This document shows, piece after piece, positions 1-64,000 of a stretch of DNA of 64,000 nt (its first letter is position 1; every line of letters starts with the position of its first letter). The notes beneath the pieces are model-generated. The model ran no database searches. It saw only the letters and a program-made list of their open reading frames with translations, and had not been told where the DNA came from. The translations under genes were made by a program, and so were the position numbers. The stretch is taken from the NCBI RefSeq assembly GCF_002073975.1, contig NZ_CP020384.1, positions 1,116,001 to 1,180,000 of the forward strand. The letters are read 5' to 3'. This DNA comes from Rhodovulum sp. MB263 (GTDB lineage: Bacteria > Pseudomonadota > Alphaproteobacteria > Rhodobacterales > Rhodobacteraceae).

Positions 1-449
1 TATGCTATCATGATCGCGACCGATGGCGCCGGGCCGGAAGTGTCGGCGCTTGTCCTCTTTCTCCGTTCCTTCTCGAGCCGGGGCACTCTGAGAGGAAGCC
101 CCTCGCCACCGTGATCCGGGAGGCTGATGTCGATCGAGACATGACGCGGTCGATGGACGACCTCGCGAGGTCACGGGGCCGCGGGGGATCGAGGAGCCCG
201 GTGAGCCGCGTGGGAAAATGCCGCTTTTGGGCCGGAGTGGGCTTGTCGTCCGGTGGCGAGCGAAGCGCCTTTACCTTATCGATCGCGATGCGGGGGAGGG
301 GCGTCGCCGGAGCGACGGTTAAGCTGGGCGGTGGTTCTTCCGGAGCCGGAAGCCTGCGCCCCTCGAAGATGGCCTGTGACGCTCTTTGGCACAGGCGGAT
401 GGCGCGCCGCAGGGATTGGAACGGCAGGGGGCTCTGGGGCAAACGAAAA
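1..449. other. intergenic DNA, no supported gene
   Basis: This 5' edge lies beyond the clpA terminator. Open frames exist on both strands, but they encode Arg/Pro-rich peptides without recognisable motifs and look like chance frames of GC-rich DNA. I see no RNA gene or clear promoter here. A gene starting to the left of the window could still have its regulatory region in it. Confidence 0.5.
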
Positions 450-477
450 CCTGCGGCGGGTATGGGGCCGCCGCAGG
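450..477 (-). terminator. intrinsic terminator of clpA
   Basis: A perfect 10-base-pair stem (450-459 with 468-477, core CCTGCGGCGG) encloses an 8-base loop. Read on the minus strand, the stem is followed by a T-rich stretch (TTTTCGTTT). It begins 32 bases past the clpA stop codon, so it should end that transcript. Confidence 0.75.
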
Positions 478-508
478 AACACTGTCAGGTTTCGCGCCTT
501 TCTGGCGC

Positions 509-2845
509 CTATTCGGCCGTCAGAAGAGGCGGTTTCTTCGAGGAGTCGAGGCGGCGTTTCTCCGGTTCCTCGATTCTCAGGTCGATTTCTCCATCCCGGA
601 CACCGACCTTCACGACGCCGCCTTTGGCGAGCTTGCCGAACAACAGCTCTTCGGCCAGCGGCTTCTTGATCGTTTCCTGGATGACGCGGCCCAAGGGTCG
701 GGCGCCCATCTTGTCGTCATAGCCCTTCTCGGCCAGCCATTCGGCGGCTGGGCGGGTCAGTTCGATCGAGACGTTGCGGTCCATCAGCTGGGCTTCGAGT
801 TGCAGCACGAATTTCTCGACGACCTGCAGGATGGTTTCTTTCGGCAGCGGCGCGAAGGAGATCACCGCATCGAGCCGGTTGCGGAACTCGGGCGTGAAGG
901 TCCGCTCGATGGCGGCCGTATCCTCGCCCTCGCGCCGGTCGCGGCCGAAGCCGATGGCGGCCTTGGCCTGTTCCGCGGCCCCCGCATTCGAGGTCATGAT
1001 CAGGATCACGTTGCGGAAATCGACCTGCCGGCCGTTATGGTCGGTCAGCTTGCCGTGATCCATGACCTGCAGCAGGATGTTGAACACATCCGGATGGGCC
1101 TTCTCGATCTCGTCGAGCAGCAGCACGCAATGCGGGTTCTGGTCGACACCGTCGGTCAGCATCCCGCCCTGGTCGAAGCCGACATAGCCGGGCGGCGCGC
1201 CGATCAGACGGCTGACGGCATGTTTTTCCATGTATTCCGACATGTCGAAGCGCAGCAGTTCCACCCCGAGGCTTGAGGCCAGCTGCTTGGCCACCTCGGT
1301 CTTGCCGACACCGGTGGGGCCGGCGAAGAGGTAGTTGCCGATAGGCTTTTCAGGCTCGCGCAGACCGGCCCGGGCCAGCTTGATCGAGGCCGAGAGCGCC
1401 TCGATCGCCTTGTCCTGGCCGAAGACCACGCGCTTAAGGGTGGTTTCCAGATCCTTCAGCAGCTTGGCATCGTCCTTCGAGACGTTCTTCGGCGGGATCC
1501 GGGCGATCTTGGCCACCACGGCCTCGATCTCGCGGGGGCCGATGGTCTTGCGGCGCTTGCTTTCGGCGATCAGGTGCTGGGCAGCGCCGGCCTCGTCGAT
1601 CACGTCGATGGCCTTGTCGGGCAGCTTGCGGTCATGGATATAGCGCGCGGCCAGTTCCACCGCCGACTTGATGGCGTCCGAGGTGTATTTGACCTCATGG
1701 TGTTCTTCGAAATAGGGCTTGAGACCCTTGAGGATCTTGACCGCATCCTCGACCGAGGGCTCGGTCACGTCGATCTTCTGGAACCGGCGGCTGAGCGCTC
1801 GGTCCTTCTCGAAATGCTGGCGGAACTCCTTGTAGGTGGTCGAGCCCATGCAGCGCAGCTTGCCGCCCTGCAGCGCGGGTTTCAGCAGGTTCGATGCATC
1901 CATGGCCCCGCCCGAGGTCGCGCCGGCGCCGATCACGGTATGGATCTCGTCGATGAAGAGGATCGCGTCGGGGTGATCCTCAAGCTCGGTCACAACCGCC
2001 TTCAGCCGTTCCTCGAAATCGCCGCGATAGCGGGTACCGGCCAGCAGGGCCCCCATGTCGAGCGAGAAGATCGTGGCCTTCGACAGCACCTCGGGCGTCT
2101 CGCCGCCGACGATCTTGCGCGCGAGCCCTTCGGCGATGGCGGTCTTGCCGACGCCCGGGTCGCCCACCAGAAGCGGGTTGTTCTTGCGGCGCCGGCACAG
2201 CACCTGGATGCAGCGCTCGACCTCCTGGTCGCGGCCGATCAGCGGGTCGATATCGCCCTTGCGTGACTTGGCGTTGAGATTGACGCAATACTTGGCCAGG
2301 GCGGATTCCCGTGCCTCGCCGCCTTCGGGCTGCGCGGCACCGGCCTGGGGTTCCTCCTCGAATTCCGAGGCGCCGGTGACCGGGCGCTGTTCGCCGAAGG
2401 ACGGGTCCTTGGCGACGCCATGGGCGATGAAATTGACGGCGTCATAGCGCGTCATTTCCTGTTCCTGCAGGAAATAGGCAGCGTTCGATTCGCGCTCGGC
2501 AAAGATCGCGACCAGAACATTGGCCCCGGTGACCTCGGTCCGGCCCGAGCTCTGGACATGGATCGCGGCGCGCTGGATCACGCGCTGGAAGGCCGCCGTG
2601 GGCACCGCTTCCGAGCCTTCGATATCGGTCACGAGCGTTGCCAGTTCATCTTCGATGAATTCGGTCAGCGTCTTGCGCAACTCCTCGAGATCGACCGAGC
2701 AGGCCTTCATCACCTTGGAGGCGTCAGGCTCGTCGATCAGTGCCAGGAGAAGGTGTTCGAGGGTGGCGAGTTCGTGGCGGCGCGCATTGGCCTGGGCCAG
2801 CGCAGCGTGAATGGCTTGCTCGAGAGTGTTTGAGAATGAAGGCAC
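509..2845 (-). CDS. clpA: ATP-dependent Clp protease ATP-binding subunit ClpA
   Basis: ClpA is the cytoplasmic AAA+ unfoldase that feeds substrates, including adaptor-delivered N-degron proteins, into the ClpP chamber. The 778-residue product has the expected order: Clp-N repeats (about 1-145), first AAA+ module with Walker A GDPGVGKT (228-235) and Walker B ILFIDE (295-300), and second module with GPTGVGKT (509-516) and LLLDEIE. An IGF tripeptide in the second module matches the ClpP-docking loop. The length is close to that of E. coli ClpA (758). The start is GTG at 2843-2845, chosen because AAAGGAG (2854-2860) sits 8 bases upstream. The gene is monocistronic with its own terminator. clpS is not adjacent in this window. 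Confidence 0.97.
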   Translation of the reverse strand: MPSFSNTLEQAIHAALAQANARRHELATLEHLLLALIDEPDASKVMKACSVDLEELRKTLTEFIEDELATLVTDIEGSEAVPTAAFQRVIQRAAIHVQSSGRTEVTGANVLVAIFAERESNAAYFLQEQEMTRYDAVNFIAHGVAKDPSFGEQRPVTGASEFEEEPQAGAAQPEGGEARESALAKYCVNLNAKSRKGDIDPLIGRDQEVERCIQVLCRRRKNNPLLVGDPGVGKTAIAEGLARKIVGGETPEVLSKATIFSLDMGALLAGTRYRGDFEERLKAVVTELEDHPDAILFIDEIHTVIGAGATSGGAMDASNLLKPALQGGKLRCMGSTTYKEFRQHFEKDRALSRRFQKIDVTEPSVEDAVKILKGLKPYFEEHHEVKYTSDAIKSAVELAARYIHDRKLPDKAIDVIDEAGAAQHLIAESKRRKTIGPREIEAVVAKIARIPPKNVSKDDAKLLKDLETTLKRVVFGQDKAIEALSASIKLARAGLREPEKPIGNYLFAGPTGVGKTEVAKQLASSLGVELLRFDMSEYMEKHAVSRLIGAPPGYVGFDQGGMLTDGVDQNPHCVLLLDEIEKAHPDVFNILLQVMDHGKLTDHNGRQVDFRNVILIMTSNAGAAEQAKAAIGFGRDRREGEDTAAIERTFTPEFRNRLDAVISFAPLPKETILQVVEKFVLQLEAQLMDRNVSIELTRPAAEWLAEKGYDDKMGARPLGRVIQETIKKPLAEELLFGKLAKGGVVKVGVRDGEIDLRIEEPEKRRLDSSKKPPLLTAE

Positions 2846-3020
2846 GGGACGTGCTCCTTTCCTTCTGTGGCAGAGGTGGGCATTGCCGTTCCTCTACCTT
2901 TGCTCTTTAGGATTAAGTTTTGGTTTTTGTTGGCCCGCTTCAAGTTTTTTCTGTTCAAAACCTGGACTCCGTCCCGCGATCGCCCTGTTTTTCGGCAGGC
3001 CCGCCGCCGGGACGCGTGGC

Positions 3021-3782
3021 TCAGAACCTGTCCTTGCGCGCGCGGATCTCGGCGAAGACCTCGATATCGCTTTCGGTTTCCATGCCGAGCGCCTGCCTGA
3101 GCTCGGGCCGGTCGGCACGCAGGAACGGATTGGTGGCGAGCTCTACGGAAAGCGGAACTGGAACTGTCGGACGGCCCTCGGCGCGCAGTCGGTCGATTTC
3201 CGCGGAGCGGTCGCGGAGCACGGCATTGCCGGGCTCGACAGTCAGGGCGAAGCGGGCATTGGAGGATGTATATTCATGGCCCGAGAATACAAGGGTCTCG
3301 GGCGGGAGCGCGGAGAGCTTTTTCAGGCTGTCCCACATCATCGCGGGCGTGCCCTCGAACAGCCTGCCGCAACCAAGCGCCATCAGGCTGTCGGCGGTGA
3401 AGACGGCATCCCCCGCGGCAAAGCGGTAGGCGACATGGCCCAGCGTGTGGCCCGGCACCGCGATCACATCGGCAGCAATGGGTCCCTCGCCGATCCGGTC
3501 GCCCTCTGACAGCGCCCGGTCGAGCGGCGGCAGCCGGTCGGCCTCGGCCGCCGGCCCCATCACCCTGGCCCCGAAGCGCGCGCGCAGCTCGGCGACGCCC
3601 TCGACATGGTCGTGATGGTGGTGGGTGATCAGAATCGTGTCGAGCGTCCAGCCGCGGGTCTCGAGCGCCCCGGCGATCGGGCCGGCCTCGGGCGCGTCGA
3701 TCAGGACCGCGCCGCCGGGCCCCTTGACCAGATAGGCGTAGTTGTCGTTCAGGCAGGGTACGGTGACGATGTCTAGGGGCAT
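3021..3782 (-). CDS. gloB: hydroxyacylglutathione hydrolase (glyoxalase II)
   Basis: It hydrolyses S-D-lactoylglutathione to D-lactate and glutathione, the second step of methylglyoxal detoxification. The 253-residue metallo-beta-lactamase-fold protein carries the dinuclear-metal motif THHHHDH (about 55-61), then PGHTLGH and SGHEYT further on, and the C-terminal glyoxalase II domain with TNPFLR. The ATG at 3780-3782 (MPLDIVTVP) matches the usual N-terminus of the family; a 47-codon upstream extension lacks family resemblance and would run into the divergent gene. No strong Shine-Dalgarno is visible. It is transcribed divergently from the methyltransferase-like gene, with a 68-base gap for both promoters. 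Confidence 0.93.
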
Positions 3783-3850
3783 GGTATTCTTGTCCGTCTT
3801 GGTTATCCTTGCGTTCCAAGGCCCGAAGCCCGGAGGCAGCGCAGGCGGCA

Positions 3851-4597
3851 ATGCATCTCGATGTTCTCGACCTGAGGAACTTCTACTACCGTACCAATCT
3901 GGGGCGCGTGGCGCAGAGGGCAATCCGCCAACAGGTGCGCGATATCTGGCCCGTGGCCAAGGGGCAGACGGTGGCGGGGTTCGGCTTCGCGGTGCCGCTG
4001 CTGCGGCCCTTGCGGGCCAGCGCGCGCCGGGTGGTGGCGCTGATGCCGGGCCAGCAGGGGGTGATGCCCTGGCCGGCCGGCGAGGAGAATGTCTCGCTGC
4101 TGTGTGAAGAGACCGCCTGGCCGCTGCCCGACGGCTTCGTCGACAAGCTGATCCTTTTGCACGGGCTCGAGACCAGCGAGCATCCGGCCGCGGTGCTGGA
4201 GGAATCGCTGAGGGTGCTGCGGCCTGGGGGCAGGGCGCTTTTCATCGTGCCGAACCGCTCGGGGCTCTGGGCGCGGCGGGACGGGACGCCGTTCGGCTTC
4301 GGCCGTCCCTACAGTTCCGGTCAGCTCGAGGCGCAATTGCGCCAGCACGGTTTCGAACCCGAGGCGCATCGGGCGGCGCTTTTCTCGCCCCCGACCTCAA
4401 GGCGATTCTGGCTTAAAACCGCAGCCATTTGGGAAAATGCGGGGCAACGCATGTCTGCCTATTATGCGGGCGGAGTGCTGATGGTCGAGGCAACGAAGCG
4501 GGTCTACCGTCCGACCGGGCTGCCCGTGCAGGATGGTCTGCCGCGCCCGTTGCGGATTCTCGAAGGGCTGCCCAAGCCCGGCGCCGAACCGGCCTGA
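3851..4597 (+). CDS. class I SAM-dependent methyltransferase-like protein
   Basis: The 248-residue product resembles Methyltransf_11-type proteins: [19 protein letters not shown] is the typical motif V/VI strand-turn-strand, followed by a C-terminal region with [15 protein letters not shown]. Motif I, normally ExGxGxG around the cofactor, is degenerate here ([11 protein letters not shown]), so SAM binding is not certain. The start is set at [13 protein letters not shown] (ATG 3851) because the family-like sequence begins there; a 14-codon extension to 3809 is open but unlike a domain. Substrate unknown. It is divergent from gloB, and a detoxification link is only a guess. Confidence 0.75.
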
Positions 4598-4696
4598 AAC
4601 CCCAGCCCTGATGGCGTTGCGCGTCCGGTTCGGGGGCGCTCCGGCGGTCCGGCGGGGGCCGGGCACGGACGGGGGCCGGGGTTTGGGGCCGGCCCT

Positions 4697-4714
4697 GTGC
4701 CACAGCTGTGGCAC
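4697..4714. repeat. 18-bp perfect palindrome upstream of atpH
   Basis: GTGCCACAGCTGTGGCAC reads identically on both strands. It lies 100 bases after the methyltransferase-like gene and 160 bases before atpH. No T-run follows, so it does not look like an ordinary terminator. It could be an operator for the atp operon or part of a 3' structure of the upstream gene. Which regulator, if any, binds it is unknown. Confidence 0.5.
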
Positions 4715-4742
4715 GCGCGTGACATTCTACGGTTCTAGGCGG

Positions 4743-4771
4743 TTGCTAGGTCAATCCTCCTCTGCTAAACC
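4743..4771 (+). promoter_or_regulatory. possible sigma-70 promoter of the atp operon
   Basis: TTGCTA (4743-4748) and TAAACC (4766-4771) are separated by 17 bases, about 100 bases ahead of the atpH start. The -10 match is weak, and this is offered only because it is the best-spaced pair in the leader. Confidence 0.25.
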
Positions 4772-4874
4772 CACGCCGATTTCAGAGCGTGCCCGTCAGG
4801 GCGCGCCGCTTGATCTGCCCCGTCCGGGTCTTTAACGGGCATGCGAGGGGCCTTAAGACATCGGAAGGGTTGAC

Positions 4875-5435
4875 GTGTCCGAACCAGCTTCGATTTCGTC
4901 CGGCATTGCCAAGCGCTATGCCACCGCGCTGTTTGAGATTACCAAGGAAGCCAATGCCATTCCCGCACTCGAGGCCGATGTCGATGCGCTCGACGCCGCG
5001 CTTGTCGAAAGCGGGGATTTTCGGGATCTGATCTCGTCGCCCGTCTATTCGCGGGATCAGCAATCGCGTGCCATCGGCGCGATTGCGTCGAAAATGGGGC
5101 TGGGGCAAATTCTTGCCAATACGCTGCAGCTGATGGGCTCCAAGCGGCGCCTGTTCGTGCTGCCGCAGCTGGTTTCCGAACTTCGCGCGCTGATCGCCGA
5201 GGCCAAGGGCGAGGTCAGCGCCGAGGTCGTTTCGGCCCGGCCGCTGAGCGAGGCCCAGCGCAAGGCCCTGGCCGAGGCGCTCAAGCAGAACGCCGGCAAG
5301 GACGTCAAGATAAATGCTTCCGTCGATGAGAGTCTCATCGGCGGCCTTATCGTAAAACTGGGCTCGAAGATGATCGACACCTCGATCCGCGCGCGGCTCA
5401 GTGCACTCCAGAACACCATGAAAGAGGTCGGATAA
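4875..5435 (+). CDS. atpH: F1F0 ATP synthase subunit delta
   Basis: The 186-residue delta (OSCP) subunit sits on top of the F1 hexamer and ties it to the peripheral stalk. The N-terminal helical bundle ([12 protein letters not shown]) and the C-terminal signature region ([19 protein letters not shown]) are plain. The start is GTG at 4875; an upstream purine-rich GGAAGGG is the likely ribosome site. It is the first gene of atpHAGDC. The F0 genes are not here, as is usual in purple non-sulfur alphaproteobacteria, where F1 and F0 are separate operons. Confidence 0.96.
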
Positions 5436-6974
<1,539 letters not shown>

Positions 6975-6995
6975 GCGTGGATGGGATCGGGATAG

Positions 6996-9309
<2,314 letters not shown>

Positions 9310-9319
9310 TAGGGGTTTC

Positions 9320-9348
9320 GGCTCCGGGCGGTTCTGCCGCCCGGAGCC
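9320..9348 (+). promoter_or_regulatory. strong intercistronic hairpin between atpD and atpC
   Basis: A perfect 12-base-pair GC-rich stem (9320-9331 with 9337-9348, arm GGCTCCGGGCGG) closes a 5-base loop, 10 bases after the atpD stop and 7 bases before the atpC Shine-Dalgarno. There is no T-run, so full termination is unlikely. It could slow ribosome loading, protect the upstream mRNA from 3' exonucleases or cause partial termination, which would fit three beta per one epsilon. Confidence 0.75.
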
Positions 9349-9366
9349 AGCTTGCAAGGAGGCAAC

Positions 9367-9777
9367 ATGGCCGACACGATGCAATTCGATCTGGTGGCGC
9401 CGGAACGCCGCGTGGCCTCGGAAAAGGCGACCTCGGTCGTGATCCCGGGCTTCGAGGGCGACCTGACCGCGATGCCCCAGCACGCGCCCCTGATCACCAC
9501 CCTGCGCCCCGGCCTGCTGGAGGTCTTCACCGAGTCCGGGTCGCGGAAATATATCGTCACCGGCGGCTTCGCCGAGATCACCGCCGACGGGGCCACGGTG
9601 CTGGCCGAGCGCTCGCACCCGGTCGAAGAGGTGACCCAGGAGATGATCGACGAGATGGTCGCCGAGGCCCGCGCGGCCGCCCGTGACGCCCATCCCGACG
9701 TTGTCGACGCCGCGGCCAGGATGCTGGCCGACATGGTGGCGATGGGTACGCATATGGGCTTCGAGCCCCGGGCCTGA
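9367..9777 (+). CDS. atpC: F1F0 ATP synthase subunit epsilon
   Basis: Epsilon is the small rotor subunit that couples F1 to the c ring and can inhibit ATP hydrolysis. The 136-residue product ([16 protein letters not shown]) has the N-terminal beta-sandwich ([31 protein letters not shown]) and a short helical tail. The start is the ATG at 9367, preceded by AAGGAGG at 9356-9362; the in-frame ATG 15 bases earlier overlaps that site and is rejected. Last gene of the operon. Confidence 0.95.
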
Positions 9778-9800
9778 GGCCCGAAGCTTCGACGTTCCGG

Positions 9801-9828
9801 AAAGGGTCCGCCATGGCGGACCCTTTTT
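9801..9828 (+). terminator. intrinsic terminator of atpHAGDC
   Basis: An inverted repeat with arm AAAGGGTCCGCC (9801-9812) pairs with 9815-9826 and runs into TTTTT. It starts 23 bases after the atpC stop. The A-run before and T-run after the stem could make it work in both directions. Confidence 0.9.
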
Positions 9829-9830
9829 CA

Positions 9831-10362
9831 TATGGAGGCCCTCCGGGCGGTCGGCCTGGCTCGGGGGTGGGCGCGCGTGTTTCCGGCTCGTGCCGGCGGG
9901 CGGACGGTTCCGGGACTTCCGTCCTTCTTCGCCCAGAGAGGCCGGCGGTCTCCCTCGGGGCCTCCGGGCAGCCGCGCCCGCCGGCTGCGGCCGGGCGGGC
10001 GGTTTCATGCGCTCGTCGGGCGGTGGCGCCCGCACATGCGATGGGGGCGCGCCTCCGGCGGCTTTCGGTCGCCCCTGCCATCGTGCCCGGACCGATGATG
10101 GCCCGTGCCCGGCACCTGCCTTCCCGTCGCTCGGCCTCATGCCCTCGTGCGCGGTCGCGCCGTTGGCTTGCAGGCCTGAGGGCCCAGACCGGTCATGTCG
10201 GGCGAGAGGCGTTTTCTCACCGGCTTCCCGTTTTCCGCGTGACGGTGGCGCAGAGCCCCGGCGGCGGCTTGCGGTCGCGCCGCCGCCCTGAAACGACAGG
10301 AACGGGGGCACACGGCTCGCGGCCTGTCAGCCCAGCCAACGAAACGCGGGCTGCGTTCGCTG
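9831..10362. other. intergenic DNA between convergent atpC and VWA gene
   Basis: About 530 bases of very GC-rich sequence. Several open frames cross it on both strands, but all give Arg/Pro/Gly-rich peptides typical of out-of-frame GC-rich DNA. I see no RNA gene, promoter pair or repeat that I can support. Confidence 0.5.
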
Positions 10363-11544
10363 CTAACCGAGCGATTTCATGCCCCGCTCGATCCCGTCCA
10401 GGGTCATCGGCACCATGCGGTCTTCGAAGATCTCCTGGATCATGCCGATCGACCGGGTATAGGGCCAGTGCTGCTCGGGGACCGGGTTGATCCAGAGATG
10501 GTCCGGCCATTGTGCGCGGGCGCGCTCCAGCCAGACCTGGCCGGGCTCGGCGTTCCAGTGCTCGTTGGCGCCGCCGGCAAAGGCGATCTCATAGGGCGAC
10601 ATGCTGGCATCGCCGACGAAGATGCACTTATAGTCGGACCCGTAGGTCCGCAACACCTCCCAGGTCGGCGTGACCCGGTCCCAGCGGCGGCGGTTCTCGC
10701 GCCAGACGCCTTCGTAAAGGCAGTTGTGGAAGTAGTAATGCTCGAGATGCTTGAACTCGGCGCACGCAGCCGAGAACAGCTCTTCGACCACCCGGATATG
10801 GTCGTCCATCGATCCGCCGACATCCAGAAACAGCAGCACCTTGACGGCATTGCGCCGTTCGGGCCGGGTCTTGACGTCGAGATAGCCGCGATCGGCGGTC
10901 GCGCGGATCGTGCCGTCGAGGTCGAGTTCCTCGCGGGCGCCGTCGCGGGCCCAGCGGCGCAGGCGTTTCAACGCCACCTTGATGTTGCGGGTGCCAAGCT
11001 CGACCGAATCGTCGAGATTGCGGAAGTCGCGCCGGTCCCAGACCTTGACCGCGCGGCGGTGGCGGCTTTCGTCCTGACCGATCCGCACGCCCTCGGGATT
11101 GTAGCCGTAGGCCCCGAAGGGCGAGGTTCCGGCGGTGCCGATCCACCTGTTGCCGCCCTGATGGCGTTCTTTCTGCTCCTTCAGCCGTTCCTTGAGCGCC
11201 TCCATCAGCTTGTCGAACCCGCCCATGGCCTCGATCCCGGCCCGCTCCTCGGGGCTGAGATCGCGCTCGGCCAGCTTGCGCAGCCATTCCTCGGGCAGAT
11301 CGAGCGCCTCGATCACCTCGCCGGGATCGATATCCTCGAGCCCGCCGAAGCTTTGCGCGAAGGCCCGGTCGAACCGGTCGAGCTGGCGCTCGTCCTTCAC
11401 CAGCGCGGTGCGGGCGAGATAATAGAAGCCCTCGGTGTCATAGGTGACGAGCCCGGCCTTCATGCCGTCGAGAAAGCTCAGATACTCGCGGAGCGAGACC
11501 GGAATGCCGCTGGCGCGGAGGGTCTGGAAGAAGGGCAGGAACAT
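10363..11544 (-). CDS. VWA domain protein, CoxE-like
   Basis: The 393-residue product matches the VWA CoxE-like family, cytoplasmic metal-ion-dependent-adhesion-site proteins that usually act with a MoxR-type AAA+ ATPase in maturing metalloenzymes. The N-terminus (LREYLSFLDGMKAGL) is characteristic. The MIDAS-type motif is DVGGS at about 241-245, where DxSxS is canonical, followed by MDDH, and a further aspartate appears in FVGDASMSPYE. The start is ATG at 11544 (MFLPFFQTL); the 48-residue upstream extension is low-complexity. No MoxR gene is in the window, so the partner must be elsewhere. Confidence 0.85.
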   Translation of the reverse strand: MFLPFFQTLRASGIPVSLREYLSFLDGMKAGLVTYDTEGFYYLARTALVKDERQLDRFDRAFAQSFGGLEDIDPGEVIEALDLPEEWLRKLAERDLSPEERAGIEAMGGFDKLMEALKERLKEQKERHQGGNRWIGTAGTSPFGAYGYNPEGVRIGQDESRHRRAVKVWDRRDFRNLDDSVELGTRNIKVALKRLRRWARDGAREELDLDGTIRATADRGYLDVKTRPERRNAVKVLLFLDVGGSMDDHIRVVEELFSAACAEFKHLEHYYFHNCLYEGVWRENRRRWDRVTPTWEVLRTYGSDYKCIFVGDASMSPYEIAFAGGANEHWNAEPGQVWLERARAQWPDHLWINPVPEQHWPYTRSIGMIQEIFEDRMVPMTLDGIERGMKSLG

Positions 11545-11596
11545 GGCGCAAGAATAGGGCCGCCGGGCCCGGTCGGAAAGGGCTTGCAGGCCCGGA

Positions 11597-13066
11597 CTAG
11601 TCGGACCGGGCCGGGGACAGGCTGGCGATCTCGGCCATCCGGACCCGCACCTCCGCCGCCGAGCCGAAGCCGTAGCGGGCCCAGCCAAGCGCCTCGTGCC
11701 GGATTGCGCCTGCCTCGCTGCCCCGGCCGAGCATCTCGAGCGCCGTGGCCTTCATCAACAGCATCGAGGCCAGCAGCGCCGCATTCTCGCCCGCCCGGAC
11801 ATCGTCGAGATGGGCGTCGATCAGCGCAATCGCGGCTGCGGGCCGGTCGCCCGACAGCGCGAAGGCGGCGATATGCATGGCCACATGGGCCGATTGCACC
11901 CGCGTCACGGGTTGGGCAGCATAGATCCTTCCGGCTTCGACGAAGGCCGCAAGCGAGGTCTCCGCCGCGTTCCGGTCGAGCGACAGCCGCCCCAGGGCAA
12001 ACAGGCTGAAGCCCATCCGGGTGTCGCGCCAGCCCTGGCTGCGGGCGATCTCGACAGCCCTGCGGGCCGCCGCCACCCGGCGCGAGGCGGAGGTTGCCGG
12101 TCCGAGCGCGGTCTCGATGGCGTCGATCCAGGCCCGCGGCGTGGGCGAGGGCGGCAGGGCCGGGCCAGGTCGCTCGCCGCGCGGATTGAGCCTTGCGAGA
12201 AGTCCGGGCAGCAGCCGCGCGGCCTCCTGCCGGGTGGTGCCGTTCGGAAGTTCGGGCGCGTAATAGACGCGCAGCACCAGCATGTCGAAGCCGGTCAGGA
12301 CGGTGTGGAAATTGTCGTCGTTGAAGACCGAATCGGGCAGTCGGTACAGATCGTTCAGTGGGCCGATGGCCTGTGCGAGTTCCTCATGCAGGCAGTCACG
12401 CACTTCCTGCGGGCTGACATCGCCGGGAATGAAGACCGTCACTCGCTCGCGGATGGCAAGCGTCGTCCAGTCGATCTCGCCCGAGCGGCGGCTGCGGCGG
12501 TATTCGTCCCAGGACGAGATCCGGGGCACGACGAAACAGGCGGCCTGCGGCACCAGCCGCTGAAGCTTGGCCCGGGCAACGAACTCGATGGTGACCTTGG
12601 CATCGGCATCGGATGCGACGCGGCGGATGCTAATGCCGGCCTCGCGGCGGAGCCGGGCCAGAAGCGCGGCCAGATCGGGCCCGAGGGTCGGCGGTGCAGG
12701 GCCGGTGACGCGCAGGGTGATCGGTTCCTCGAAGCGGGTCATGTAGGGCAGGGGGCGCCCGCTTTCCATCTGGAAGGCAAGATCGAGGAAGTCCCGGGCG
12801 ATGGCGGCATTCGGGCGCTCGGGCGGCGTCACGCGGTGGCTGGTGAAGGTCTTCATCGGCGGCAGTTCGGCTGCGGCCGTCGGGGGAGGGGCGCTCAGCT
12901 CGGGGCGCGGGGCGGCGGCGCAGCCTGCAAGCGCAAGGGCCAGCACGAGGCTCGCCACCCGCGAGGCATGCCGCGTGACAGGCGTCGGCTCAGGTCCCGG
13001 CACAGGCCCCCGTCCGGTGGCGCTCCGCCGAGGGTGGCTTTGGCGGGGGGCGTCAGCCACGGACAT
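11597..13066 (-). CDS. DUF2927 family lipoprotein
   Basis: The 489-residue product belongs to a Rhodobacterales family of unknown function (DUF2927). A hydrophobic stretch ending in LALAGC (Cys at about 49) looks like a lipoprotein signal. The core has the family features RFEEPITLRVTG, RDCLHEELAQAIGPLND and DSVFNDDNFHTVLT; the spacing of HEELAQ recalls a protease-like helix, but activity is unproven. The C-terminal 170 residues are Ala/Leu-rich helices resembling TPR-type repeats. The ATG overlaps the end of the GNAT gene by 14 bases, suggesting coupling. The long arginine-rich stretch ahead of the signal makes the exact start uncertain. Confidence 0.8.
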   Translation of the reverse strand: MSVADAPRQSHPRRSATGRGPVPGPEPTPVTRHASRVASLVLALALAGCAAAPRPELSAPPPTAAAELPPMKTFTSHRVTPPERPNAAIARDFLDLAFQMESGRPLPYMTRFEEPITLRVTGPAPPTLGPDLAALLARLRREAGISIRRVASDADAKVTIEFVARAKLQRLVPQAACFVVPRISSWDEYRRSRRSGEIDWTTLAIRERVTVFIPGDVSPQEVRDCLHEELAQAIGPLNDLYRLPDSVFNDDNFHTVLTGFDMLVLRVYYAPELPNGTTRQEAARLLPGLLARLNPRGERPGPALPPSPTPRAWIDAIETALGPATSASRRVAAARRAVEIARSQGWRDTRMGFSLFALGRLSLDRNAAETSLAAFVEAGRIYAAQPVTRVQSAHVAMHIAAFALSGDRPAAAIALIDAHLDDVRAGENAALLASMLLMKATALEMLGRGSEAGAIRHEALGWARYGFGSAAEVRVRMAEIASLSPARSD

Positions 13067-13499
13067 ATTTCACGAAGGCTGTGGGCTGGCCGATGCGGTC
13101 GTAAAGCTGTCGGGCGGTGTCGTTGAACTCCTGTGTCAGCCAGTAGACCGAGGGCGTGCCGCGGGAATCGGCCACGGCATAGACCGCCTCGATCAGGGCC
13201 CGGCCGACGCCGCGGCCGCGAACCTCGGGATCGGCATAGAGGTCTTGCAGATAGCAGACGTTTTCGGGCTTCCAGCAATGGCGGTGGAAGATGAAATGCA
13301 CCAGCCCGACCGGACGGCCACCGATCAGCGCGAGACGGCAGCCCATGTTCGGGTCGCCGCCATGCAGCAGCCGGGCGAAGGTGATGTCGCAGGTCTCGGC
13401 CGGAACCGCGCTGTCATAGAAATCGAGATAGGCGGTCCAGAGGCGGCGCCAGGCGGCGGCGTCTTCGGGGCGAAGCGGACGGACGAGAAGGTCGGTCAC
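13053..13499 (-). CDS. GNAT family N-acetyltransferase
   Basis: The 148-residue protein has the GNAT fold signature: beta4 (VCYLQDLYADPEVRG), the acetyl-CoA pyrophosphate loop RGRGVGRAL and the C-terminal VYWLTQEFNDTARQLYDRIG, as in acetyltransferases that act on small amines or amino acids. The start is GTG at 13499 (MTDLLVRPL). It is upstream of, and overlaps by 14 bases, the DUF2927 lipoprotein gene. The substrate cannot be told from sequence. Confidence 0.9.
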   Translation of the reverse strand: MTDLLVRPLRPEDAAAWRRLWTAYLDFYDSAVPAETCDITFARLLHGGDPNMGCRLALIGGRPVGLVHFIFHRHCWKPENVCYLQDLYADPEVRGRGVGRALIEAVYAVADSRGTPSVYWLTQEFNDTARQLYDRIGQPTAFVKYVRG

Positions 13500-13815
13500 G
13501 GAGGGGCCTTTCGCGGGGGGGCAGGGAGGATTCCGACGCCCGCATCTTGCGAGACCGGCGGAGGCTTCACAAGGGTCGGCGGTATGTGACGGGCGATGAG
13601 GGGCGGGAGCGTGTCTCCAGGGCCTGGGACGGGCCTTTGGATGAGGCCTGTTGCGGGGGGCTGCCGCAGGGGCATTTCAGGCGCTTTTGCCCGGGCCGGA
13701 TGGCTGGCGTGAAAAAACCCTTGCCGAAGGCGAAAGAATTGCGACCGGAGGCGCTTGACGGGGGCTCTGGGCGTCAATAAAAGGCACGTCACGCCGGGCG
13801 AGCCCGGAAGGCGCT
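13500..13815. other. intergenic DNA between GNAT gene and tRNA-Asp
   Basis: This stretch holds the leader of the GNAT-DUF2927 pair on the minus strand and the tRNA promoter on the plus strand. No further coding frame with recognisable features is visible. Confidence 0.5.
13755..13783 (+). promoter_or_regulatory. likely promoter of the tRNA-Asp pair
   Basis: TTGACG (13755-13760) is followed after 17 bases by TAAAAG (13778-13783; the overlapping AATAAA at 13776 is an alternative). This places a start site about 25 bases before the first tRNA. CTTGACGG-type -35 boxes are common ahead of stable RNA genes in this family. Confidence 0.5.
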
Positions 13816-13892
13816 GCGGTTGTAGCTCAGTTGGTTAGAGTACCGGCCTGTCACGCCGGGGGTCGCGGGTTCGAGCCCCGTCAACCGCGCCA
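13816..13892 (+). tRNA. tRNA-Asp (GTC), copy 1
   Basis: A 77-base tRNA with encoded CCA. The acceptor stem is GCGGTTG with CAACCGC, discriminator G. The D arm is GTAGCTCAGTTGGTTAGA, the anticodon stem CCGGC/GCCGG, the anticodon GTC at 13850-13852, and the T loop GGTTCGAGCC. It is identical to copy 2 and separated from it by 28 bases. Confidence 0.98.
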
Positions 13893-13920
13893 CCGCCTTC
13901 CTGTTTGTCCTGCGCGATGC

Positions 13921-13997
13921 GCGGTTGTAGCTCAGTTGGTTAGAGTACCGGCCTGTCACGCCGGGGGTCGCGGGTTCGAGCCCCGTCAACCGCGCCA
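13921..13997 (+). tRNA. tRNA-Asp (GTC), copy 2
   Basis: Base-for-base identical to the first copy, with anticodon GTC at 13955-13957 and CCA at 13995-13997. The tandem arrangement implies one transcript processed into two tRNAs. Confidence 0.98.
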
Positions 13998-14272
13998 CTT
14001 ATTCCTGAAATTGAAAATATTGCCGCCCGGCCAGAGGGCAGGGCGCTCCCGCCCGTCTTTGGCGGCCTGGCGGTCGCCGCATCCCGTTGGGCCCGGCGCC
14101 GCGCTGTGGCGCGGCGCGCCCGGATATCCGGGCGCTGGCAGCGCGCTTCGGGGGAGCGTGTCAGGCAGAGGGGCTCGGGGGAGGCTCCGGCCGCATTTCG
14201 GGACGGCCGGAGCGATGGTGTCAGGTGCAAGGATCAGACCCGGGGATCTGGCCCGGAGGTCAGGTCTGCGGA

Positions 14273-15646
14273 TCAGGCAGACAGGGCCGCGAGGATGCGG
14301 GCCCAGCTGCGGATGCCCTTGTGGAAGCTCTCGAGGTCGTATTTCTCGTTCGGCGAGTGGATCGCGTCATCGTCCTTGCCGAAGCCGATCAGCATCGAGT
14401 CCATGTCGAGCAGCGTCCGGAAATAGCCCGCCACCGGGATCGAGCCGCCCGAGCCGACGAAGGCGGCGGGATGAGGCCATTCGTCCGAGAGGGCCTGGCG
14501 CGCCTTCTCGAAGGCCGGGTCGCTGATCGACATCTGCGAGGCGGGCGAGGCGCCATGCGGCGCGAATTCGACCGAGCAGTCGGGCGGCAGCAGGCCGCGC
14601 ACCATCTCGCGGAACGATTCGCGGATCCGGACCGGGTCCTGGCTGCCGACGAGGCGGAAGCTGATCTTGGCCGAGGCCTTCGAGGGCAGCACGGTCTTGA
14701 AGCCCGCGCCCTCATAGCCGCCGGAGATGCCGTTGATCTCGCAGGTCGGGCGCGACCAGAGCATCTCGAGCACCGAGCGGCCTTCTTCGCCCGCAGGCAC
14801 CGACAGCCCGACCTCGCCCAGGAACTGCGCCGGATCGAAACCGGTCGCCTGCCATTGTGCCAGGATCTCCTCGGGCATCTCGGGCACGCCCTCGTAGAAG
14901 CCGGGCACCGTCACCCGCCCGGTCTCGTCATGCAGCGCGGCAATGATCCGGGACAGCACCCGGATCGGGTTGATCGCCGGGCCGCCATACATGCCCGAAT
15001 GCAGGTCCTTGTCGGGGCCGGTGATGGTGATCTCCTCGCCGACGAGTCCGCGCAGCATGGTAACGATGGCGGGCGTCGCATCGCCCAGCATGCCGGTATC
15101 GCATATCAGCGCGAGATCGGCCTTCAGCATCTCGGCATTCTCCCTGAGGAAGGGCACCATCGAGGGCGAGCCCGATTCCTCTTCGCCTTCGAGGAACATC
15201 GTGATCCGGGCGGGCAGGCTGCCATGCACCGCCTTCCAGGCGCGGCAGGCCTCGACGAAGGTCATCAGCTGGCCCTTGTCATCGCCCGCGCCGCGGGCGC
15301 GGATCACCTTGCCCTTCGGCGTCTCCTCGATCGCCGGATCGAACGGATCGCGTGCCCAGAGCGACAGCGGATCGACCGGCTGCACGTCGTAATGACCGTA
15401 GAACAGCAGGCTGGGGCCGGTGTCGCCGCCCTTGCCGACGACCATCGGGTGCTTCGGGGTCGGGCAGGTGCGGGCCTCGAAGCCGATCGAGGCGAGGTCG
15501 CGCACCATCCAGTCGGCGGCCTCGCGGCAGGCCTCGGCATGCGCCGGGTCGGTCGAGATCGAGGGGATGCGTAGCAGCGCCATCAGACGGTCGAGCGCCT
15601 GCGGCAGGTCGGCGTCGATGCGGGCGAGAACGGGGTCGAGACTCAT
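14273..15646 (-). CDS. M20 family dipeptidase/metallopeptidase
   Basis: The 457-residue product is a zinc peptidase of the M20/M25/M40 type that removes terminal residues from dipeptides or small peptides in the cytoplasm. Metal and catalytic motifs are in order: GHYDVQPVDP with the first metal histidine and the nearby Asp, ARGAGDDKGQ with the bridging Asp, LEGEEESGS with the catalytic Glu, and GSGGSIPVAG near the end. A lid/dimer domain lies between the metal motifs. The start is ATG at 15644-15646, preceded by GGAAGGA. No signal peptide is seen. Confidence 0.93.
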   Translation of the reverse strand: MSLDPVLARIDADLPQALDRLMALLRIPSISTDPAHAEACREAADWMVRDLASIGFEARTCPTPKHPMVVGKGGDTGPSLLFYGHYDVQPVDPLSLWARDPFDPAIEETPKGKVIRARGAGDDKGQLMTFVEACRAWKAVHGSLPARITMFLEGEEESGSPSMVPFLRENAEMLKADLALICDTGMLGDATPAIVTMLRGLVGEEITITGPDKDLHSGMYGGPAINPIRVLSRIIAALHDETGRVTVPGFYEGVPEMPEEILAQWQATGFDPAQFLGEVGLSVPAGEEGRSVLEMLWSRPTCEINGISGGYEGAGFKTVLPSKASAKISFRLVGSQDPVRIRESFREMVRGLLPPDCSVEFAPHGASPASQMSISDPAFEKARQALSDEWPHPAAFVGSGGSIPVAGYFRTLLDMDSMLIGFGKDDDAIHSPNEKYDLESFHKGIRSWARILAALSA

Positions 15647-15818
15647 CGCTATATCCTTCCGGTGCGGGGGGTGCGCGGACCCTATCAGGCGGGCCGGGAC
15701 TGTCCAGAGGGCTGGACAGAGGGCTGGACAGAGGCCTGTCCGGAGGCCAGAGCGAAGGGCTGGAACAGCGCCGCGCGCCGGTCTAGGGTCCCGGAAGATC
15801 AAGCGACAGGAGGACGAT

Positions 15819-16520
15819 ATGCTGCGGAGCAACGGGCTCGCGAAGTCGAATGCCAATCGGAAGATGCGGGTCGCGACAGGGGCGCGTCCGGGGCCTGCGC
15901 TGCCGCTCGGGGAGGGGCCGGGCCCGGTACTGGGGGCCGCACTGGGGCCCGCACTGGGGCTGGTACTGGGGCTGGGGGCTGCGGCGGCGGTCTCGGCCGC
16001 GCCGGTCGATGGCAAGGGCGCGCGCAAGCTTCTGTTCAAGCCCGAGGGGGCCGAAGTCGTGGTGGTCGATCTGCCCTTCCTGTCGGAGAATGACCGCAAG
16101 ACCCTCGCCGTCGTCGGGGCACAGCAGCCCTATTACGGTGCCATCGCGGTCGCGCCGACCGAGGGCCTGCGGTCCAAAGCCACCCTGGCGGCGGCCAATT
16201 ACCACGATGTAGACGCGGCTCGTGTCGCCGCGCTCAGGGGCTGTGACGCGGCGCGCAAGCCCCGGGGAGAGCCCTGCGTGATCGCCGCCGAGATCCGGCC
16301 GAAGGGCTGGGAACCGCGCGGATTGCAGCTGTCGGCGGATGCCACCGAAGGGCTGGGCCGCGAATACGGACGCCGCGGCGGTCCGCGCGCGATGGCGATC
16401 TCGCCATCGACGGGGCGCTGGGCGGTGAGCAAGGGGCAGGGGGCTGCGTCCGACGCGCTGTCGGCCTGTGCCGAGCAATCCGGCGCCACGGATTGCCGGA
16501 TCGCGGTCGAGGACCGCTGA
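15819..16520 (+). CDS. exported protein of unknown function upstream of hemA
   Basis: I cannot assign a function. The 233-residue product has a long basic N-terminus (to about residue 22) and a Gly/Ala/Leu-rich hydrophobic stretch ending AAAAVSAAPVDG, probably a signal peptide. The mature part contains YYGAIAVAPTEGL, two Cys-rich stretches (ALRGCDAARKP, CVIAAE) and SDALSACAEQSGATDC at the end, with four or more cysteines that could form disulfides; the SxxxALxxC pattern recalls DUF4189-type exported proteins. The start is ATG at 15819 with a near-perfect AGGAGG at 15808-15813. It is divergent from the M20 gene and codirectional with hemA, but 515 bases away. Confidence 0.75.
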   Translation: MLRSNGLAKSNANRKMRVATGARPGPALPLGEGPGPVLGAALGPALGLVLGLGAAAAVSAAPVDGKGARKLLFKPEGAEVVVVDLPFLSENDRKTLAVVGAQQPYYGAIAVAPTEGLRSKATLAAANYHDVDAARVAALRGCDAARKPRGEPCVIAAEIRPKGWEPRGLQLSADATEGLGREYGRRGGPRAMAISPSTGRWAVSKGQGAASDALSACAEQSGATDCRIAVEDR

Positions 16521-16595
16521 GGCGCCGGGGCCTGCGGCCGGGCCTTCCGGCCGCGCGGCGCGGGCCTGCGGCGTCATTTTACGCGCCGCGAACCG

Positions 16596-16613
16596 TGTCT
16601 ATCCAAGCTTACA
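16596..16613 (+). promoter_or_regulatory. PpsR/CrtJ-like palindrome 1 (TGT-N12-ACA)
   Basis: TGTCTATCCAAGCTTACA matches the TGT-N12-ACA recognition pattern of the photosynthesis repressor PpsR/CrtJ. It ends 7 bases before a second copy of the pattern. The pair geometry resembles the cooperative double sites known for this regulator, which are about 8 bases apart. Confidence 0.6.
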
Positions 16614-16620
16614 GTGTACC

Positions 16621-16638
16621 TGTCCATCTGAATTGACA
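16621..16638 (+). promoter_or_regulatory. PpsR/CrtJ-like palindrome 2 (TGT-N12-ACA)
   Basis: TGTCCATCTGAATTGACA is the second TGT-N12-ACA match, centred 25 bases from the first. Its last six bases (TTGACA) are shared with the FNR-type box, so the two regulators could not easily bind together. Confidence 0.6.
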
Positions 16639-16646
16639 GAAATCAA
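16633..16646 (+). promoter_or_regulatory. FnrL-type binding site upstream of hemA
   Basis: TTGACAGAAATCAA matches the FNR/FnrL consensus TTGAT-N4-ATCAA at nine of ten positions. FnrL control of hemA is established in Rhodobacter, where anaerobic induction of tetrapyrrole synthesis supports photosynthetic growth. Confidence 0.65.
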
Positions 16647-17035
16647 TGTTCAAACCTCAAAACTGTCGCTAAGCTGACGGACGTATGCTGTGCGCAGACG
16701 CGCCTTGAGGCCGAATCGCGCCATATTGCTCTGGTACCGGTGGATCGCAGAAACCCTGTTTCCGATCGGAACGCCCGGCCCGGAGAAGATGGCGCAAAAG
16801 CAAGGATCGGCTGAAAATTGTGCAGCATCATGCTTCGATACCCGATGTTTTTCGCATATGAGAAACGGACGGGGAAACGGAAACGGCGCTACGCCCTGTC
16901 CCGGCCGGGACAGACGGAACGCCAAAGGGGTCGGTCGGTGACCCCGAAACGCAGAAGGATCCGGCGGGTTCCGCAGGGCGGACGTGACGGACATCTTCGA
17001 GGGCCTTGCGAGGCCGACACAAAAGGAGAGACCCG

Positions 17036-18259
17036 GTGGATTATACCGCTGCTTTGGACGCATCCATCAACCGGCTGCATGAAGAAGGACGCTACCGCAC
17101 CTTCATCGATATCGAACGGCGCAAGGGCGCCTTTCCCGAGGCGGTCTGGAGCCGTCCCGACGGTGAGAACCAGGACATTGTCGTCTGGTGCGGTAACGAC
17201 TATCTGGGCATGGGGCAGCATCCGACGGTGATCGCCGCCATGCAGGATGCGATCTCGGCGACCGGCGCCGGGTCGGGCGGCACCCGCAACATCTCGGGCA
17301 CCACGATCTATCACCGCCGCCTCGAGGCCGAACTGGCCGACCTGCATCAGAAAGAGGCCGCGCTGGTCTTCAACTCGGCCTATATGGCCAATGATGCCAC
17401 GCTCTCGACCCTGCCGGCGCTGTTCAAGGATCTGGTCATCGTCTCGGACGAGCTGAACCATGCCTCGATGATCCAGGGCATCCGCCATGGCCGTTGCGAC
17501 AAGCACATCTTCCGCCACAATGACGTGGCGCATCTGCGCCAGGTGCTGGAAAGCATCGAGAAGGGCCGCCCGATCCTGATCGCCTTCGAATCCATCTACT
17601 CGATGGACGGCGATTTCGGTCCGATCGAGGAGATCTGCGACCTGGCCGACGAATTCGGCGCGCTGACCTATATCGACGAGGTCCATGCGGTCGGCATGTA
17701 CGGCCCCCGCGGTGCCGGTGTCGCCGAGCGCGACAATCTGATGCACCGGATCGACATCATCAACGGCACACTCTCCAAGGCCTATGGCGTCTATGGCGGC
17801 TATGTCGCGGCTTCGGCCAAGATGTGCGATGCTGTCCGCTCCTATGCGCCGGGCTACATCTTCACCACCTCGCTGCCGCCGACCATCGCGGCCGGGGCCT
17901 GTGCCTCGGTGCACCACCTGAAATCCGATGTCACGCTCCGCGAGAGGCATCAGGACCGGGCCCGTGTGCTCAAGGCCCGCTTCAAGGGGCTCGGCATGCC
18001 GGTGATCGACCATGGCAGCCATATCGTGCCGCTCATCGTCGGCGATCCGGTCCACACCAAGCGGATCTCGGACATGCTGCTGGAAGGCTACGGCATCTAC
18101 GTGCAGCCGATCAACTTCCCGACCGTGCCGCGCGGCACCGAGCGGCTGCGCTTCACGCCCTCGCCGGTCCATACGCCCGAGCAGATGGATGCGCTGATCC
18201 GTGCGATGGACGAGCTCTGGTCGCAATGTGCGCTGAATCGCGCCGAACTGACGGCCTAG
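17036..18259 (+). CDS. hemA: 5-aminolevulinate synthase
   Basis: It condenses succinyl-CoA with glycine to 5-aminolevulinate, the first committed step of heme, bacteriochlorophyll and corrinoid synthesis in alphaproteobacteria (Shemin pathway). The 407-residue product keeps the PLP lysine at Lys248 ([13 protein letters not shown]), the glycine-rich [13 protein letters not shown] segment and [10 protein letters not shown]. The start is GTG at 17036 (VDYTAALDA), chosen because it gives the exact family length and follows AAAAGGAGAG at 17021-17030. Control by oxygen and light is suggested by the upstream sites. Confidence 0.97.
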
Positions 18260-18372
18260 GCGCATCCGCGGGTGTACCGCTCCCGCGCTTGTGATAATGT
18301 TTCGGAAACGAGGCGGCGATTCCATGACGCGCCGCCTCGGCAGGGACAATAAGGCAGGCACAGGGCGGTTCC

Positions 18373-19623
18373 ATGATCAGGCGCAGGCAGCCGCGCGCGG
18401 CTGATGACTCGCAGGACACACCCAGAGGGTTCGATGCGTTCGAGTTGCGTCTGGGGGATGTCATGCGGGGCGAGCGGGCGACGCTCGGCAAGTCCCTGCT
18501 GGATGTCCAGCGCGAGCTGAAGATCCGCGCCACCTATATCGCCGCCATAGAGAATGCCGATCCCACCGCCTTCGAAACCCCCGGTTTCATCGCGGGCTAT
18601 GTGCGCTCCTATGCGCGCTATCTCGGGCTCGACCCGGAATGGGCCTATCGCCGCTTCTGCGAAGAGGGCGATTTCGCGACCGTAAATGCGATGGACGCCG
18701 CCGCGTCGCACAAGCCGCAACCGGCGCGTCGCAAGCCCGTTTCCGAGCCGCTGGCCGACCCCAATGCCATTTTCGTTCCCCGCGGCCCGGCGATGTTTTC
18801 GCAGGTCCAGCCCGGGGCCATCGGCTCGATGCTTGTGCTGCTGTCGCTGATCGCCGTGCTCGGCTATGGCGGCTGGTCGGTGCTGAAGGAGATCCAGCAG
18901 GTTCGGCTCGCCCCGCTCGACGACCAGCCGGGCCTGATGGCCGATGTCGATCCGCTTCAGGTGGCCGGGAACGCGCCGGTCTCGGACAACGCGCCCTCTG
19001 CCCCGCCCTCGGTCGAGGCGCTCGACCGGCTCTATCGTCCCCAGGCGCTCGACCGTCCGGTGATGGTTGCCCGTGACGGACCGATCGCGACCATCGACCC
19101 GGGCGAGATCGGCGTTCTGGTCAGCGACCGGGCGCAGCGCGCGGCCGAGCGCTCCTTCGACGCCGCCGTCACGACGGCACTGGCCGAGGCGGGGGCCGGA
19201 GGGCAGCGGGGCCTCATGCGCGGGAGGTCCGGGGCAGATAGCGGATCTGTCCAGGTGGTCGCCGCCGATGCGACGCCCGAGCTCGCGATCCTCGCGGTCC
19301 GGCCCGCCTGGGTGCGGATTTCGGCCGCCGACGGAACCGTGCTGCTCGAAAAGATCCTCGATGCCGGAGAAAGTTACGTGCTGCCCCGTACCGAAGAGCC
19401 GCCGCGGCTGCGGGCGGGCAATTCGGGCTCCGTCTATTTCTCGGTCAACGGCCATACCTACGGGCCGTCGGCGCCGGGGGCGAAGGTGGCCAAGAATATC
19501 GAGCTCTCGCCCCGTGCGTTGACCGAGCGTTATCAGCTGGCCGATATCCAGGCCGATCCCGATCTGGCGGTGGCGCTGGCGCAGAATGACGTGTCGGCAG
19601 GGGCTGCGGGGCCGTCGCGCTGA
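18373..19623 (+). CDS. RodZ-like helix-turn-helix membrane protein
   Basis: The 416-residue product has RodZ architecture: an N-terminal HTH_25-type domain (about 20-100; LGDVMRGERATLGKSLLDVQ, IAAIENADP, FIAGYVRSYARYLGLDP), a membrane helix at about 150-172 (GSMLVLLSLIAVLGYGGW), an Ala/Pro-rich periplasmic linker and a C-terminal DUF4115 domain (VRISAADGTVLLEKILDAGE). RodZ ties MreB to the membrane and supports rod shape. It lies directly upstream of ispG, as in many proteobacteria (E. coli rodZ-ispG). Confidence 0.88.
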   Translation: MIRRRQPRAADDSQDTPRGFDAFELRLGDVMRGERATLGKSLLDVQRELKIRATYIAAIENADPTAFETPGFIAGYVRSYARYLGLDPEWAYRRFCEEGDFATVNAMDAAASHKPQPARRKPVSEPLADPNAIFVPRGPAMFSQVQPGAIGSMLVLLSLIAVLGYGGWSVLKEIQQVRLAPLDDQPGLMADVDPLQVAGNAPVSDNAPSAPPSVEALDRLYRPQALDRPVMVARDGPIATIDPGEIGVLVSDRAQRAAERSFDAAVTTALAEAGAGGQRGLMRGRSGADSGSVQVVAADATPELAILAVRPAWVRISAADGTVLLEKILDAGESYVLPRTEEPPRLRAGNSGSVYFSVNGHTYGPSAPGAKVAKNIELSPRALTERYQLADIQADPDLAVALAQNDVSAGAAGPSR

Positions 19624-19722
19624 GCCACACCCTGGGGGGGCGCGGCAAGGCCGCGCGTTGCGCCGGGTCCGGGAATCTTCTATCCCGAAGGTGGATTAAC
19701 CAACGCTCGGACAGGTAGACCC

Positions 19723-20859
19723 ATGTCGCTCAATTCCGTGCGCCCCTGGCGCAGTATCGACCGCCGAAAATCCCGTCAGATCCATGTCGGCCCTGTTGCC
19801 GTGGGCGGCGATGCGCCGATTTCGGTCCAGACCATGACCAATACGGTGACGACCGATGTGAAGGGTACGCTTGGACAGATCCTGCGGGCGGCCGAGGCGG
19901 GGGCCGATATCGTCCGGGTCTCGGTGCCCGACGAGGCCTCGTCGCGCGCGCTGAAGGAAATCGTCGCCGAAAGCCCGGTGCCGATCGTGGCCGACATCCA
20001 TTTCCACTACAAGCGCGGTATCGAGGCGGCCGAGGCGGGCGCTGCCTGCCTGCGCATCAACCCCGGCAATATCGGCGATGAGAAGCGGGTGAAGGAGGTC
20101 ATCAAGGCCGCCCGCGATCATGGCTGCTCGATGCGGATCGGGGTGAATGCCGGTTCGCTGGAAAAGCACCTGCTCGAGAAATACGGCGAGCCCTGTCCCG
20201 AAGCGATGGTCGAGTCGGCGCTCGAACATATCCGCATTCTCGAGGATAACGACTTCTTCGAGTTCAAGATCTCGGTGAAGGCCTCCGACGTGTTCCTGGC
20301 CGCGGCCGCCTATCAGGGCATCGCCGAGGTCACCGAGGCGCCGATCCATCTGGGCATCACCGAGGCGGGGGGATTTGTCTCGGGCACGATCAAGTCGGCG
20401 ATCGGTCTGGGCAACCTGCTCTGGATGGGGATCGGCGACACGCTGCGGGTCTCGCTCTCGGCCGATCCGGTCGAGGAGATCAAGGTCGGCTACGAGATCC
20501 TCAAGGCGCTGGGGCTGCGGCACCGGGGCGTGAACATCATCTCCTGCCCGTCCTGCGCGCGGCAGGGCTTCGACGTCATCCGGACGGTCGAGGCGCTGGA
20601 GAAGCGGCTTGAACACATCAAGACCCCGATGAGCCTTTCGATCATCGGCTGTGTGGTGAACGGGCCGGGCGAGGCGCTGATGACCGATGTCGGTTTTACC
20701 GGGGGCGGCAACGGCAATGGCATGGTCTATCTCGCGGGCAAGCAGGACCACAGGATCTCGAACGAGGCGATGATCGATCATATCGTCGAGGAGGTCGAGA
20801 AGAAGGCCGCTGAAATCGAGACCGCCCAGACCGTCTCCGGGGCCGAAGCGGCCGAGTAG
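19723..20859 (+). CDS. ispG: 4-hydroxy-3-methylbut-2-en-1-yl diphosphate synthase
   Basis: The enzyme reductively opens MEcPP to HMBPP in the MEP isoprenoid pathway using a [4Fe-4S] cluster. The 378-residue product has the N-terminal TIM-barrel region ([17 protein letters not shown]) and cluster ligands in [12 protein letters not shown] and [12 protein letters not shown]. The isoprenoid supply feeds quinones, carotenoids and the phytyl tail in a phototroph. It follows the RodZ-like gene by 99 bases. Confidence 0.97.
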
Positions 20860-20880
20860 CCCGACCGGTGCCGCCGGACG

Positions 20881-20903
20881 AAAATTCTTCGTCGAAGAAT
20901 TTT
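20881..20903. terminator. symmetric A/T-rich hairpin after ispG
   Basis: AAAATTCTTC (20881-20890) and GAAGAATTTT (20894-20903) form a 10-base-pair stem with a 3-base centre (in practice a TCGTCGA loop). The T-run lies inside the 3' arm on either strand, so it may terminate both ispG and the convergent dsbA-like transcript. Confidence 0.65.
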
Positions 20904-20936
20904 GATCCGGGAGCCGCCGCTATGTCAGGAAAGCCC

Positions 20937-20960
20937 CGGGAAAATTCGCGAATTTTCCCG
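20937..20960. terminator. 24-bp perfect palindrome, likely bidirectional terminator
   Basis: The palindrome is centred on AAAATTCGCGAATTTT with GGG/CCC flanks. It lies between the stops of two convergent genes, 12 bases from the dsbA-like stop. Like its neighbour at 20881, it carries A- and T-runs as part of the stem. Confidence 0.65.
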
Positions 20961-20971
20961 AAGCTCTGCTG

Positions 20972-21742
20972 TCAGTCCGCCCGGGCTTCCTCGACCAGTT
21001 GCCTCATGCCGTCGAGCGGAACATAGCCCCGGATCATCTGGTCCCCGAGGATGAAGGTCGGCGTGCCCGAGATCTGCAGCCGTTGCGCCAGCGCGTGGTT
21101 GTCGGCGATCACCGCCTCGACCTCGGGGGACTTCATCCGCTCCAGCACCGCCGCGGCATCCAGCCCGTTCTCCTCGGCCAGCCGTTTCAGCGACTCGTCG
21201 CTGACATTGCCGCGGAAGGTGATCAGGGCGTCATGGACCTTTTCATAGGCCGCGTCCCCGGCCAGTTGCTTGACCGCGATGGCAAAGCGCGAGGACTGCA
21301 CCGACTGTTCTCCGAGGATGGGGAATTCCTTCACCACGAAGCGGATATTGCCGTCGCTTTCGACCAGCTCCGACACTTCGGAATAGGATTTGCGGCAGTA
21401 GGTGCAGCGGTAATCGGTGAATTCGACAAGGGTCACGTCGCCCTTGGGATTGCCGCCGACCCAGGAAACGCCGTCCTCGAAGATGTCCTCTGCATTGACC
21501 CGGACCAGCGTCTCGTCATTCTGCGCCTGGGCATTGGCCTGGCGTTGTTCGAGGACGCCGATCGCCTCCATCAGCACCTCGGGATTCTCCATCAGATAGG
21601 ACCGCACTTCGGCGCGGAAGGCCTCGCGCTCGGCCGCGCTCATGTCGGTGAGCTCGAAGGCTCCGGTCTGAGCCGCGAGGGGGGCGGCGAGGGGGGCGGT
21701 GAGGCCAAGGGCCATCAGCGCGGCTGCGGTCATTCGGGTCAT
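20972..21742 (-). CDS. DsbA-family thiol-disulfide oxidoreductase (intact CxxC)
   Basis: A periplasmic thioredoxin-fold protein that oxidises or isomerises disulfides in exported proteins. The 256-residue product has a signal peptide (to PLAAQTGA), an N-terminal helical segment (AEREAFRAEVRSYLMENPEVL, as in ScsC/BdbD-type proteins), the active site CTYC at 113-116 within VEFTDYRCTYCRKSY, and the cis-proline loop GTPTFILG. The start is ATG at 21742 with GGAGAG upstream. The gene lies 88 bases downstream of a paralogue that has lost its active site. Confidence 0.93.
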   Translation of the reverse strand: MTRMTAAALMALGLTAPLAAPLAAQTGAFELTDMSAAEREAFRAEVRSYLMENPEVLMEAIGVLEQRQANAQAQNDETLVRVNAEDIFEDGVSWVGGNPKGDVTLVEFTDYRCTYCRKSYSEVSELVESDGNIRFVVKEFPILGEQSVQSSRFAIAVKQLAGDAAYEKVHDALITFRGNVSDESLKRLAEENGLDAAAVLERMKSPEVEAVIADNHALAQRLQISGTPTFILGDQMIRGYVPLDGMRQLVEEARAD

Positions 21743-21830
21743 CGGCTCTCTCCGTTCGTCGTGACGCGGGTCGGACCCTGTTCCACCATATCCGGGCGAC
21801 GGCGCCAATGGGCAAAAGCCGGGGCCGGGG

Positions 21831-22571
21831 TCACTTCTTGCGGCGGATCGCCTCGACCATGCGCAGAAGCGCGACAGCTGGCACGTCGCCGCGCACCATC
21901 GTCCGCTTCATGACCTGCGCGGGGGCCGGACCCAGATCCAGCGCCTCGGCCAGGGCGCGGGTTTCCGATAGCTTCGCGGTGATGTCCGGACCCGCCATCC
22001 GTGCCCTCACCTCGGCCGGGTCCATCCCCAGATCCGCCGATATCCGGTCGAGCGTGGCGGCCTCGGGCGTGGCACCTGCGGCAAACAGCCGGGCCTGGGC
22101 CGCCTCATAGGCGGTAGGGCCGGCAAGTCGAAGCACCGCCATGGCAAAGCGCGCGGCGCGTTCGGCCGCCTCATCGCCGGGACTGGGGGCCTCCTTGACC
22201 ACAAGCCGCAACCGGCCGTCCCGGGCGGCTGCGTCGCGGGCCGCCGCAAGCGCCCGGTCCGACCCGTCGGCGCGGTAGTCGACGAAGCTGACCAGCGTCA
22301 CGTCGCCGTCGGGCGCGCCGCCCGTCCAGTCATCCGGGGCATAGAAAAGCGCGCTTGAATTGGCCTCTATAAGGGCCAGATCGGCATTGGCATGGCGCGC
22401 CATGCGCCGTTTCTCGGCGCCGTCCAGCGCCTCGCGGATGACCTCGGGATGCTCCATCAGATAAGCGCGGAGTTCGGACCGGAAGGCGGCACGTTCCGCA
22501 TCGCCGAGCGGAAGGGCAAGGCCCGGGGCCGCCGTCACCAGCGCAGCGGCAAGAACCAGCACCAGCTTCAT
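21831..22571 (-). CDS. DsbA-like protein lacking catalytic cysteines
   Basis: A 246-residue paralogue of the downstream DsbA-like protein. It keeps the signal peptide, the helical N-domain (AAFRSELRAYLMEHPEV) and strand GDVTLVSFVDYR, but the CxxC position reads ADGS (101-104) and the cis-Pro loop is GPAPAQVMK instead of GTPTF. No cysteine is left in the mature protein, so it cannot exchange disulfides. It may serve as a chaperone or partner-binding subunit. The frame is intact, and the start overlaps the M48 protease stop (ATGA), so it is translated as part of that operon. Confidence 0.88.
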   Translation of the reverse strand: MKLVLVLAAALVTAAPGLALPLGDAERAAFRSELRAYLMEHPEVIREALDGAEKRRMARHANADLALIEANSSALFYAPDDWTGGAPDGDVTLVSFVDYRADGSDRALAAARDAAARDGRLRLVVKEAPSPGDEAAERAARFAMAVLRLAGPTAYEAAQARLFAAGATPEAATLDRISADLGMDPAEVRARMAGPDITAKLSETRALAEALDLGPAPAQVMKRTMVRGDVPAVALLRMVEAIRRKK

Positions 22572-23911
22572 CGCTGTTTGATCTTTTCGGCCGCGGCCAG
22601 GATGTCATCGGCCCGCAGCCAGCCCGGCGAGCCGCGCGGCAACAGCCCTTCGGCACGGCGGGCATGAACCGCGGCGGTCTTCATCCGGCCCGAGACCGCA
22701 TATCGCTCGGCGGTCGCGACCGAGGCCATGCCGTTATTGCCGGTACGGGCATAAGCGACAGCCAGATCGCGCAGCATCCGCGGGTCATGCGGGTCGCGGG
22801 CCCGCGCCTTCTCCAGCGCGTCCAGTGCCTTGCGGTTCTCGGCCGGCCGGTCGAGCGCCAGCAGCGCCCGGCCATAGCCCGCAAGGATCAGCGCCTCTTT
22901 CGGCGCCATCTGGACGGCCCGGGCATAGGCCTGCACGGCCGGGCCGAACTGGCGCGATTCCAGCAGGATCTGCCCTTTCAGCTCCTGCACGAACGGATCG
23001 CTGCCCCGCGCCGCCTCGAGCCGTGCGATCTCGGCCATCGCGCGTCTGGCATCGGGGGTGCGGTGCCAGGCGACGGCGCGGCGCATCATGCCTATGGCCG
23101 TCTTGTCCTTCTCGGCGCGGCGCAGTGTGTAGCGCGGGTTTTGCAGGAAGGCGCCCAGCTTGCCCTTGGCGCGGTCAAACCAGTAATCGGCCTCGGGATC
23201 GGATTGTGCCCCCCCGCTATAGGCGCTGGCATAGCCGCGCGCATTGCGCAGCCGGTCCGCATTGAGCGGGTGGGTGAGGACATACGGGTCCTGCCGGGAC
23301 TGGCTCAGCGCCTCCTGCCCGCGGAAGATCTCGAGCACCTCGACCATGGCCTGCGGAGAGATCCCGGCCCGCGCCATGTAGCGCGCGCCCGCCTGGTCGG
23401 CCGAGGCCTCCTCGGCCCTCGTATGGGCGAAGAAAAGCCGCTGCGCGGTGGAGGAGGTGCCCATCGCGAGCCCCGCGCCGGCCTTGCCATTGCCCGCCGC
23501 CGCGACCGCCAGCGACATCAGCATCCCCATCGCCGCCGCTGAACCCGCGCTGCGCATGTTGGCCAGTCTGCGGGTGATATGGCCATTGGCGATATGGGCC
23601 AGCTCATGCGAGATCACCGCCTGCAACTCGGCCGCGCTGTCCAGTTTCAGCAGCAGGCCCGAATGCACCATCACCGTCTGGCTGTCGAGGACGAAGGCGT
23701 TCAGGCTCGAATCCTGAAGCACCATCACCCGGACCCGCTCGGGGCTGAGCCCGGCGGCCACCGCCAGCGGCTGGGTCAGGCGTTTCAGCGCATATTCGAT
23801 CTCGGCATCGCGGATCAGTGACTGCGCCCGCGAGGCTGCCGGGGCGAAGCTCAGGATCAGCGCCAGCGCAAGTCCGATCGCGCCGCGCACCGGTCCTGTC
23901 ATGGCTCCCAT
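22568..23911 (-). CDS. M48 family metalloprotease with TPR region (BepA-like)
   Basis: A periplasmic zinc protease of the BepA/YfgC type, which in E. coli degrades or helps assemble stalled outer-membrane proteins such as LptD. The 447-residue product has a signal peptide (ending ASRAQS), the zinc motif HELAH at 102-106, a Gly/Ala/Met loop after it, EEASADQAGARYMARAG with the third zinc ligand, and C-terminal TPR-like repeats (about 270-440). The start is taken as ATG at 23911 behind GAGGGG; ATG at 23902 is an alternative. It is the first gene of an operon with two DsbA-like genes. Confidence 0.9.
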   Translation of the reverse strand: MGAMTGPVRGAIGLALALILSFAPAASRAQSLIRDAEIEYALKRLTQPLAVAAGLSPERVRVMVLQDSSLNAFVLDSQTVMVHSGLLLKLDSAAELQAVISHELAHIANGHITRRLANMRSAGSAAAMGMLMSLAVAAAGNGKAGAGLAMGTSSTAQRLFFAHTRAEEASADQAGARYMARAGISPQAMVEVLEIFRGQEALSQSRQDPYVLTHPLNADRLRNARGYASAYSGGAQSDPEADYWFDRAKGKLGAFLQNPRYTLRRAEKDKTAIGMMRRAVAWHRTPDARRAMAEIARLEAARGSDPFVQELKGQILLESRQFGPAVQAYARAVQMAPKEALILAGYGRALLALDRPAENRKALDALEKARARDPHDPRMLRDLAVAYARTGNNGMASVATAERYAVSGRMKTAAVHARRAEGLLPRGSPGWLRADDILAAAEKIKQR

Positions 23912-23973
23912 TGACCTTGTCCCCCTCGGCTGGAAGAAAGCCTGCAACTGGCAGGCACCCTAAGGAGGCGGGC

Positions 23974-25113
23974 ATGAAGGTTTCAAGCCGGGGCGAGGTC
24001 GATCCCTTCATTGTGATGGATGTGATGGAGGCCGCCTCCCGTGCCGAGGCAGAGGGGCGGACAATCATCCACATGGAGGTGGGCCAGCCCGGCACGCCCG
24101 CCCCCGCCGCGGCCCGCAAGGCGCTGGCCCGCGCGATGGAGGAAAGCCCGCTGGGCTATACCCTTGGTCTTGGCCTGCCCGCGCTGCGTGCCCGGATCGC
24201 GGCGCTTTACCGCGACTGGTACGGGGTCGATCTGAACCCCGAGCGGGTGGTGGTGACACCGGGCTCCTCGGGCGGCTTCACGCTGGCCTTCACCTCGCTC
24301 TTCGATGTCGGTGCCCGGGTCGGGATCGGCGCGCCGGGCTATCCCTCATACAAGGCGATCCTGAAGGCGCTGGGGCTGGAACCCGTGATGATCCGGACCG
24401 AGACCCAGCACCGGCTGCAGCCGGTGCCCGACGATCTGCCCGAAGACCTCGACGGGCTTCTGGTGGCCTCGCCCGCCAACCCCTCTGGCACGATGCTCGA
24501 CCGCGACGCGCTGGGCGCGCTGATCGGGGCGGCCCATGCCCGCGGCGCAGCCTTCATCTCGGACGAGATCTATCACGGCATCGAATACGAGCGCAAAGCC
24601 GTGAGTGCGCTCGAGATCACCGACGAGACCTATGTCATCAACTCCTTCTCGAAATATTTCTCGATGACCGGCTGGCGGGTCGGCTGGATGGTCGTGCCCG
24701 AGGATCATATCCGCCGGGTCGAGCGTCTGGTGCAGAACCTCTTCATCTGCGCGCCCCATGCCAGCCAGGTCGCGGCGCTGGCGGCGCTCGATTGCGGCGA
24801 CGAGCTTCAGGCCAACATGGACGTCTACCGCAAGAACCGCGCGCTGATGCTGGAAGGGCTGCCCAAGGCAGGCTTCACCCGGATCGCACCGCCCGACGGC
24901 GCCTTCTACGTGTATGCCGATGTCTCGGATCTAACGACCGACAGCCGCGCCTTCGCCGCCGAGATCCTTGAAAAGGCCGGTGTCGCGGTGACGCCGGGGC
25001 TCGATTTCGATCCCGAGCGCGGGGCGGCTACGCTGCGCTTTTCCTATGCCCGCTCGACCGCCGATATCGAGGAGGGCCTTGCCCGGCTCGCCCGCTTCAT
25101 GGCGTCTCGATGA
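23974..25113 (+). CDS. class I/II PLP-dependent aminotransferase
   Basis: The 379-residue product is a fold-type I aminotransferase. Motifs: EVGQPGTPAP near the start, ASPANPSGTM, SDEIYHGIEY, the PLP lysine in NSFSKYFSMTGWRVGW, and LRFSYARS with the carboxylate-binding Arg. The start is ATG at 23974, with TAAGGAGG at 23961-23968. The specific amino acid cannot be told; the family includes aspartate- and methionine-type enzymes. It overlaps rarD by 4 bases (ATGA), so the two are cotranscribed. A small hairpin (GCCTGC/GCAGGC, 23940-23956) precedes the ribosome site. Confidence 0.92.
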   Translation: MKVSSRGEVDPFIVMDVMEAASRAEAEGRTIIHMEVGQPGTPAPAAARKALARAMEESPLGYTLGLGLPALRARIAALYRDWYGVDLNPERVVVTPGSSGGFTLAFTSLFDVGARVGIGAPGYPSYKAILKALGLEPVMIRTETQHRLQPVPDDLPEDLDGLLVASPANPSGTMLDRDALGALIGAAHARGAAFISDEIYHGIEYERKAVSALEITDETYVINSFSKYFSMTGWRVGWMVVPEDHIRRVERLVQNLFICAPHASQVAALAALDCGDELQANMDVYRKNRALMLEGLPKAGFTRIAPPDGAFYVYADVSDLTTDSRAFAAEILEKAGVAVTPGLDFDPERGAATLRFSYARSTADIEEGLARLARFMASR

Positions 25114-26063
25114 GCCCGCTGCGCCCGGCCGCGAAGGGCGTTCTGGCGATGGTGGGGGCCTCGGTGATCTGGGGCCTCTCGTCGATGTATTACAAGCTTC
25201 TGGCCCATGTCCCGCCGCTCGAGGTGCTGAGCCACCGGACGATCTGGTCGCTGGTCTTCTTCGGGCTGGTGCTGATGCTGCAGGGGCGGCTCGGCGAATT
25301 GTGGCGGCTCTTCGGTCAGGCCCGGGCGCTCTGGCTGGTGGCGGCGGCCGCGGTGATGATCTCGACCAACTGGTTCTTCTTCATCTACGCGATCCAGATC
25401 GGCCATGCGGTCGAGGCGAGCCTTGGCTATTACATCTTCCCGCTGGTCGCGGTGGCGCTGGGCTTCGCGGTGCTGGGCGAGCGGCCCTCGGCGTTACAAT
25501 GGGGCGCGGTGGGCCTTGCCTCCGTGGCCGTTGCCGCGCTGACCTGGGGGCTTGGCGTCGCGCCCTGGATGTCGCTGGCGCTTGCAGTCACCTTCGTGCT
25601 TTACGGGCTGGCCAAGCGCGGCGTGCCGGCAGGGCCGGTCGTTTCGGTCACCGCCGAGGTCGTGCTGCTGCTGCCGCTGGCGCTGGTCTGGCTCTGGGGC
25701 GTCCATGTCGCGGACTGGACCGGGCTGACCGGCCGGGCGCTGGGCGCCTTCGGCCAGGATCTCGGCGACAGCCTGCTTCTGGTCTTTTCCGGGCCGCTGA
25801 CGGCGGTGCCGCTGATGCTGTTCAGCTATGCCACCAAGCGTGTGAATTTCGCGACCGTGGGGCTCGTGATGTATCTGAACCCGACCTTGCAGGTTCTGGT
25901 GGCGACGCTGGTCTTCCGCGAGCCCTTCACCGGCTGGCACATCCTGGCCTTCGCCCTGATCTGGACGGCGCTTGCGCTTTACTCGGCCGAAAGCCTGCGG
26001 CTGGACAGGGCGGCGCGCAGATCCTCCATCAGCGCGGGCACGTCGGGCACCATGCGGACATAG
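25110..26063 (+). CDS. rarD: EamA family transporter RarD
   Basis: A 317-residue inner-membrane protein with about ten hydrophobic helices and two EamA repeats, of the drug/metabolite transporter superfamily. RarD markers include VIWGLSSMYYKLLAHVPP, LEVLSHRTIWS, STNWFFFIYAI and SLGYYIFPLV. The substrate is unproven. It is translationally coupled to the aminotransferase, so an amino-acid-related substrate is possible. Its last 85 bases overlap the convergent LOG gene, giving an extended hydrophilic tail (RAARRSSISAG). Confidence 0.9.
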   Translation: MSPLRPAAKGVLAMVGASVIWGLSSMYYKLLAHVPPLEVLSHRTIWSLVFFGLVLMLQGRLGELWRLFGQARALWLVAAAAVMISTNWFFFIYAIQIGHAVEASLGYYIFPLVAVALGFAVLGERPSALQWGAVGLASVAVAALTWGLGVAPWMSLALAVTFVLYGLAKRGVPAGPVVSVTAEVVLLLPLALVWLWGVHVADWTGLTGRALGAFGQDLGDSLLLVFSGPLTAVPLMLFSYATKRVNFATVGLVMYLNPTLQVLVATLVFREPFTGWHILAFALIWTALALYSAESLRLDRAARRSSISAGTSGTMRT

Positions 26064-26557
26064 CCCGCCAGCGAGGGTTCTGCGAAGCCCTCGTCGATGA
26101 AGTGATGGATGAGTGCGCTCAGCGGGTTCCAGAAGCCTTCGGTATTGAGCAGGTAGATCGGCTTGGCATGCAGCCCGAGCTGTCGCCAGGTCAGCACCTC
26201 GAAGAACTCGTCAAGCGACCCGGCCCCGCCCGGCAGCACCACGATTGCGTCCGAATTCATGTACATGACCTTCTTCCGCTCATGCATGTTCTCGGTCACG
26301 ATGAAGGAGGACAGGTCGCGCTTGCCGACCTCGCGGTCAAGCAGGTGCACGGGGATCACGCCGAAGGTCTGCCCGCCCGAGGCCTGTGCCGAGCGCGCGA
26401 CCCGGCCCATCAGCCCGACATCGCCCGCGCCATAGACCAGCCGCCAGCCCGCCTCGGCCATGGCATGGCCCAGCGCCTCGGCCTCGGCCGCATAGGCCGG
26501 GCGGCCGCCGTCGCGTGAGCCGCAGAAGACACAGATCGAGTGGTTTTGAAGGGTCAT
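25979..26557 (-). CDS. LOG family phosphoribohydrolase (TIGR00730)
   Basis: The 192-residue product matches the LOG family, which cleaves nucleoside 5'-monophosphates (cytokinin riboside monophosphates in plants, AMP-like substrates in bacteria) to base and ribose 5-phosphate. Motifs: SICVFCGSRDG at the start, the YGAGDVGLMG loop and PGGAGSLDEFFEVLTW, the PGGxGTxxE signature with Ala and Ser replacing usual residues. The start is ATG at 26557. It is convergent with rarD and overlaps it by 85 bases. Confidence 0.92.
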   Translation of the reverse strand: MTLQNHSICVFCGSRDGGRPAYAAEAEALGHAMAEAGWRLVYGAGDVGLMGRVARSAQASGGQTFGVIPVHLLDREVGKRDLSSFIVTENMHERKKVMYMNSDAIVVLPGGAGSLDEFFEVLTWRQLGLHAKPIYLLNTEGFWNPLSALIHHFIDEGFAEPSLAGYVRMVPDVPALMEDLRAALSSRRLSAE

Positions 26558-26658
26558 GGCATGCCTGCAGATCGGGTTTCTGGACCCGTGATACCGGGGT
26601 TGATATGGTCCCGCAAGGTATCGGGCCACAGCGCGGCCCATGCGGGGGAGGAGGGGCG

Positions 26659-27966
26659 ATGCCCGACAGCGCGCGCAGGGAATCTGTCCGGGGATCGGGC
26701 CTTCTATCGGGCCGGGGATCGGTCTGGAGCTGGGTCATCCTCGGCGGCGAGGCGGCGCTGGTTCTCATGGTCGCCGCCTGGTTCCTCGGTCGCGACGACG
26801 AGCGCAAGAAGGAAGGGCCGCAGGCAGAAGGCGACGCGGCCGTGACGTCACCGGCTGCGGCCGGTCATGCCCCCGAGCCAAACACTCCCGGACCCGACAC
26901 TCCCGGCTCCGGAAATCCCGAGGCTGAAATTCCCGGGGCCGAGGCCCCCGCAGCGGGCGCGGGTGATCGCTCCGAGGCGGTGCCGCCGCAGGTGCCGCCC
27001 GTCCCCGCGCCGCCTGCCTTCGATGTCGTGCGTGTCACGCCCGAGGGCGGGGCGCTGGTCTCGGGCCGGGCCGGGGCGGGCAGTGTCGTCGCGGTGCTGG
27101 TCGAGGGACGCGAGGCCGCCCGCACCGAGGCCGATGCGGAGGGCGGTTTCGCGGTCCTGTTCGATCTCGGCCAAGGCGCCGAGGCGCGACGGATCTCGCT
27201 TGCGATGCTGGGGCCCGACGGGCGCCGGACCGCTTCCGAGGCGACGGTCATCCTCGCCCCCGACCTCTCTGCTCCCGCCGCCGGGCCTGCCCGGGTCGCT
27301 GCGCCCGGGTCCGGGGATGCGCCGCCCGAAGCGCCGGGGTCTTCGCAAAGGCCCGCGCCGTCCTCTGCGCAGATCGGGCCGCCCCCGGCCGGGCCCGCCG
27401 CCGCCATCCTGATCTCGGATGCCGAAGGCGTGCGCCTGCTCGAGCCTCCGCATTCAAAGGAGACCCCGCCGGTTTCCGGTGTGACGCTCGATGCGATTTC
27501 CTATGATGCCCGCGGGGCCGTGCGCCTTGCCGGGCACGGCCGGCCCGGGGCAGCGCTGCGGCTCTATATCGACAATGCGCCGCTGGCCGAGACCGGGATC
27601 GACGAGGCCGGCCGCTGGAGCTTCCACGCGCCCGGCATCGCGGCCGGTCGTTATGTCCTCAGGGCGGATCTTCTGGCCGCCGATGGCAGCGTCGCTGCGC
27701 GGATCGAGACCCCGTTCCAGCGCGAGCCCGCCGCAGAGATCGCCAAAGAGATCGCCGCTGTCCAGCCGCCGCCTGCAGGCCCCGGGGACGCGGTGGGGGC
27801 CCGGGTGATCACCGTTCAGCCCGGCTATACGCTCTGGGGCATTGCCGACCGCACCTATGGCCGCGGCATGCAATATGTGAAGATCTTCGAGGCCAATCGC
27901 GGCCAGATCAGCGATCCCGACCTGATTTACCCGGGCCAGATCTTCGACCTTCCGCGCCCCGAGTAG
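26659..27966 (+). CDS. LysM domain membrane-anchored protein
   Basis: A 435-residue protein with one N-terminal membrane helix (about 21-43, VWSWVILGGEAALVLMVAAW), a Pro/Gly/Ala/Glu-rich linker with repeating TPG/IPG units (about 65-125), two Ig-like segments (FDVVRVTPEGGALVSGRAG; ISYDARGAVRLAGHGRPG), and a C-terminal LysM domain (VQPGYTLWGIADRTYG to YPGQIFDLP) for peptidoglycan binding. It probably spans the periplasm from inner membrane to cell wall. Start ATG 26659 follows GGGGAGGAGGGG. Proteins of this layout are common in Rhodobacteraceae, with unknown role. Confidence 0.87.
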   Translation: MPDSARRESVRGSGLLSGRGSVWSWVILGGEAALVLMVAAWFLGRDDERKKEGPQAEGDAAVTSPAAAGHAPEPNTPGPDTPGSGNPEAEIPGAEAPAAGAGDRSEAVPPQVPPVPAPPAFDVVRVTPEGGALVSGRAGAGSVVAVLVEGREAARTEADAEGGFAVLFDLGQGAEARRISLAMLGPDGRRTASEATVILAPDLSAPAAGPARVAAPGSGDAPPEAPGSSQRPAPSSAQIGPPPAGPAAAILISDAEGVRLLEPPHSKETPPVSGVTLDAISYDARGAVRLAGHGRPGAALRLYIDNAPLAETGIDEAGRWSFHAPGIAAGRYVLRADLLAADGSVAARIETPFQREPAAEIAKEIAAVQPPPAGPGDAVGARVITVQPGYTLWGIADRTYGRGMQYVKIFEANRGQISDPDLIYPGQIFDLPRPE

Positions 27967-28051
27967 AGGCCGAGTGCTGCCCGCATCTCTGGCCTTTTCC
28001 GGCCTTCGGCGCTAGGGTCGGCCGCGCTCCCCTTAGGAAGGTCGTTCTTCG

Positions 28052-29893
28052 ATGCGCCGTGGCAGACGTCCCACAACCGCAGACCTGTCGCAATTCGACA
28101 GCGAGCAGGGCATGCGCACGATCCGCAAGGTCGCTCCCTATCTCTGGCCGCAGGGTCAGGGCTGGGTCAAGCGCCGCGTCGTGCTGGCGATGGCCGCCCT
28201 TCTGCTGGCCAAGGTGGTCTCGGTCGGGACCCCCTTTCTCTACAAGGCCGCGGTCGACAGCCTGACCGGCGAGGTCCGTGACGACACGCTTCTGCTGGCG
28301 GTGGGCGCGGTCGGTCTGACCGTCGCCTATGGCATGGCGCGGCTGATGAATACCGGCTTCCAGCAGCTGCGCGACGCGATCTTCACCCGGGTCGGTCAGC
28401 GCGCGCTCCGGCGGCTGGCGCTGGAAACCTTCACCCATATCCACCGCCTGTCGCTGCGCTATCACATCTCGCGCAAGACCGGGGGGCTGTCGCGGGTGAT
28501 GGAGCGCGGCGTGAAGGGCGTCGAGTTCCTGCTGCGCTTCCTGCTCTTCAGCATCGGCCCGCTGATCGTCGAGCTGGTCATGGTCGGCATCGTCTTCGCG
28601 CTGGCCTTCGATCTCTGGTATCTCGCGGTCGTGGCGGCGGTGATCGCGGTCTATGTCAAGTTTACCTTCGTCGTCACCGACTGGCGGGTGAAGATCCGCC
28701 GCCGGATGAACGACCAGGATACCGATGCCAACCAGAAGGCCATCGATAGCCTGCTGAACTTCGAGACGGTCAAGTATTTCGGCGCCGAGGCGCGCGAGGC
28801 CGAGCGTTACGACCGTGCGATGGCGGGCTATGAGGATGCCGCGATCAAGACCTCCTATTCGCTGTCGCTCCTGAATTTCGGCCAGGCGCTGATCATCACG
28901 ACGGGCATGATCGCGGTGATGGTGATGGCGGCGCTGGGGGTGCAGGCGGGCAAGCTGACGGTGGGCGATTTCGTGATGGTCAACGCCTACATGATCCAGA
29001 TCACCGCGCCCCTGAATTTCCTCGGCGCGGTCTATCGCGAGATCCGGCAAAGCCTGATCGACATGGGCGACATGTTCGCCCTTCTGGAACAGCCCGCCGA
29101 GGTGACCGACCGGCCCGGCGCGCCCGCGCTGAAGGTGACGGGCGGCGCGGTCGAGTTCCGCGACGTGCACTTCGGCTACGACCCCGGCCGGCCGATCCTC
29201 AAGGGCGTCTCGCTCTCGGTTCCGGCCGGGCGCAAGGTGGCCATCGTCGGGCCGTCGGGCGCGGGCAAGTCGACCATCGGGCGACTGCTCTTCCGGTTCT
29301 ACGACGTGACCGGGGGCAGGGTGGCGATCGACGGGCAGGATCTGCGCGAGATCACCCAGGACAGCCTGCACCGCGCCATCGGCGTGGTGCCCCAGGACAC
29401 GGTGCTGTTCAACGACACCATCCTTTACAACATCGCCTATGGCCGCCCCGGGGCGAGTCCTGCCGAGATCGAGGCCGCGGCCCGCGCCGCCAAGATCCAC
29501 GACTTCGTCGAAACCCTGCCCAGGGGCTATCAGACCCTCGTCGGCGAACGTGGGCTCAAGCTTTCGGGCGGCGAGAAACAGCGCGTGGGCATCGCCCGGA
29601 CGCTTCTGAAGAACCCGCCGATCCTGCTGCTCGACGAGGCCACCTCGGCGCTCGATTCCGAGACCGAGGCGGGCATTCAGTCGGAACTCAAGGCGATGGG
29701 CGAGGGCCGCACCGTGATCGCCATCGCCCACCGGCTCTCGACCATCGTCGATGCCGACGAGATCGTGGTGCTGGAGGACGGCCATGTGGTAGAGCGCGGC
29801 ACCCATGACGGGCTTCTGGCCCAGGGCGGCCGCTATGCCGCGATGTGGCAGCGCCAGCAGGCGGGCGAGGACGACGATATCGCCGCCGAATGA
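28052..29893 (+). CDS. Atm1-type ABC exporter (permease-ATPase fusion)
   Basis: The 613-residue half-transporter has a six-helix transmembrane domain (about 40-330) and a C-terminal ATPase: Walker A GPSGAGKST (400-408), signature LSGGEKQ (504-510) and Walker B ILLLDEATSALD (524-535). The sequence matches the Atm1/HMT1 (ABCB7) group (FETVKYFGAE, YMIQITAPLNFLG), which exports glutathione-linked sulfur or metal conjugates for Fe-S cluster supply or heavy-metal tolerance. It acts as a homodimer in the inner membrane. It is convergent with the RND operon. Confidence 0.92.
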   Translation: MRRGRRPTTADLSQFDSEQGMRTIRKVAPYLWPQGQGWVKRRVVLAMAALLLAKVVSVGTPFLYKAAVDSLTGEVRDDTLLLAVGAVGLTVAYGMARLMNTGFQQLRDAIFTRVGQRALRRLALETFTHIHRLSLRYHISRKTGGLSRVMERGVKGVEFLLRFLLFSIGPLIVELVMVGIVFALAFDLWYLAVVAAVIAVYVKFTFVVTDWRVKIRRRMNDQDTDANQKAIDSLLNFETVKYFGAEAREAERYDRAMAGYEDAAIKTSYSLSLLNFGQALIITTGMIAVMVMAALGVQAGKLTVGDFVMVNAYMIQITAPLNFLGAVYREIRQSLIDMGDMFALLEQPAEVTDRPGAPALKVTGGAVEFRDVHFGYDPGRPILKGVSLSVPAGRKVAIVGPSGAGKSTIGRLLFRFYDVTGGRVAIDGQDLREITQDSLHRAIGVVPQDTVLFNDTILYNIAYGRPGASPAEIEAAARAAKIHDFVETLPRGYQTLVGERGLKLSGGEKQRVGIARTLLKNPPILLLDEATSALDSETEAGIQSELKAMGEGRTVIAIAHRLSTIVDADEIVVLEDGHVVERGTHDGLLAQGGRYAAMWQRQQAGEDDDIAAE

Positions 29894-29950
29894 GCCCGGG
29901 GCGCCGGGCCCGGGATACGGCCTTCCCCCCGGGGACCGGAGACGCGCTGC

Positions 29951-29977
29951 TTCTTCCTGGTTCAAATACCCATGACG
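29951..29977 (-). repeat. dispersed repeat A, copy 1
   Basis: This 27-base stretch, read on the minus strand, begins CGTCATGGGTATTTGAACCA and ends GGAAGAA. It matches the sequence at 38705-38731 at 26 of 27 positions (one A/G change). It lies in the gap between the convergent ABC exporter and RND permease genes. Confidence 0.8.
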
Positions 29978-30027
29978 CGCCGGCCTGCGATCCGAGGCCA
30001 CCCTCAGGAACGGGCGGCCGGGGGGGG

Positions 30028-33000
30028 CTATTCGGCGGCGCGCAATCCCTTCCCGCCGCCATCCTTGCCGTCCTTGCCATCCTCGGCGGCCTGCCCGGAG
30101 GGCGGTGTCGGTCCGGGGGCCTCGCTCCAGATGATCTCGGGCGGGTCCTGCCGCGCGGCGGCCCGGCTCAGCGCGAGGTCGCGGGCGGCGCGGCTGCCCG
30201 GGCCTGCGCTCAGCGCCGCGAGACGGTGCAGCGAGCCATAGGCGCCCGCCCGCACCCATTCGCGCAGGGCCAGAAGCGAGGGCGTGAAGATCAGCGTCAG
30301 CACCGTCGCGACGCCCAGCCCGAAGACCACCGCCGTCGCGAGCTGGGTCCACCACAGCGAGGCCGGGCTGCCTTGCGTATAGCCGCCATTGGCAAAGTCG
30401 AAGCTGACCCCCAGCATCATCGACAGCAAGCCCGCCATGGTCGTGACCGTGGTCAGGAAGACCGGGCGGATGCGGTCCTCGCAGGTGCGCACGATGGCCT
30501 CTATCCGCGGCATGTAGCGGGCATAGTCCTGATAGGTGTCGATCAGCACGATGTTGTTGTTCACGACGATCCCCGCCAGCGCCACCACGCCGGTCCCGGT
30601 CATGATCACCGAGAAGGGCTGGCCCATCACCAGCATCCCGATCAGCACGCCCGCCGAGGACAGAACCACCGCCAGCAGCACCAGCACCGAATTGTAGAAA
30701 CTGTTGAACTGCGCCAGCAGGATGATGAACATCAGCCCCAGCGCGGCGGTGAAGGCCTTCGACAGGAAGGCCGTGCTTTCCGCCTGATCCTCCTGATCGC
30801 CGGTCCATTCCCAGCTCACCCCCTTCGGAAGCGGCGCGGTCTCGAGCCAGCCGGTCAGGGTCGCGATCCGCTCATTGGCATTTATCGGCTGGCCCTCGGC
30901 CGTGGTCAGCCCGTCCGCCACCGCCGCCTTGACGTCGAAATAGCGCTTGCCGTTCACCCGGTCGATCCGCCCGATCTTGCGCACCGGATTGATGGTCACG
31001 AAATTCGACAGCGGCACCAGCCCGAGCTCGGTCCGCACCTTCAGGTTGTCGAGCGTCGATAGCAGGCGGTCGCGTTCGGGCAGACGCACCCGGATGTCGA
31101 TCTCCTCGTCCGAGGAGGGCACCCGCATCGTGTCGAGCAGCACGCCGCGGGTGACCAGCTGCACCATCTGGCCCGCCAGCGCCGCCGAGGCGCCAAAACG
31201 GCCGGCCTCCTCGGTATCGACATCGATCTTCCAGTCGATCCCGGGCAGCGGCCGCGTATCCTCGATGTCGCGCAATCCCTCGGTCTGGTCGAAGCGCTCG
31301 CGCACGATCCGGGTCGCGGTCCGGAGATCGTCCCAGTTCTCGCCCCTCAGGCTCAGATGCACCGGCTTGGCCGAGGCGGGGCCATCGGCCATGTTCAGGA
31401 TCTCGGTGCGGATGCCGGGGATCCGGTCCAGCTTGCGCCCGATCCGTTCAAGGATCCGGGTGCCGTTCAGCTCTGGGTTCCCGGCCCGCTCCCGCCATTT
31501 CTGCAATTCGATCTGGACCTGGCCGATCGTGTCGAGCGGCGGGCTCGCCCCGCCCGTGTTCTGGCTCAGGCCGCCCTCTCCGGCGAAGGAGAAGACGTTC
31601 GCGACCCCGGATTCGGCCAGTACGACGCGCTCGACCGCCCGCACCATCTCGTCCTTCTCGCCGATCGACAGGTTGCCGCGCGCCCGGACATAGACGATGG
31701 CCTGTTCGGGCTCGGTCTTCACGAAGAACTCGACCCCGTTATTGTGCTTGCCGTAATAGACGAAAACCCCGGCGACGAAGGCGCCGACCGCGGCGACCGT
31801 CACCAGCGGCATCACCGGATTGCCCGCGATGGCGCGGATCAGCCGGCCGAAGAGCGTGCGGCGGTGGCCCGCCCCGACCGGCTCGGGCCGCGCGCGCCGG
31901 AGCGCGTTCGCCGCCAGCGAACAGCCGATCAGACCCAGCGTGAAAAGCACCATCCCGGGCAGCATCCCGAGCGCCCCGGAACTGGCCGGACCCGGCGCCG
32001 GATAGGCCGGGTTCAGCATCCGCATCAGGCCGAGAAAGGCCGTCGCCAGCGCCAGCGCCATCAGCCCGATCCGGAGCGGCCTGGGCTGCGGTCTCAGCTT
32101 CGCGCTGATGCGCGACAGGACGCGCGAGAACCGGCCCGCCACCCCGCCCAGCACCGGCAGGTAGATCAGCGCCACCACAAGGCTTGCCGACAGCACGAAG
32201 ATCAGCGTGACCGGCAGCAGCCCCATGAACTCGCCCGCGACGCCGGGCCAGAACAGCATCGGCAGGAAGGCGCAGAGCGTGGTCGCGGTCGAACTGACGA
32301 TGGGCCAGAACATCCGCTTGGCCGACTCGGCGAAGGCATGCATCGGCCCGGTGCCCTCGGCGATCCGGCGGTCGGCATATTCGACCACGACGATGGCGCC
32401 GTCGACCAGCATCCCCACCGCGAGGATCAGCCCGAACATGACGATATTCGACACCGTCACGTCGAGGATCGCCAGCAGCACGAAGCATAACAGGAACGAG
32501 GTCGGGATCGCGAAGCCCACCAGCAGTGCCGAGCGGGTGCCGAGAAAGGCCAGAACCACCACCATCACCAGCGCGATCGCCGTCAGCACCGAGCCCTCGA
32601 GCTGGCTGACCATAGATTCCACATTGCTCGACTGGTCGTTCGAGGTGGTGACGACGATCGCCTGCCGCAGCTCGGGCGGCCACTCGGCGCGGGCCTTCTC
32701 GATCTCCTCGCGCACCAGCCGCGAGGTGTCGATGATGTTGAAGCCCTTGCGCTTGACCACCTGCAGCGCCAGCGTCTGCTCGCCGTTGAAACGCGCGGTC
32801 GAGTTGCGGTCCTCGAAGGTCAGCCGGATCTCCGCCAGATCGCCAAGCCGCACCACCCGGTTGCCGTTCACCTTGACCGGCAGATCGTAGACATCCTGCG
32901 GGCTTTCGAACGAGGCCGGGATCTTGAGCGCGAAGGCGCCCTGCGCGGTCTCGATCTCGTCGGCCGCGATCAGACGGTTGTTGGCGGTGACGACATTGAC

Positions 33001-33606
33001 CAGTTCCTGCGCCGTCACGTTGTAGGATTCGAGCTTGAGCGGATCGAGGATCACCTCGAGCATCTCGTCGCGCTGACCGGCCATCGATACCTCGAGCACC
33101 GGATCGAGCGCCTCGAGCCGGTCCTGCAGATCCTTGGCCGCGCGCACCAGCGTGCGTTCCGGCAGCGTGCCCGAGAGGCTGGCGACGAGGATGGGGAATT
33201 TCGAGAAGTTGATCTCGGAAATCGTGTAGGTCTCGTAGCCGGCCGGAAAATCGGCCTCGGCCTTGTTCATCCGGTCGCGCACATCGGCGATGATCTTGGT
33301 CTTGTCCCAGCCGAATTCGAATTCGAGCGCGATCCCGGCATAGTTCTCGCTTGCGGTGGCCCACATCTTGTCGAGCCCGTCGAGATCGGACAGCTCGGTT
33401 TCCATCGGCTTGACCAGAAGCCGCTCGGAATCCTCGGCCGAGATGCCGGGGAAGGGGACCGAGATGAACAGGGCCGGGATCTCGATATCGGGCTCGCCCT
33501 CCTTGGGAAGCTCGACATAGGCCAATGCGCCCGCGACCAGCGACATCAGCACGAAGGCCACGACCATGCGCGCGCGGGCCGCGGCCCAGTCGACGAGACC
33601 GGTCAT
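30028..33606 (-). CDS. RND efflux transporter permease
   Basis: A proton-driven inner-membrane pump of the AcrB/MdtB/CusA superfamily. The 1192-residue protein has the first helix at about 15-30, two large periplasmic domains, and TM4 with a likely proton-relay Asp402 (GMLVDGAIVVVEYADRR). It is 100-150 residues longer than common RND pumps. Part of the excess lies between TM6 and TM7 (about 505-590), where two further hydrophobic stretches (512-530 and 545-567) are predicted. The start overlaps the adaptor stop by 4 bases (ATGA). Substrates are unknown. Confidence 0.93.
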   Translation of the reverse strand: MTGLVDWAAARARMVVAFVLMSLVAGALAYVELPKEGEPDIEIPALFISVPFPGISAEDSERLLVKPMETELSDLDGLDKMWATASENYAGIALEFEFGWDKTKIIADVRDRMNKAEADFPAGYETYTISEINFSKFPILVASLSGTLPERTLVRAAKDLQDRLEALDPVLEVSMAGQRDEMLEVILDPLKLESYNVTAQELVNVVTANNRLIAADEIETAQGAFALKIPASFESPQDVYDLPVKVNGNRVVRLGDLAEIRLTFEDRNSTARFNGEQTLALQVVKRKGFNIIDTSRLVREEIEKARAEWPPELRQAIVVTTSNDQSSNVESMVSQLEGSVLTAIALVMVVVLAFLGTRSALLVGFAIPTSFLLCFVLLAILDVTVSNIVMFGLILAVGMLVDGAIVVVEYADRRIAEGTGPMHAFAESAKRMFWPIVSSTATTLCAFLPMLFWPGVAGEFMGLLPVTLIFVLSASLVVALIYLPVLGGVAGRFSRVLSRISAKLRPQPRPLRIGLMALALATAFLGLMRMLNPAYPAPGPASSGALGMLPGMVLFTLGLIGCSLAANALRRARPEPVGAGHRRTLFGRLIRAIAGNPVMPLVTVAAVGAFVAGVFVYYGKHNNGVEFFVKTEPEQAIVYVRARGNLSIGEKDEMVRAVERVVLAESGVANVFSFAGEGGLSQNTGGASPPLDTIGQVQIELQKWRERAGNPELNGTRILERIGRKLDRIPGIRTEILNMADGPASAKPVHLSLRGENWDDLRTATRIVRERFDQTEGLRDIEDTRPLPGIDWKIDVDTEEAGRFGASAALAGQMVQLVTRGVLLDTMRVPSSDEEIDIRVRLPERDRLLSTLDNLKVRTELGLVPLSNFVTINPVRKIGRIDRVNGKRYFDVKAAVADGLTTAEGQPINANERIATLTGWLETAPLPKGVSWEWTGDQEDQAESTAFLSKAFTAALGLMFIILLAQFNSFYNSVLVLLAVVLSSAGVLIGMLVMGQPFSVIMTGTGVVALAGIVVNNNIVLIDTYQDYARYMPRIEAIVRTCEDRIRPVFLTTVTTMAGLLSMMLGVSFDFANGGYTQGSPASLWWTQLATAVVFGLGVATVLTLIFTPSLLALREWVRAGAYGSLHRLAALSAGPGSRAARDLALSRAAARQDPPEIIWSEAPGPTPPSGQAAEDGKDGKDGGGKGLRAAE

Positions 33607-34820
33607 TGCGGCGGCTCGCGGCGATGGACCTCGACCGGGGTGCCGTCGGCGACGAATTCCTGGCCGACCACGATCACCCGGGCATCGTCGGGCAGCCCCG
33701 AGATCCAGATGCCCTCGGGCGTGTCGCGGATCACCTCGACCGGGACGAAGCGGGCGCGGCTGTCCTCGTCGACCAGTCGCAGCCCCAGCCGTCCGTCATC
33801 GTCGAGCGTCAGTGCCGATTGCGGCACCAGATGGCCGTCGCGCGAGGGGCCCGCGATCAGGATATCGACGCTTTGCCCGGCCCGGAGCGTGCCCTCGGCA
33901 TTGGCGGCCTCGGCCTCGACCCGGAAGGTGCGGGTGACAGGATCGCTGATGCGGGCGACGAAGGAGACCTTTCCCTCGATCCCGCGGCCCGAGACCAGCT
34001 GGCCGATCGCGGGCGCACCGGGCCGGATCTTGTCGACATCGGTCTCGGGCACGGCCCCCACCAGCCGGATCGGGTCGAGCGCGATCACCGTGGCGCAGGT
34101 CGAGCCGGGCTGCAGCAAGGCTCCCAGTTCGGCGGTATCCTCGTCGAGCACGCCCGCGAAGGGGGCGGTGATGGTCAGCCGCTCGATCTCGATCTCGGCG
34201 GTCCTGACCTGGGCCTCTGCGGTGCGGCGGGCAGTTTCGGCCGCTTCAAGCCCGGCGGTGGCCGAGGCGACGGCCGCTTCGGCGGTCGAGACGGCCGCGG
34301 CCGTCCCCGCCACCCGGGTGTCGGAGGCATAGCCTTCGCGCGACAGCCGCTGCGCGGCCCGGTCGTTGATCTCGGCCTCGTCGAGCTGCGCGCGGGCCTG
34401 GGCCACGGTGGCGCGAGCCTCGGGCAGGCGGGCGCGGGCCTCGGCCAGAAGCGCGCGGGCCTGGGCCAGCGCCGCCGGCCGCGTCCCCGGCTCGATCCGG
34501 CAAAGCGTTTCGCCCGCGGCGACCGAGCTGCCCTTCCTGAGCGGCTCGGAAATCACCCGGCCGTCGATCTCGGCCAGCATCGCGACGCTGCGCGCGGCCT
34601 CGGTCTCGCCCCGAAGCCTTACGCCGCCCCGCACCGGCCGCGCCTTGCTGTCGATGACCACGACCGAGACCGCCTGCGCCGCCCCGTCGCCCGCGGCCGG
34701 GTCGGGTGCGGCGCTGACCGGCTCGACCCTGGCAAACGCCATCACATGCGGGCGTTCCATCATCAGCATGTAGAATGACACTGTCACCAGAAGGGCGGTG
34801 AGCATCGAGATCCAACGCAT
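33603..34820 (-). CDS. RND efflux periplasmic adaptor (membrane fusion protein)
   Basis: The 405-residue HlyD-family adaptor bridges the RND pump and an outer-membrane channel. It has an N-terminal membrane anchor (MLTALLVTVSFYMLM), a split lipoyl domain (MLAEIDGRVISEPLRKGSSV and ITAPFAGVLDE), an Ala-rich alpha-helical hairpin between the halves (ARALLAEARARLPEARATV and on), and beta-barrel and membrane-proximal domains. The start at ATG 34820 gives the anchor directly. No outer-membrane channel gene is adjacent, so a shared TolC-like protein is likely. Confidence 0.92.
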   Translation of the reverse strand: MRWISMLTALLVTVSFYMLMMERPHVMAFARVEPVSAAPDPAAGDGAAQAVSVVVIDSKARPVRGGVRLRGETEAARSVAMLAEIDGRVISEPLRKGSSVAAGETLCRIEPGTRPAALAQARALLAEARARLPEARATVAQARAQLDEAEINDRAAQRLSREGYASDTRVAGTAAAVSTAEAAVASATAGLEAAETARRTAEAQVRTAEIEIERLTITAPFAGVLDEDTAELGALLQPGSTCATVIALDPIRLVGAVPETDVDKIRPGAPAIGQLVSGRGIEGKVSFVARISDPVTRTFRVEAEAANAEGTLRAGQSVDILIAGPSRDGHLVPQSALTLDDDGRLGLRLVDEDSRARFVPVEVIRDTPEGIWISGLPDDARVIVVGQEFVADGTPVEVHRREPPQ

Positions 34821-35109
34821 GGGCGGGCTTGCCTTTCTCGTTCCGATGCACGACGGCCCGTCCTGGCAGAGCCCGGGCCGGGCCATCGCCGCCATCATCG
34901 CTCCCGCTCGGGCCGGCGGCTCTGGCGGGGTCTTTGCGGGCCGGTCCGGCGGCCGTCCCCGTCGTGCCTGATCGTACTGTCAAACCGCCGGGACGTACAA
35001 GCGCTCCGGACCCTGCCCGCAGCCAAAGTTGCAGGGCTTTGCAAAGCGCCTGGTGCTGCGCTAAGACAGGCGCCAGCAGAGCCCAAGCAGCCGGACCGCC
35101 GAGACGCCC

Positions 35110-35763
35110 ATGACCAATCCCGACAGTTTCATCCAGGAAGTGACCGAAGAGGTCCGTCGCGACCGCCTGTTTTCCTGGATGCGCCGCTATGGCTGGATCG
35201 CGGCGCTCGCGATCCTGATTCTGGTCGGCGGTGCCGGCTGGCGCGAATGGGACCTGGCGCAGCGCCAGGCCGATGCCCAGGCGCTGGGCGACCGTATTCT
35301 CGAGGCGCTCGACATCCAGGATTCCGCCGCCCGCGCGCAGGCGCTGGCCGGGATCGAGGCCGATGGCGAGGCGGGCGCGCTGGTCGCGCTTCTTGCCGCC
35401 TCCGAGGCCCCGGATGCCGCCGCGCGGATCGCGGCCACCGAGCGGCTCGAGGCCGTCGCCTCCGACAATGGCCTGCCGCCCTACATGTCAGACCTCGCAG
35501 CGCTGAAGCTCGTTCTGCTGCGCGGTCGCGAGATGCCGCCCGAGGGGCGGATCGCGGCGCTCGAACCGCTGGCCGGACCGGGGCGTCCGTTCCGTCCGCT
35601 GGTGCTCGAACAGATCGCCTATGCCGAGATCGAGGCGGGCCGGACCGAAGCCGCGCTCGATCGCCTGCGCGGGCTTCTTCAGGATGCCGAGGCCAGCGCG
35701 GACTTGCGTCGGCGCGCCAGTCAGTTGATTGTGGCGCTTGGCGGATCGCAGGATGCAGGCTGA
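35110..35763 (+). CDS. YfgM-like tetratricopeptide membrane protein
   Basis: A 217-residue protein with an N-terminal cytoplasmic stretch (FIQEVTEEVRRDRLFSWMRRYG), one membrane helix (about 29-45) and an Ala-rich helical TPR-type periplasmic region. It matches the YfgM family, which in E. coli binds the SecYEG translocon and passes exported proteins to periplasmic chaperones. The context supports this: yfgM-bamB-der is the E. coli order too. The gap to bamB is 58 bases. Confidence 0.85.
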   Translation: MTNPDSFIQEVTEEVRRDRLFSWMRRYGWIAALAILILVGGAGWREWDLAQRQADAQALGDRILEALDIQDSAARAQALAGIEADGEAGALVALLAASEAPDAAARIAATERLEAVASDNGLPPYMSDLAALKLVLLRGREMPPEGRIAALEPLAGPGRPFRPLVLEQIAYAEIEAGRTEAALDRLRGLLQDAEASADLRRRASQLIVALGGSQDAG

Positions 35764-35821
35764 GGCCGGGCAGGGGCGGGCAGCCATAAAAGACGGGCCC
35801 AGGATCAAGGGGACAGCGACA

Positions 35822-37138
35822 GTGAAATTCGGCCAAGTAACGAGCGTTCTCGCGCTGATCGCCCTGGTTGCGGGCTGCGGCAGCGATGAGGAAATCCTGC
35901 CCGGCGAGCGCCTCGGGGTACGCGAGGCGCTGGGGCTCGAGGCCGCGCAGCCGGACCCGTCCGGAACCGAGCGCGCGATTTCGCTGCCGGCGCCGCAGGC
36001 GGTGCCCGACATGCCTCAGCTCGGCGGCAATCCCGAACATCTGACCCCGCATGCCGCGCTGTCGGCCCAGCCCGCGCGGATCTGGTCGACCTCAATCGGG
36101 GCCGGCAACAGCCGCCGCTACCGCATCACCGCGCCGCCGGTGGTGGCGGGCGGCGTGATCTACACGCTCGACGCGCGCAGCCAGGCTGCGGCGGTCTCGG
36201 CCGATGGCAAGGTGCTGTGGAAGGCCGACCTGCGGCCCGAGGGCAAGCGCGGCAAGGATGTCAGCGGTGGCGGGCTGGCCTATGGCGACGGACGGCTCTT
36301 CGCCACCACGGGCTATGGCACGCTCATCGCGCTGGATCCCGCGACCGGCGACGAGCTCTGGACCCAGAAGGCCGATGCCGCGATCTCGGCCCCGCCCACC
36401 TATCGCGACGGCATGGTCTATTTCGTCAGCCGCGACAACCGCGCCTGGGCGATCTCGGCCGCCGATGGCCGTGTGCAATGGCAGATCCCGGGCACGCCCG
36501 CGCCCGCCGGAATGCTGGGCGGTGCCGCGCCTGCGGTGACCGAGCGGCTTGCGATCTTCCCGTTCAGCTCGGCCGATCTGGTTGCGGCGCTCCGGCAAAG
36601 CGGGGTGCGGGTCTGGGGCACGGCGCTGGCCGGTCAGCGCCGCGGTGCGGTCTATGCCTCGGTGACCGACATCACCGGCGATCCGGTCGTGGCGGGCAAT
36701 GTGCTTTACGCGGGCAACCAGTCGGGCCGTTCGGTCGCGCTCGACGTCAACTCGGGCGAACGGATCTGGACCGCCGAGGACGGGGCTTACGGCGCGATGC
36801 TTCTGGTCCGCGGCTCGGTGTTCTTCATGACCGATCAGGACAAGCTGGTCCGGCTCGATGCCTCCGATGGCAGCCGGATCTGGTCGGTGGATCTGCCCTA
36901 TTTCACCAAGAAGAAGCCCAAGAAGCTCAAGGCCGTCTATGCCCATTACGGGCCGGTCCTGGCCGGCGGGCGGATCTGGCTGGCCTCGGATGATGGCTGG
37001 CTGAGGGGCTTCGACCCGGCCTCGGGCGCGCTTCTGGCAGAGATCGACCTGCCCGGCGGCGCCGCCTCGCGGCCGGTTGTGGCGGGCGGAACGCTTTACG
37101 TGCTCTCCGAGCGCGGGGAACTCGAGGCTTTCCGCTAG
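35822..37138 (+). CDS. bamB: outer-membrane assembly lipoprotein BamB
   Basis: BamB is the beta-propeller lipoprotein of the BAM complex that inserts beta-barrel proteins into the outer membrane. The 438-residue product has a lipoprotein signal (ALIALVAGCGSDEE, lipobox VAGC) and PQQ-type propeller blades with repeated Trp motifs (ALDPATGDELWTQ, SAADGRVQWQIPG, LDVNSGERIWTAED, LDASDGSRIWSVD). The start is GTG at 35822 with AAGGGG about 9 bases upstream. It sits between yfgM-like and der genes, as in gammaproteobacteria. Confidence 0.92.
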   Translation: MKFGQVTSVLALIALVAGCGSDEEILPGERLGVREALGLEAAQPDPSGTERAISLPAPQAVPDMPQLGGNPEHLTPHAALSAQPARIWSTSIGAGNSRRYRITAPPVVAGGVIYTLDARSQAAAVSADGKVLWKADLRPEGKRGKDVSGGGLAYGDGRLFATTGYGTLIALDPATGDELWTQKADAAISAPPTYRDGMVYFVSRDNRAWAISAADGRVQWQIPGTPAPAGMLGGAAPAVTERLAIFPFSSADLVAALRQSGVRVWGTALAGQRRGAVYASVTDITGDPVVAGNVLYAGNQSGRSVALDVNSGERIWTAEDGAYGAMLLVRGSVFFMTDQDKLVRLDASDGSRIWSVDLPYFTKKKPKKLKAVYAHYGPVLAGGRIWLASDDGWLRGFDPASGALLAEIDLPGGAASRPVVAGGTLYVLSERGELEAFR

Positions 37139-37185
37139 GCCCGGGATGGTGTAGGCGGGCGCTCTGATCCGGTTCGGAGAGACCC

Positions 37186-38658
37186 ATGAGCTTTACCCTG
37201 GCCATCGTCGGACGGCCCAATGTCGGCAAGTCGACGCTGTTCAACCGTCTGGTCGGCAAGCGCCTCGCGCTGGTCGACGACCAGCCCGGCGTCACCCGCG
37301 ACCTGCGCGAGGGCGAGGCCCGGCTGGGCGATCTGCGTTTCACCGTGATCGATACGGCCGGTCTGGAAGAGGCGACCGACGAAAGCCTCCAGGGCCGGAT
37401 GCGCAAGCTCACCGAGCGCGCGGTCGGCATGGCCGATGCCTGCCTCTTCCTGGTCGACGCGCGCGCGGGCGTGCTGGCGGCCGACGAGGTCTTCGCCGAC
37501 ATTCTGCGCAAGAAATCCGCCCATGTGATTCTCGCCGCGAACAAGTCCGAAGGCCGCGCCTCGGATGCGGGCTTTTTCGAGGCCTATGGGCTTGGTCTGG
37601 GCGAACCGCTGCGCCTGTCGGCCGAGCATGGCGAGGGCATGGCCGAGCTGCATTCCGTGCTGGCGCCGCTGATCGAGGCCGCCGAGGCGAAGCTCGATGC
37701 CGAGGCCGCCCCCGAGATCGACGTCGACCTCTATGAGGAAGACGATGACGAGAACATGGAGGCGCCGGTCCGGATGCCGACCGCGGCGCGGCCCCTTCAG
37801 GTTGCGGTGGTCGGCCGGCCCAATGCCGGCAAGTCGACGCTGATCAACCGCATTCTCGGCGAAGACCGGCTGCTGACCGGCCCCGAGGCGGGCATCACCC
37901 GCGATTCGATCTCGCTGTCGATGGACTGGCAGGGCACGCCGGTCCGGCTGTTCGACACTGCCGGCATGCGCAAGCGCGCCAAGGTTCAGGACAAGCTGGA
38001 GAAACTGTCGGTCTCGGACGGGCTCCGGGCGGTGAAATTCGCCGAGGTGGTGGTTGTGCTGCTCGATGCGCAGATCCCGTTCGAGGCGCAGGATCTCAGG
38101 ATCGCGGATCTGGCCGAGCGCGAGGGGCGCGCGGTGGTCGTGGCCGTCAACAAATGGGATCTTGAGACCGACCGGCAGGACAAGCTGATCGCGCTGAAAG
38201 AGGAATTCGCCCGGCTTCTGCCGCAGCTGCGCGGCGCGCCGCTGGTGACGGTCTCGGCGCTGACCGGGCGCGGGCTCGACCGGCTGCATGATGCGGTGAT
38301 TTCGGCCTATACGGTCTGGAACCGTCGGGTGCCGACCGCGCGGCTCAACCGCTGGCTCGCGGGCATGATCGAGATGCACCCGCCGCCGGCCCCGGGCGGG
38401 CGGCGGATCAAGCTGCGCTACATGACCCAGGTCAAGACCCGGCCCCCGGCCTTCGTGGTGATGGCCTCCCTGCCCGAGAAACTGCCGGAAAGCTATCGTC
38501 GCTATCTGGTCAACGGGCTGCGCGAGGATTTCGACATGCCGGGATCGCCGATCCGGCTGACCTTCCGCGGTCAGGGCGATCGCAACCCGTTCAAGGCCAG
38601 GAAGAAGAAGACGCCCTCGCGGCTGAGAAAGCATCTCGGGAAGAAAGCCGAGGGCTGA
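37186..38658 (+). CDS. der: ribosome biogenesis GTPase Der (EngA)
   Basis: Der is an essential GTPase with two tandem G domains that acts in 50S ribosome assembly. In the 490-residue product G1 motifs are GRPNVGKS (about 9-16) and GRPNAGKS (about 208-215), with DTAGLEE and DTAGMRK as G3, and NKSE and NKWD as G4. A C-terminal KH-like domain and a basic tail ([20 protein letters not shown]) follow. The gap to bamB is 47 bases. Confidence 0.97.
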
Positions 38659-38704
38659 GCAGTCCTCGCGCCGCCCGAGGTGCAGGGGCGGGCGCCTTCT
38701 GTCC

Positions 38705-38732
38705 CGTCATGGGTATTTGAGCCAGGAAGAAA
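38705..38732 (+). repeat. dispersed repeat A, copy 2
   Basis: It matches copy 1 (29951-29977, opposite strand) at 26 of 27 positions. It lies 47 bases after der and forms the left arm of an imperfect inverted repeat with repeat B at 38746-38767. Confidence 0.8.
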
Positions 38733-38745
38733 CCCGGAGCATTGC

Positions 38746-38767
38746 TTCTTCTTGGCGAAAATACCCC
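38746..38767 (+). repeat. dispersed repeat B, copy 1
   Basis: The 22-base sequence TTCTTCTTGGCGAAAATA followed by CCCC is identical to 46743-46764. Its reverse complement pairs with most of repeat A just upstream (GGGTATTT and GAAGAA ends pair, with three mismatches inside), so the two can form a hairpin with a loop of about 14 bases between the convergent genes der and the TspO-like gene. Confidence 0.8.
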
Positions 38768-38808
38768 GGCACCGGCTGCGACGGCGCAAGGCGGCCGGAG
38801 TGGAGCGC

Positions 38809-39513
38809 TCAGGTCGCGGCCCGGACCGTCAGGAACCCGGCCACGACGGCACCCGCGAGGGCGACAATGGCAACCAGCGGCGCGGTGAGGATATTGGCCA
38901 CGGCGATGCCGATCAGCCCCCAGATCAGCGCCGCCCCATAGGCGGGGGCACGGTCGAGCGGGAAGAGCACTGCGGCACCGGTGACAAGCGCGCCAAGCAG
39001 TGCGATGAAGGCCCATCCGGTTTCGCCGAAGACGATGCCGTGCCCCGCCCCCAGAAGACCGACGGAGACCCAGCTGGCCGCGGTCAGCCAGCCCGCGTAA
39101 AGCCCGACCGGCGCCTGCAGCCACCAGCGATCGACAAGCGGCGTCTCGACCAGCGCCCAGATCGCCATGGCGGCCATCCACCACAACAGCAGCGAGGCCC
39201 AGACCGGCGAGAGCTGGGCCACGCCGATCCAGGCCGCGCCCGGCGCGAGCGACAGGAACAGCGGCACCCGGCAGGCTTCCCAGGCGCCGTCGCGGGCGCG
39301 GCGGAACAGCCCGAACCCGGCCGAGACCAGCAGCCAGACATAGATCACGCTCCAGATCGTGAAGGTATAGCCCGCGGGCTGTACCGGCGGATTGTCCTGC
39401 GGCACCGGAAACTGGTCGGGCGAAAAGCCCGAGAAACCGCCCGGCATCAGCGCCGATGCGACGAAGAATACCGTGGCGACAAAGACAAGTATCGCCTTCA
39501 CCGGGTCGATCAT
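38809..39513 (-). CDS. TspO/MBR-like tryptophan-rich membrane protein
   Basis: A 234-residue integral membrane protein with about seven hydrophobic helices. The segment [20 protein letters not shown] and several Trp-rich helices ([34 protein letters not shown]) recall a longer relative of TspO. Bona fide TspO (about 160 residues, five helices) is a tetrapyrrole-binding outer-membrane regulator in Rhodobacter; whether this longer form binds porphyrins is unknown. The ATG overlaps the serS stop by 4 bases, so it is cotranscribed with serS. Confidence 0.6.
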
Positions 39514-40802
39514 GCCAGTTCTCCTTCAACTGTCAGCAGCGTCTTGCCGCCGAGCCAGGGGGCGAGCGCCTCGGGCAGGGCGACCGATCCGTCCTCGCGC
39601 TGGCCGTTTTCCAGCACCGCGATCAGGCAGCGCCCGACCGCGAGGCCCGAGCCGTTCAGGGTGTGGACATATTCCGGTTTGCCGCCACCGGCGGGCCGGA
39701 ACCGCGCATTCATCCGCCGCGCCTGGAAATCGCCGCAATAGGAGACCGAGGAAATCTCGCGATAGGTCGCCTGACCCGGCAGCCAGACTTCAAGGTCATG
39801 GGTGCGCCGCGCGCCGAAGCCCATGTCGCCGGTACAGAGCGTCACCGTCCGGTAGGGCAGGCCAAGCCGCTCGAGAATGCCCTGGGCACAGCCGGTCATC
39901 CGTTCGAGTTCCTCGAGGCCTTGCCCAGGATGAACGATCGAGACCATCTCGACCTTCTCGAACTGATGCTGGCGCAGCATGCCCGCGGTGTCGCGGCCCG
40001 CCGAGCCCGCCTCGGAGCGGAAGCAGAGCGAATGCGCGGTCAGGCGGCGCGGCAGGTCGGCCTCGTCCAGCATCGTGTCGTTGACGGTATTGGTCAGCGT
40101 CACTTCCGAGGTCGGGATCAGCCACCAGCCCTCGCGGGTCTGATAGCTGTCCTCGCCGAATTTCGGCAACTGCCCGGTGCCGTACATCATCTCTTCGCGC
40201 ACCAGCACCGGCGCATTGACCTCGGTCAGCCCGTTCTCGGTGATATGGGTGTCGAGCATGAACTGCGCCAGCGCCCGGTGGAGGCGCGCCACGGCCCCCT
40301 TCAGCACCACGAAGCGGGCCCCCGACAGCTTGGCCGCGGTCTCGAAATCCATGCCCGCGGCGACGCCCGGAAGCTGGTAATGCTCTTTCGCCGCAAAGCT
40401 CAGCTCGGGCGGGGTGCCCCAGCGGTGCCGCTCGACATTGTCGGCCTCGTCGGCGCCGTCGGGCACATCGGCCAGCGGCAGGTTCGGCAGGCCCATCAGC
40501 ATCTCCTGAAGGCGCCTGTCCTCGGCCTTGGCCTCCTCGTCGAGCCGGGCGATCTCGTCCTTCTTCTCGGCCACCAGCGCGCGCAGGCGTTCGAATTCGG
40601 CCTCGTCGCCCCGGGCCCTGGCGGCGCCGACCTCCTTGGAGGCAGCGTTGCGCGCGGCCTGGGCATCTTCGGCGGCGGTGATCTTCGCGCGGCGGGATTC
40701 GTCCAGCGCAAGGATTTCGGGCGAGACCGGCGCCAGCCCGCGGCGCGCCAGGGCGGCGTCGAAAGCGTCGGGGGTCTCGCGGATGGCGCGGATGTCGTGC
40801 AT
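39510..40802 (-). CDS. serS: serine--tRNA ligase
   Basis: It charges tRNA-Ser (and tRNA-Sec, if present) with serine. The 430-residue class II synthetase has the N-terminal coiled-coil arm (about 30-105) and the catalytic motifs [25 protein letters not shown] with HQFEKVEM (motif 2) and [17 protein letters not shown] (motif 3). The start is ATG at 40802 ([14 protein letters not shown]), with GAGGACAAG upstream; the longer frame lacks family resemblance. It follows the pentapeptide gene by 40 bases. Confidence 0.96.
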
Positions 40803-40842
40803 GTCTTGTCCTCGGGTGGTCTGGGTCTTTGTCTCGGGCCGG

Positions 40843-42252
40843 TTATGCCCGATCCTGAGGGGGGACGTAAGAGGCCGGATCGGCGCGCCAGAGGGCGCAT
40901 TCACGTTCGAATATTGTTGGGCTCAGAGGCTCGGACGGCCAGTGACTCGGCCGTATGATCGGCTCCATGAGCGCGACTGTTCCATCACCGAAGCAGCGTT
41001 CGAGATCGAGATTCCCGAAGTGGTGTGCGTCGAGGATGCAATCGTGAAAGGCGAGCCCCTGATGGATCGTCAGCGGACGTGGCTGGGTGTCGGTGCCGGT
41101 TCGGGCTGTGCTGAAGCCAAAGTCGGTATCGCGTTGGTTTCTAAATCCAATTACGGTCGCATTTTGCCATGTGACTTTTGCAAAGTTAGCCCCGAGAGCC
41201 CACCTATAGGGGCCTCTCACTCCCGAGAAGCTGATGATGCTGCCGTCCATTTGAGCTTGCGAAAAGTCCGCCCCGATTTGCGCCTCCGGAGAAAAGAGGA
41301 AGCGGCTTCGATTGAAGATGGCCTGTGACAGATTGGCGTATTCGAACACAGCGCCCTCGAAGATGCTGTCATAGCCCTGAACTCTCTTCATGCTGGCAGA
41401 CGTGAAATTGCAGTCGCGAAATCGGGACCGGTAGAGAAATGCATCGTTCAGATTGGATCCGGCGAAATCGGCACGGGAAAAATCCGCGCCACTGAGATCG
41501 CATTTGGCAAGGTTGCATCTGCTCAGCGAAAGACGGTAGCGGGCAGAAGTTTCCAGCTGCCGTTGGGATTCTGCCCGCCGCCCCAGCACGGTCAATGCAG
41601 TCTGGACATCGGTCAGGTCTGTCAGTTCGGAAAGAGAAGCCTTCGCCGCGTCCGTTTCCTCCGAGCGGGACAGTGGCTGCGATGACGGCGGCCTATGTGA
41701 GTTCTCGCGGATATAGGCGCAGAGGATCTCCATGACGTTCACATGGTCGCGGTCGCTGTCCCGGCTGATCCGTTCCAGCGCGTAGATCGCGCCGATGCGG
41801 ACCTCGATATTGGGCTCTGTCGTCTCCTCTATCTCGGTCGAGCCGTCCGGATGCGTCAGCCGCCGCTTGACGGTCTTTTCCGCCCCCAGCCCCTCGACCG
41901 CCTTATTGAGGCGGTCGGTGATGAGGCCCTGTTCGGCCAGATTCAGCTGCTTTTGCGCGACGATCGAGCGCCAGACCAGAAAGGGAATGCCGATGAGGCC
42001 GGCGAGCACGAGGCCGGCATTGCGGATCGCCTCATATTGCCCTTCGACGCTGGCGAAGCGGTGTGCGAGGACAAGGGCGCCGACATATTGCACCAGAGTC
42101 AGGACCGCTGCGCCAAACGCGATGAACGCAAGCGCGAGGACGGGCAACGCCACGACGACGCGGACAATCCAGCCGAAGCCGGTGACCCTGTTGAAATCCG
42201 GTCGCCAGAGTTCGCGGACCCAGTCGACGAGGGGCGAGCGTTTTGTCGTCAT
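40843..42252 (-). CDS. pentapeptide-repeat membrane protein
   Basis: A 469-residue protein in three parts: two membrane helices (about 24-55 and 80-92), a cytoplasmic region with the conserved signature [20 protein letters not shown] and [12 protein letters not shown], and a pentapeptide-repeat beta-helix (about 235-345; [17 protein letters not shown]). Such proteins are widespread but of unknown role; some soluble pentapeptide proteins mimic DNA and protect gyrase. Start ATG 42252 follows GGGAGGA. The repeat half (roughly 40950-41700) is visibly poorer in G/C than the 5' half and the neighbours, suggesting recombination or acquisition. Confidence 0.85.
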
Positions 42253-42321
42253 TTGTCTTATCCTCCCTGTTCCGGAGCCTGTCCCGAACCATCGCCTCCG
42301 GGAACCGGTTTCAGCCGGGGC

Positions 42322-43065
42322 TTATCGACCCGCCAGAAAGGCCGCATCGGGGCGGGCGGCGATCACGCGGACCTCGCCCGCGCCGCGCAGGGAGGCCGAG
42401 ATCACGCCGACCACCTGCCAGCCCTGGCCCGCGCGTTGCAGGACCGGGGCGCCGGAGCTGCCTTCGGTCACCGCGCAGCCGAGCCCGGCCATGCCGGGAC
42501 TCTGGACCAGCACGCGGCAATCACCGATCCGGCTGAGCGCATTCGGCCGGTCGCGGCGATAGCCGATCACGGTGACCTCGGGGCCGATGCGCTCTGGCAG
42601 GGCCAGCGGAAGCGGCGCGATATCGGGGATCGGCGTCTCGAGAAGAAGGATCGCGACATCGCTGCGCAAGCTTCGGCTGTCCGGCCGCCTGTTCGGCTCG
42701 AAACCGGGATTGGGCCGCAGGAGGCGGGCGGTGCGGTGGGCAGCGTAGCCGCCCTTCAGCCAGCCCGCGAGGAAATGTACCTGGCCGGGTTTCGCCAGCT
42801 GGTGGCCGCGCAGCGCATACAGGCAATGGGCTGCGGTCAGGACCCGGTCGGTGGCGATCAGCGTGCCGGTGCAGAAACCGCCCGTGTCGAATCCCGCGAC
42901 ATTGACCCGGCCGATGGCGCGCCAGGCGCGGTGCTGGGGCTCGGCCAGCGGCTCGGCCTGCTGCGGCGTGCCCCCGGCCCGGGGCGCGGCCGGCAGGGCG
43001 GCCGCCCCCGCCATGACGAACAGGGCGAGCAACATCGCGGCAGGCGGGCGGCTCGAAGGTCGCAT
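42322..43065 (-). CDS. trypsin-like serine protease, secreted
   Basis: A 247-residue S1-type protease with a signal peptide (AMLLALFVMAGAAALPAAP). The triad is visible: His in LTAAHC, Asp in SDVAILLLE and Ser in EGSSGAPV. Disulfide-capable cysteines flank them (GFCTGT, AAHC, GDCRV, LGCAV). The start is ATG at 43065. It is likely periplasmic; no PDZ domain is present, so it is not DegP-like. It is divergent from yajC. Confidence 0.9.
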   Translation of the reverse strand: MRPSSRPPAAMLLALFVMAGAAALPAAPRAGGTPQQAEPLAEPQHRAWRAIGRVNVAGFDTGGFCTGTLIATDRVLTAAHCLYALRGHQLAKPGQVHFLAGWLKGGYAAHRTARLLRPNPGFEPNRRPDSRSLRSDVAILLLETPIPDIAPLPLALPERIGPEVTVIGYRRDRPNALSRIGDCRVLVQSPGMAGLGCAVTEGSSGAPVLQRAGQGWQVVGVISASLRGAGEVRVIAARPDAAFLAGR

Positions 43066-43201
43066 GGTCTTGATATGCCCGGATCGGGACGCCATTTGAA
43101 GCCCCGGCGCAGCGCCTTGCCAAGCAGAAGACCCACGGATAGGGTGCGCCGCGACTGAAAACGGGGCGACCCTTCTGCCCTTCGAACACGGGGACTTCCA
43201 C

Positions 43202-43531
43202 ATGTTTGCAACGCCAGCCTTTGCGCAAGCGGCCGGCGGAGGCGCCGCGGGCGCCTTCGGCTCTTTTCTCCCGCTGATCCTGATCTTCGCGATCATGTAT
43301 TTCCTGCTGATCCGCCCTCAGCAGAAGAAGGCAAAGCAGCACAAGGCGATGGTGGACGGGCTGCGCCGCGGCGACCAGGTCGTGACCCAGGGTGGCGTGA
43401 TCGGCAAGGTCTCGAAGGTCAAGGACGATGCCGAGGTCGAACTCGAGGTCGCCGAGAACGTCAAGATCCGTGTCGTGCGTCACACCATCGCCCAGGTGCT
43501 CAACAAGACCGAACCGGCGGAAAAGGCCTGA
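43202..43531 (+). CDS. yajC: Sec translocon accessory protein YajC
   Basis: A small (109-residue) single-span membrane protein of the SecDF-YajC complex. It has a short N-terminal segment (MFATPAFAQAAGGG), one helix (FLPLILIFAIMYFLLI), the conserved RPQQKKAKQHKAMVDGLRRGDQVVTQGG region and a small soluble domain. It is the first gene of yajC-secD-secF, with 6 bases to secD. Confidence 0.96.
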   Translation: MFATPAFAQAAGGGAAGAFGSFLPLILIFAIMYFLLIRPQQKKAKQHKAMVDGLRRGDQVVTQGGVIGKVSKVKDDAEVELEVAENVKIRVVRHTIAQVLNKTEPAEKA

Positions 43532-43537
43532 TCGCCG

Positions 43538-45199
43538 ATGCTGGATTTCGCGCTTTGGAAGCGGGCCACGATCTGGGGCATCGTTCTGATAGGGTTGCTG
43601 TTTGCGGCGCCCAACATGTTCTATTCCCGGGTCGAGGGGCATAACGACGCCCTCAAGGCCATCGAAACCCAGGGCGCGACCCCTGAACTGATCGCCAAGC
43701 GCGACGGCTGGCCCGGATGGCTGCCCTCGGGCCTGGTCAATCTCGGTCTCGACCTGCGCGGCGGCGCTCATCTTCTGGCCGAGGTGCAGGTCGAGGATGT
43801 CTATGCCGATCGCATGGATGCGCTCTGGCCCGATGTGCGCGACGCGCTGCGCGATGTCCGCGACCAGGTCGGCCCGATCCGTCGGATGGACGGCACGCCC
43901 GGCATGCTGAAGGTGAGGCTGGGCGAGCCTGCGGGCATGCCCGCTGCGATCAAGGCGGTGCGGGCGCTGGCCCGGCCCATCGTCAGCCTGACCGGCGTCG
44001 GGGCGTCGGATATCGACGTTTCGGGCGAGGGTGCGGTTCTGACCGTGCAGCTGTCCGAGCCCGAGAAGCAGGCCACCATCGACCGCACCCTGCGCCAGTC
44101 GCTGGAGATCGTGCGCCGCCGGATCGACGAGGTCGGCACGCGCGAACCGACGATCCAGCGTCAGGGCGAGGACCGCATCCTGATCGAGGTGCCGGGCATC
44201 GGTTCGGCCGACGAGCTGAAGGCGCTGATCGGCACCACCGCGCGGCTGACCTTCAACCCGGTCGTCTCGCGCACCGGCAATCCGAACCAGGCGCCGGGGG
44301 CCAGCAACGAGCTTTTGCCCTCGATGGACGAGCCCGGCACCTATTACATCATCGAGAAGACCCCGGTCGTCTCGGGCGAACAGCTGACCGATTCCCAGCC
44401 TGCCTTCGATCAGAACGGCGCGCCCTCGGTCACCTTCCGCTTCAACCCCTCGGGCGCGCGCAAATTCGGCCAGTACACCGCCGAACATGTCGGTTCGCCC
44501 TTTGCCATCGTACTGGATGACGAGGTGATCTCGGCTCCCGTCATCCGCGAGCCGATCCCGTCGGGTTCGGGCCAGATCACCGGCAATTTCACGGTAGAGG
44601 AATCGACCCAGCTTGCCGTGCTTCTGCGCGCGGGCGCGCTTCCGGCCGAGCTGACCTTCCTCGAGGAACGCACCATCGGCCCGCAGCTTGGCGCCGACTC
44701 GATCGAGGCGGGCAAGATCGCCTCGGCCGCGGCCTTCCTTCTGGTCCTGATCTTCATGTGGGCCAGCTACGGGCTGTTCGGGCTTTTCGCCAATGTCGCG
44801 CTGATCGTGAATATAGGGCTGATCTTCGGGCTCCTGTCGATGATCGGCGCGACGCTGACCCTGCCCGGCATTGCCGGGATCGTGCTGACCATCGGCATGG
44901 CGGTCGATGCCAATGTGCTGGTCTTCGAGCGCATCCGCGAGGAGCTCAAGACCGCCAAGGGCCCGGCCCGCGCCATCGAGCTTGGCTATGAGAGGGCGCT
45001 CTCTGCGATTCTCGACGCCAACATCACCACCTTCCTGACCGCGGTGATCCTGTTCGTCATGGGCTCGGGTCCGGTGCGCGGCTTTGCCGTGACGCTGGCC
45101 ATCGGCATCGTCACCTCGGTCTTCGTCGCGATCTATGTCACGCGGATGATGATCGTGATGTGGATGTCCCGCCGTCGCCCCAAGACCATCGTGCTGTGA
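43538..45199 (+). CDS. secD: protein translocase subunit SecD
   Basis: SecD uses the proton gradient to pull exported proteins out of SecYEG on the periplasmic side. The 553-residue product has the first helix, the DLRGGAHLL motif (about 69-77), the large periplasmic P1 domain, and five C-terminal RND-like helices including GIVLTIGMAVDANVLVFERIREEL with the functional Asp. The usual length is about 550. Confidence 0.97.
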   Translation: MLDFALWKRATIWGIVLIGLLFAAPNMFYSRVEGHNDALKAIETQGATPELIAKRDGWPGWLPSGLVNLGLDLRGGAHLLAEVQVEDVYADRMDALWPDVRDALRDVRDQVGPIRRMDGTPGMLKVRLGEPAGMPAAIKAVRALARPIVSLTGVGASDIDVSGEGAVLTVQLSEPEKQATIDRTLRQSLEIVRRRIDEVGTREPTIQRQGEDRILIEVPGIGSADELKALIGTTARLTFNPVVSRTGNPNQAPGASNELLPSMDEPGTYYIIEKTPVVSGEQLTDSQPAFDQNGAPSVTFRFNPSGARKFGQYTAEHVGSPFAIVLDDEVISAPVIREPIPSGSGQITGNFTVEESTQLAVLLRAGALPAELTFLEERTIGPQLGADSIEAGKIASAAAFLLVLIFMWASYGLFGLFANVALIVNIGLIFGLLSMIGATLTLPGIAGIVLTIGMAVDANVLVFERIREELKTAKGPARAIELGYERALSAILDANITTFLTAVILFVMGSGPVRGFAVTLAIGIVTSVFVAIYVTRMMIVMWMSRRRPKTIVL

Positions 45200-45209
45200 G
45201 GGAATATCC

Positions 45210-46181
45210 ATGCGCCTGAAACTCGTTCCCTCCGATACCAGCTGGGATTTCCTGAAATTCGGAAATGTCTCGATTTTTGCCTCACTGGTGGCGATGGTGG
45301 TCTCGGTCATTCTGGTCTTCACCATGGGGCTCAATTTCGGCATCGACTTCAAGGGCGGCACCACGATCCGCTCGGAAAGCAGCCAGCCGGTCGATGTCGG
45401 GGCCTATCGCGATGCGATCTCTGCGCTCGATCTCGGCGATGTCTCGATCACCGAGGTGTTCGACCCGAGCTTCGGCCCGGGCAAGAACGTGGCCCAGATC
45501 CGGATCCAGGCCCAGGGCGATGCCGAAAGCGTCACGCCCGAAACCATCGATGCACTTGAAGCGGCGCTGACAGAGGTCGATCCCTCGATCACCTTCCCCT
45601 CGGTCGAAAGCGTGGGGCCCAAGGTCTCGGGTGAGCTGGTGACCTCGGCGGCGATCGCGGTCAGCCTCTCGATCCTGGCCATGCTGGTCTATATCTGGCT
45701 GCGCTTCGAATGGCAGTTCGGCGTCGGCGCGGTGGTCGCGCTGATCCATGACGTCACGCTGACCATGGGCATCTTCGCAGGCCTTCAGCTCAAGTTCGAT
45801 CTCGCGATCATCGCGGCGCTTCTGACCATCGTCGGCTATTCGGTCAACGACACTGTCGTTGTGTTCGACCGGGTCCGCGAGAACCTGCGCAAGTTCAAGA
45901 AGATTGCACTGAAGGATGTGCTCAACCTCTCGATCAACGAGACGCTGTCACGCACCACGATGACCTCCTTCACCACGCTTCTGGCGCTGATCGCGCTGAT
46001 CGTGCTGGGCGGCGACGTTATCCGCGGCTTCGTCTTCGCGATGACCTGGGGCATCGTCGTCGGCACCTATTCGTCGATCTTCGTGGCCTCGAACATCCTT
46101 CTCAAGCTGGGCGTCAAGCGCGACTGGTCGAAGGAAGGCGGGGACGGCGCGGGTACGCAGTTCGCCAAGGCCGAGCGCTGA
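45210..46181 (+). CDS. secF: protein translocase subunit SecF
   Basis: Partner of SecD in the same membrane complex. The 323-residue product contains GIDFKGGTTIR near the start, a short periplasmic domain and the conserved IVGYSVNDTVVVFDRVREN in TM4. It starts 11 bases after secD. Confidence 0.97.
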   Translation: MRLKLVPSDTSWDFLKFGNVSIFASLVAMVVSVILVFTMGLNFGIDFKGGTTIRSESSQPVDVGAYRDAISALDLGDVSITEVFDPSFGPGKNVAQIRIQAQGDAESVTPETIDALEAALTEVDPSITFPSVESVGPKVSGELVTSAAIAVSLSILAMLVYIWLRFEWQFGVGAVVALIHDVTLTMGIFAGLQLKFDLAIIAALLTIVGYSVNDTVVVFDRVRENLRKFKKIALKDVLNLSINETLSRTTMTSFTTLLALIALIVLGGDVIRGFVFAMTWGIVVGTYSSIFVASNILLKLGVKRDWSKEGGDGAGTQFAKAER

Positions 46182-46229
46182 GCCCCCCGAGGGGGCCTGC
46201 GGCGAGAAAACGATGAAAGCCACGAGACC

Positions 46230-46263
46230 CGGGCGCCGGGCGGTTTCCCCCGCCCGGCGCCCG
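46230..46263 (+). terminator. GC-rich hairpin after secF
   Basis: A perfect 13-base-pair stem (46230-46242 with 46251-46263, arm CGGGCGCCGGGCG) encloses an 8-base loop and is followed by TTCTAT. It may terminate part of the secDF transcript or stabilise its 3' end; a poor T-run suggests read-through into the next gene. Confidence 0.6.
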
Positions 46264-46301
46264 TTCTATGATCGGGGCGCGCCAGGCGACAGGAGACCCC
46301 G

Positions 46302-46658
46302 ATGAAACTGACCGAGATGACCATCCCCGACGGCCTGCCCATCGACGGCTACGGCCCGGGCTTCTTCCGGATCGCGGGCGAGATCCACGAGGGGGCCGCG
46401 CTTGTCGCCGATGGAAAGCTGCTGGCCTGGCAGGGGCCCGGCGACGAGGCGCCGCTGATGGCGCTTGCGGGCCGCGCCGACATCCTGCTGATCGGCACCG
46501 GAGAATGCCTGACCCCGCTGCCGAACCGGCTCCAGGCCCGGCTCGAAGCCGAGGGCATCGGGGTAGAGCTGATGTCGACCCCCTCGGCCGCGCGCAGCTA
46601 CAATGTGCTCCTGGCCGAAGGTCGCCGGGTCGCCGTCGCGCTGGTGCCCGTCCCCTGA
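46302..46658 (+). CDS. Mth938-like domain protein (DUF498)
   Basis: A 118-residue protein of the Mth938-like fold (DUF498/PF04430): IDGYGPGFFRIAGEIHEGA, LLIGTGECLTPLP, and STPSAARSYNVLLAEGRRV. Related eukaryotic proteins (NDUFAF3) assist assembly of respiratory complex I; the bacterial role is not settled. Placement after secDF suggests a membrane-protein assembly role, which is inference only. Start ATG at 46302. Confidence 0.88.
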   Translation: MKLTEMTIPDGLPIDGYGPGFFRIAGEIHEGAALVADGKLLAWQGPGDEAPLMALAGRADILLIGTGECLTPLPNRLQARLEAEGIGVELMSTPSAARSYNVLLAEGRRVAVALVPVP

Positions 46659-46742
46659 CCCCTGACCATCCCTCACTTGGGCGTCGTCGCTGCCATGGGA
46701 CCTGTCCGAAGGGACGCGCCGTCGGCCCCTCCTGTCGCGCTC

Positions 46743-46764
46743 TTCTTCTTGGCGAAAATACCCC
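46743..46764 (+). repeat. dispersed repeat B, copy 2
   Basis: Identical over 22 bases to 38746-38767 (TTCTTCTTGGCGAAAATA, then CCCC). It lies between the Mth938-like gene and ccmA, 79 bases before the ccmA start. Here it is not paired with repeat A. Confidence 0.8.
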
Positions 46765-46845
46765 GCCGGAGGCGGCGCGCTTCAGGGCGCCTGCCGTCCG
46801 GCTTTCCTGCTTCCCGCCCGTTGCCCTTTCGGCTATGCGGGGGGC

Positions 46846-47460
46846 ATGGAACTGGTGGCGACGGATCTGGCCTGCGCACGCGGCGGCGTGCCGGTGCTCG
46901 AAGGGGTAAGCTTCACGCTCGCCGCCGGGCAGGCGCTGATGCTGCGCGGCCCGAATGGCTGCGGCAAGACCACGCTCCTGCGAACCCTCGCGGGCCTGCA
47001 GCCGCCGCTTGAGGGCACCGTTTCCGCCCCGCCCGAGTCAATCGCCTATGCCGCCCATGCCGACGGGCTCAAGGCTACGCTCACCGTCGCCGAGAACCTG
47101 AGCTTCTGGGCCCGTATCTTCGGCCAGACCGACATCGCCCCCGCGCTCAAGGCCTTCGATCTCGCGGATCTCGCCCGGCGCCCGGCGCAGAACCTCTCGG
47201 CCGGGCAGAAGCGCCGCCTGGGGCTGGCCCGGCTTCTGGTCACCGGCCGGCCGATCTGGATGCTCGACGAACCCACGGTCTCGCTCGACGCGGCCTCGGT
47301 CGCGCAGTTCGGGCGCGCCGTGCGCGGCCATCTCGAGCGGGGCGGCGCAGCCCTCATCGCCACCCATATCGACTTGGGTTTCGAGGCAGGCCTGCTCGAC
47401 GTCTCGGGCTTCCGTGCCCGGCCGCGCCGGATCGACAGTTTCGACGAGGCCTTTGCATGA
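46846..47460 (+). CDS. ccmA: heme exporter ATPase CcmA
   Basis: ATPase of the CcmABCD complex that releases holo-CcmE in cytochrome c maturation (System I). The 204-residue product has Walker A GPNGCGKT (about 32-39), signature LSAGQKRR and Walker [13 protein letters not shown]. It is first in ccmABCDG and overlaps ccmB by 4 bases (ATGA). ccmE, ccmF and ccmH are not in the window. Confidence 0.95.
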
Positions 47461-48113
47461 TCGCGCTTCTTCAACGCGACCTCCGGCTCGCGATCCGGGC
47501 CGGTGGCGGCTTCGGGTTGGGGCTTGCCTTCTTCCTGATCGTCGTCGTGCTGGTGCCCTTCGGCGTCGGCTCCGACAGCGGGCTTCTGGCCGCCATCGCG
47601 CCCGGCATCCTCTGGGTCGGCGCGCTTCTGGCCTGCCTGCTCTCGCTCGACCGCATCTTCGCGCTCGATCACGAGGACGGCTCGCTCGATCTGCTGGCGA
47701 CAGCGCCGATCCCGCTCGAGGGCGTCGTCGCGATGAAGGCCGCCGCGCATTGGGTGACGACCGGCCTGCCGCTGACGCTCGCCGCCCCCGGGCTCGGGCT
47801 TTTGCTGAACCTGCCCGCGGCGGGCTATGGCTGGCTGGCGGCGAGCCTTGCGCTCGGGACCCCCGCGCTCAGCATGATCGGCAGCTTCGGCGCGGCGCTG
47901 ACCGTCGGGCTCAAGCGCGGCGGGCTGCTGCTGTCCCTGCTGGTGCTGCCGCTTTACGTGCCGACGCTGATCTTCGGCGCCGAGGCGGTGGCGCGCGGCA
48001 TCGACGGGCGCGAGACCGGCACGCCGCTTCTGATGCTGACGGCGATCACGCTTGCCAGCATGGCGCTGCTGCCCTTCGCCGCGGCTGCGGCAATCCGTAT
48101 CAACCTGCGCTAG
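47457..48113 (+). CDS. ccmB: heme exporter membrane protein CcmB
   Basis: A 218-residue protein with six hydrophobic helices, membrane partner of CcmA. It begins [19 protein letters not shown], shows [21 protein letters not shown] and [15 protein letters not shown], and has the standard family length. It is translationally coupled to ccmA. Confidence 0.95.
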
Positions 48114-48169
48114 GGGCCTCACACGCTCGTCACTTGAGGGCCTTCGGAAACGCCACTAGGAACACGCTC

Positions 48170-48901
48170 ATGCCGTCGCTTTGGGAATATGCCAATCCGC
48201 AGAAATTCATGCAGACCTCGTCGGTCCTGCTGCCGGTCTTCTCGGTGGTTGCGGCGATCTGCCTGGGGGTTGGGCTGGTCTGGGGCTTCTTCCTGACGCC
48301 CGAGGCCGAGAATTTCGGTTCGACCGTCAAGATCATCTATATCCACGTGCCTGCGGCGATGATGGCCATCAATGCCTGGGTGATGATGCTGGTGACCTCG
48401 CTGATCTGGCTGGTCCGGCGCCACCATGTCTCGGCGCTGGCGGCGCGGGCGGCCGCGCCCATCGGCATGACCATGACCCTGATCGCACTGATCACCGGCG
48501 CGATCTGGGGCGAGCCGATGTGGGGCACCTACTGGGTCTGGGACCCGCGGTTGACCTCCTTCATGATCCTGTTCCTGTTCTATCTCGGCTATATCGCGCT
48601 CTGGGAGGCGATCGAGAACCCCGACGCGGCCGCCGACCTGACCTCGGTCCTGTGCATCGTCGGCTCGGTCTTCGCGCTGCTCAGCCGCTATGCCGTGAAT
48701 TTCTGGAGCCAGGGCCTGCATCAGGGCGCCTCGCTCAGCCTCGACAAGAAGGAAAACGTGGCCGACGTGTTCTACATCCCGCTTCTGTTCTGCATCGCGG
48801 GCTTCGTCTGCCTTTTCGTCGCGCTGGTCCTGCTGCGCACCCGGACCGAGATCCGGGCCCGCCGGGTCCGGGCGATGCTTGCAAGGGAGCGGATGGCATG
48901 A
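48170..48901 (+). CDS. ccmC: heme-handling protein CcmC
   Basis: CcmC binds heme at its WWD domain and attaches it to CcmE. The 243-residue product has six helices, the WWD-type segment WGEPMWGTYWVWDPRL, and histidines in IYIHVPAAMM and LHQGASLS as heme ligands. The start is ATG at 48170 (MPSLWEYANPQKF). A 56-base gap separates it from ccmB. Confidence 0.95.
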   Translation: MPSLWEYANPQKFMQTSSVLLPVFSVVAAICLGVGLVWGFFLTPEAENFGSTVKIIYIHVPAAMMAINAWVMMLVTSLIWLVRRHHVSALAARAAAPIGMTMTLIALITGAIWGEPMWGTYWVWDPRLTSFMILFLFYLGYIALWEAIENPDAAADLTSVLCIVGSVFALLSRYAVNFWSQGLHQGASLSLDKKENVADVFYIPLLFCIAGFVCLFVALVLLRTRTEIRARRVRAMLARERMA

Positions 48902-49056
48902 TCCCCGATCTTGGAAAATACGCGGTTGCCGTGCTGTCCTCCTATGCGCTGACGATGGCGCTGATCGCGGTGCTGATCGCGGTCTCGCTCTGGCGCGGCG
49001 CACGGGTCCGGCGCCAGCTGGCCGAGGTCGAGGCCCGGAGGGAAACGGATGTCTGA
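48898..49056 (+). CDS. ccmD: heme exporter protein CcmD
   Basis: A 52-residue single-span protein (MIPDLGKYAVAVLSSYALTM) that stabilises the CcmABC complex and helps release holo-CcmE. The helix is followed by a basic tail (LWRGARVRRQLAEVEARR). It overlaps ccmC by 4 bases (ATGA) and ccmG by 8 bases. Confidence 0.93.
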   Translation: MIPDLGKYAVAVLSSYALTMALIAVLIAVSLWRGARVRRQLAEVEARRETDV

Positions 49057-49603
49057 GAAAAGACGGATTTCACCCCTGCTGCTGCTGCCGCCGGTCCTGT
49101 TCGCGGGGCTTGCGGCGCTTTTCTTCATCGGCATGGGGCGCGACGATCCGGATGCGCTTCCCTCGATGCTGATCGGCAAGCCCGCGCCCGCTCTGGTGCT
49201 GTCCGATCTGGCCGGGCAGGGGCCCTTCGACGCCGCGGCGCTGGCCGATGGCAAGGTCAAGCTGGTGAATTTCTGGGCCAGCTGGTGCGCGCCCTGCCGG
49301 CAGGAGCATCCCGAGCTCGAGGCTCTGGCCGGGGCCGGGGTCACGATCTACGGCATCAACTACAAGGACGATCCGGCCAAGGCGATGCGCTTCCTCGACG
49401 AACTCGGCAATCCCTTCGCCGCGCTCGGGGCCGACCGGTCCGGTCGCACCGCCATCGAATGGGGCGTCTATGGCGTGCCCGAGACCTTCGTTCTCGATGG
49501 CGATGGCACCGTGCGGCTGCGCCATCCGGGGCCGCTCACACCGGCAATCGTCGAGGCCGAGATCAGGCCGTTGCTCAAGGACTCTCGGCCCGCATCGAAC
49601 TGA
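49049..49603 (+). CDS. ccmG: thiol:disulfide interchange protein CcmG (DsbE)
   Basis: A membrane-anchored periplasmic thioredoxin that keeps apocytochrome c haem-binding cysteines reduced. The 184-residue product has an N-terminal anchor (LLLLPPVLFAGLAALFFIGM), the active site in FWASWCAPCRQEHPEL, the CcmG-type acidic insert (INYKDDPAKAMRFLDELGNP) and the cis-Pro loop YGVPETFVLDG. Last gene of this ccm cluster. Confidence 0.95.
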   Translation: MSEKRRISPLLLLPPVLFAGLAALFFIGMGRDDPDALPSMLIGKPAPALVLSDLAGQGPFDAAALADGKVKLVNFWASWCAPCRQEHPELEALAGAGVTIYGINYKDDPAKAMRFLDELGNPFAALGADRSGRTAIEWGVYGVPETFVLDGDGTVRLRHPGPLTPAIVEAEIRPLLKDSRPASN

Positions 49604-50031
49604 GACCCGGCCTTCCCGCGCCCTCCGTCTTTTCGCTGTCTCCGGGCCAGGTTTGCATCTTGCATCGCGTCAGGGCGTTGCCCCGAGGTTGCCCCGAGTC
49701 CGTCTCCGGAGGGCGCGTGCCGACAGCTTCCGGCTTGGGGCGGTCCCGGTCCGCAGAGGCCCGTGCAGAGGCCCGTCTGGAAGGGGCCCGGATGATGAAA
49801 GGATGCGGCTCTATAGCCGCGGTGGCCACGGTTGGCGCAAGCGCCAGCCTGTCTCACGAAATCAAGGCCGTTGACGTCTGTTGTGACGATCCCCCAATTG
49901 TCTCCTGAAAGGTCTTCTGAAAACGTAGCGTCAAAAGTCTTCGAATATGGCAAAACCATAGTCGAAACTTGATCTGGCGCAAAGAAGAACCCGTGGGACG
50001 GTCCGCAAAACTTTTGTTTCAGCAAACGAGA
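49604..50031. other. intergenic DNA between ccmG and acnA stops
   Basis: The first 250 bases are GC-rich with no supportable frame. From about 49860 on, the sequence becomes distinctly A/T-richer and ends at the hairpin at 50032. TTGACG at 49871 could be a -35 box, but no good -10 follows. A small RNA on the plus strand is possible; nothing else is visible. Confidence 0.4.
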
Positions 50032-50066
50032 TCGCCCCGAGGTAAGCCCCGGGGCGACTTTGTTTT
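50032..50066. terminator. hairpin terminator at the acnA 3' end
   Basis: TCGCCCCG (50032-50039) pairs with CGGGGCGA (50050-50057), extended inward by further G-C and G-T pairs. T-rich sequence follows on the plus strand (CTTTGTTTTC), and a looser T-rich stretch follows on the minus strand, so it may serve acnA and a plus-strand transcript alike. Confidence 0.65.
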
Positions 50067-50081
50067 CAGAGGGTTGGCGGC

Positions 50082-52832
<2,751 letters not shown>

Positions 52833-53064
52833 GAAAGATCGTTCTCCATCAGGGTGTCGCGCGGTTCATAAAATTACTGCACGCTCTTGCCCGATCGCAT
52901 CGTGGCGATCAAGGGGGGTGCGAATTAATTTGTATACCGTTGTGCACTGAAATGTCCAGAGGACGCGCGGCCGATCCGCACGGCCCCCTCCCGAATCCTT
53001 GATTGGCAGGTGTCCGGGCGCTTGGGTACGAAGATCGGGCGAAGGGGAAATCAAGGCGAGTCTG

Positions 53065-53763
53065 ATGCGCGCAGTCCTAACGGTCCTGTTGGCGGGATGT
53101 ATCTTTGTTGCCGGTCCCGCCCGGTCGGATCCGAGCCCGGTGGTGGTCGAGCTGTTCACCTCTCAGGGGTGTTCCGCCTGTCCGCCGGCCGATGCGCTGA
53201 TCGCCGAACTGGCCAAGCGCGACGATGTGATCGCGCTGGCTCTGCATGTCGATTACTGGGATTATATCGGCTGGAAGGACATCTTTGCCGATCCGGCCTT
53301 CACCCTGCGGCAGAAGGCCTATGCCCATGCCGCGGGCCGACGCTCGATCTACACCCCGCAGATGGTGGTCGAGGGTGCTGATCACGTCGTCGGCTATCGG
53401 CCGATGGACCTCGCCCATCTGATCGAGACGCATGCCCTCGCGGACAGTCCGGTCGAGCTCGGTCTCGCGCGGCAGGGCGACATGGTGACGGTGACGGCGG
53501 TCTCTGCCGAACCCTTCGGCGAGGATGTGGTGCTTCAGATCGTGCGCTACCGGCCCGAACAGCAGGTCGATATCCAACGCGGTGAGAATGCCGGAAAGAC
53601 CCTGCGCTATGCCAATATCGTCGAGGCCTGGACCCCGGTCGCGCGCTGGAACGGGGCCGAGCCGCTTTCGGTGAGCGTGCAGGCCGCCGGGGACGAGCCG
53701 ATCGTGGCGATCCTGCAGCGTCCCGGGCCGGGGGCGATCCTGGCAGCCGCGCGTCTGCGATAA
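53065..53763 (+). CDS. DUF1223 thioredoxin-like secreted protein
   Basis: A 232-residue protein of family DUF1223. A signal peptide (MRAVLTVLLAGCIFVAGPARS) is followed by a thioredoxin-like core: VVVELFTSQGCSACPPAD with CSAC at 36-39, ALHVDYWDYIGWKD, and TPQMVVEGADHVVGY. Function unknown; a periplasmic thiol-redox role is inferred from the CxxC. The start is ATG at 53065; the longer frame would put a charged tail ahead of the signal. It is divergent from acnA across 232 bases that contain the A/T-rich promoter region (GTATAC and GTGCAC at about 52930-52950). Confidence 0.9.
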   Translation: MRAVLTVLLAGCIFVAGPARSDPSPVVVELFTSQGCSACPPADALIAELAKRDDVIALALHVDYWDYIGWKDIFADPAFTLRQKAYAHAAGRRSIYTPQMVVEGADHVVGYRPMDLAHLIETHALADSPVELGLARQGDMVTVTAVSAEPFGEDVVLQIVRYRPEQQVDIQRGENAGKTLRYANIVEAWTPVARWNGAEPLSVSVQAAGDEPIVAILQRPGPGAILAAARLR

Positions 53764-53845
53764 GGCTGTGCCCTCGCGTCAAGGGCCTCGCGCGACGGCA
53801 TAACGATGCGGGCGGTCTCTGCCGGCGCGCGGCTGCGTGTCGCGC

Positions 53846-54727
53846 TCAGTGCGCCTTCCAGCGCCGATGGATCCAGAACCATTGTTCGGGATGATGGCGG
53901 ACCCGGGCCTCGAGGCTGTTATTGAGGGCCTGCATCATCTCGCGCGGGGTGGCGCGTACCACCGGCGCCTCGATCTCGATCTCGAAGCTCAGCCCGTCGG
54001 GGCGGCGGGTCGCGTAGAAGGGGATCAGCTCGGCATCGTAGCGCAGGGCCAGCTCGGCGGCCGACAGCGCGGTCAGGGCGGGATGGCCCATGAAGCGCAG
54101 CTCGGCGCCGCGCCGGGCATGCTGGTCGGTCAGCAGGACCAGCATGCCGCCGCTGCGCAGATGGCGCACGAAGCCCGCGGTGCCGCGCCGTCCCTGCGGG
54201 AAGACCGGGCCGCCGAAAGCCTCCATCGTGCGCACGTAATGGGCGTTGAAGAACGGGTTCGCCATCGGCCGGTACAGCCCGCCGATCTCGTAGCCGCGGG
54301 CGACCAGCGCGGCCCGGGCGGCCTCGTAATTGCCGAAATGCCCGGTCACGAGGATGGCGGGGCGTCCGGCCTGCTTCGCGGCGGCGAGTGCGGCCAGCCC
54401 AGGGCCCTTCGGCTCTGTCGTGGCCATCCGGGCAAGGAAGGTCTCGGTCGAGTAATTCTCGATCAGGGTGCGGCCGGCATTGTCGGCCACCTGATCGGCG
54501 ATGCGGCGGCGCCGGGAGGCGGGCATGTCGGGCCAGATCATCGCCAGGTTGGCCTCGGCCCGGCCGCGATAGCCCGCGACGGGGGCAATCAGCCGACGTG
54601 TCACCCAGCCGCCAAAAGGAACCCGGCGCTCATAGGGCAGGGCGAGGGCGGTGCCGATCAGCAGGCGTGCAACCCGATCTGTCAGCCAGTCGCCAAGACG
54701 CCTGGAGCGCCTGTCCCGCTTGCCCAT
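53846..54727 (-). CDS. lauroyl/myristoyl acyltransferase (LpxL/HtrB family)
   Basis: A 293-residue inner-membrane acyltransferase that adds a secondary acyl chain to lipid A or a related lipid. The catalytic HxxxxE motif is in VTGHFGNYEAARAAL, followed by GLYRPMANPFFN, VLLTDQHARRGAEL and the C-terminal HPEQWFWIHRRWK. The start is ATG at 54727, with GAGAGGAAA upstream; a longer frame with an extra 25 residues is less likely. Acyl specificity cannot be told. Confidence 0.9.
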   Translation of the reverse strand: MGKRDRRSRRLGDWLTDRVARLLIGTALALPYERRVPFGGWVTRRLIAPVAGYRGRAEANLAMIWPDMPASRRRRIADQVADNAGRTLIENYSTETFLARMATTEPKGPGLAALAAAKQAGRPAILVTGHFGNYEAARAALVARGYEIGGLYRPMANPFFNAHYVRTMEAFGGPVFPQGRRGTAGFVRHLRSGGMLVLLTDQHARRGAELRFMGHPALTALSAAELALRYDAELIPFYATRRPDGLSFEIEIEAPVVRATPREMMQALNNSLEARVRHHPEQWFWIHRRWKAH

Positions 54728-54905
54728 CGGACCGGTTTCCTCTCGTTGTCCGGTCCGCCTGGCCGGGATCTGCGCTTTGCCTCGCATCGCGCCCGCCGCC
54801 ATCCGTCGTCGGGCCGCGATGTCTCGCGCAGGCAGACATAATCCCCCGGCGCCCGGGCGACAAGCGCCGCCCCGTGCTTGCGGCGCCGGGCGGCGGATCG
54901 GGGCC

Positions 54906-55934
54906 TCAGGCGGTCTTGCTCGACTTTCGCAGCTTGATTTCGCCGGCCGCCTCCATGCTGCGGATCGCGGCGATCACATCGGACATCGCGGCCTCGGTTT
55001 CCTCGGCGCCGGGGGCGTCGCGTTCGTTGATCTCGTCGCGGATCTGGTTGGCCATCCGTTGCGACATGTTGGCAAGGATGTACTCGACCGCCGGCCCGGT
55101 CCGCCCGTCGGCGCCGGCCATGGCGGTGATCAGCTTGGTCTGCTCGATCGCGCGGGTCAGCGCCGGCACGTCGCGTTCGTCCAGCCGGTCAGGAATGTCG
55201 GCGAAGGTGAAGACCGCCTGGCGGACCTTCTCGGCCAGTTCGGCATCGGTTTCGCGCAGCCCTTCCAGCACATCCTCGCGCGTCGCCGCAGGGGCCACGT
55301 CGAGGATCGCGCCCATCCTGGTCTCGGGCGCCAGTTCGAAGGCGGGTTCGGGCGCGGAATTGATCCGCTCTGCCAGGGCGCGGCCGATCCGGGTCACGGC
55401 GGCCGGGGGCACCTCGGCGGTGCGTGAGATCGCGAAGGCGATGCGGCGCGCCTCGGGGCCGGGCATCCGGCCGAGCGTGCTGGCCGCGATCGGGCTGGGC
55501 AGTTTCGACAGGGCCACGGCCGCGATCTCGGGGCTTTCGGCCAACAGAAGTTCGGTCAGGCGGTCGGCGGGCAGCTCGGACAGGGTCTGCCAGGGGTCGC
55601 CGCCGCGTCCGCTCCCGAAGCGGGCGCGGATCGAGGCCGCGGCCTCGGGGCTCAGATGGTCGCCGAGCAACCGCATCGCCTCTTCCATCCCGCCCGGGAA
55701 GGAGAGGCCGAATTGCTCGATCTCCAACAGGAATTCCTCGATCACGCCCTGAAGCGTATTGCCGTCGATATAACGCATGCTGGCGATTTCGTCGGCGAGA
55801 TCGGTCTGCACGGAGGCCGGGAGCGAATGAAGCGGCAGGTCAATCCCCTCGTTCAGAACCAGACGAACGATAATGGCCGCCTTCTGGCGCGAGGTCAGGC
55901 CGCTGGAGGCGATAGGGGCTCCGAAACTCTGCAC
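54906..55934 (-). CDS. fliG: flagellar motor switch protein FliG
   Basis: FliG is the rotor protein that meets the stator and generates torque. The 342-residue product has the N-domain (LTSRQKAAIIVRLVL), the middle domain (AESPEIAAVALSKLP in place of the EHPQ region) and the C-domain (VFTFADIPDRLDERDVPAL; MSQRMANQIRDEINE). The torque residues appear as Arg, Asp and Glu, with Glu where E. coli has a second Asp. The start is set at GTG 55934 behind GGAGAC; TTG at 55958 is open but lacks a ribosome site. No other flagellar gene is near. Confidence 0.9.
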   Translation of the reverse strand: MQSFGAPIASSGLTSRQKAAIIVRLVLNEGIDLPLHSLPASVQTDLADEIASMRYIDGNTLQGVIEEFLLEIEQFGLSFPGGMEEAMRLLGDHLSPEAAASIRARFGSGRGGDPWQTLSELPADRLTELLLAESPEIAAVALSKLPSPIAASTLGRMPGPEARRIAFAISRTAEVPPAAVTRIGRALAERINSAPEPAFELAPETRMGAILDVAPAATREDVLEGLRETDAELAEKVRQAVFTFADIPDRLDERDVPALTRAIEQTKLITAMAGADGRTGPAVEYILANMSQRMANQIRDEINERDAPGAEETEAAMSDVIAAIRSMEAAGEIKLRKSSKTA

Positions 55935-55977
55935 GTGGGTCTCCGTCTTCCTGACCAAGAGGCATAATCCCCGGGTG

Positions 55978-55993
55978 TTAAGCCGGAGTTATC
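55978..55993 (-). promoter_or_regulatory. CtrA-like half-site pair upstream of fliG
   Basis: On the minus strand the sequence is ATAA, seven bases, TTAAC, against the CtrA consensus TTAA-N7-TTAAC: one mismatch. It lies about 45-60 bases upstream of the fliG start. CtrA controls flagellar genes in Rhodobacter, which makes this plausible. Confidence 0.4.
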
Positions 55994-56080
55994 GAAGACC
56001 GCCCGCATTGCGGAATTTCGTGAGGAATTTTGTCGCGATCGGGGCGGTTTAGAAAAACGCCGCCCGAAGGTCACATGAAA

Positions 56081-56109
56081 GAAGGCGGCACCTCCGCCGC
56101 GCCGCCTTC
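56081..56109 (-). terminator. hairpin after the small secreted protein gene
   Basis: GAAGGCGGC (56081-56089) pairs with GCCGCCTTC (56101-56109). On the minus strand the stem is followed by TTTCATG, 29 bases after the stop of the small gene. The T-run is short. Confidence 0.6.
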
Positions 56110-56137
56110 GGATCTGTGCTGCCGGCCGGGCCAGGGC

Positions 56138-56299
56138 TCAGCTGGTGGTCTGGTCCACGCATTGGCCCGAGACCGAGTCGAAGATCTGGCCTTCGCCGCA
56201 CTGACTGGCATTGATCCGCTTCTGCCAGCCGCATTCCGCCGAGGCGAGGGCGGGCAGAAGCGCAAGGGTCGCCGCTGCAAGGATCGTCCTGGTGGTCAT
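56138..56299 (-). CDS. small secreted cysteine-containing protein
   Basis: A 53-residue open frame with a clear signal peptide (MTTRTILAAATLALLPALAS) and a short mature part with three cysteines (ECGWQKR, SQCGEGQ, GQCVDQTTS), in which CxEGxxxDxxxxxCV recalls minimal chitin-binding-like modules. Function unknown. ATG 56299 follows GGAG with a 9-base gap, better placed than ATG 56308. It has its own terminator and lies between fliG and purB. The peptide pattern and gene context argue that it is real despite its size. Confidence 0.7.
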   Translation of the reverse strand: MTTRTILAAATLALLPALASAECGWQKRINASQCGEGQIFDSVSGQCVDQTTS

Positions 56300-56371
56300 G
56301 GGTCGCATCTCCGTCCTGAAGGTGCCCCAGCGTAACACGAATCAGCGCCTGCCGAAGTCACGGAAAATTCA

Positions 56372-56402
56372 GCGGGCGCGCCTCTGCCCGAGGCGCGCCC
56401 GC
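56372..56402 (-). terminator. intrinsic terminator of purB
   Basis: A perfect 13-base-pair stem (56372-56384 with 56390-56402, arm GCGGGCGCGCCTC) has a 5-base loop. On the minus strand TGAATTTTCC follows. It lies 40 bases past the purB stop. Confidence 0.8.
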
Positions 56403-56442
56403 CAAGGCCCCGGCACCGTCGCCCGGGCCGGAGATCGCCGGT

Positions 56443-57750
56443 TCAGGCTTCGCCGAACACCCGGGCGAAGATCGTGTCGACATGCTTGGTGTGATAGCCT
56501 AGGTCGAATTTCTCCTCGATCTCGGCCGGGCTCAGCGCCGCCGTGACCTCGGGATCGGCCAGCAGTTCCTCCTTGAAGTCCTTGCCCTGTTCCCAGACCT
56601 TCATCGCGTTCCGCTGCACCAGCCGATAGGCATCCTCGCGGCTGACACCGGCCTGGGTCAGCGCCAGCAAGACCCGCTGGGACATCACCAGCCCTTTGAA
56701 CTTGTTCATGTTCGCCAGCATGTTCTCGGGGTAGATCACCAGCTTGTCGATCACGCCCGCGAGCCGGTTCAGCGCGAAATCGAGCGTCACCGTCGCATCG
56801 GGCGCGATGCCGCGCTCGACCGAGCTGTGCGAGATGTCGCGTTCATGCCAGAGCGCCACGTTCTCCATCGCCGGAACCACGGTCATGCGCACCAGACGCG
56901 CCAGCCCCGTCAGGTTCTCGGTCAGGACCGGGTTGCGCTTGTGCGGCATCGCCGAGCTGCCCTTCTGGCCCTTCGAGAAGAACTCTTCGGCCTCGAGCAC
57001 CTCGGTCCGCTGCATGTGACGGATCTCGATGGCGATGTTCTCCATCGACGAGGCAATCACGCCCAGCGTCGCAAAGAACATCGCGTGGCGGTCGCGCGGG
57101 ATGACCTGGGTCGAGATGGTCTCGGGCTTCAGCCCCATCTGCCTGCAGACATGCTCTTCGACTGCCGGGTCGATATTGGCGAAGGTGCCGACCGCGCCCG
57201 AAATGGCGCCGGTCGCGATTTCCTCGCGCGCGGCCTCGAGGCGCCGCCTGCCGCGTTCCATCTCGGCATAGAAGCGGGCGAAGGTCAGGCCCATGGTGGT
57301 GGGCTCGGCATGGATGCCATGGCTGCGCCCGATGCGGACGGTATCCTTGTGCTCGAAGGCGCGGCGCCTGAGCGCGGCCAGAAGCTTGTCCATGTCGGCG
57401 ATCAGGATGTCGGCCGCGCGCATCAGCTGCACGTTGAGGCAGGTGTCGAGCACATCCGACGAGGTCATGCCCTGATGCACGAAACGCGCCTGATCGGCGC
57501 CGACATGTTCGGCCAGATGGGTCAGGAAGGCGATCACGTCATGCTTGGTGACGGCCTCGATCTCGTCGATCCGGGCGACGTCGAAGACCACGTCCTTCGC
57601 GGTCCAGACCGCTTCGGCATTCTCCTTCGGGATCACCCCAAGTTCGGCCTGGGCATCGCAGGCATGGGCCTCGATCTCGTACCAGATGCGGAATTTGGTG
57701 GCAGGCTCCCAGATGGCGGTCATCTCGGGGCGGGCATAGCGGGGGATCAT
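56443..57750 (-). CDS. purB: adenylosuccinate lyase
   Basis: It catalyses two fumarate eliminations in purine synthesis: SAICAR to AICAR and adenylosuccinate to AMP. The 435-residue product has the superfamily signature KGSSAMPHKRNPV, the active-site histidine regions (GRSHGIHAEPTTMG, HQGMTSSDVLDT) and the expected length. The start is ATG at 57750 (MIPRYARPEMTAIW) with GAAGG upstream; the frame stays open much further upstream, but that part lacks family resemblance and runs across the divergent genes. Confidence 0.97.
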   Translation of the reverse strand: MIPRYARPEMTAIWEPATKFRIWYEIEAHACDAQAELGVIPKENAEAVWTAKDVVFDVARIDEIEAVTKHDVIAFLTHLAEHVGADQARFVHQGMTSSDVLDTCLNVQLMRAADILIADMDKLLAALRRRAFEHKDTVRIGRSHGIHAEPTTMGLTFARFYAEMERGRRRLEAAREEIATGAISGAVGTFANIDPAVEEHVCRQMGLKPETISTQVIPRDRHAMFFATLGVIASSMENIAIEIRHMQRTEVLEAEEFFSKGQKGSSAMPHKRNPVLTENLTGLARLVRMTVVPAMENVALWHERDISHSSVERGIAPDATVTLDFALNRLAGVIDKLVIYPENMLANMNKFKGLVMSQRVLLALTQAGVSREDAYRLVQRNAMKVWEQGKDFKEELLADPEVTAALSPAEIEEKFDLGYHTKHVDTIFARVFGEA

Positions 57751-57827
57751 GGGCGCAGCCTTCGCTTGGACGTGGGTTCGCGGTCTGATACCGCCTGGGG
57801 GCAGGCGCGGCAAGAAGCGGGGGCAGG

Positions 57828-58265
57828 GTGCCGGAACTTCAGGATTTCGAGGGAGCTTGGCGGCTGACGCGCCGGATCGACGACCGGCTGACGGGGCAGG
57901 TGCTGCGGCTGACGGGCCGGGCGGTCTTCGCTCCCGACGGTTCAGCTCCGGCGGCGGGCCTTGTCTATGACGAGACCGGGCAGCTCGAGATCCCTGGCCG
58001 GCCGCCGGCGGTCGCGACAAGGCGCTATCTCTGGCGCGCGCGACAGAGAGGGGGCGCAGAGGAGATCGAGGTCCTGTTCGAGGATGGCCGCTTCTTTCAT
58101 GCGCTGGGCCCCGGCGCCCGGCCCGGGGCGCGGCACGATTGCGCGCCCGATCTTTACCGCGTGCGCTACGATTTCTCGGCCTGGCCCTGCTGGTCGAGCC
58201 GCTGGGACGTGCGCGGCCCGCGAAAGAATTATGCGATGGAAAGCAGCTACCGGCCAGAATCTTAG
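57828..58265 (+). CDS. DUF6314 family protein
   Basis: A 145-residue protein of DUF6314, small beta-rich proteins of unknown function found in Rhodobacterales. It begins with DFEGAWRLTRRIDD, contains TGRAVFAPDG, ARRYLW-like and FEDGRFFHALG segments, and ends with the characteristic WDVRGPRKNYAMESSY. It may bind a small ligand in a beta-barrel. The start is GTG at 57828. It lies 92 bases ahead of bioY in the same direction. Confidence 0.8.
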   Translation: MPELQDFEGAWRLTRRIDDRLTGQVLRLTGRAVFAPDGSAPAAGLVYDETGQLEIPGRPPAVATRRYLWRARQRGGAEEIEVLFEDGRFFHALGPGARPGARHDCAPDLYRVRYDFSAWPCWSSRWDVRGPRKNYAMESSYRPES

Positions 58266-58356
58266 CCTGCGCCCGCAGCAGCCACCCGCCGGGTCTTGCG
58301 CCGGAAGCGGCGCTCGGGCAATACGGACGCAACGAATTGCAACGGGAGTGACCGTA

Positions 58357-58950
58357 ATGGCGTATGCCCTGACCGAAAAGGTCCTTGTCGACAATATCAT
58401 GCCCCGGAACGGCGCCCAGCGCCTGGTTCGGGAAGCGGCTCTGGTCGTGGCCGGGATCGCGGTCCTGGCGCTGGCGGCCCATATCAAGGTGCCGATGTTC
58501 CCGGTGCCGATGACCATGACCACCTTCGCGGTTTTGACGCTGGGCGCCGCCTACGGGCCGCGGCGCGGTCTGATCACCATTCTGGGCTATCTCGGCATCG
58601 GCGCGCTGGGCTTCGACGTCTTCGCCGGAACCTCGGCCGAGGCCTCGGGCCTGACCTACATGATGGGCTCGACCGGCGGCTATCTGGTCGGCTATGCGCT
58701 GGCCGCCCTCACGCTCGGCACCTTCGCCCGCGCCGGCTGGGACCGCTCGATGGGCCGGATGGCCCTGGCCATGCTGGTCGGCAATGTCGTGCTCTACATC
58801 CCCGGCGTGATCTGGCTCGGCCAGCTCTACGGCTGGGACCAGCCGCTGCTGGCCTGGGGCGTGACGCCCTTCCTGCTGGGCGACGCGCTGAAACTGGCGC
58901 TGGCCGCGCTGGCGGTTCCGGCGGTCTGGCGGCTGATCGGCCGCGACTGA
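58357..58950 (+). CDS. bioY: biotin transporter BioY
   Basis: BioY is the S component that binds biotin for ECF-type uptake, working alone or with BioMN. The 197-residue product has six hydrophobic helices and the family features AAHIKVPMFPVPMTM, LTLGAAYGPRRG, MGSTGGYLVGYALAAL and WGVTPFLLGDALKLALA. The start is ATG at 58357, with CGGGAG upstream. No bioM or bioN is in the window. No BioR-type box was found in the 91-base leader, which holds a GCAACG direct repeat. Confidence 0.93.
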   Translation: MAYALTEKVLVDNIMPRNGAQRLVREAALVVAGIAVLALAAHIKVPMFPVPMTMTTFAVLTLGAAYGPRRGLITILGYLGIGALGFDVFAGTSAEASGLTYMMGSTGGYLVGYALAALTLGTFARAGWDRSMGRMALAMLVGNVVLYIPGVIWLGQLYGWDQPLLAWGVTPFLLGDALKLALAALAVPAVWRLIGRD

Positions 58951-58973
58951 TCGACCCGATATCTTAGGAATTG

Positions 58974-59005
58974 GAAGGGGCGCGGCCTGCGGGGCGCGCC
59001 CCTTC
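58974..59005 (+). terminator. hairpin terminator of bioY
   Basis: GAAGGGGCGCG (58974-58984) pairs perfectly with CGCGCCCCTTC (58995-59005) around a 10-base loop, 23 bases past the bioY stop. The T-run is weak. Confidence 0.65.
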
Positions 59006-59345
59006 TGCATGTTGGGATGACTGCGCCTCGTCCGGGCCGCTCGCCGCTTCCGTGCAAGGGGCGGTGTCCGATCTGACAAGGGCGGTCGGCGGATCCTGCG
59101 TGGCCTTCGACCGCGCCGCCTTACCCTTGCCCGTTTTCAGGGCCGCGACAGAGGCCGCCCGGGGTGAGGTTCCGGCCGGCCTCAAGACGCAGCTCTTGCG
59201 GGGCCCGCCTGTTGCACCATTGCCTTTCCGCCGCGCGGCATGTGGCGTCGGTCGGGGCGGGCCTTCGATCCGCCTTGAGCCGGGATCTTCCGATGCCCGG
59301 ATGCGTTCCGGCCGTGCCTTGCGCGTTGGCCGAAACCGCGGACAG
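59006..59345. other. intergenic DNA between bioY and glnA terminators
   Basis: This gap between convergent transcripts contains no supportable gene. Open frames on both strands give Arg/Ala/Pro-rich peptides without motifs. Confidence 0.5.
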
Positions 59346-59371
59346 AAAAGGGCGCCCGAAGGCGCCCTTTT
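59346..59371 (-). terminator. intrinsic terminator of glnA
   Basis: AAAAGGGCGCC (59346-59356) pairs perfectly with GGCGCCCTTTT (59361-59371). On the minus strand the loop is the stable tetraloop TTCG and the T-run is in place. It begins 30 bases past the glnA stop. A textbook terminator. Confidence 0.95.
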
Positions 59372-59401
59372 CCCGGAATTCGCAGGTCCGAAGGACCCGG
59401 G

Positions 59402-60808
<1,407 letters not shown>

Positions 60809-60883
60809 GTGACCTACTTCCCCTCTGTCTTTAGGTTTGGTCGCGTCCTGGCCGGGCGCACCCGGCGCGCTTGGTTCGGGTGA

Positions 60884-61315
<432 letters not shown>

Positions 61316-61398
61316 TCATGGAATCTTGCGGTGCCGCCAATGAATTGAGCGCAATGCCTTCTTAATGAGCAAATTGGAAACGCTTTTCGGGGAAAACC

Positions 61399-62940
61399 AT
61401 GTCCGAGCTTCTGACTGCTGCCCAAATGCGCGCCATCGAGGCCGAGGCTCTGGCGCGAGGCGATGCAGATGGCAGGACGCTGATGGAGCGCGCGGGCGAG
61501 GGCGTGGTCGATGCGGCGCTGGCGCACTGGCCCGATCTCGGTACCGTTCCGCTTTCGGCGCTGGTGCTTTGCGGTCCCGGCAATAATGGCGGCGACGGCT
61601 TCGTGGTGGCGCGGCTTTTGGCCGAACGCGGCTGGCAGGTGGAGCTGTCGCTCTTCGGCGCACCCGACCGGCTGCCGCCCGATGCGCGGCTCAATTACGA
61701 CCGCTGGGTCGCGCTCGGCTGCGTGCGGCCCTGGGACGATGCGGCGCTGGCCGGTCGGCTCGATGCGGGCGGCTGCGATCTCGTGATCGACGCGCTGTTC
61801 GGCAGCGGCTGCAGCCGCGGGATCGCGCCCATCGCCGGGCATATGGCGGCGGCGATGGCCCGTTTCCGCGCGTCGGGCGGACGGGCATTGGCGATCGACA
61901 TGCCAAGCGGGCTCTGCACCGATAGTGGCCGCGATCTCGGTGGCGTGCTGCCCGCCGCGCTGACCGTGACCTTTCATCGCGCCCGGATCGGCCAGTTCAC
62001 CGCCGAGGGCAGCGCCTCTTGCGGCCGGATCGTGGTGGCCGATATCGGGCTCGATCCCGGCCCTTGTCCCGGGTCGGTGACGCTGGTCGGCGCGCCGGGG
62101 CACGAGATCGGCAAGGCCGGCGCGGTCGGCGGGCACAAATACAGCCACGGCCATGCGCTGGTGCTGGCGGGCGGCGCGGGGCGCACCGGCGCGGCCCGGC
62201 TGGCCGCGCGCGGCGCGCTGCGGGTGGGGGCGGGGCTGGTGACCCTGGGCGCGCCCGCGGAGGCGCTGGCCGAATGCGCGGCCCATCTGACCGCGGCGAT
62301 GCTGCGCCGGGTCGAGGAGGCCGGGGATCTGCTTGCGCTGCTGGAGGATCCGCGGATTTCGGCGCTCGGCCTCGGGCCTGGCTTCGGCACCGGATCGCGC
62401 GAGGCCGGGCTTCTGGGGCTGGCGCTCGACAGCGGCCGCCCGCTCGTGCTCGATGCCGATGCGCTGAGCCTTCTGGCGCAGCAGGACGCCCTCTTTTCGA
62501 GGCTTCACGGCGGTTGTGTGCTGACCCCGCATGGCGGCGAATTCACCCGGCTCTTCCCCGATCTGGCCGAGAAGCTTTCCGGCCGGCCGACCTGCGGCCC
62601 GGGCTTTTCCAGGATCGACGCGGTGCGCGCCGCGGCGGCCCGGTCCGGGGCGGTGGTGCTCCTGAAGGGCGCGGATACCGCGATTGCCGCGCCCGATGGC
62701 CGGGCCGCGCTGCATGCCGCGCTGTACGACCGCGCCGTGCCCTGGCTTGCGACGGCCGGGGCGGGCGACGTTCTGGCTGGGATCGTCACGGGCCTGCTGG
62801 CCCGCGGCCGCCCGCCTTTCGAGGCCGCCATGGCCGGGGCCTGGTTGCATGTCGAGGCAGCCCGGGTCTTCGGCCCCGGCCTCATTGCCGAGGATCTGCC
62901 CGACAGCCTTCCGGCGGTCTTCCGCGGGCTCGGTCTCTGA
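61399..62940 (+). CDS. nnr: bifunctional NAD(P)H-hydrate epimerase/dehydratase
   Basis: It repairs hydrated NAD(P)H. The N-terminal YjeF_N half (about 1-210; GPGNNGGDGFVVARLL, IDALFGSG) epimerises NAD(P)HX, and the C-terminal half (about 225-505; HALVLAGGAGRTGAA, LTPHGGEF, GAGDVLAGIVTGLLARG) is the ADP-dependent dehydratase. The 513-residue length fits the fused bacterial form. It is divergent from glnB across a 176-base A/T-richer region that must hold both promoters. Confidence 0.95.
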   Translation: MSELLTAAQMRAIEAEALARGDADGRTLMERAGEGVVDAALAHWPDLGTVPLSALVLCGPGNNGGDGFVVARLLAERGWQVELSLFGAPDRLPPDARLNYDRWVALGCVRPWDDAALAGRLDAGGCDLVIDALFGSGCSRGIAPIAGHMAAAMARFRASGGRALAIDMPSGLCTDSGRDLGGVLPAALTVTFHRARIGQFTAEGSASCGRIVVADIGLDPGPCPGSVTLVGAPGHEIGKAGAVGGHKYSHGHALVLAGGAGRTGAARLAARGALRVGAGLVTLGAPAEALAECAAHLTAAMLRRVEEAGDLLALLEDPRISALGLGPGFGTGSREAGLLGLALDSGRPLVLDADALSLLAQQDALFSRLHGGCVLTPHGGEFTRLFPDLAEKLSGRPTCGPGFSRIDAVRAAAARSGAVVLLKGADTAIAAPDGRAALHAALYDRAVPWLATAGAGDVLAGIVTGLLARGRPPFEAAMAGAWLHVEAARVFGPGLIAEDLPDSLPAVFRGLGL

Positions 62941-64000
62941 AGCCGGTCGGCCCGGCAGCCGGCCGGTGCGCCCGCGGCCCTGTGCCGTGTCTGGATCGCG
63001 CGGAGATACCGTGCCGAAGGCGATTTCCGTGCTTCCTCACGGCTCCGGCCCCGGCACCCGCGCGCTGTCGGGCCCTGTCACGGATGATGACGGCGAAGCC
63101 CTGCTTGGCGGTTGTCGTCGGTTTTCGAGCGGTCCCGGCCGCGCCGCGGGGACGCTGGCGCCTTTGCCGTGACAGAAGGGAAGGAACTCCCTGCGCGGCA
63201 GAGGGCGGGGCGTTCGCGGGAGCCCCTCGGGACGGCCCCTGACCGCATTGACCCTACCGGACAATCATCGACAGAGAAACCGGCCCGGGGGAGGCCCGGG
63301 CGCGGATCGGCGCGAGGGAATCCGCCGGTCGGATGGCCGCCCGGCCGGGGCTGGCTCTCGGCGCCGTGCAGGACGCAGCCGAGGGCCGCCCAGGTTTCGG
63401 GCCGGGGCGGATTGGCCAGTACTATCCAGTACTATGTTGAAACCTCGCTTACCGTCACCCAGAGTGCCAACTTATGGGGTATGGTTCCGCCTTTTGGTCT
63501 CTGCCTCGTAAACGGATCTGTTCCGTCTCTTTGGAGAACGACATTCCACACTTTGGCGACCACTCGGCGGCTGCCGGTGTTTTTCAAAGATATCCCAGCT
63601 CTCCTGGCTTTCCTGCGATGGGCGGATACCATCGCGCTTGTCCGCCGGAGGGGGCGTCGCCTGAGCGCTGCGGCTCTCCTGGACCCGCCTGCCCGCTGCG
63701 CCGCGCGTGCCCGTCATTGCCGAGACGAGGTCTCGGCGCTGCCGCAAGCGGGCCGCGGCCGGCAGGTCGCGGATGTGCCCGCGAAAGAGCTGTCGGTGAA
63801 CGCCGTGATCCTGCGGCATTTGGCAAAGGGCTTACCGATTGGGTTGATCCGAGCCGGGCGCCGGTGCGGCACCCATCACAAGCGCCGGGGCCTTCGGCAT
63901 GGCGGCTCCGGGTTCCTTGATACCGCAGATCCGCGCGAAAGACCGTGCTTTGGGGCGTCACGGGCTTTCGGTGCGAGGGGGGCGGTGCCGCGATCCGGAT
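62941..64000. other. terminal region without a supported gene
   Basis: More than 1 kb follows nnr to the window edge. The first 450 bases are very GC-rich with no motif-bearing frame. From about 63410 to 63610 the sequence is notably poorer in G/C, starts with a tandem 10-base repeat and could be a regulatory region or a decayed remnant. The open frames on both strands after that encode unlike, Arg/Pro-rich peptides. I tried to read them as transposase fragments and could not. Confidence 0.4.
63416..63435 (+). repeat. tandem decamer CCAGTACTAT x2
   Basis: Two exact, adjoining copies of CCAGTACTAT, each with the palindrome AGTACT. They sit at the left edge of the low-GC stretch. They could be an operator pair or a short target duplication; there is no way to tell from one copy. 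Confidence 0.7.

Follow-up and report, generated by a model that had tools for sequence, protein, structure and literature searches.

Paired PpsR/CrtJ-type palindromes fused to an FnrL-type site upstream of hemA in Rhodovulum

Two palindromes of the PpsR/CrtJ type stand in tandem upstream of hemA in Rhodovulum sp. MB263, and the one nearer the gene runs into an FnrL-type site. The arrangement is best explained as a composite redox operator, in which a PpsR pair placed upstream of a class II FnrL promoter of hemA would allow PpsR to exclude FnrL when oxygen is present; the probability of this reading is put at roughly 0.7. The odds given in words to the other explanations discussed below are not mutually exclusive. 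An earlier note on this DNA had proposed a PpsR/CrtJ operator at the pair. That part of its interpretation stands, its argument from helix face does not, its proposal of control by light is not supported, and the fusion of palindrome 2 to the FnrL-type site had been overlooked. Coordinates are collected in Table 1 as positions in the window, i.e., the whole 64,000-nucleotide stretch of DNA that was analysed.

Table 1. Features of the hemA region of Rhodovulum sp. MB263, in window positions
Feature	Position	Strand	Details
PpsR/CrtJ palindrome 1 (distal)	16596..16613	.	TGTCTATCCAAGCTTACA; 18.9 bits; TGTC[CT]A...[GT]ACA kept in 11/16 Rhodovulum leaders
Spacer, 7 bp	16614..16620	.	Length constant, sequence variable; N7 in 11/11 hemA pairs
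PpsR/CrtJ palindrome 2 (proximal)	16621..16638	.	TGTCCATCTGAATTGACA; 22.7 bits, top position of the window
FnrL/FNR-type site	16633..16646	.	TTGACAGAAATCAA; matches TTGA-N6-TCAA; such a site in 16/16 Rhodovulum leaders
Predicted -10 element TAAGCT, distal promoter	16670..16675	+	T at constant distance from the FNR site in 16/16 leaders
Proximal promoter-like element TTCGAT-N17-TATGAG	16834..16862	+	Carries no PpsR or FnrL site; putative function
hemA, 5-aminolevulinate synthase	17036..18259	+	GTG start; from translation; relatives 72-96% identical among those listed

The palindrome pair upstream of hemA

Both palindromes are exact matches to TGT-N12-ACA, as the earlier note had claimed, and their centres lie 25 bp apart. 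An isolated match of this kind has little meaning, and it is the paired form that is informative. Single TGT-N12-ACA matches number seven in the window against 2.56 expected, with at least seven in 2 of 100 shuffles, and the counting of single palindromes as evidence was rejected, the pattern TGTM-N10-KACA being found 103 times genome-wide and 117 times in the reversed control. The paired pattern TGTN12ACA-N4..12-TGTN12ACA occurs at three places in the 4.16-Mb genome and nowhere in the reversed control. One of the three is the place upstream of hemA, and the other two, beside bchC and beside crtD, belong to the photosynthesis gene cluster; the far-side neighbours of these two pairs, an O-methyltransferase gene and a polyprenyl synthase gene, are read by domain and position as crtF and crtE. 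The hemA pair is not a chance occurrence.

Table 2 of PMC4344238 lists 19 PpsR ChIP-seq motifs from R. sphaeroides, and 13 of them were used to build a PpsR weight matrix. It is symmetric, so that a single strand was scanned, and its own 13 training sites score 13.6-26.2 bits. Within the window, palindromes 2 and 1 take the first and second ranks, and the third-ranked position reaches 12.7 bits. For the MB263 genome, in which the ranked sites cover contig 1 up to 2.98 Mb and fetched stretches past that, the scores are 27.9 bits before bchE, 25.1 and 24.7 bits between an aerR-like gene and bchF, 25.0 and 22.6 bits at bchC/crtF, 21.9 bits at crtA/crtI (crtA itself falling slightly below its cut-off), 20.0 bits upstream of a light-harvesting beta gene, and 17.5 and 10.3 bits at crtE/crtD. 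The matrix is not fully specific, because sites of 16.8-18.1 bits also occur with no recognised photosynthesis gene nearby, at C1:2978038, at C1:1914129 and upstream of a PRPP synthetase gene, the last of which, at 18.1 bits, comes near the score of palindrome 1.

The hemA pair thus consists of palindromes that fit the matrix, at a spacing near 8 bp, in a genome that carries ppsR. Its identification as a PpsR/CrtJ operator is upheld, on firmer ground than the earlier note could tell, by the paired high-scoring sites, by their presence in 11 of 16 congeners, and by the ppsR and reaction-centre genes of the genome. The further claim that both palindromes lie near the same helix face fails. With a helical repeat of 10.5 bp per turn, the 25 bp between centres correspond to about 2.4 turns, and the palindromes are therefore not close to the same face.

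An overlapping FnrL-type site and two hemA promoters

The last six bases of palindrome 2 (TTGACA) are at the same time the first six of the FNR-type site. When the 16 Rhodovulum leaders are aligned on that site, all share the site itself and a T that could be the first base of a -10 element. The constant distance of this T from the site points to an FNR centre near -41.5, the position of class II activators, and to a transcription start near 16681. Counted from that predicted start, palindrome 1 would span about -85 to -68 and palindrome 2 about -60 to -43, which would place both upstream of the core promoter. Some 400 bp separate the sites from the GTG start codon, making this a distal promoter. 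At position six of the FNR site, all 11 genomes that carry the pair have A, the base that completes the ACA of the palindrome, and all five that lack the pair have C; this base is under dual constraint. The FnrL-type site to which palindrome 2 is joined, at about -41.5, shifts the likely mechanism from blocking of the core promoter to competition with an activator.

The central TTTTTCG-like block of the proximal promoter-like element is seen in 14 of the 16 Rhodovulum leaders, and control by PpsR and FnrL probably concerns only the distal of the two hemA promoters. The TTGACA at 16633 was also considered as a sigma-70 -35 element and rejected: a poor -10 follows 17 bases on, and a simple scan returned no promoter on the + strand. 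Matching plasmid records give the hemA product the name 5-aminolevulinate synthase.

A search of the hemA leader for an RNA element gave no credible match in Rfam and a fold z-score of -1.6. The leader contains strong hairpins at 16897-16945 (CTGTCCCGGCCGGGACAG and GGGGTC...GACCCC), and as a whole it folds only slightly better than shuffles. At 16759-16772, TTTCCGATCGGAAC contains a perfect 12-base palindrome. The pattern TTTCC-N4-GGAAC is similarly placed in 12 of 16 Rhodovulum leaders, one of which carries it as TTTCCTATAGGAAC, a variant in which the symmetry is preserved despite base changes. The TTTCCGATCGGAAC palindrome is possibly the site of another regulator.

Conservation of the hemA leader

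All 16 Rhodovulum genomes are phototrophic. The pair pattern occurs at 45 places in them, vs 5 in the reversed control, and these comprise 11 places upstream of hemA (all N7), 29 of the photosynthesis-cluster type that resemble the MB263 pairs (all N8) and five others. Comparison with the hemA leaders of related phototrophs, which the earlier note had suggested as a check, gave a divided answer: the pair is present before hemA in 11 of the 16 Rhodovulum genomes, and it was found in none beyond the genus among the genera examined. The closest named hemA loci, at 95%, are those of Rhodovulum visakhapatnamense and R. kholense. Among the 12 Rhodovulum-group loci (L035-L046), seven have the pair (R. 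visakhapatnamense, R. kholense, R. euryhalinum, R. marinum, R. steppense, R. tesquicola and R. strictum), and R. adriaticum, R. bhavnagarense, R. robiginosum, R. imhoffii and one metagenome genome do not. A hemA gene tree, in which 7 of 19 inner branches are well supported, requires at least three changes of the trait. A single origin with later losses is tentatively favoured, on the ground that the hemA pairs agree exactly in register and spacing. Another ALA synthase-like gene, 53% identical, is carried by one Rhodovulum genome that lacks the hemA pair (locus L029, G005:C36:265402-266604), where it lies some 19 kb away from the reaction-centre genes of the same contig.

The wider family was sampled as 198 genomes, one per genus, of which 84 encode a reaction centre. 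Leaders of hemA were taken from 60 of the 83 other phototrophs, namely those with a listed hemA place (a genome with two such places was sampled once), and removal of two leaders shortened by contig ends left 58; for the non-phototrophs, the 20 of 114 with the best hemA scores were used. None of these 58 phototrophic and 20 non-phototrophic genera has the palindrome pair before hemA, and none of the other 68 hemA loci kept has it in up to 700 bp upstream (less than 410 bp in three). A strict FNR site, TTGA-N6-TCAA, stands before hemA in 31 of the 58 phototroph and 13 of the 20 non-phototroph leaders. Any PpsR site of at least 15 bits is present in 11 of 16 Rhodovulum leaders vs 1 of 58 phototrophs and 0 of 20 non-phototrophs. 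These counts make the FNR-type site a common feature of hemA leaders and the PpsR pair a Rhodovulum trait in this sample. The hemA leader of one other phototrophic genus (L141, genome G126) carries a lone palindrome, TGTCAACCTATCTTGACA, at -197 (23.9 bits) and a separate FNR site at -90.

The same register at bchE

In R. sphaeroides and relatives, the bchE promoter is like that of Rhodovulum hemA in that an FNR site and a PpsR palindrome have six bases in common, in an identical register. For R. sphaeroides bchE, the sites in the literature are TTGACatgcATCAA for FnrL (PMC2908626) and TGTCAACTGAAATGGACACA for PpsR (PMC4344238); written on one strand, they would share six bases in this hemA-like register. 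Activation of R. sphaeroides bchE by FnrL is described as tested by point mutation, a one-base change in the TCAA at -57 from the start codon having lowered FnrL-driven expression by about 90% (PMC4263372); to judge from its position, the mutated TCAA is probably the shared half. The order of the sites differs. It is FNR, PpsR, (PpsR), gene at bchE, and the mirror image, PpsR, PpsR/FNR, -10, gene, at Rhodovulum hemA; the coincidence of the ACA half with the TTGACA half is found at hemA as well, but the order FNR then PpsR toward the gene is not. Some bchE promoters also contain a second palindrome, at a distance of 25 or 26 bp.

The fused register TGT-N9-TTGACA-N4-TCAA is matched 89 times, across 77 of the 394 family genomes searched, and 10 times in the reversed control. 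Phototrophy status is known for 198 of these genomes, and at a matrix score of at least 20 bits the register occurs in 23 of 84 phototrophs vs 0 of 114 non-phototrophs (Fisher p 4e-10), a contrast that partly restates that PpsR sites are a property of phototrophs and to which the identities of the genes add more. By threshold, the figures are 26/84 vs 6/114 at 15 bits, 23 vs 2 at 18 bits and 23 vs 0 at 20 bits. Thirty fused-register loci were fetched. The 17 that score at least 20 bits comprise 13 before bchE, two at bchC/crtF, one at crtA/crtI and one unidentified, and the remaining 13 gave no match to 12 reference proteins. A recurring class, approximately TGTGACnGTTTyTTGACA-N4-TCAA (L232, L240, L252, L259 and others), has low PpsR scores and includes non-phototrophs; it looks like another conserved FNR-type promoter.

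MB263 itself carries the fused register at both hemA and bchE. Its bchE, with its fused PpsR/FNR site (L226 3455-3480; G000 C1:1067454-1067479), lies apart from the two examined stretches of the photosynthesis cluster. In this gene and in the 13 other bchE loci the PpsR palindrome overlaps the gene-facing end of the FNR site, with palindromes on both sides at one locus, and a complete second palindrome follows 25 bp onward in 4 of the 14 (L245, L247, L251 and L260). An unselected sample was drawn from 60 stretches around the reaction-centre genes of 30 of the 84 phototrophs, and from the best 3 of 6 plasmid records. It yielded four bchE genes, one of them from the genomes, all with TTGAT-N4-GTCA. 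Three of the four have a full FNR site, three have an overlapping palindrome of at least 16 bits, and two have both; in the third gene the palindrome is accompanied by an FNR site with one mismatch, and in the fourth an FNR site is accompanied by a degenerate palindrome. The second palindrome lies 25, 26 and 26 bp away in the first three genes, so that N7 is no rule at bchE. A layout in which PpsR and FnrL sites share bases was not found described in the open-access literature searched.

A further proposal, judged slightly less likely than not, is that the fused operator, common at bchE in Rhodobacteraceae, is a portable redox module able to work in either orientation, the mirror form having arisen at hemA within Rhodovulum and having been lost in some lineages with the FnrL promoter retained.

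Regulators encoded in the genome

The presence of ppsR and of photosynthesis genes, which the earlier note had listed among its checks, is confirmed: PpsR is encoded (466 bits to TIGR02040, cut-off 275.4), as are two reaction-centre proteins (pufLM-type genes). The ppsR gene and the reaction-centre genes are far from each other on the contig. Adjoining ppsR is a gene for a B12-binding protein, read by position and domain as AerR/PpaA-like. The genome also encodes a protein of the Crp/FNR family that has the cysteine pattern C-x2-C-x7-C-x2-C close to the N-terminus, and from this pattern we take it to be FnrL. CrtJ is known to have a redox cysteine, and the PpsR of MB263 has Cys 469 within the C-terminal DNA-binding region. 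The genome gave no match for a BLUF-domain protein and so offers no sign of light control of the AppA/BLUF type; the AerR-like B12-binding protein makes light input at hemA possible.

Proposed mechanism and alternatives

The sites, their register and conservation and the regulator genes are observed; that PpsR and FnrL bind and compete here, where transcription starts and which way control runs are inferences. In the simplest model of the composite operator, one of mutual exclusion, oxidised PpsR would occupy both palindromes in oxygen and hide the FnrL site, and FnrL, then lacking its iron-sulphur cluster, would leave the distal hemA promoter silent; the demand for heme in air could be covered by the proximal promoter. 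As oxygen drops, PpsR would leave the pair or be remodelled, an effect probably exerted by the AerR-like B12 protein encoded next to ppsR. FnrL might then occupy the freed site at about -41.5 and recruit RNA polymerase, raising the supply of 5-aminolevulinate (ALA) along with bacteriochlorophyll synthesis.

Comparison with other systems bears on several of these steps. R. capsulatus bchC likewise has two close TGT-N12-ACA palindromes, which are placed at -4 to -21 and -30 to -47, with N8 between them and over the -10 and -35 elements (PMC5362033); those at hemA are spaced by N7 and lie upstream, and repression there would need interference with FnrL or with polymerase. Repression of the photosystem in air is described as slight or nil in R. 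sulfidophilum, a Rhodovulum species (PMC3738892), and strong aerobic repression is therefore not to be assumed. R. sphaeroides hemA, like that of Rhodovulum, has an FnrL site upstream and likely two promoters; unlike it, the R. sphaeroides site, given as TTGATccttATCAA, does not contain TTGACA. Both R. sphaeroides hemA promoters are reportedly FnrL-regulated, to go by the title of Fales et al. (2002).

Against the composite operator stand the weak or absent aerobic repression described for R. sulfidophilum, the upstream position of the sites in contrast to bchC, the incomplete specificity of the matrix, and the 5 of 16 congeners, phototrophs all, and the 58 other phototrophic genera that have no pair. 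Further points against it come from other species: the R. sphaeroides PpsR ChIP-seq table includes hemE and does not include hemA (PMC4344238), R. capsulatus hemA is described as changing little with oxygen (PMC5643017), and FnrL is said to have no direct action on it (PMC4634722).

One alternative holds that the main role of PpsR at hemA, together with AerR, is to co-activate the gene at low oxygen from its upstream sites, and not to repress it by excluding FnrL. The predicted position of the sites, -85 to -43, is one usual for activators, CrtJ is termed an aerobic repressor or anaerobic activator (PMC9144470) and is described as remaining on photosystem promoters in photosynthetic conditions (PMC5362033), and loss of LAerR is reported to reduce expression of heme biosynthesis genes in R. 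capsulatus (PMC6199135). The same register recurs at bchE, however, where the PpsR palindrome lies toward the gene from the FNR site, and joint occupancy of palindrome 2 by PpsR and FnrL is unlikely because six bases are shared; co-activation as the main role is rated unlikely.

Ordinary repression of hemA by PpsR, through blocking of polymerase and with no special interplay with FnrL, is given the same low standing. The hem genes of R. capsulatus are reportedly CrtJ-regulated, in the words of the title of Smart et al. (2004). PpsR/CrtJ is, moreover, mostly described as a repressor (PMC5362033). Against simple blocking, the palindromes lie upstream of the predicted -10 and not over it, and the register with the FNR site is the same in all 11 genomes with the pair. 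That the FnrL site alone is functional and the palindromes are chance or decayed matches is very improbable: the strict FNR site is indeed widespread before hemA in phototrophs and non-phototrophs, and five of the 16 Rhodovulum genomes manage with no palindromes, but 11 genomes keep both palindromes at a constant distance, around a spacer of variable sequence, and the reversed control yields five pairs across 16 whole genomes.

Significance for tetrapyrrole synthesis in Rhodovulum

At Rhodovulum hemA, an oxygen-responsive repressor and an oxygen-responsive activator appear to share DNA bases, an arrangement whose other occurrences are mainly at a gene for a later step of bacteriochlorophyll synthesis. 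Sharing of bases by two regulators might help to explain confusing results with single mutants, such as the R. sphaeroides fnrL mutant, in which hemA and bchE transcripts are described as not having fallen. The slight or absent aerobic repression described for R. sulfidophilum makes the genus well suited to asking what a weakly repressing PpsR does. The FnrL promoter is common to species that have the PpsR part and species that lack it, and the gain or loss of one regulatory input is thus directly testable.

Heme, vitamin B12 and bacteriochlorophyll all draw on the synthesis of ALA, and direct control of hemA by the photosynthesis repressor would therefore bear on how photosensitising pigments are avoided in air. 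If the fused operator is indeed a portable module, the first committed tetrapyrrole step and the anaerobic bacteriochlorophyll step would answer to the same switch, in which repressor and activator exclude each other. The Rhodovulum lineage appears to wire hemA into the photosynthesis regulon by means of PpsR sites set on a genus-wide FnrL promoter.
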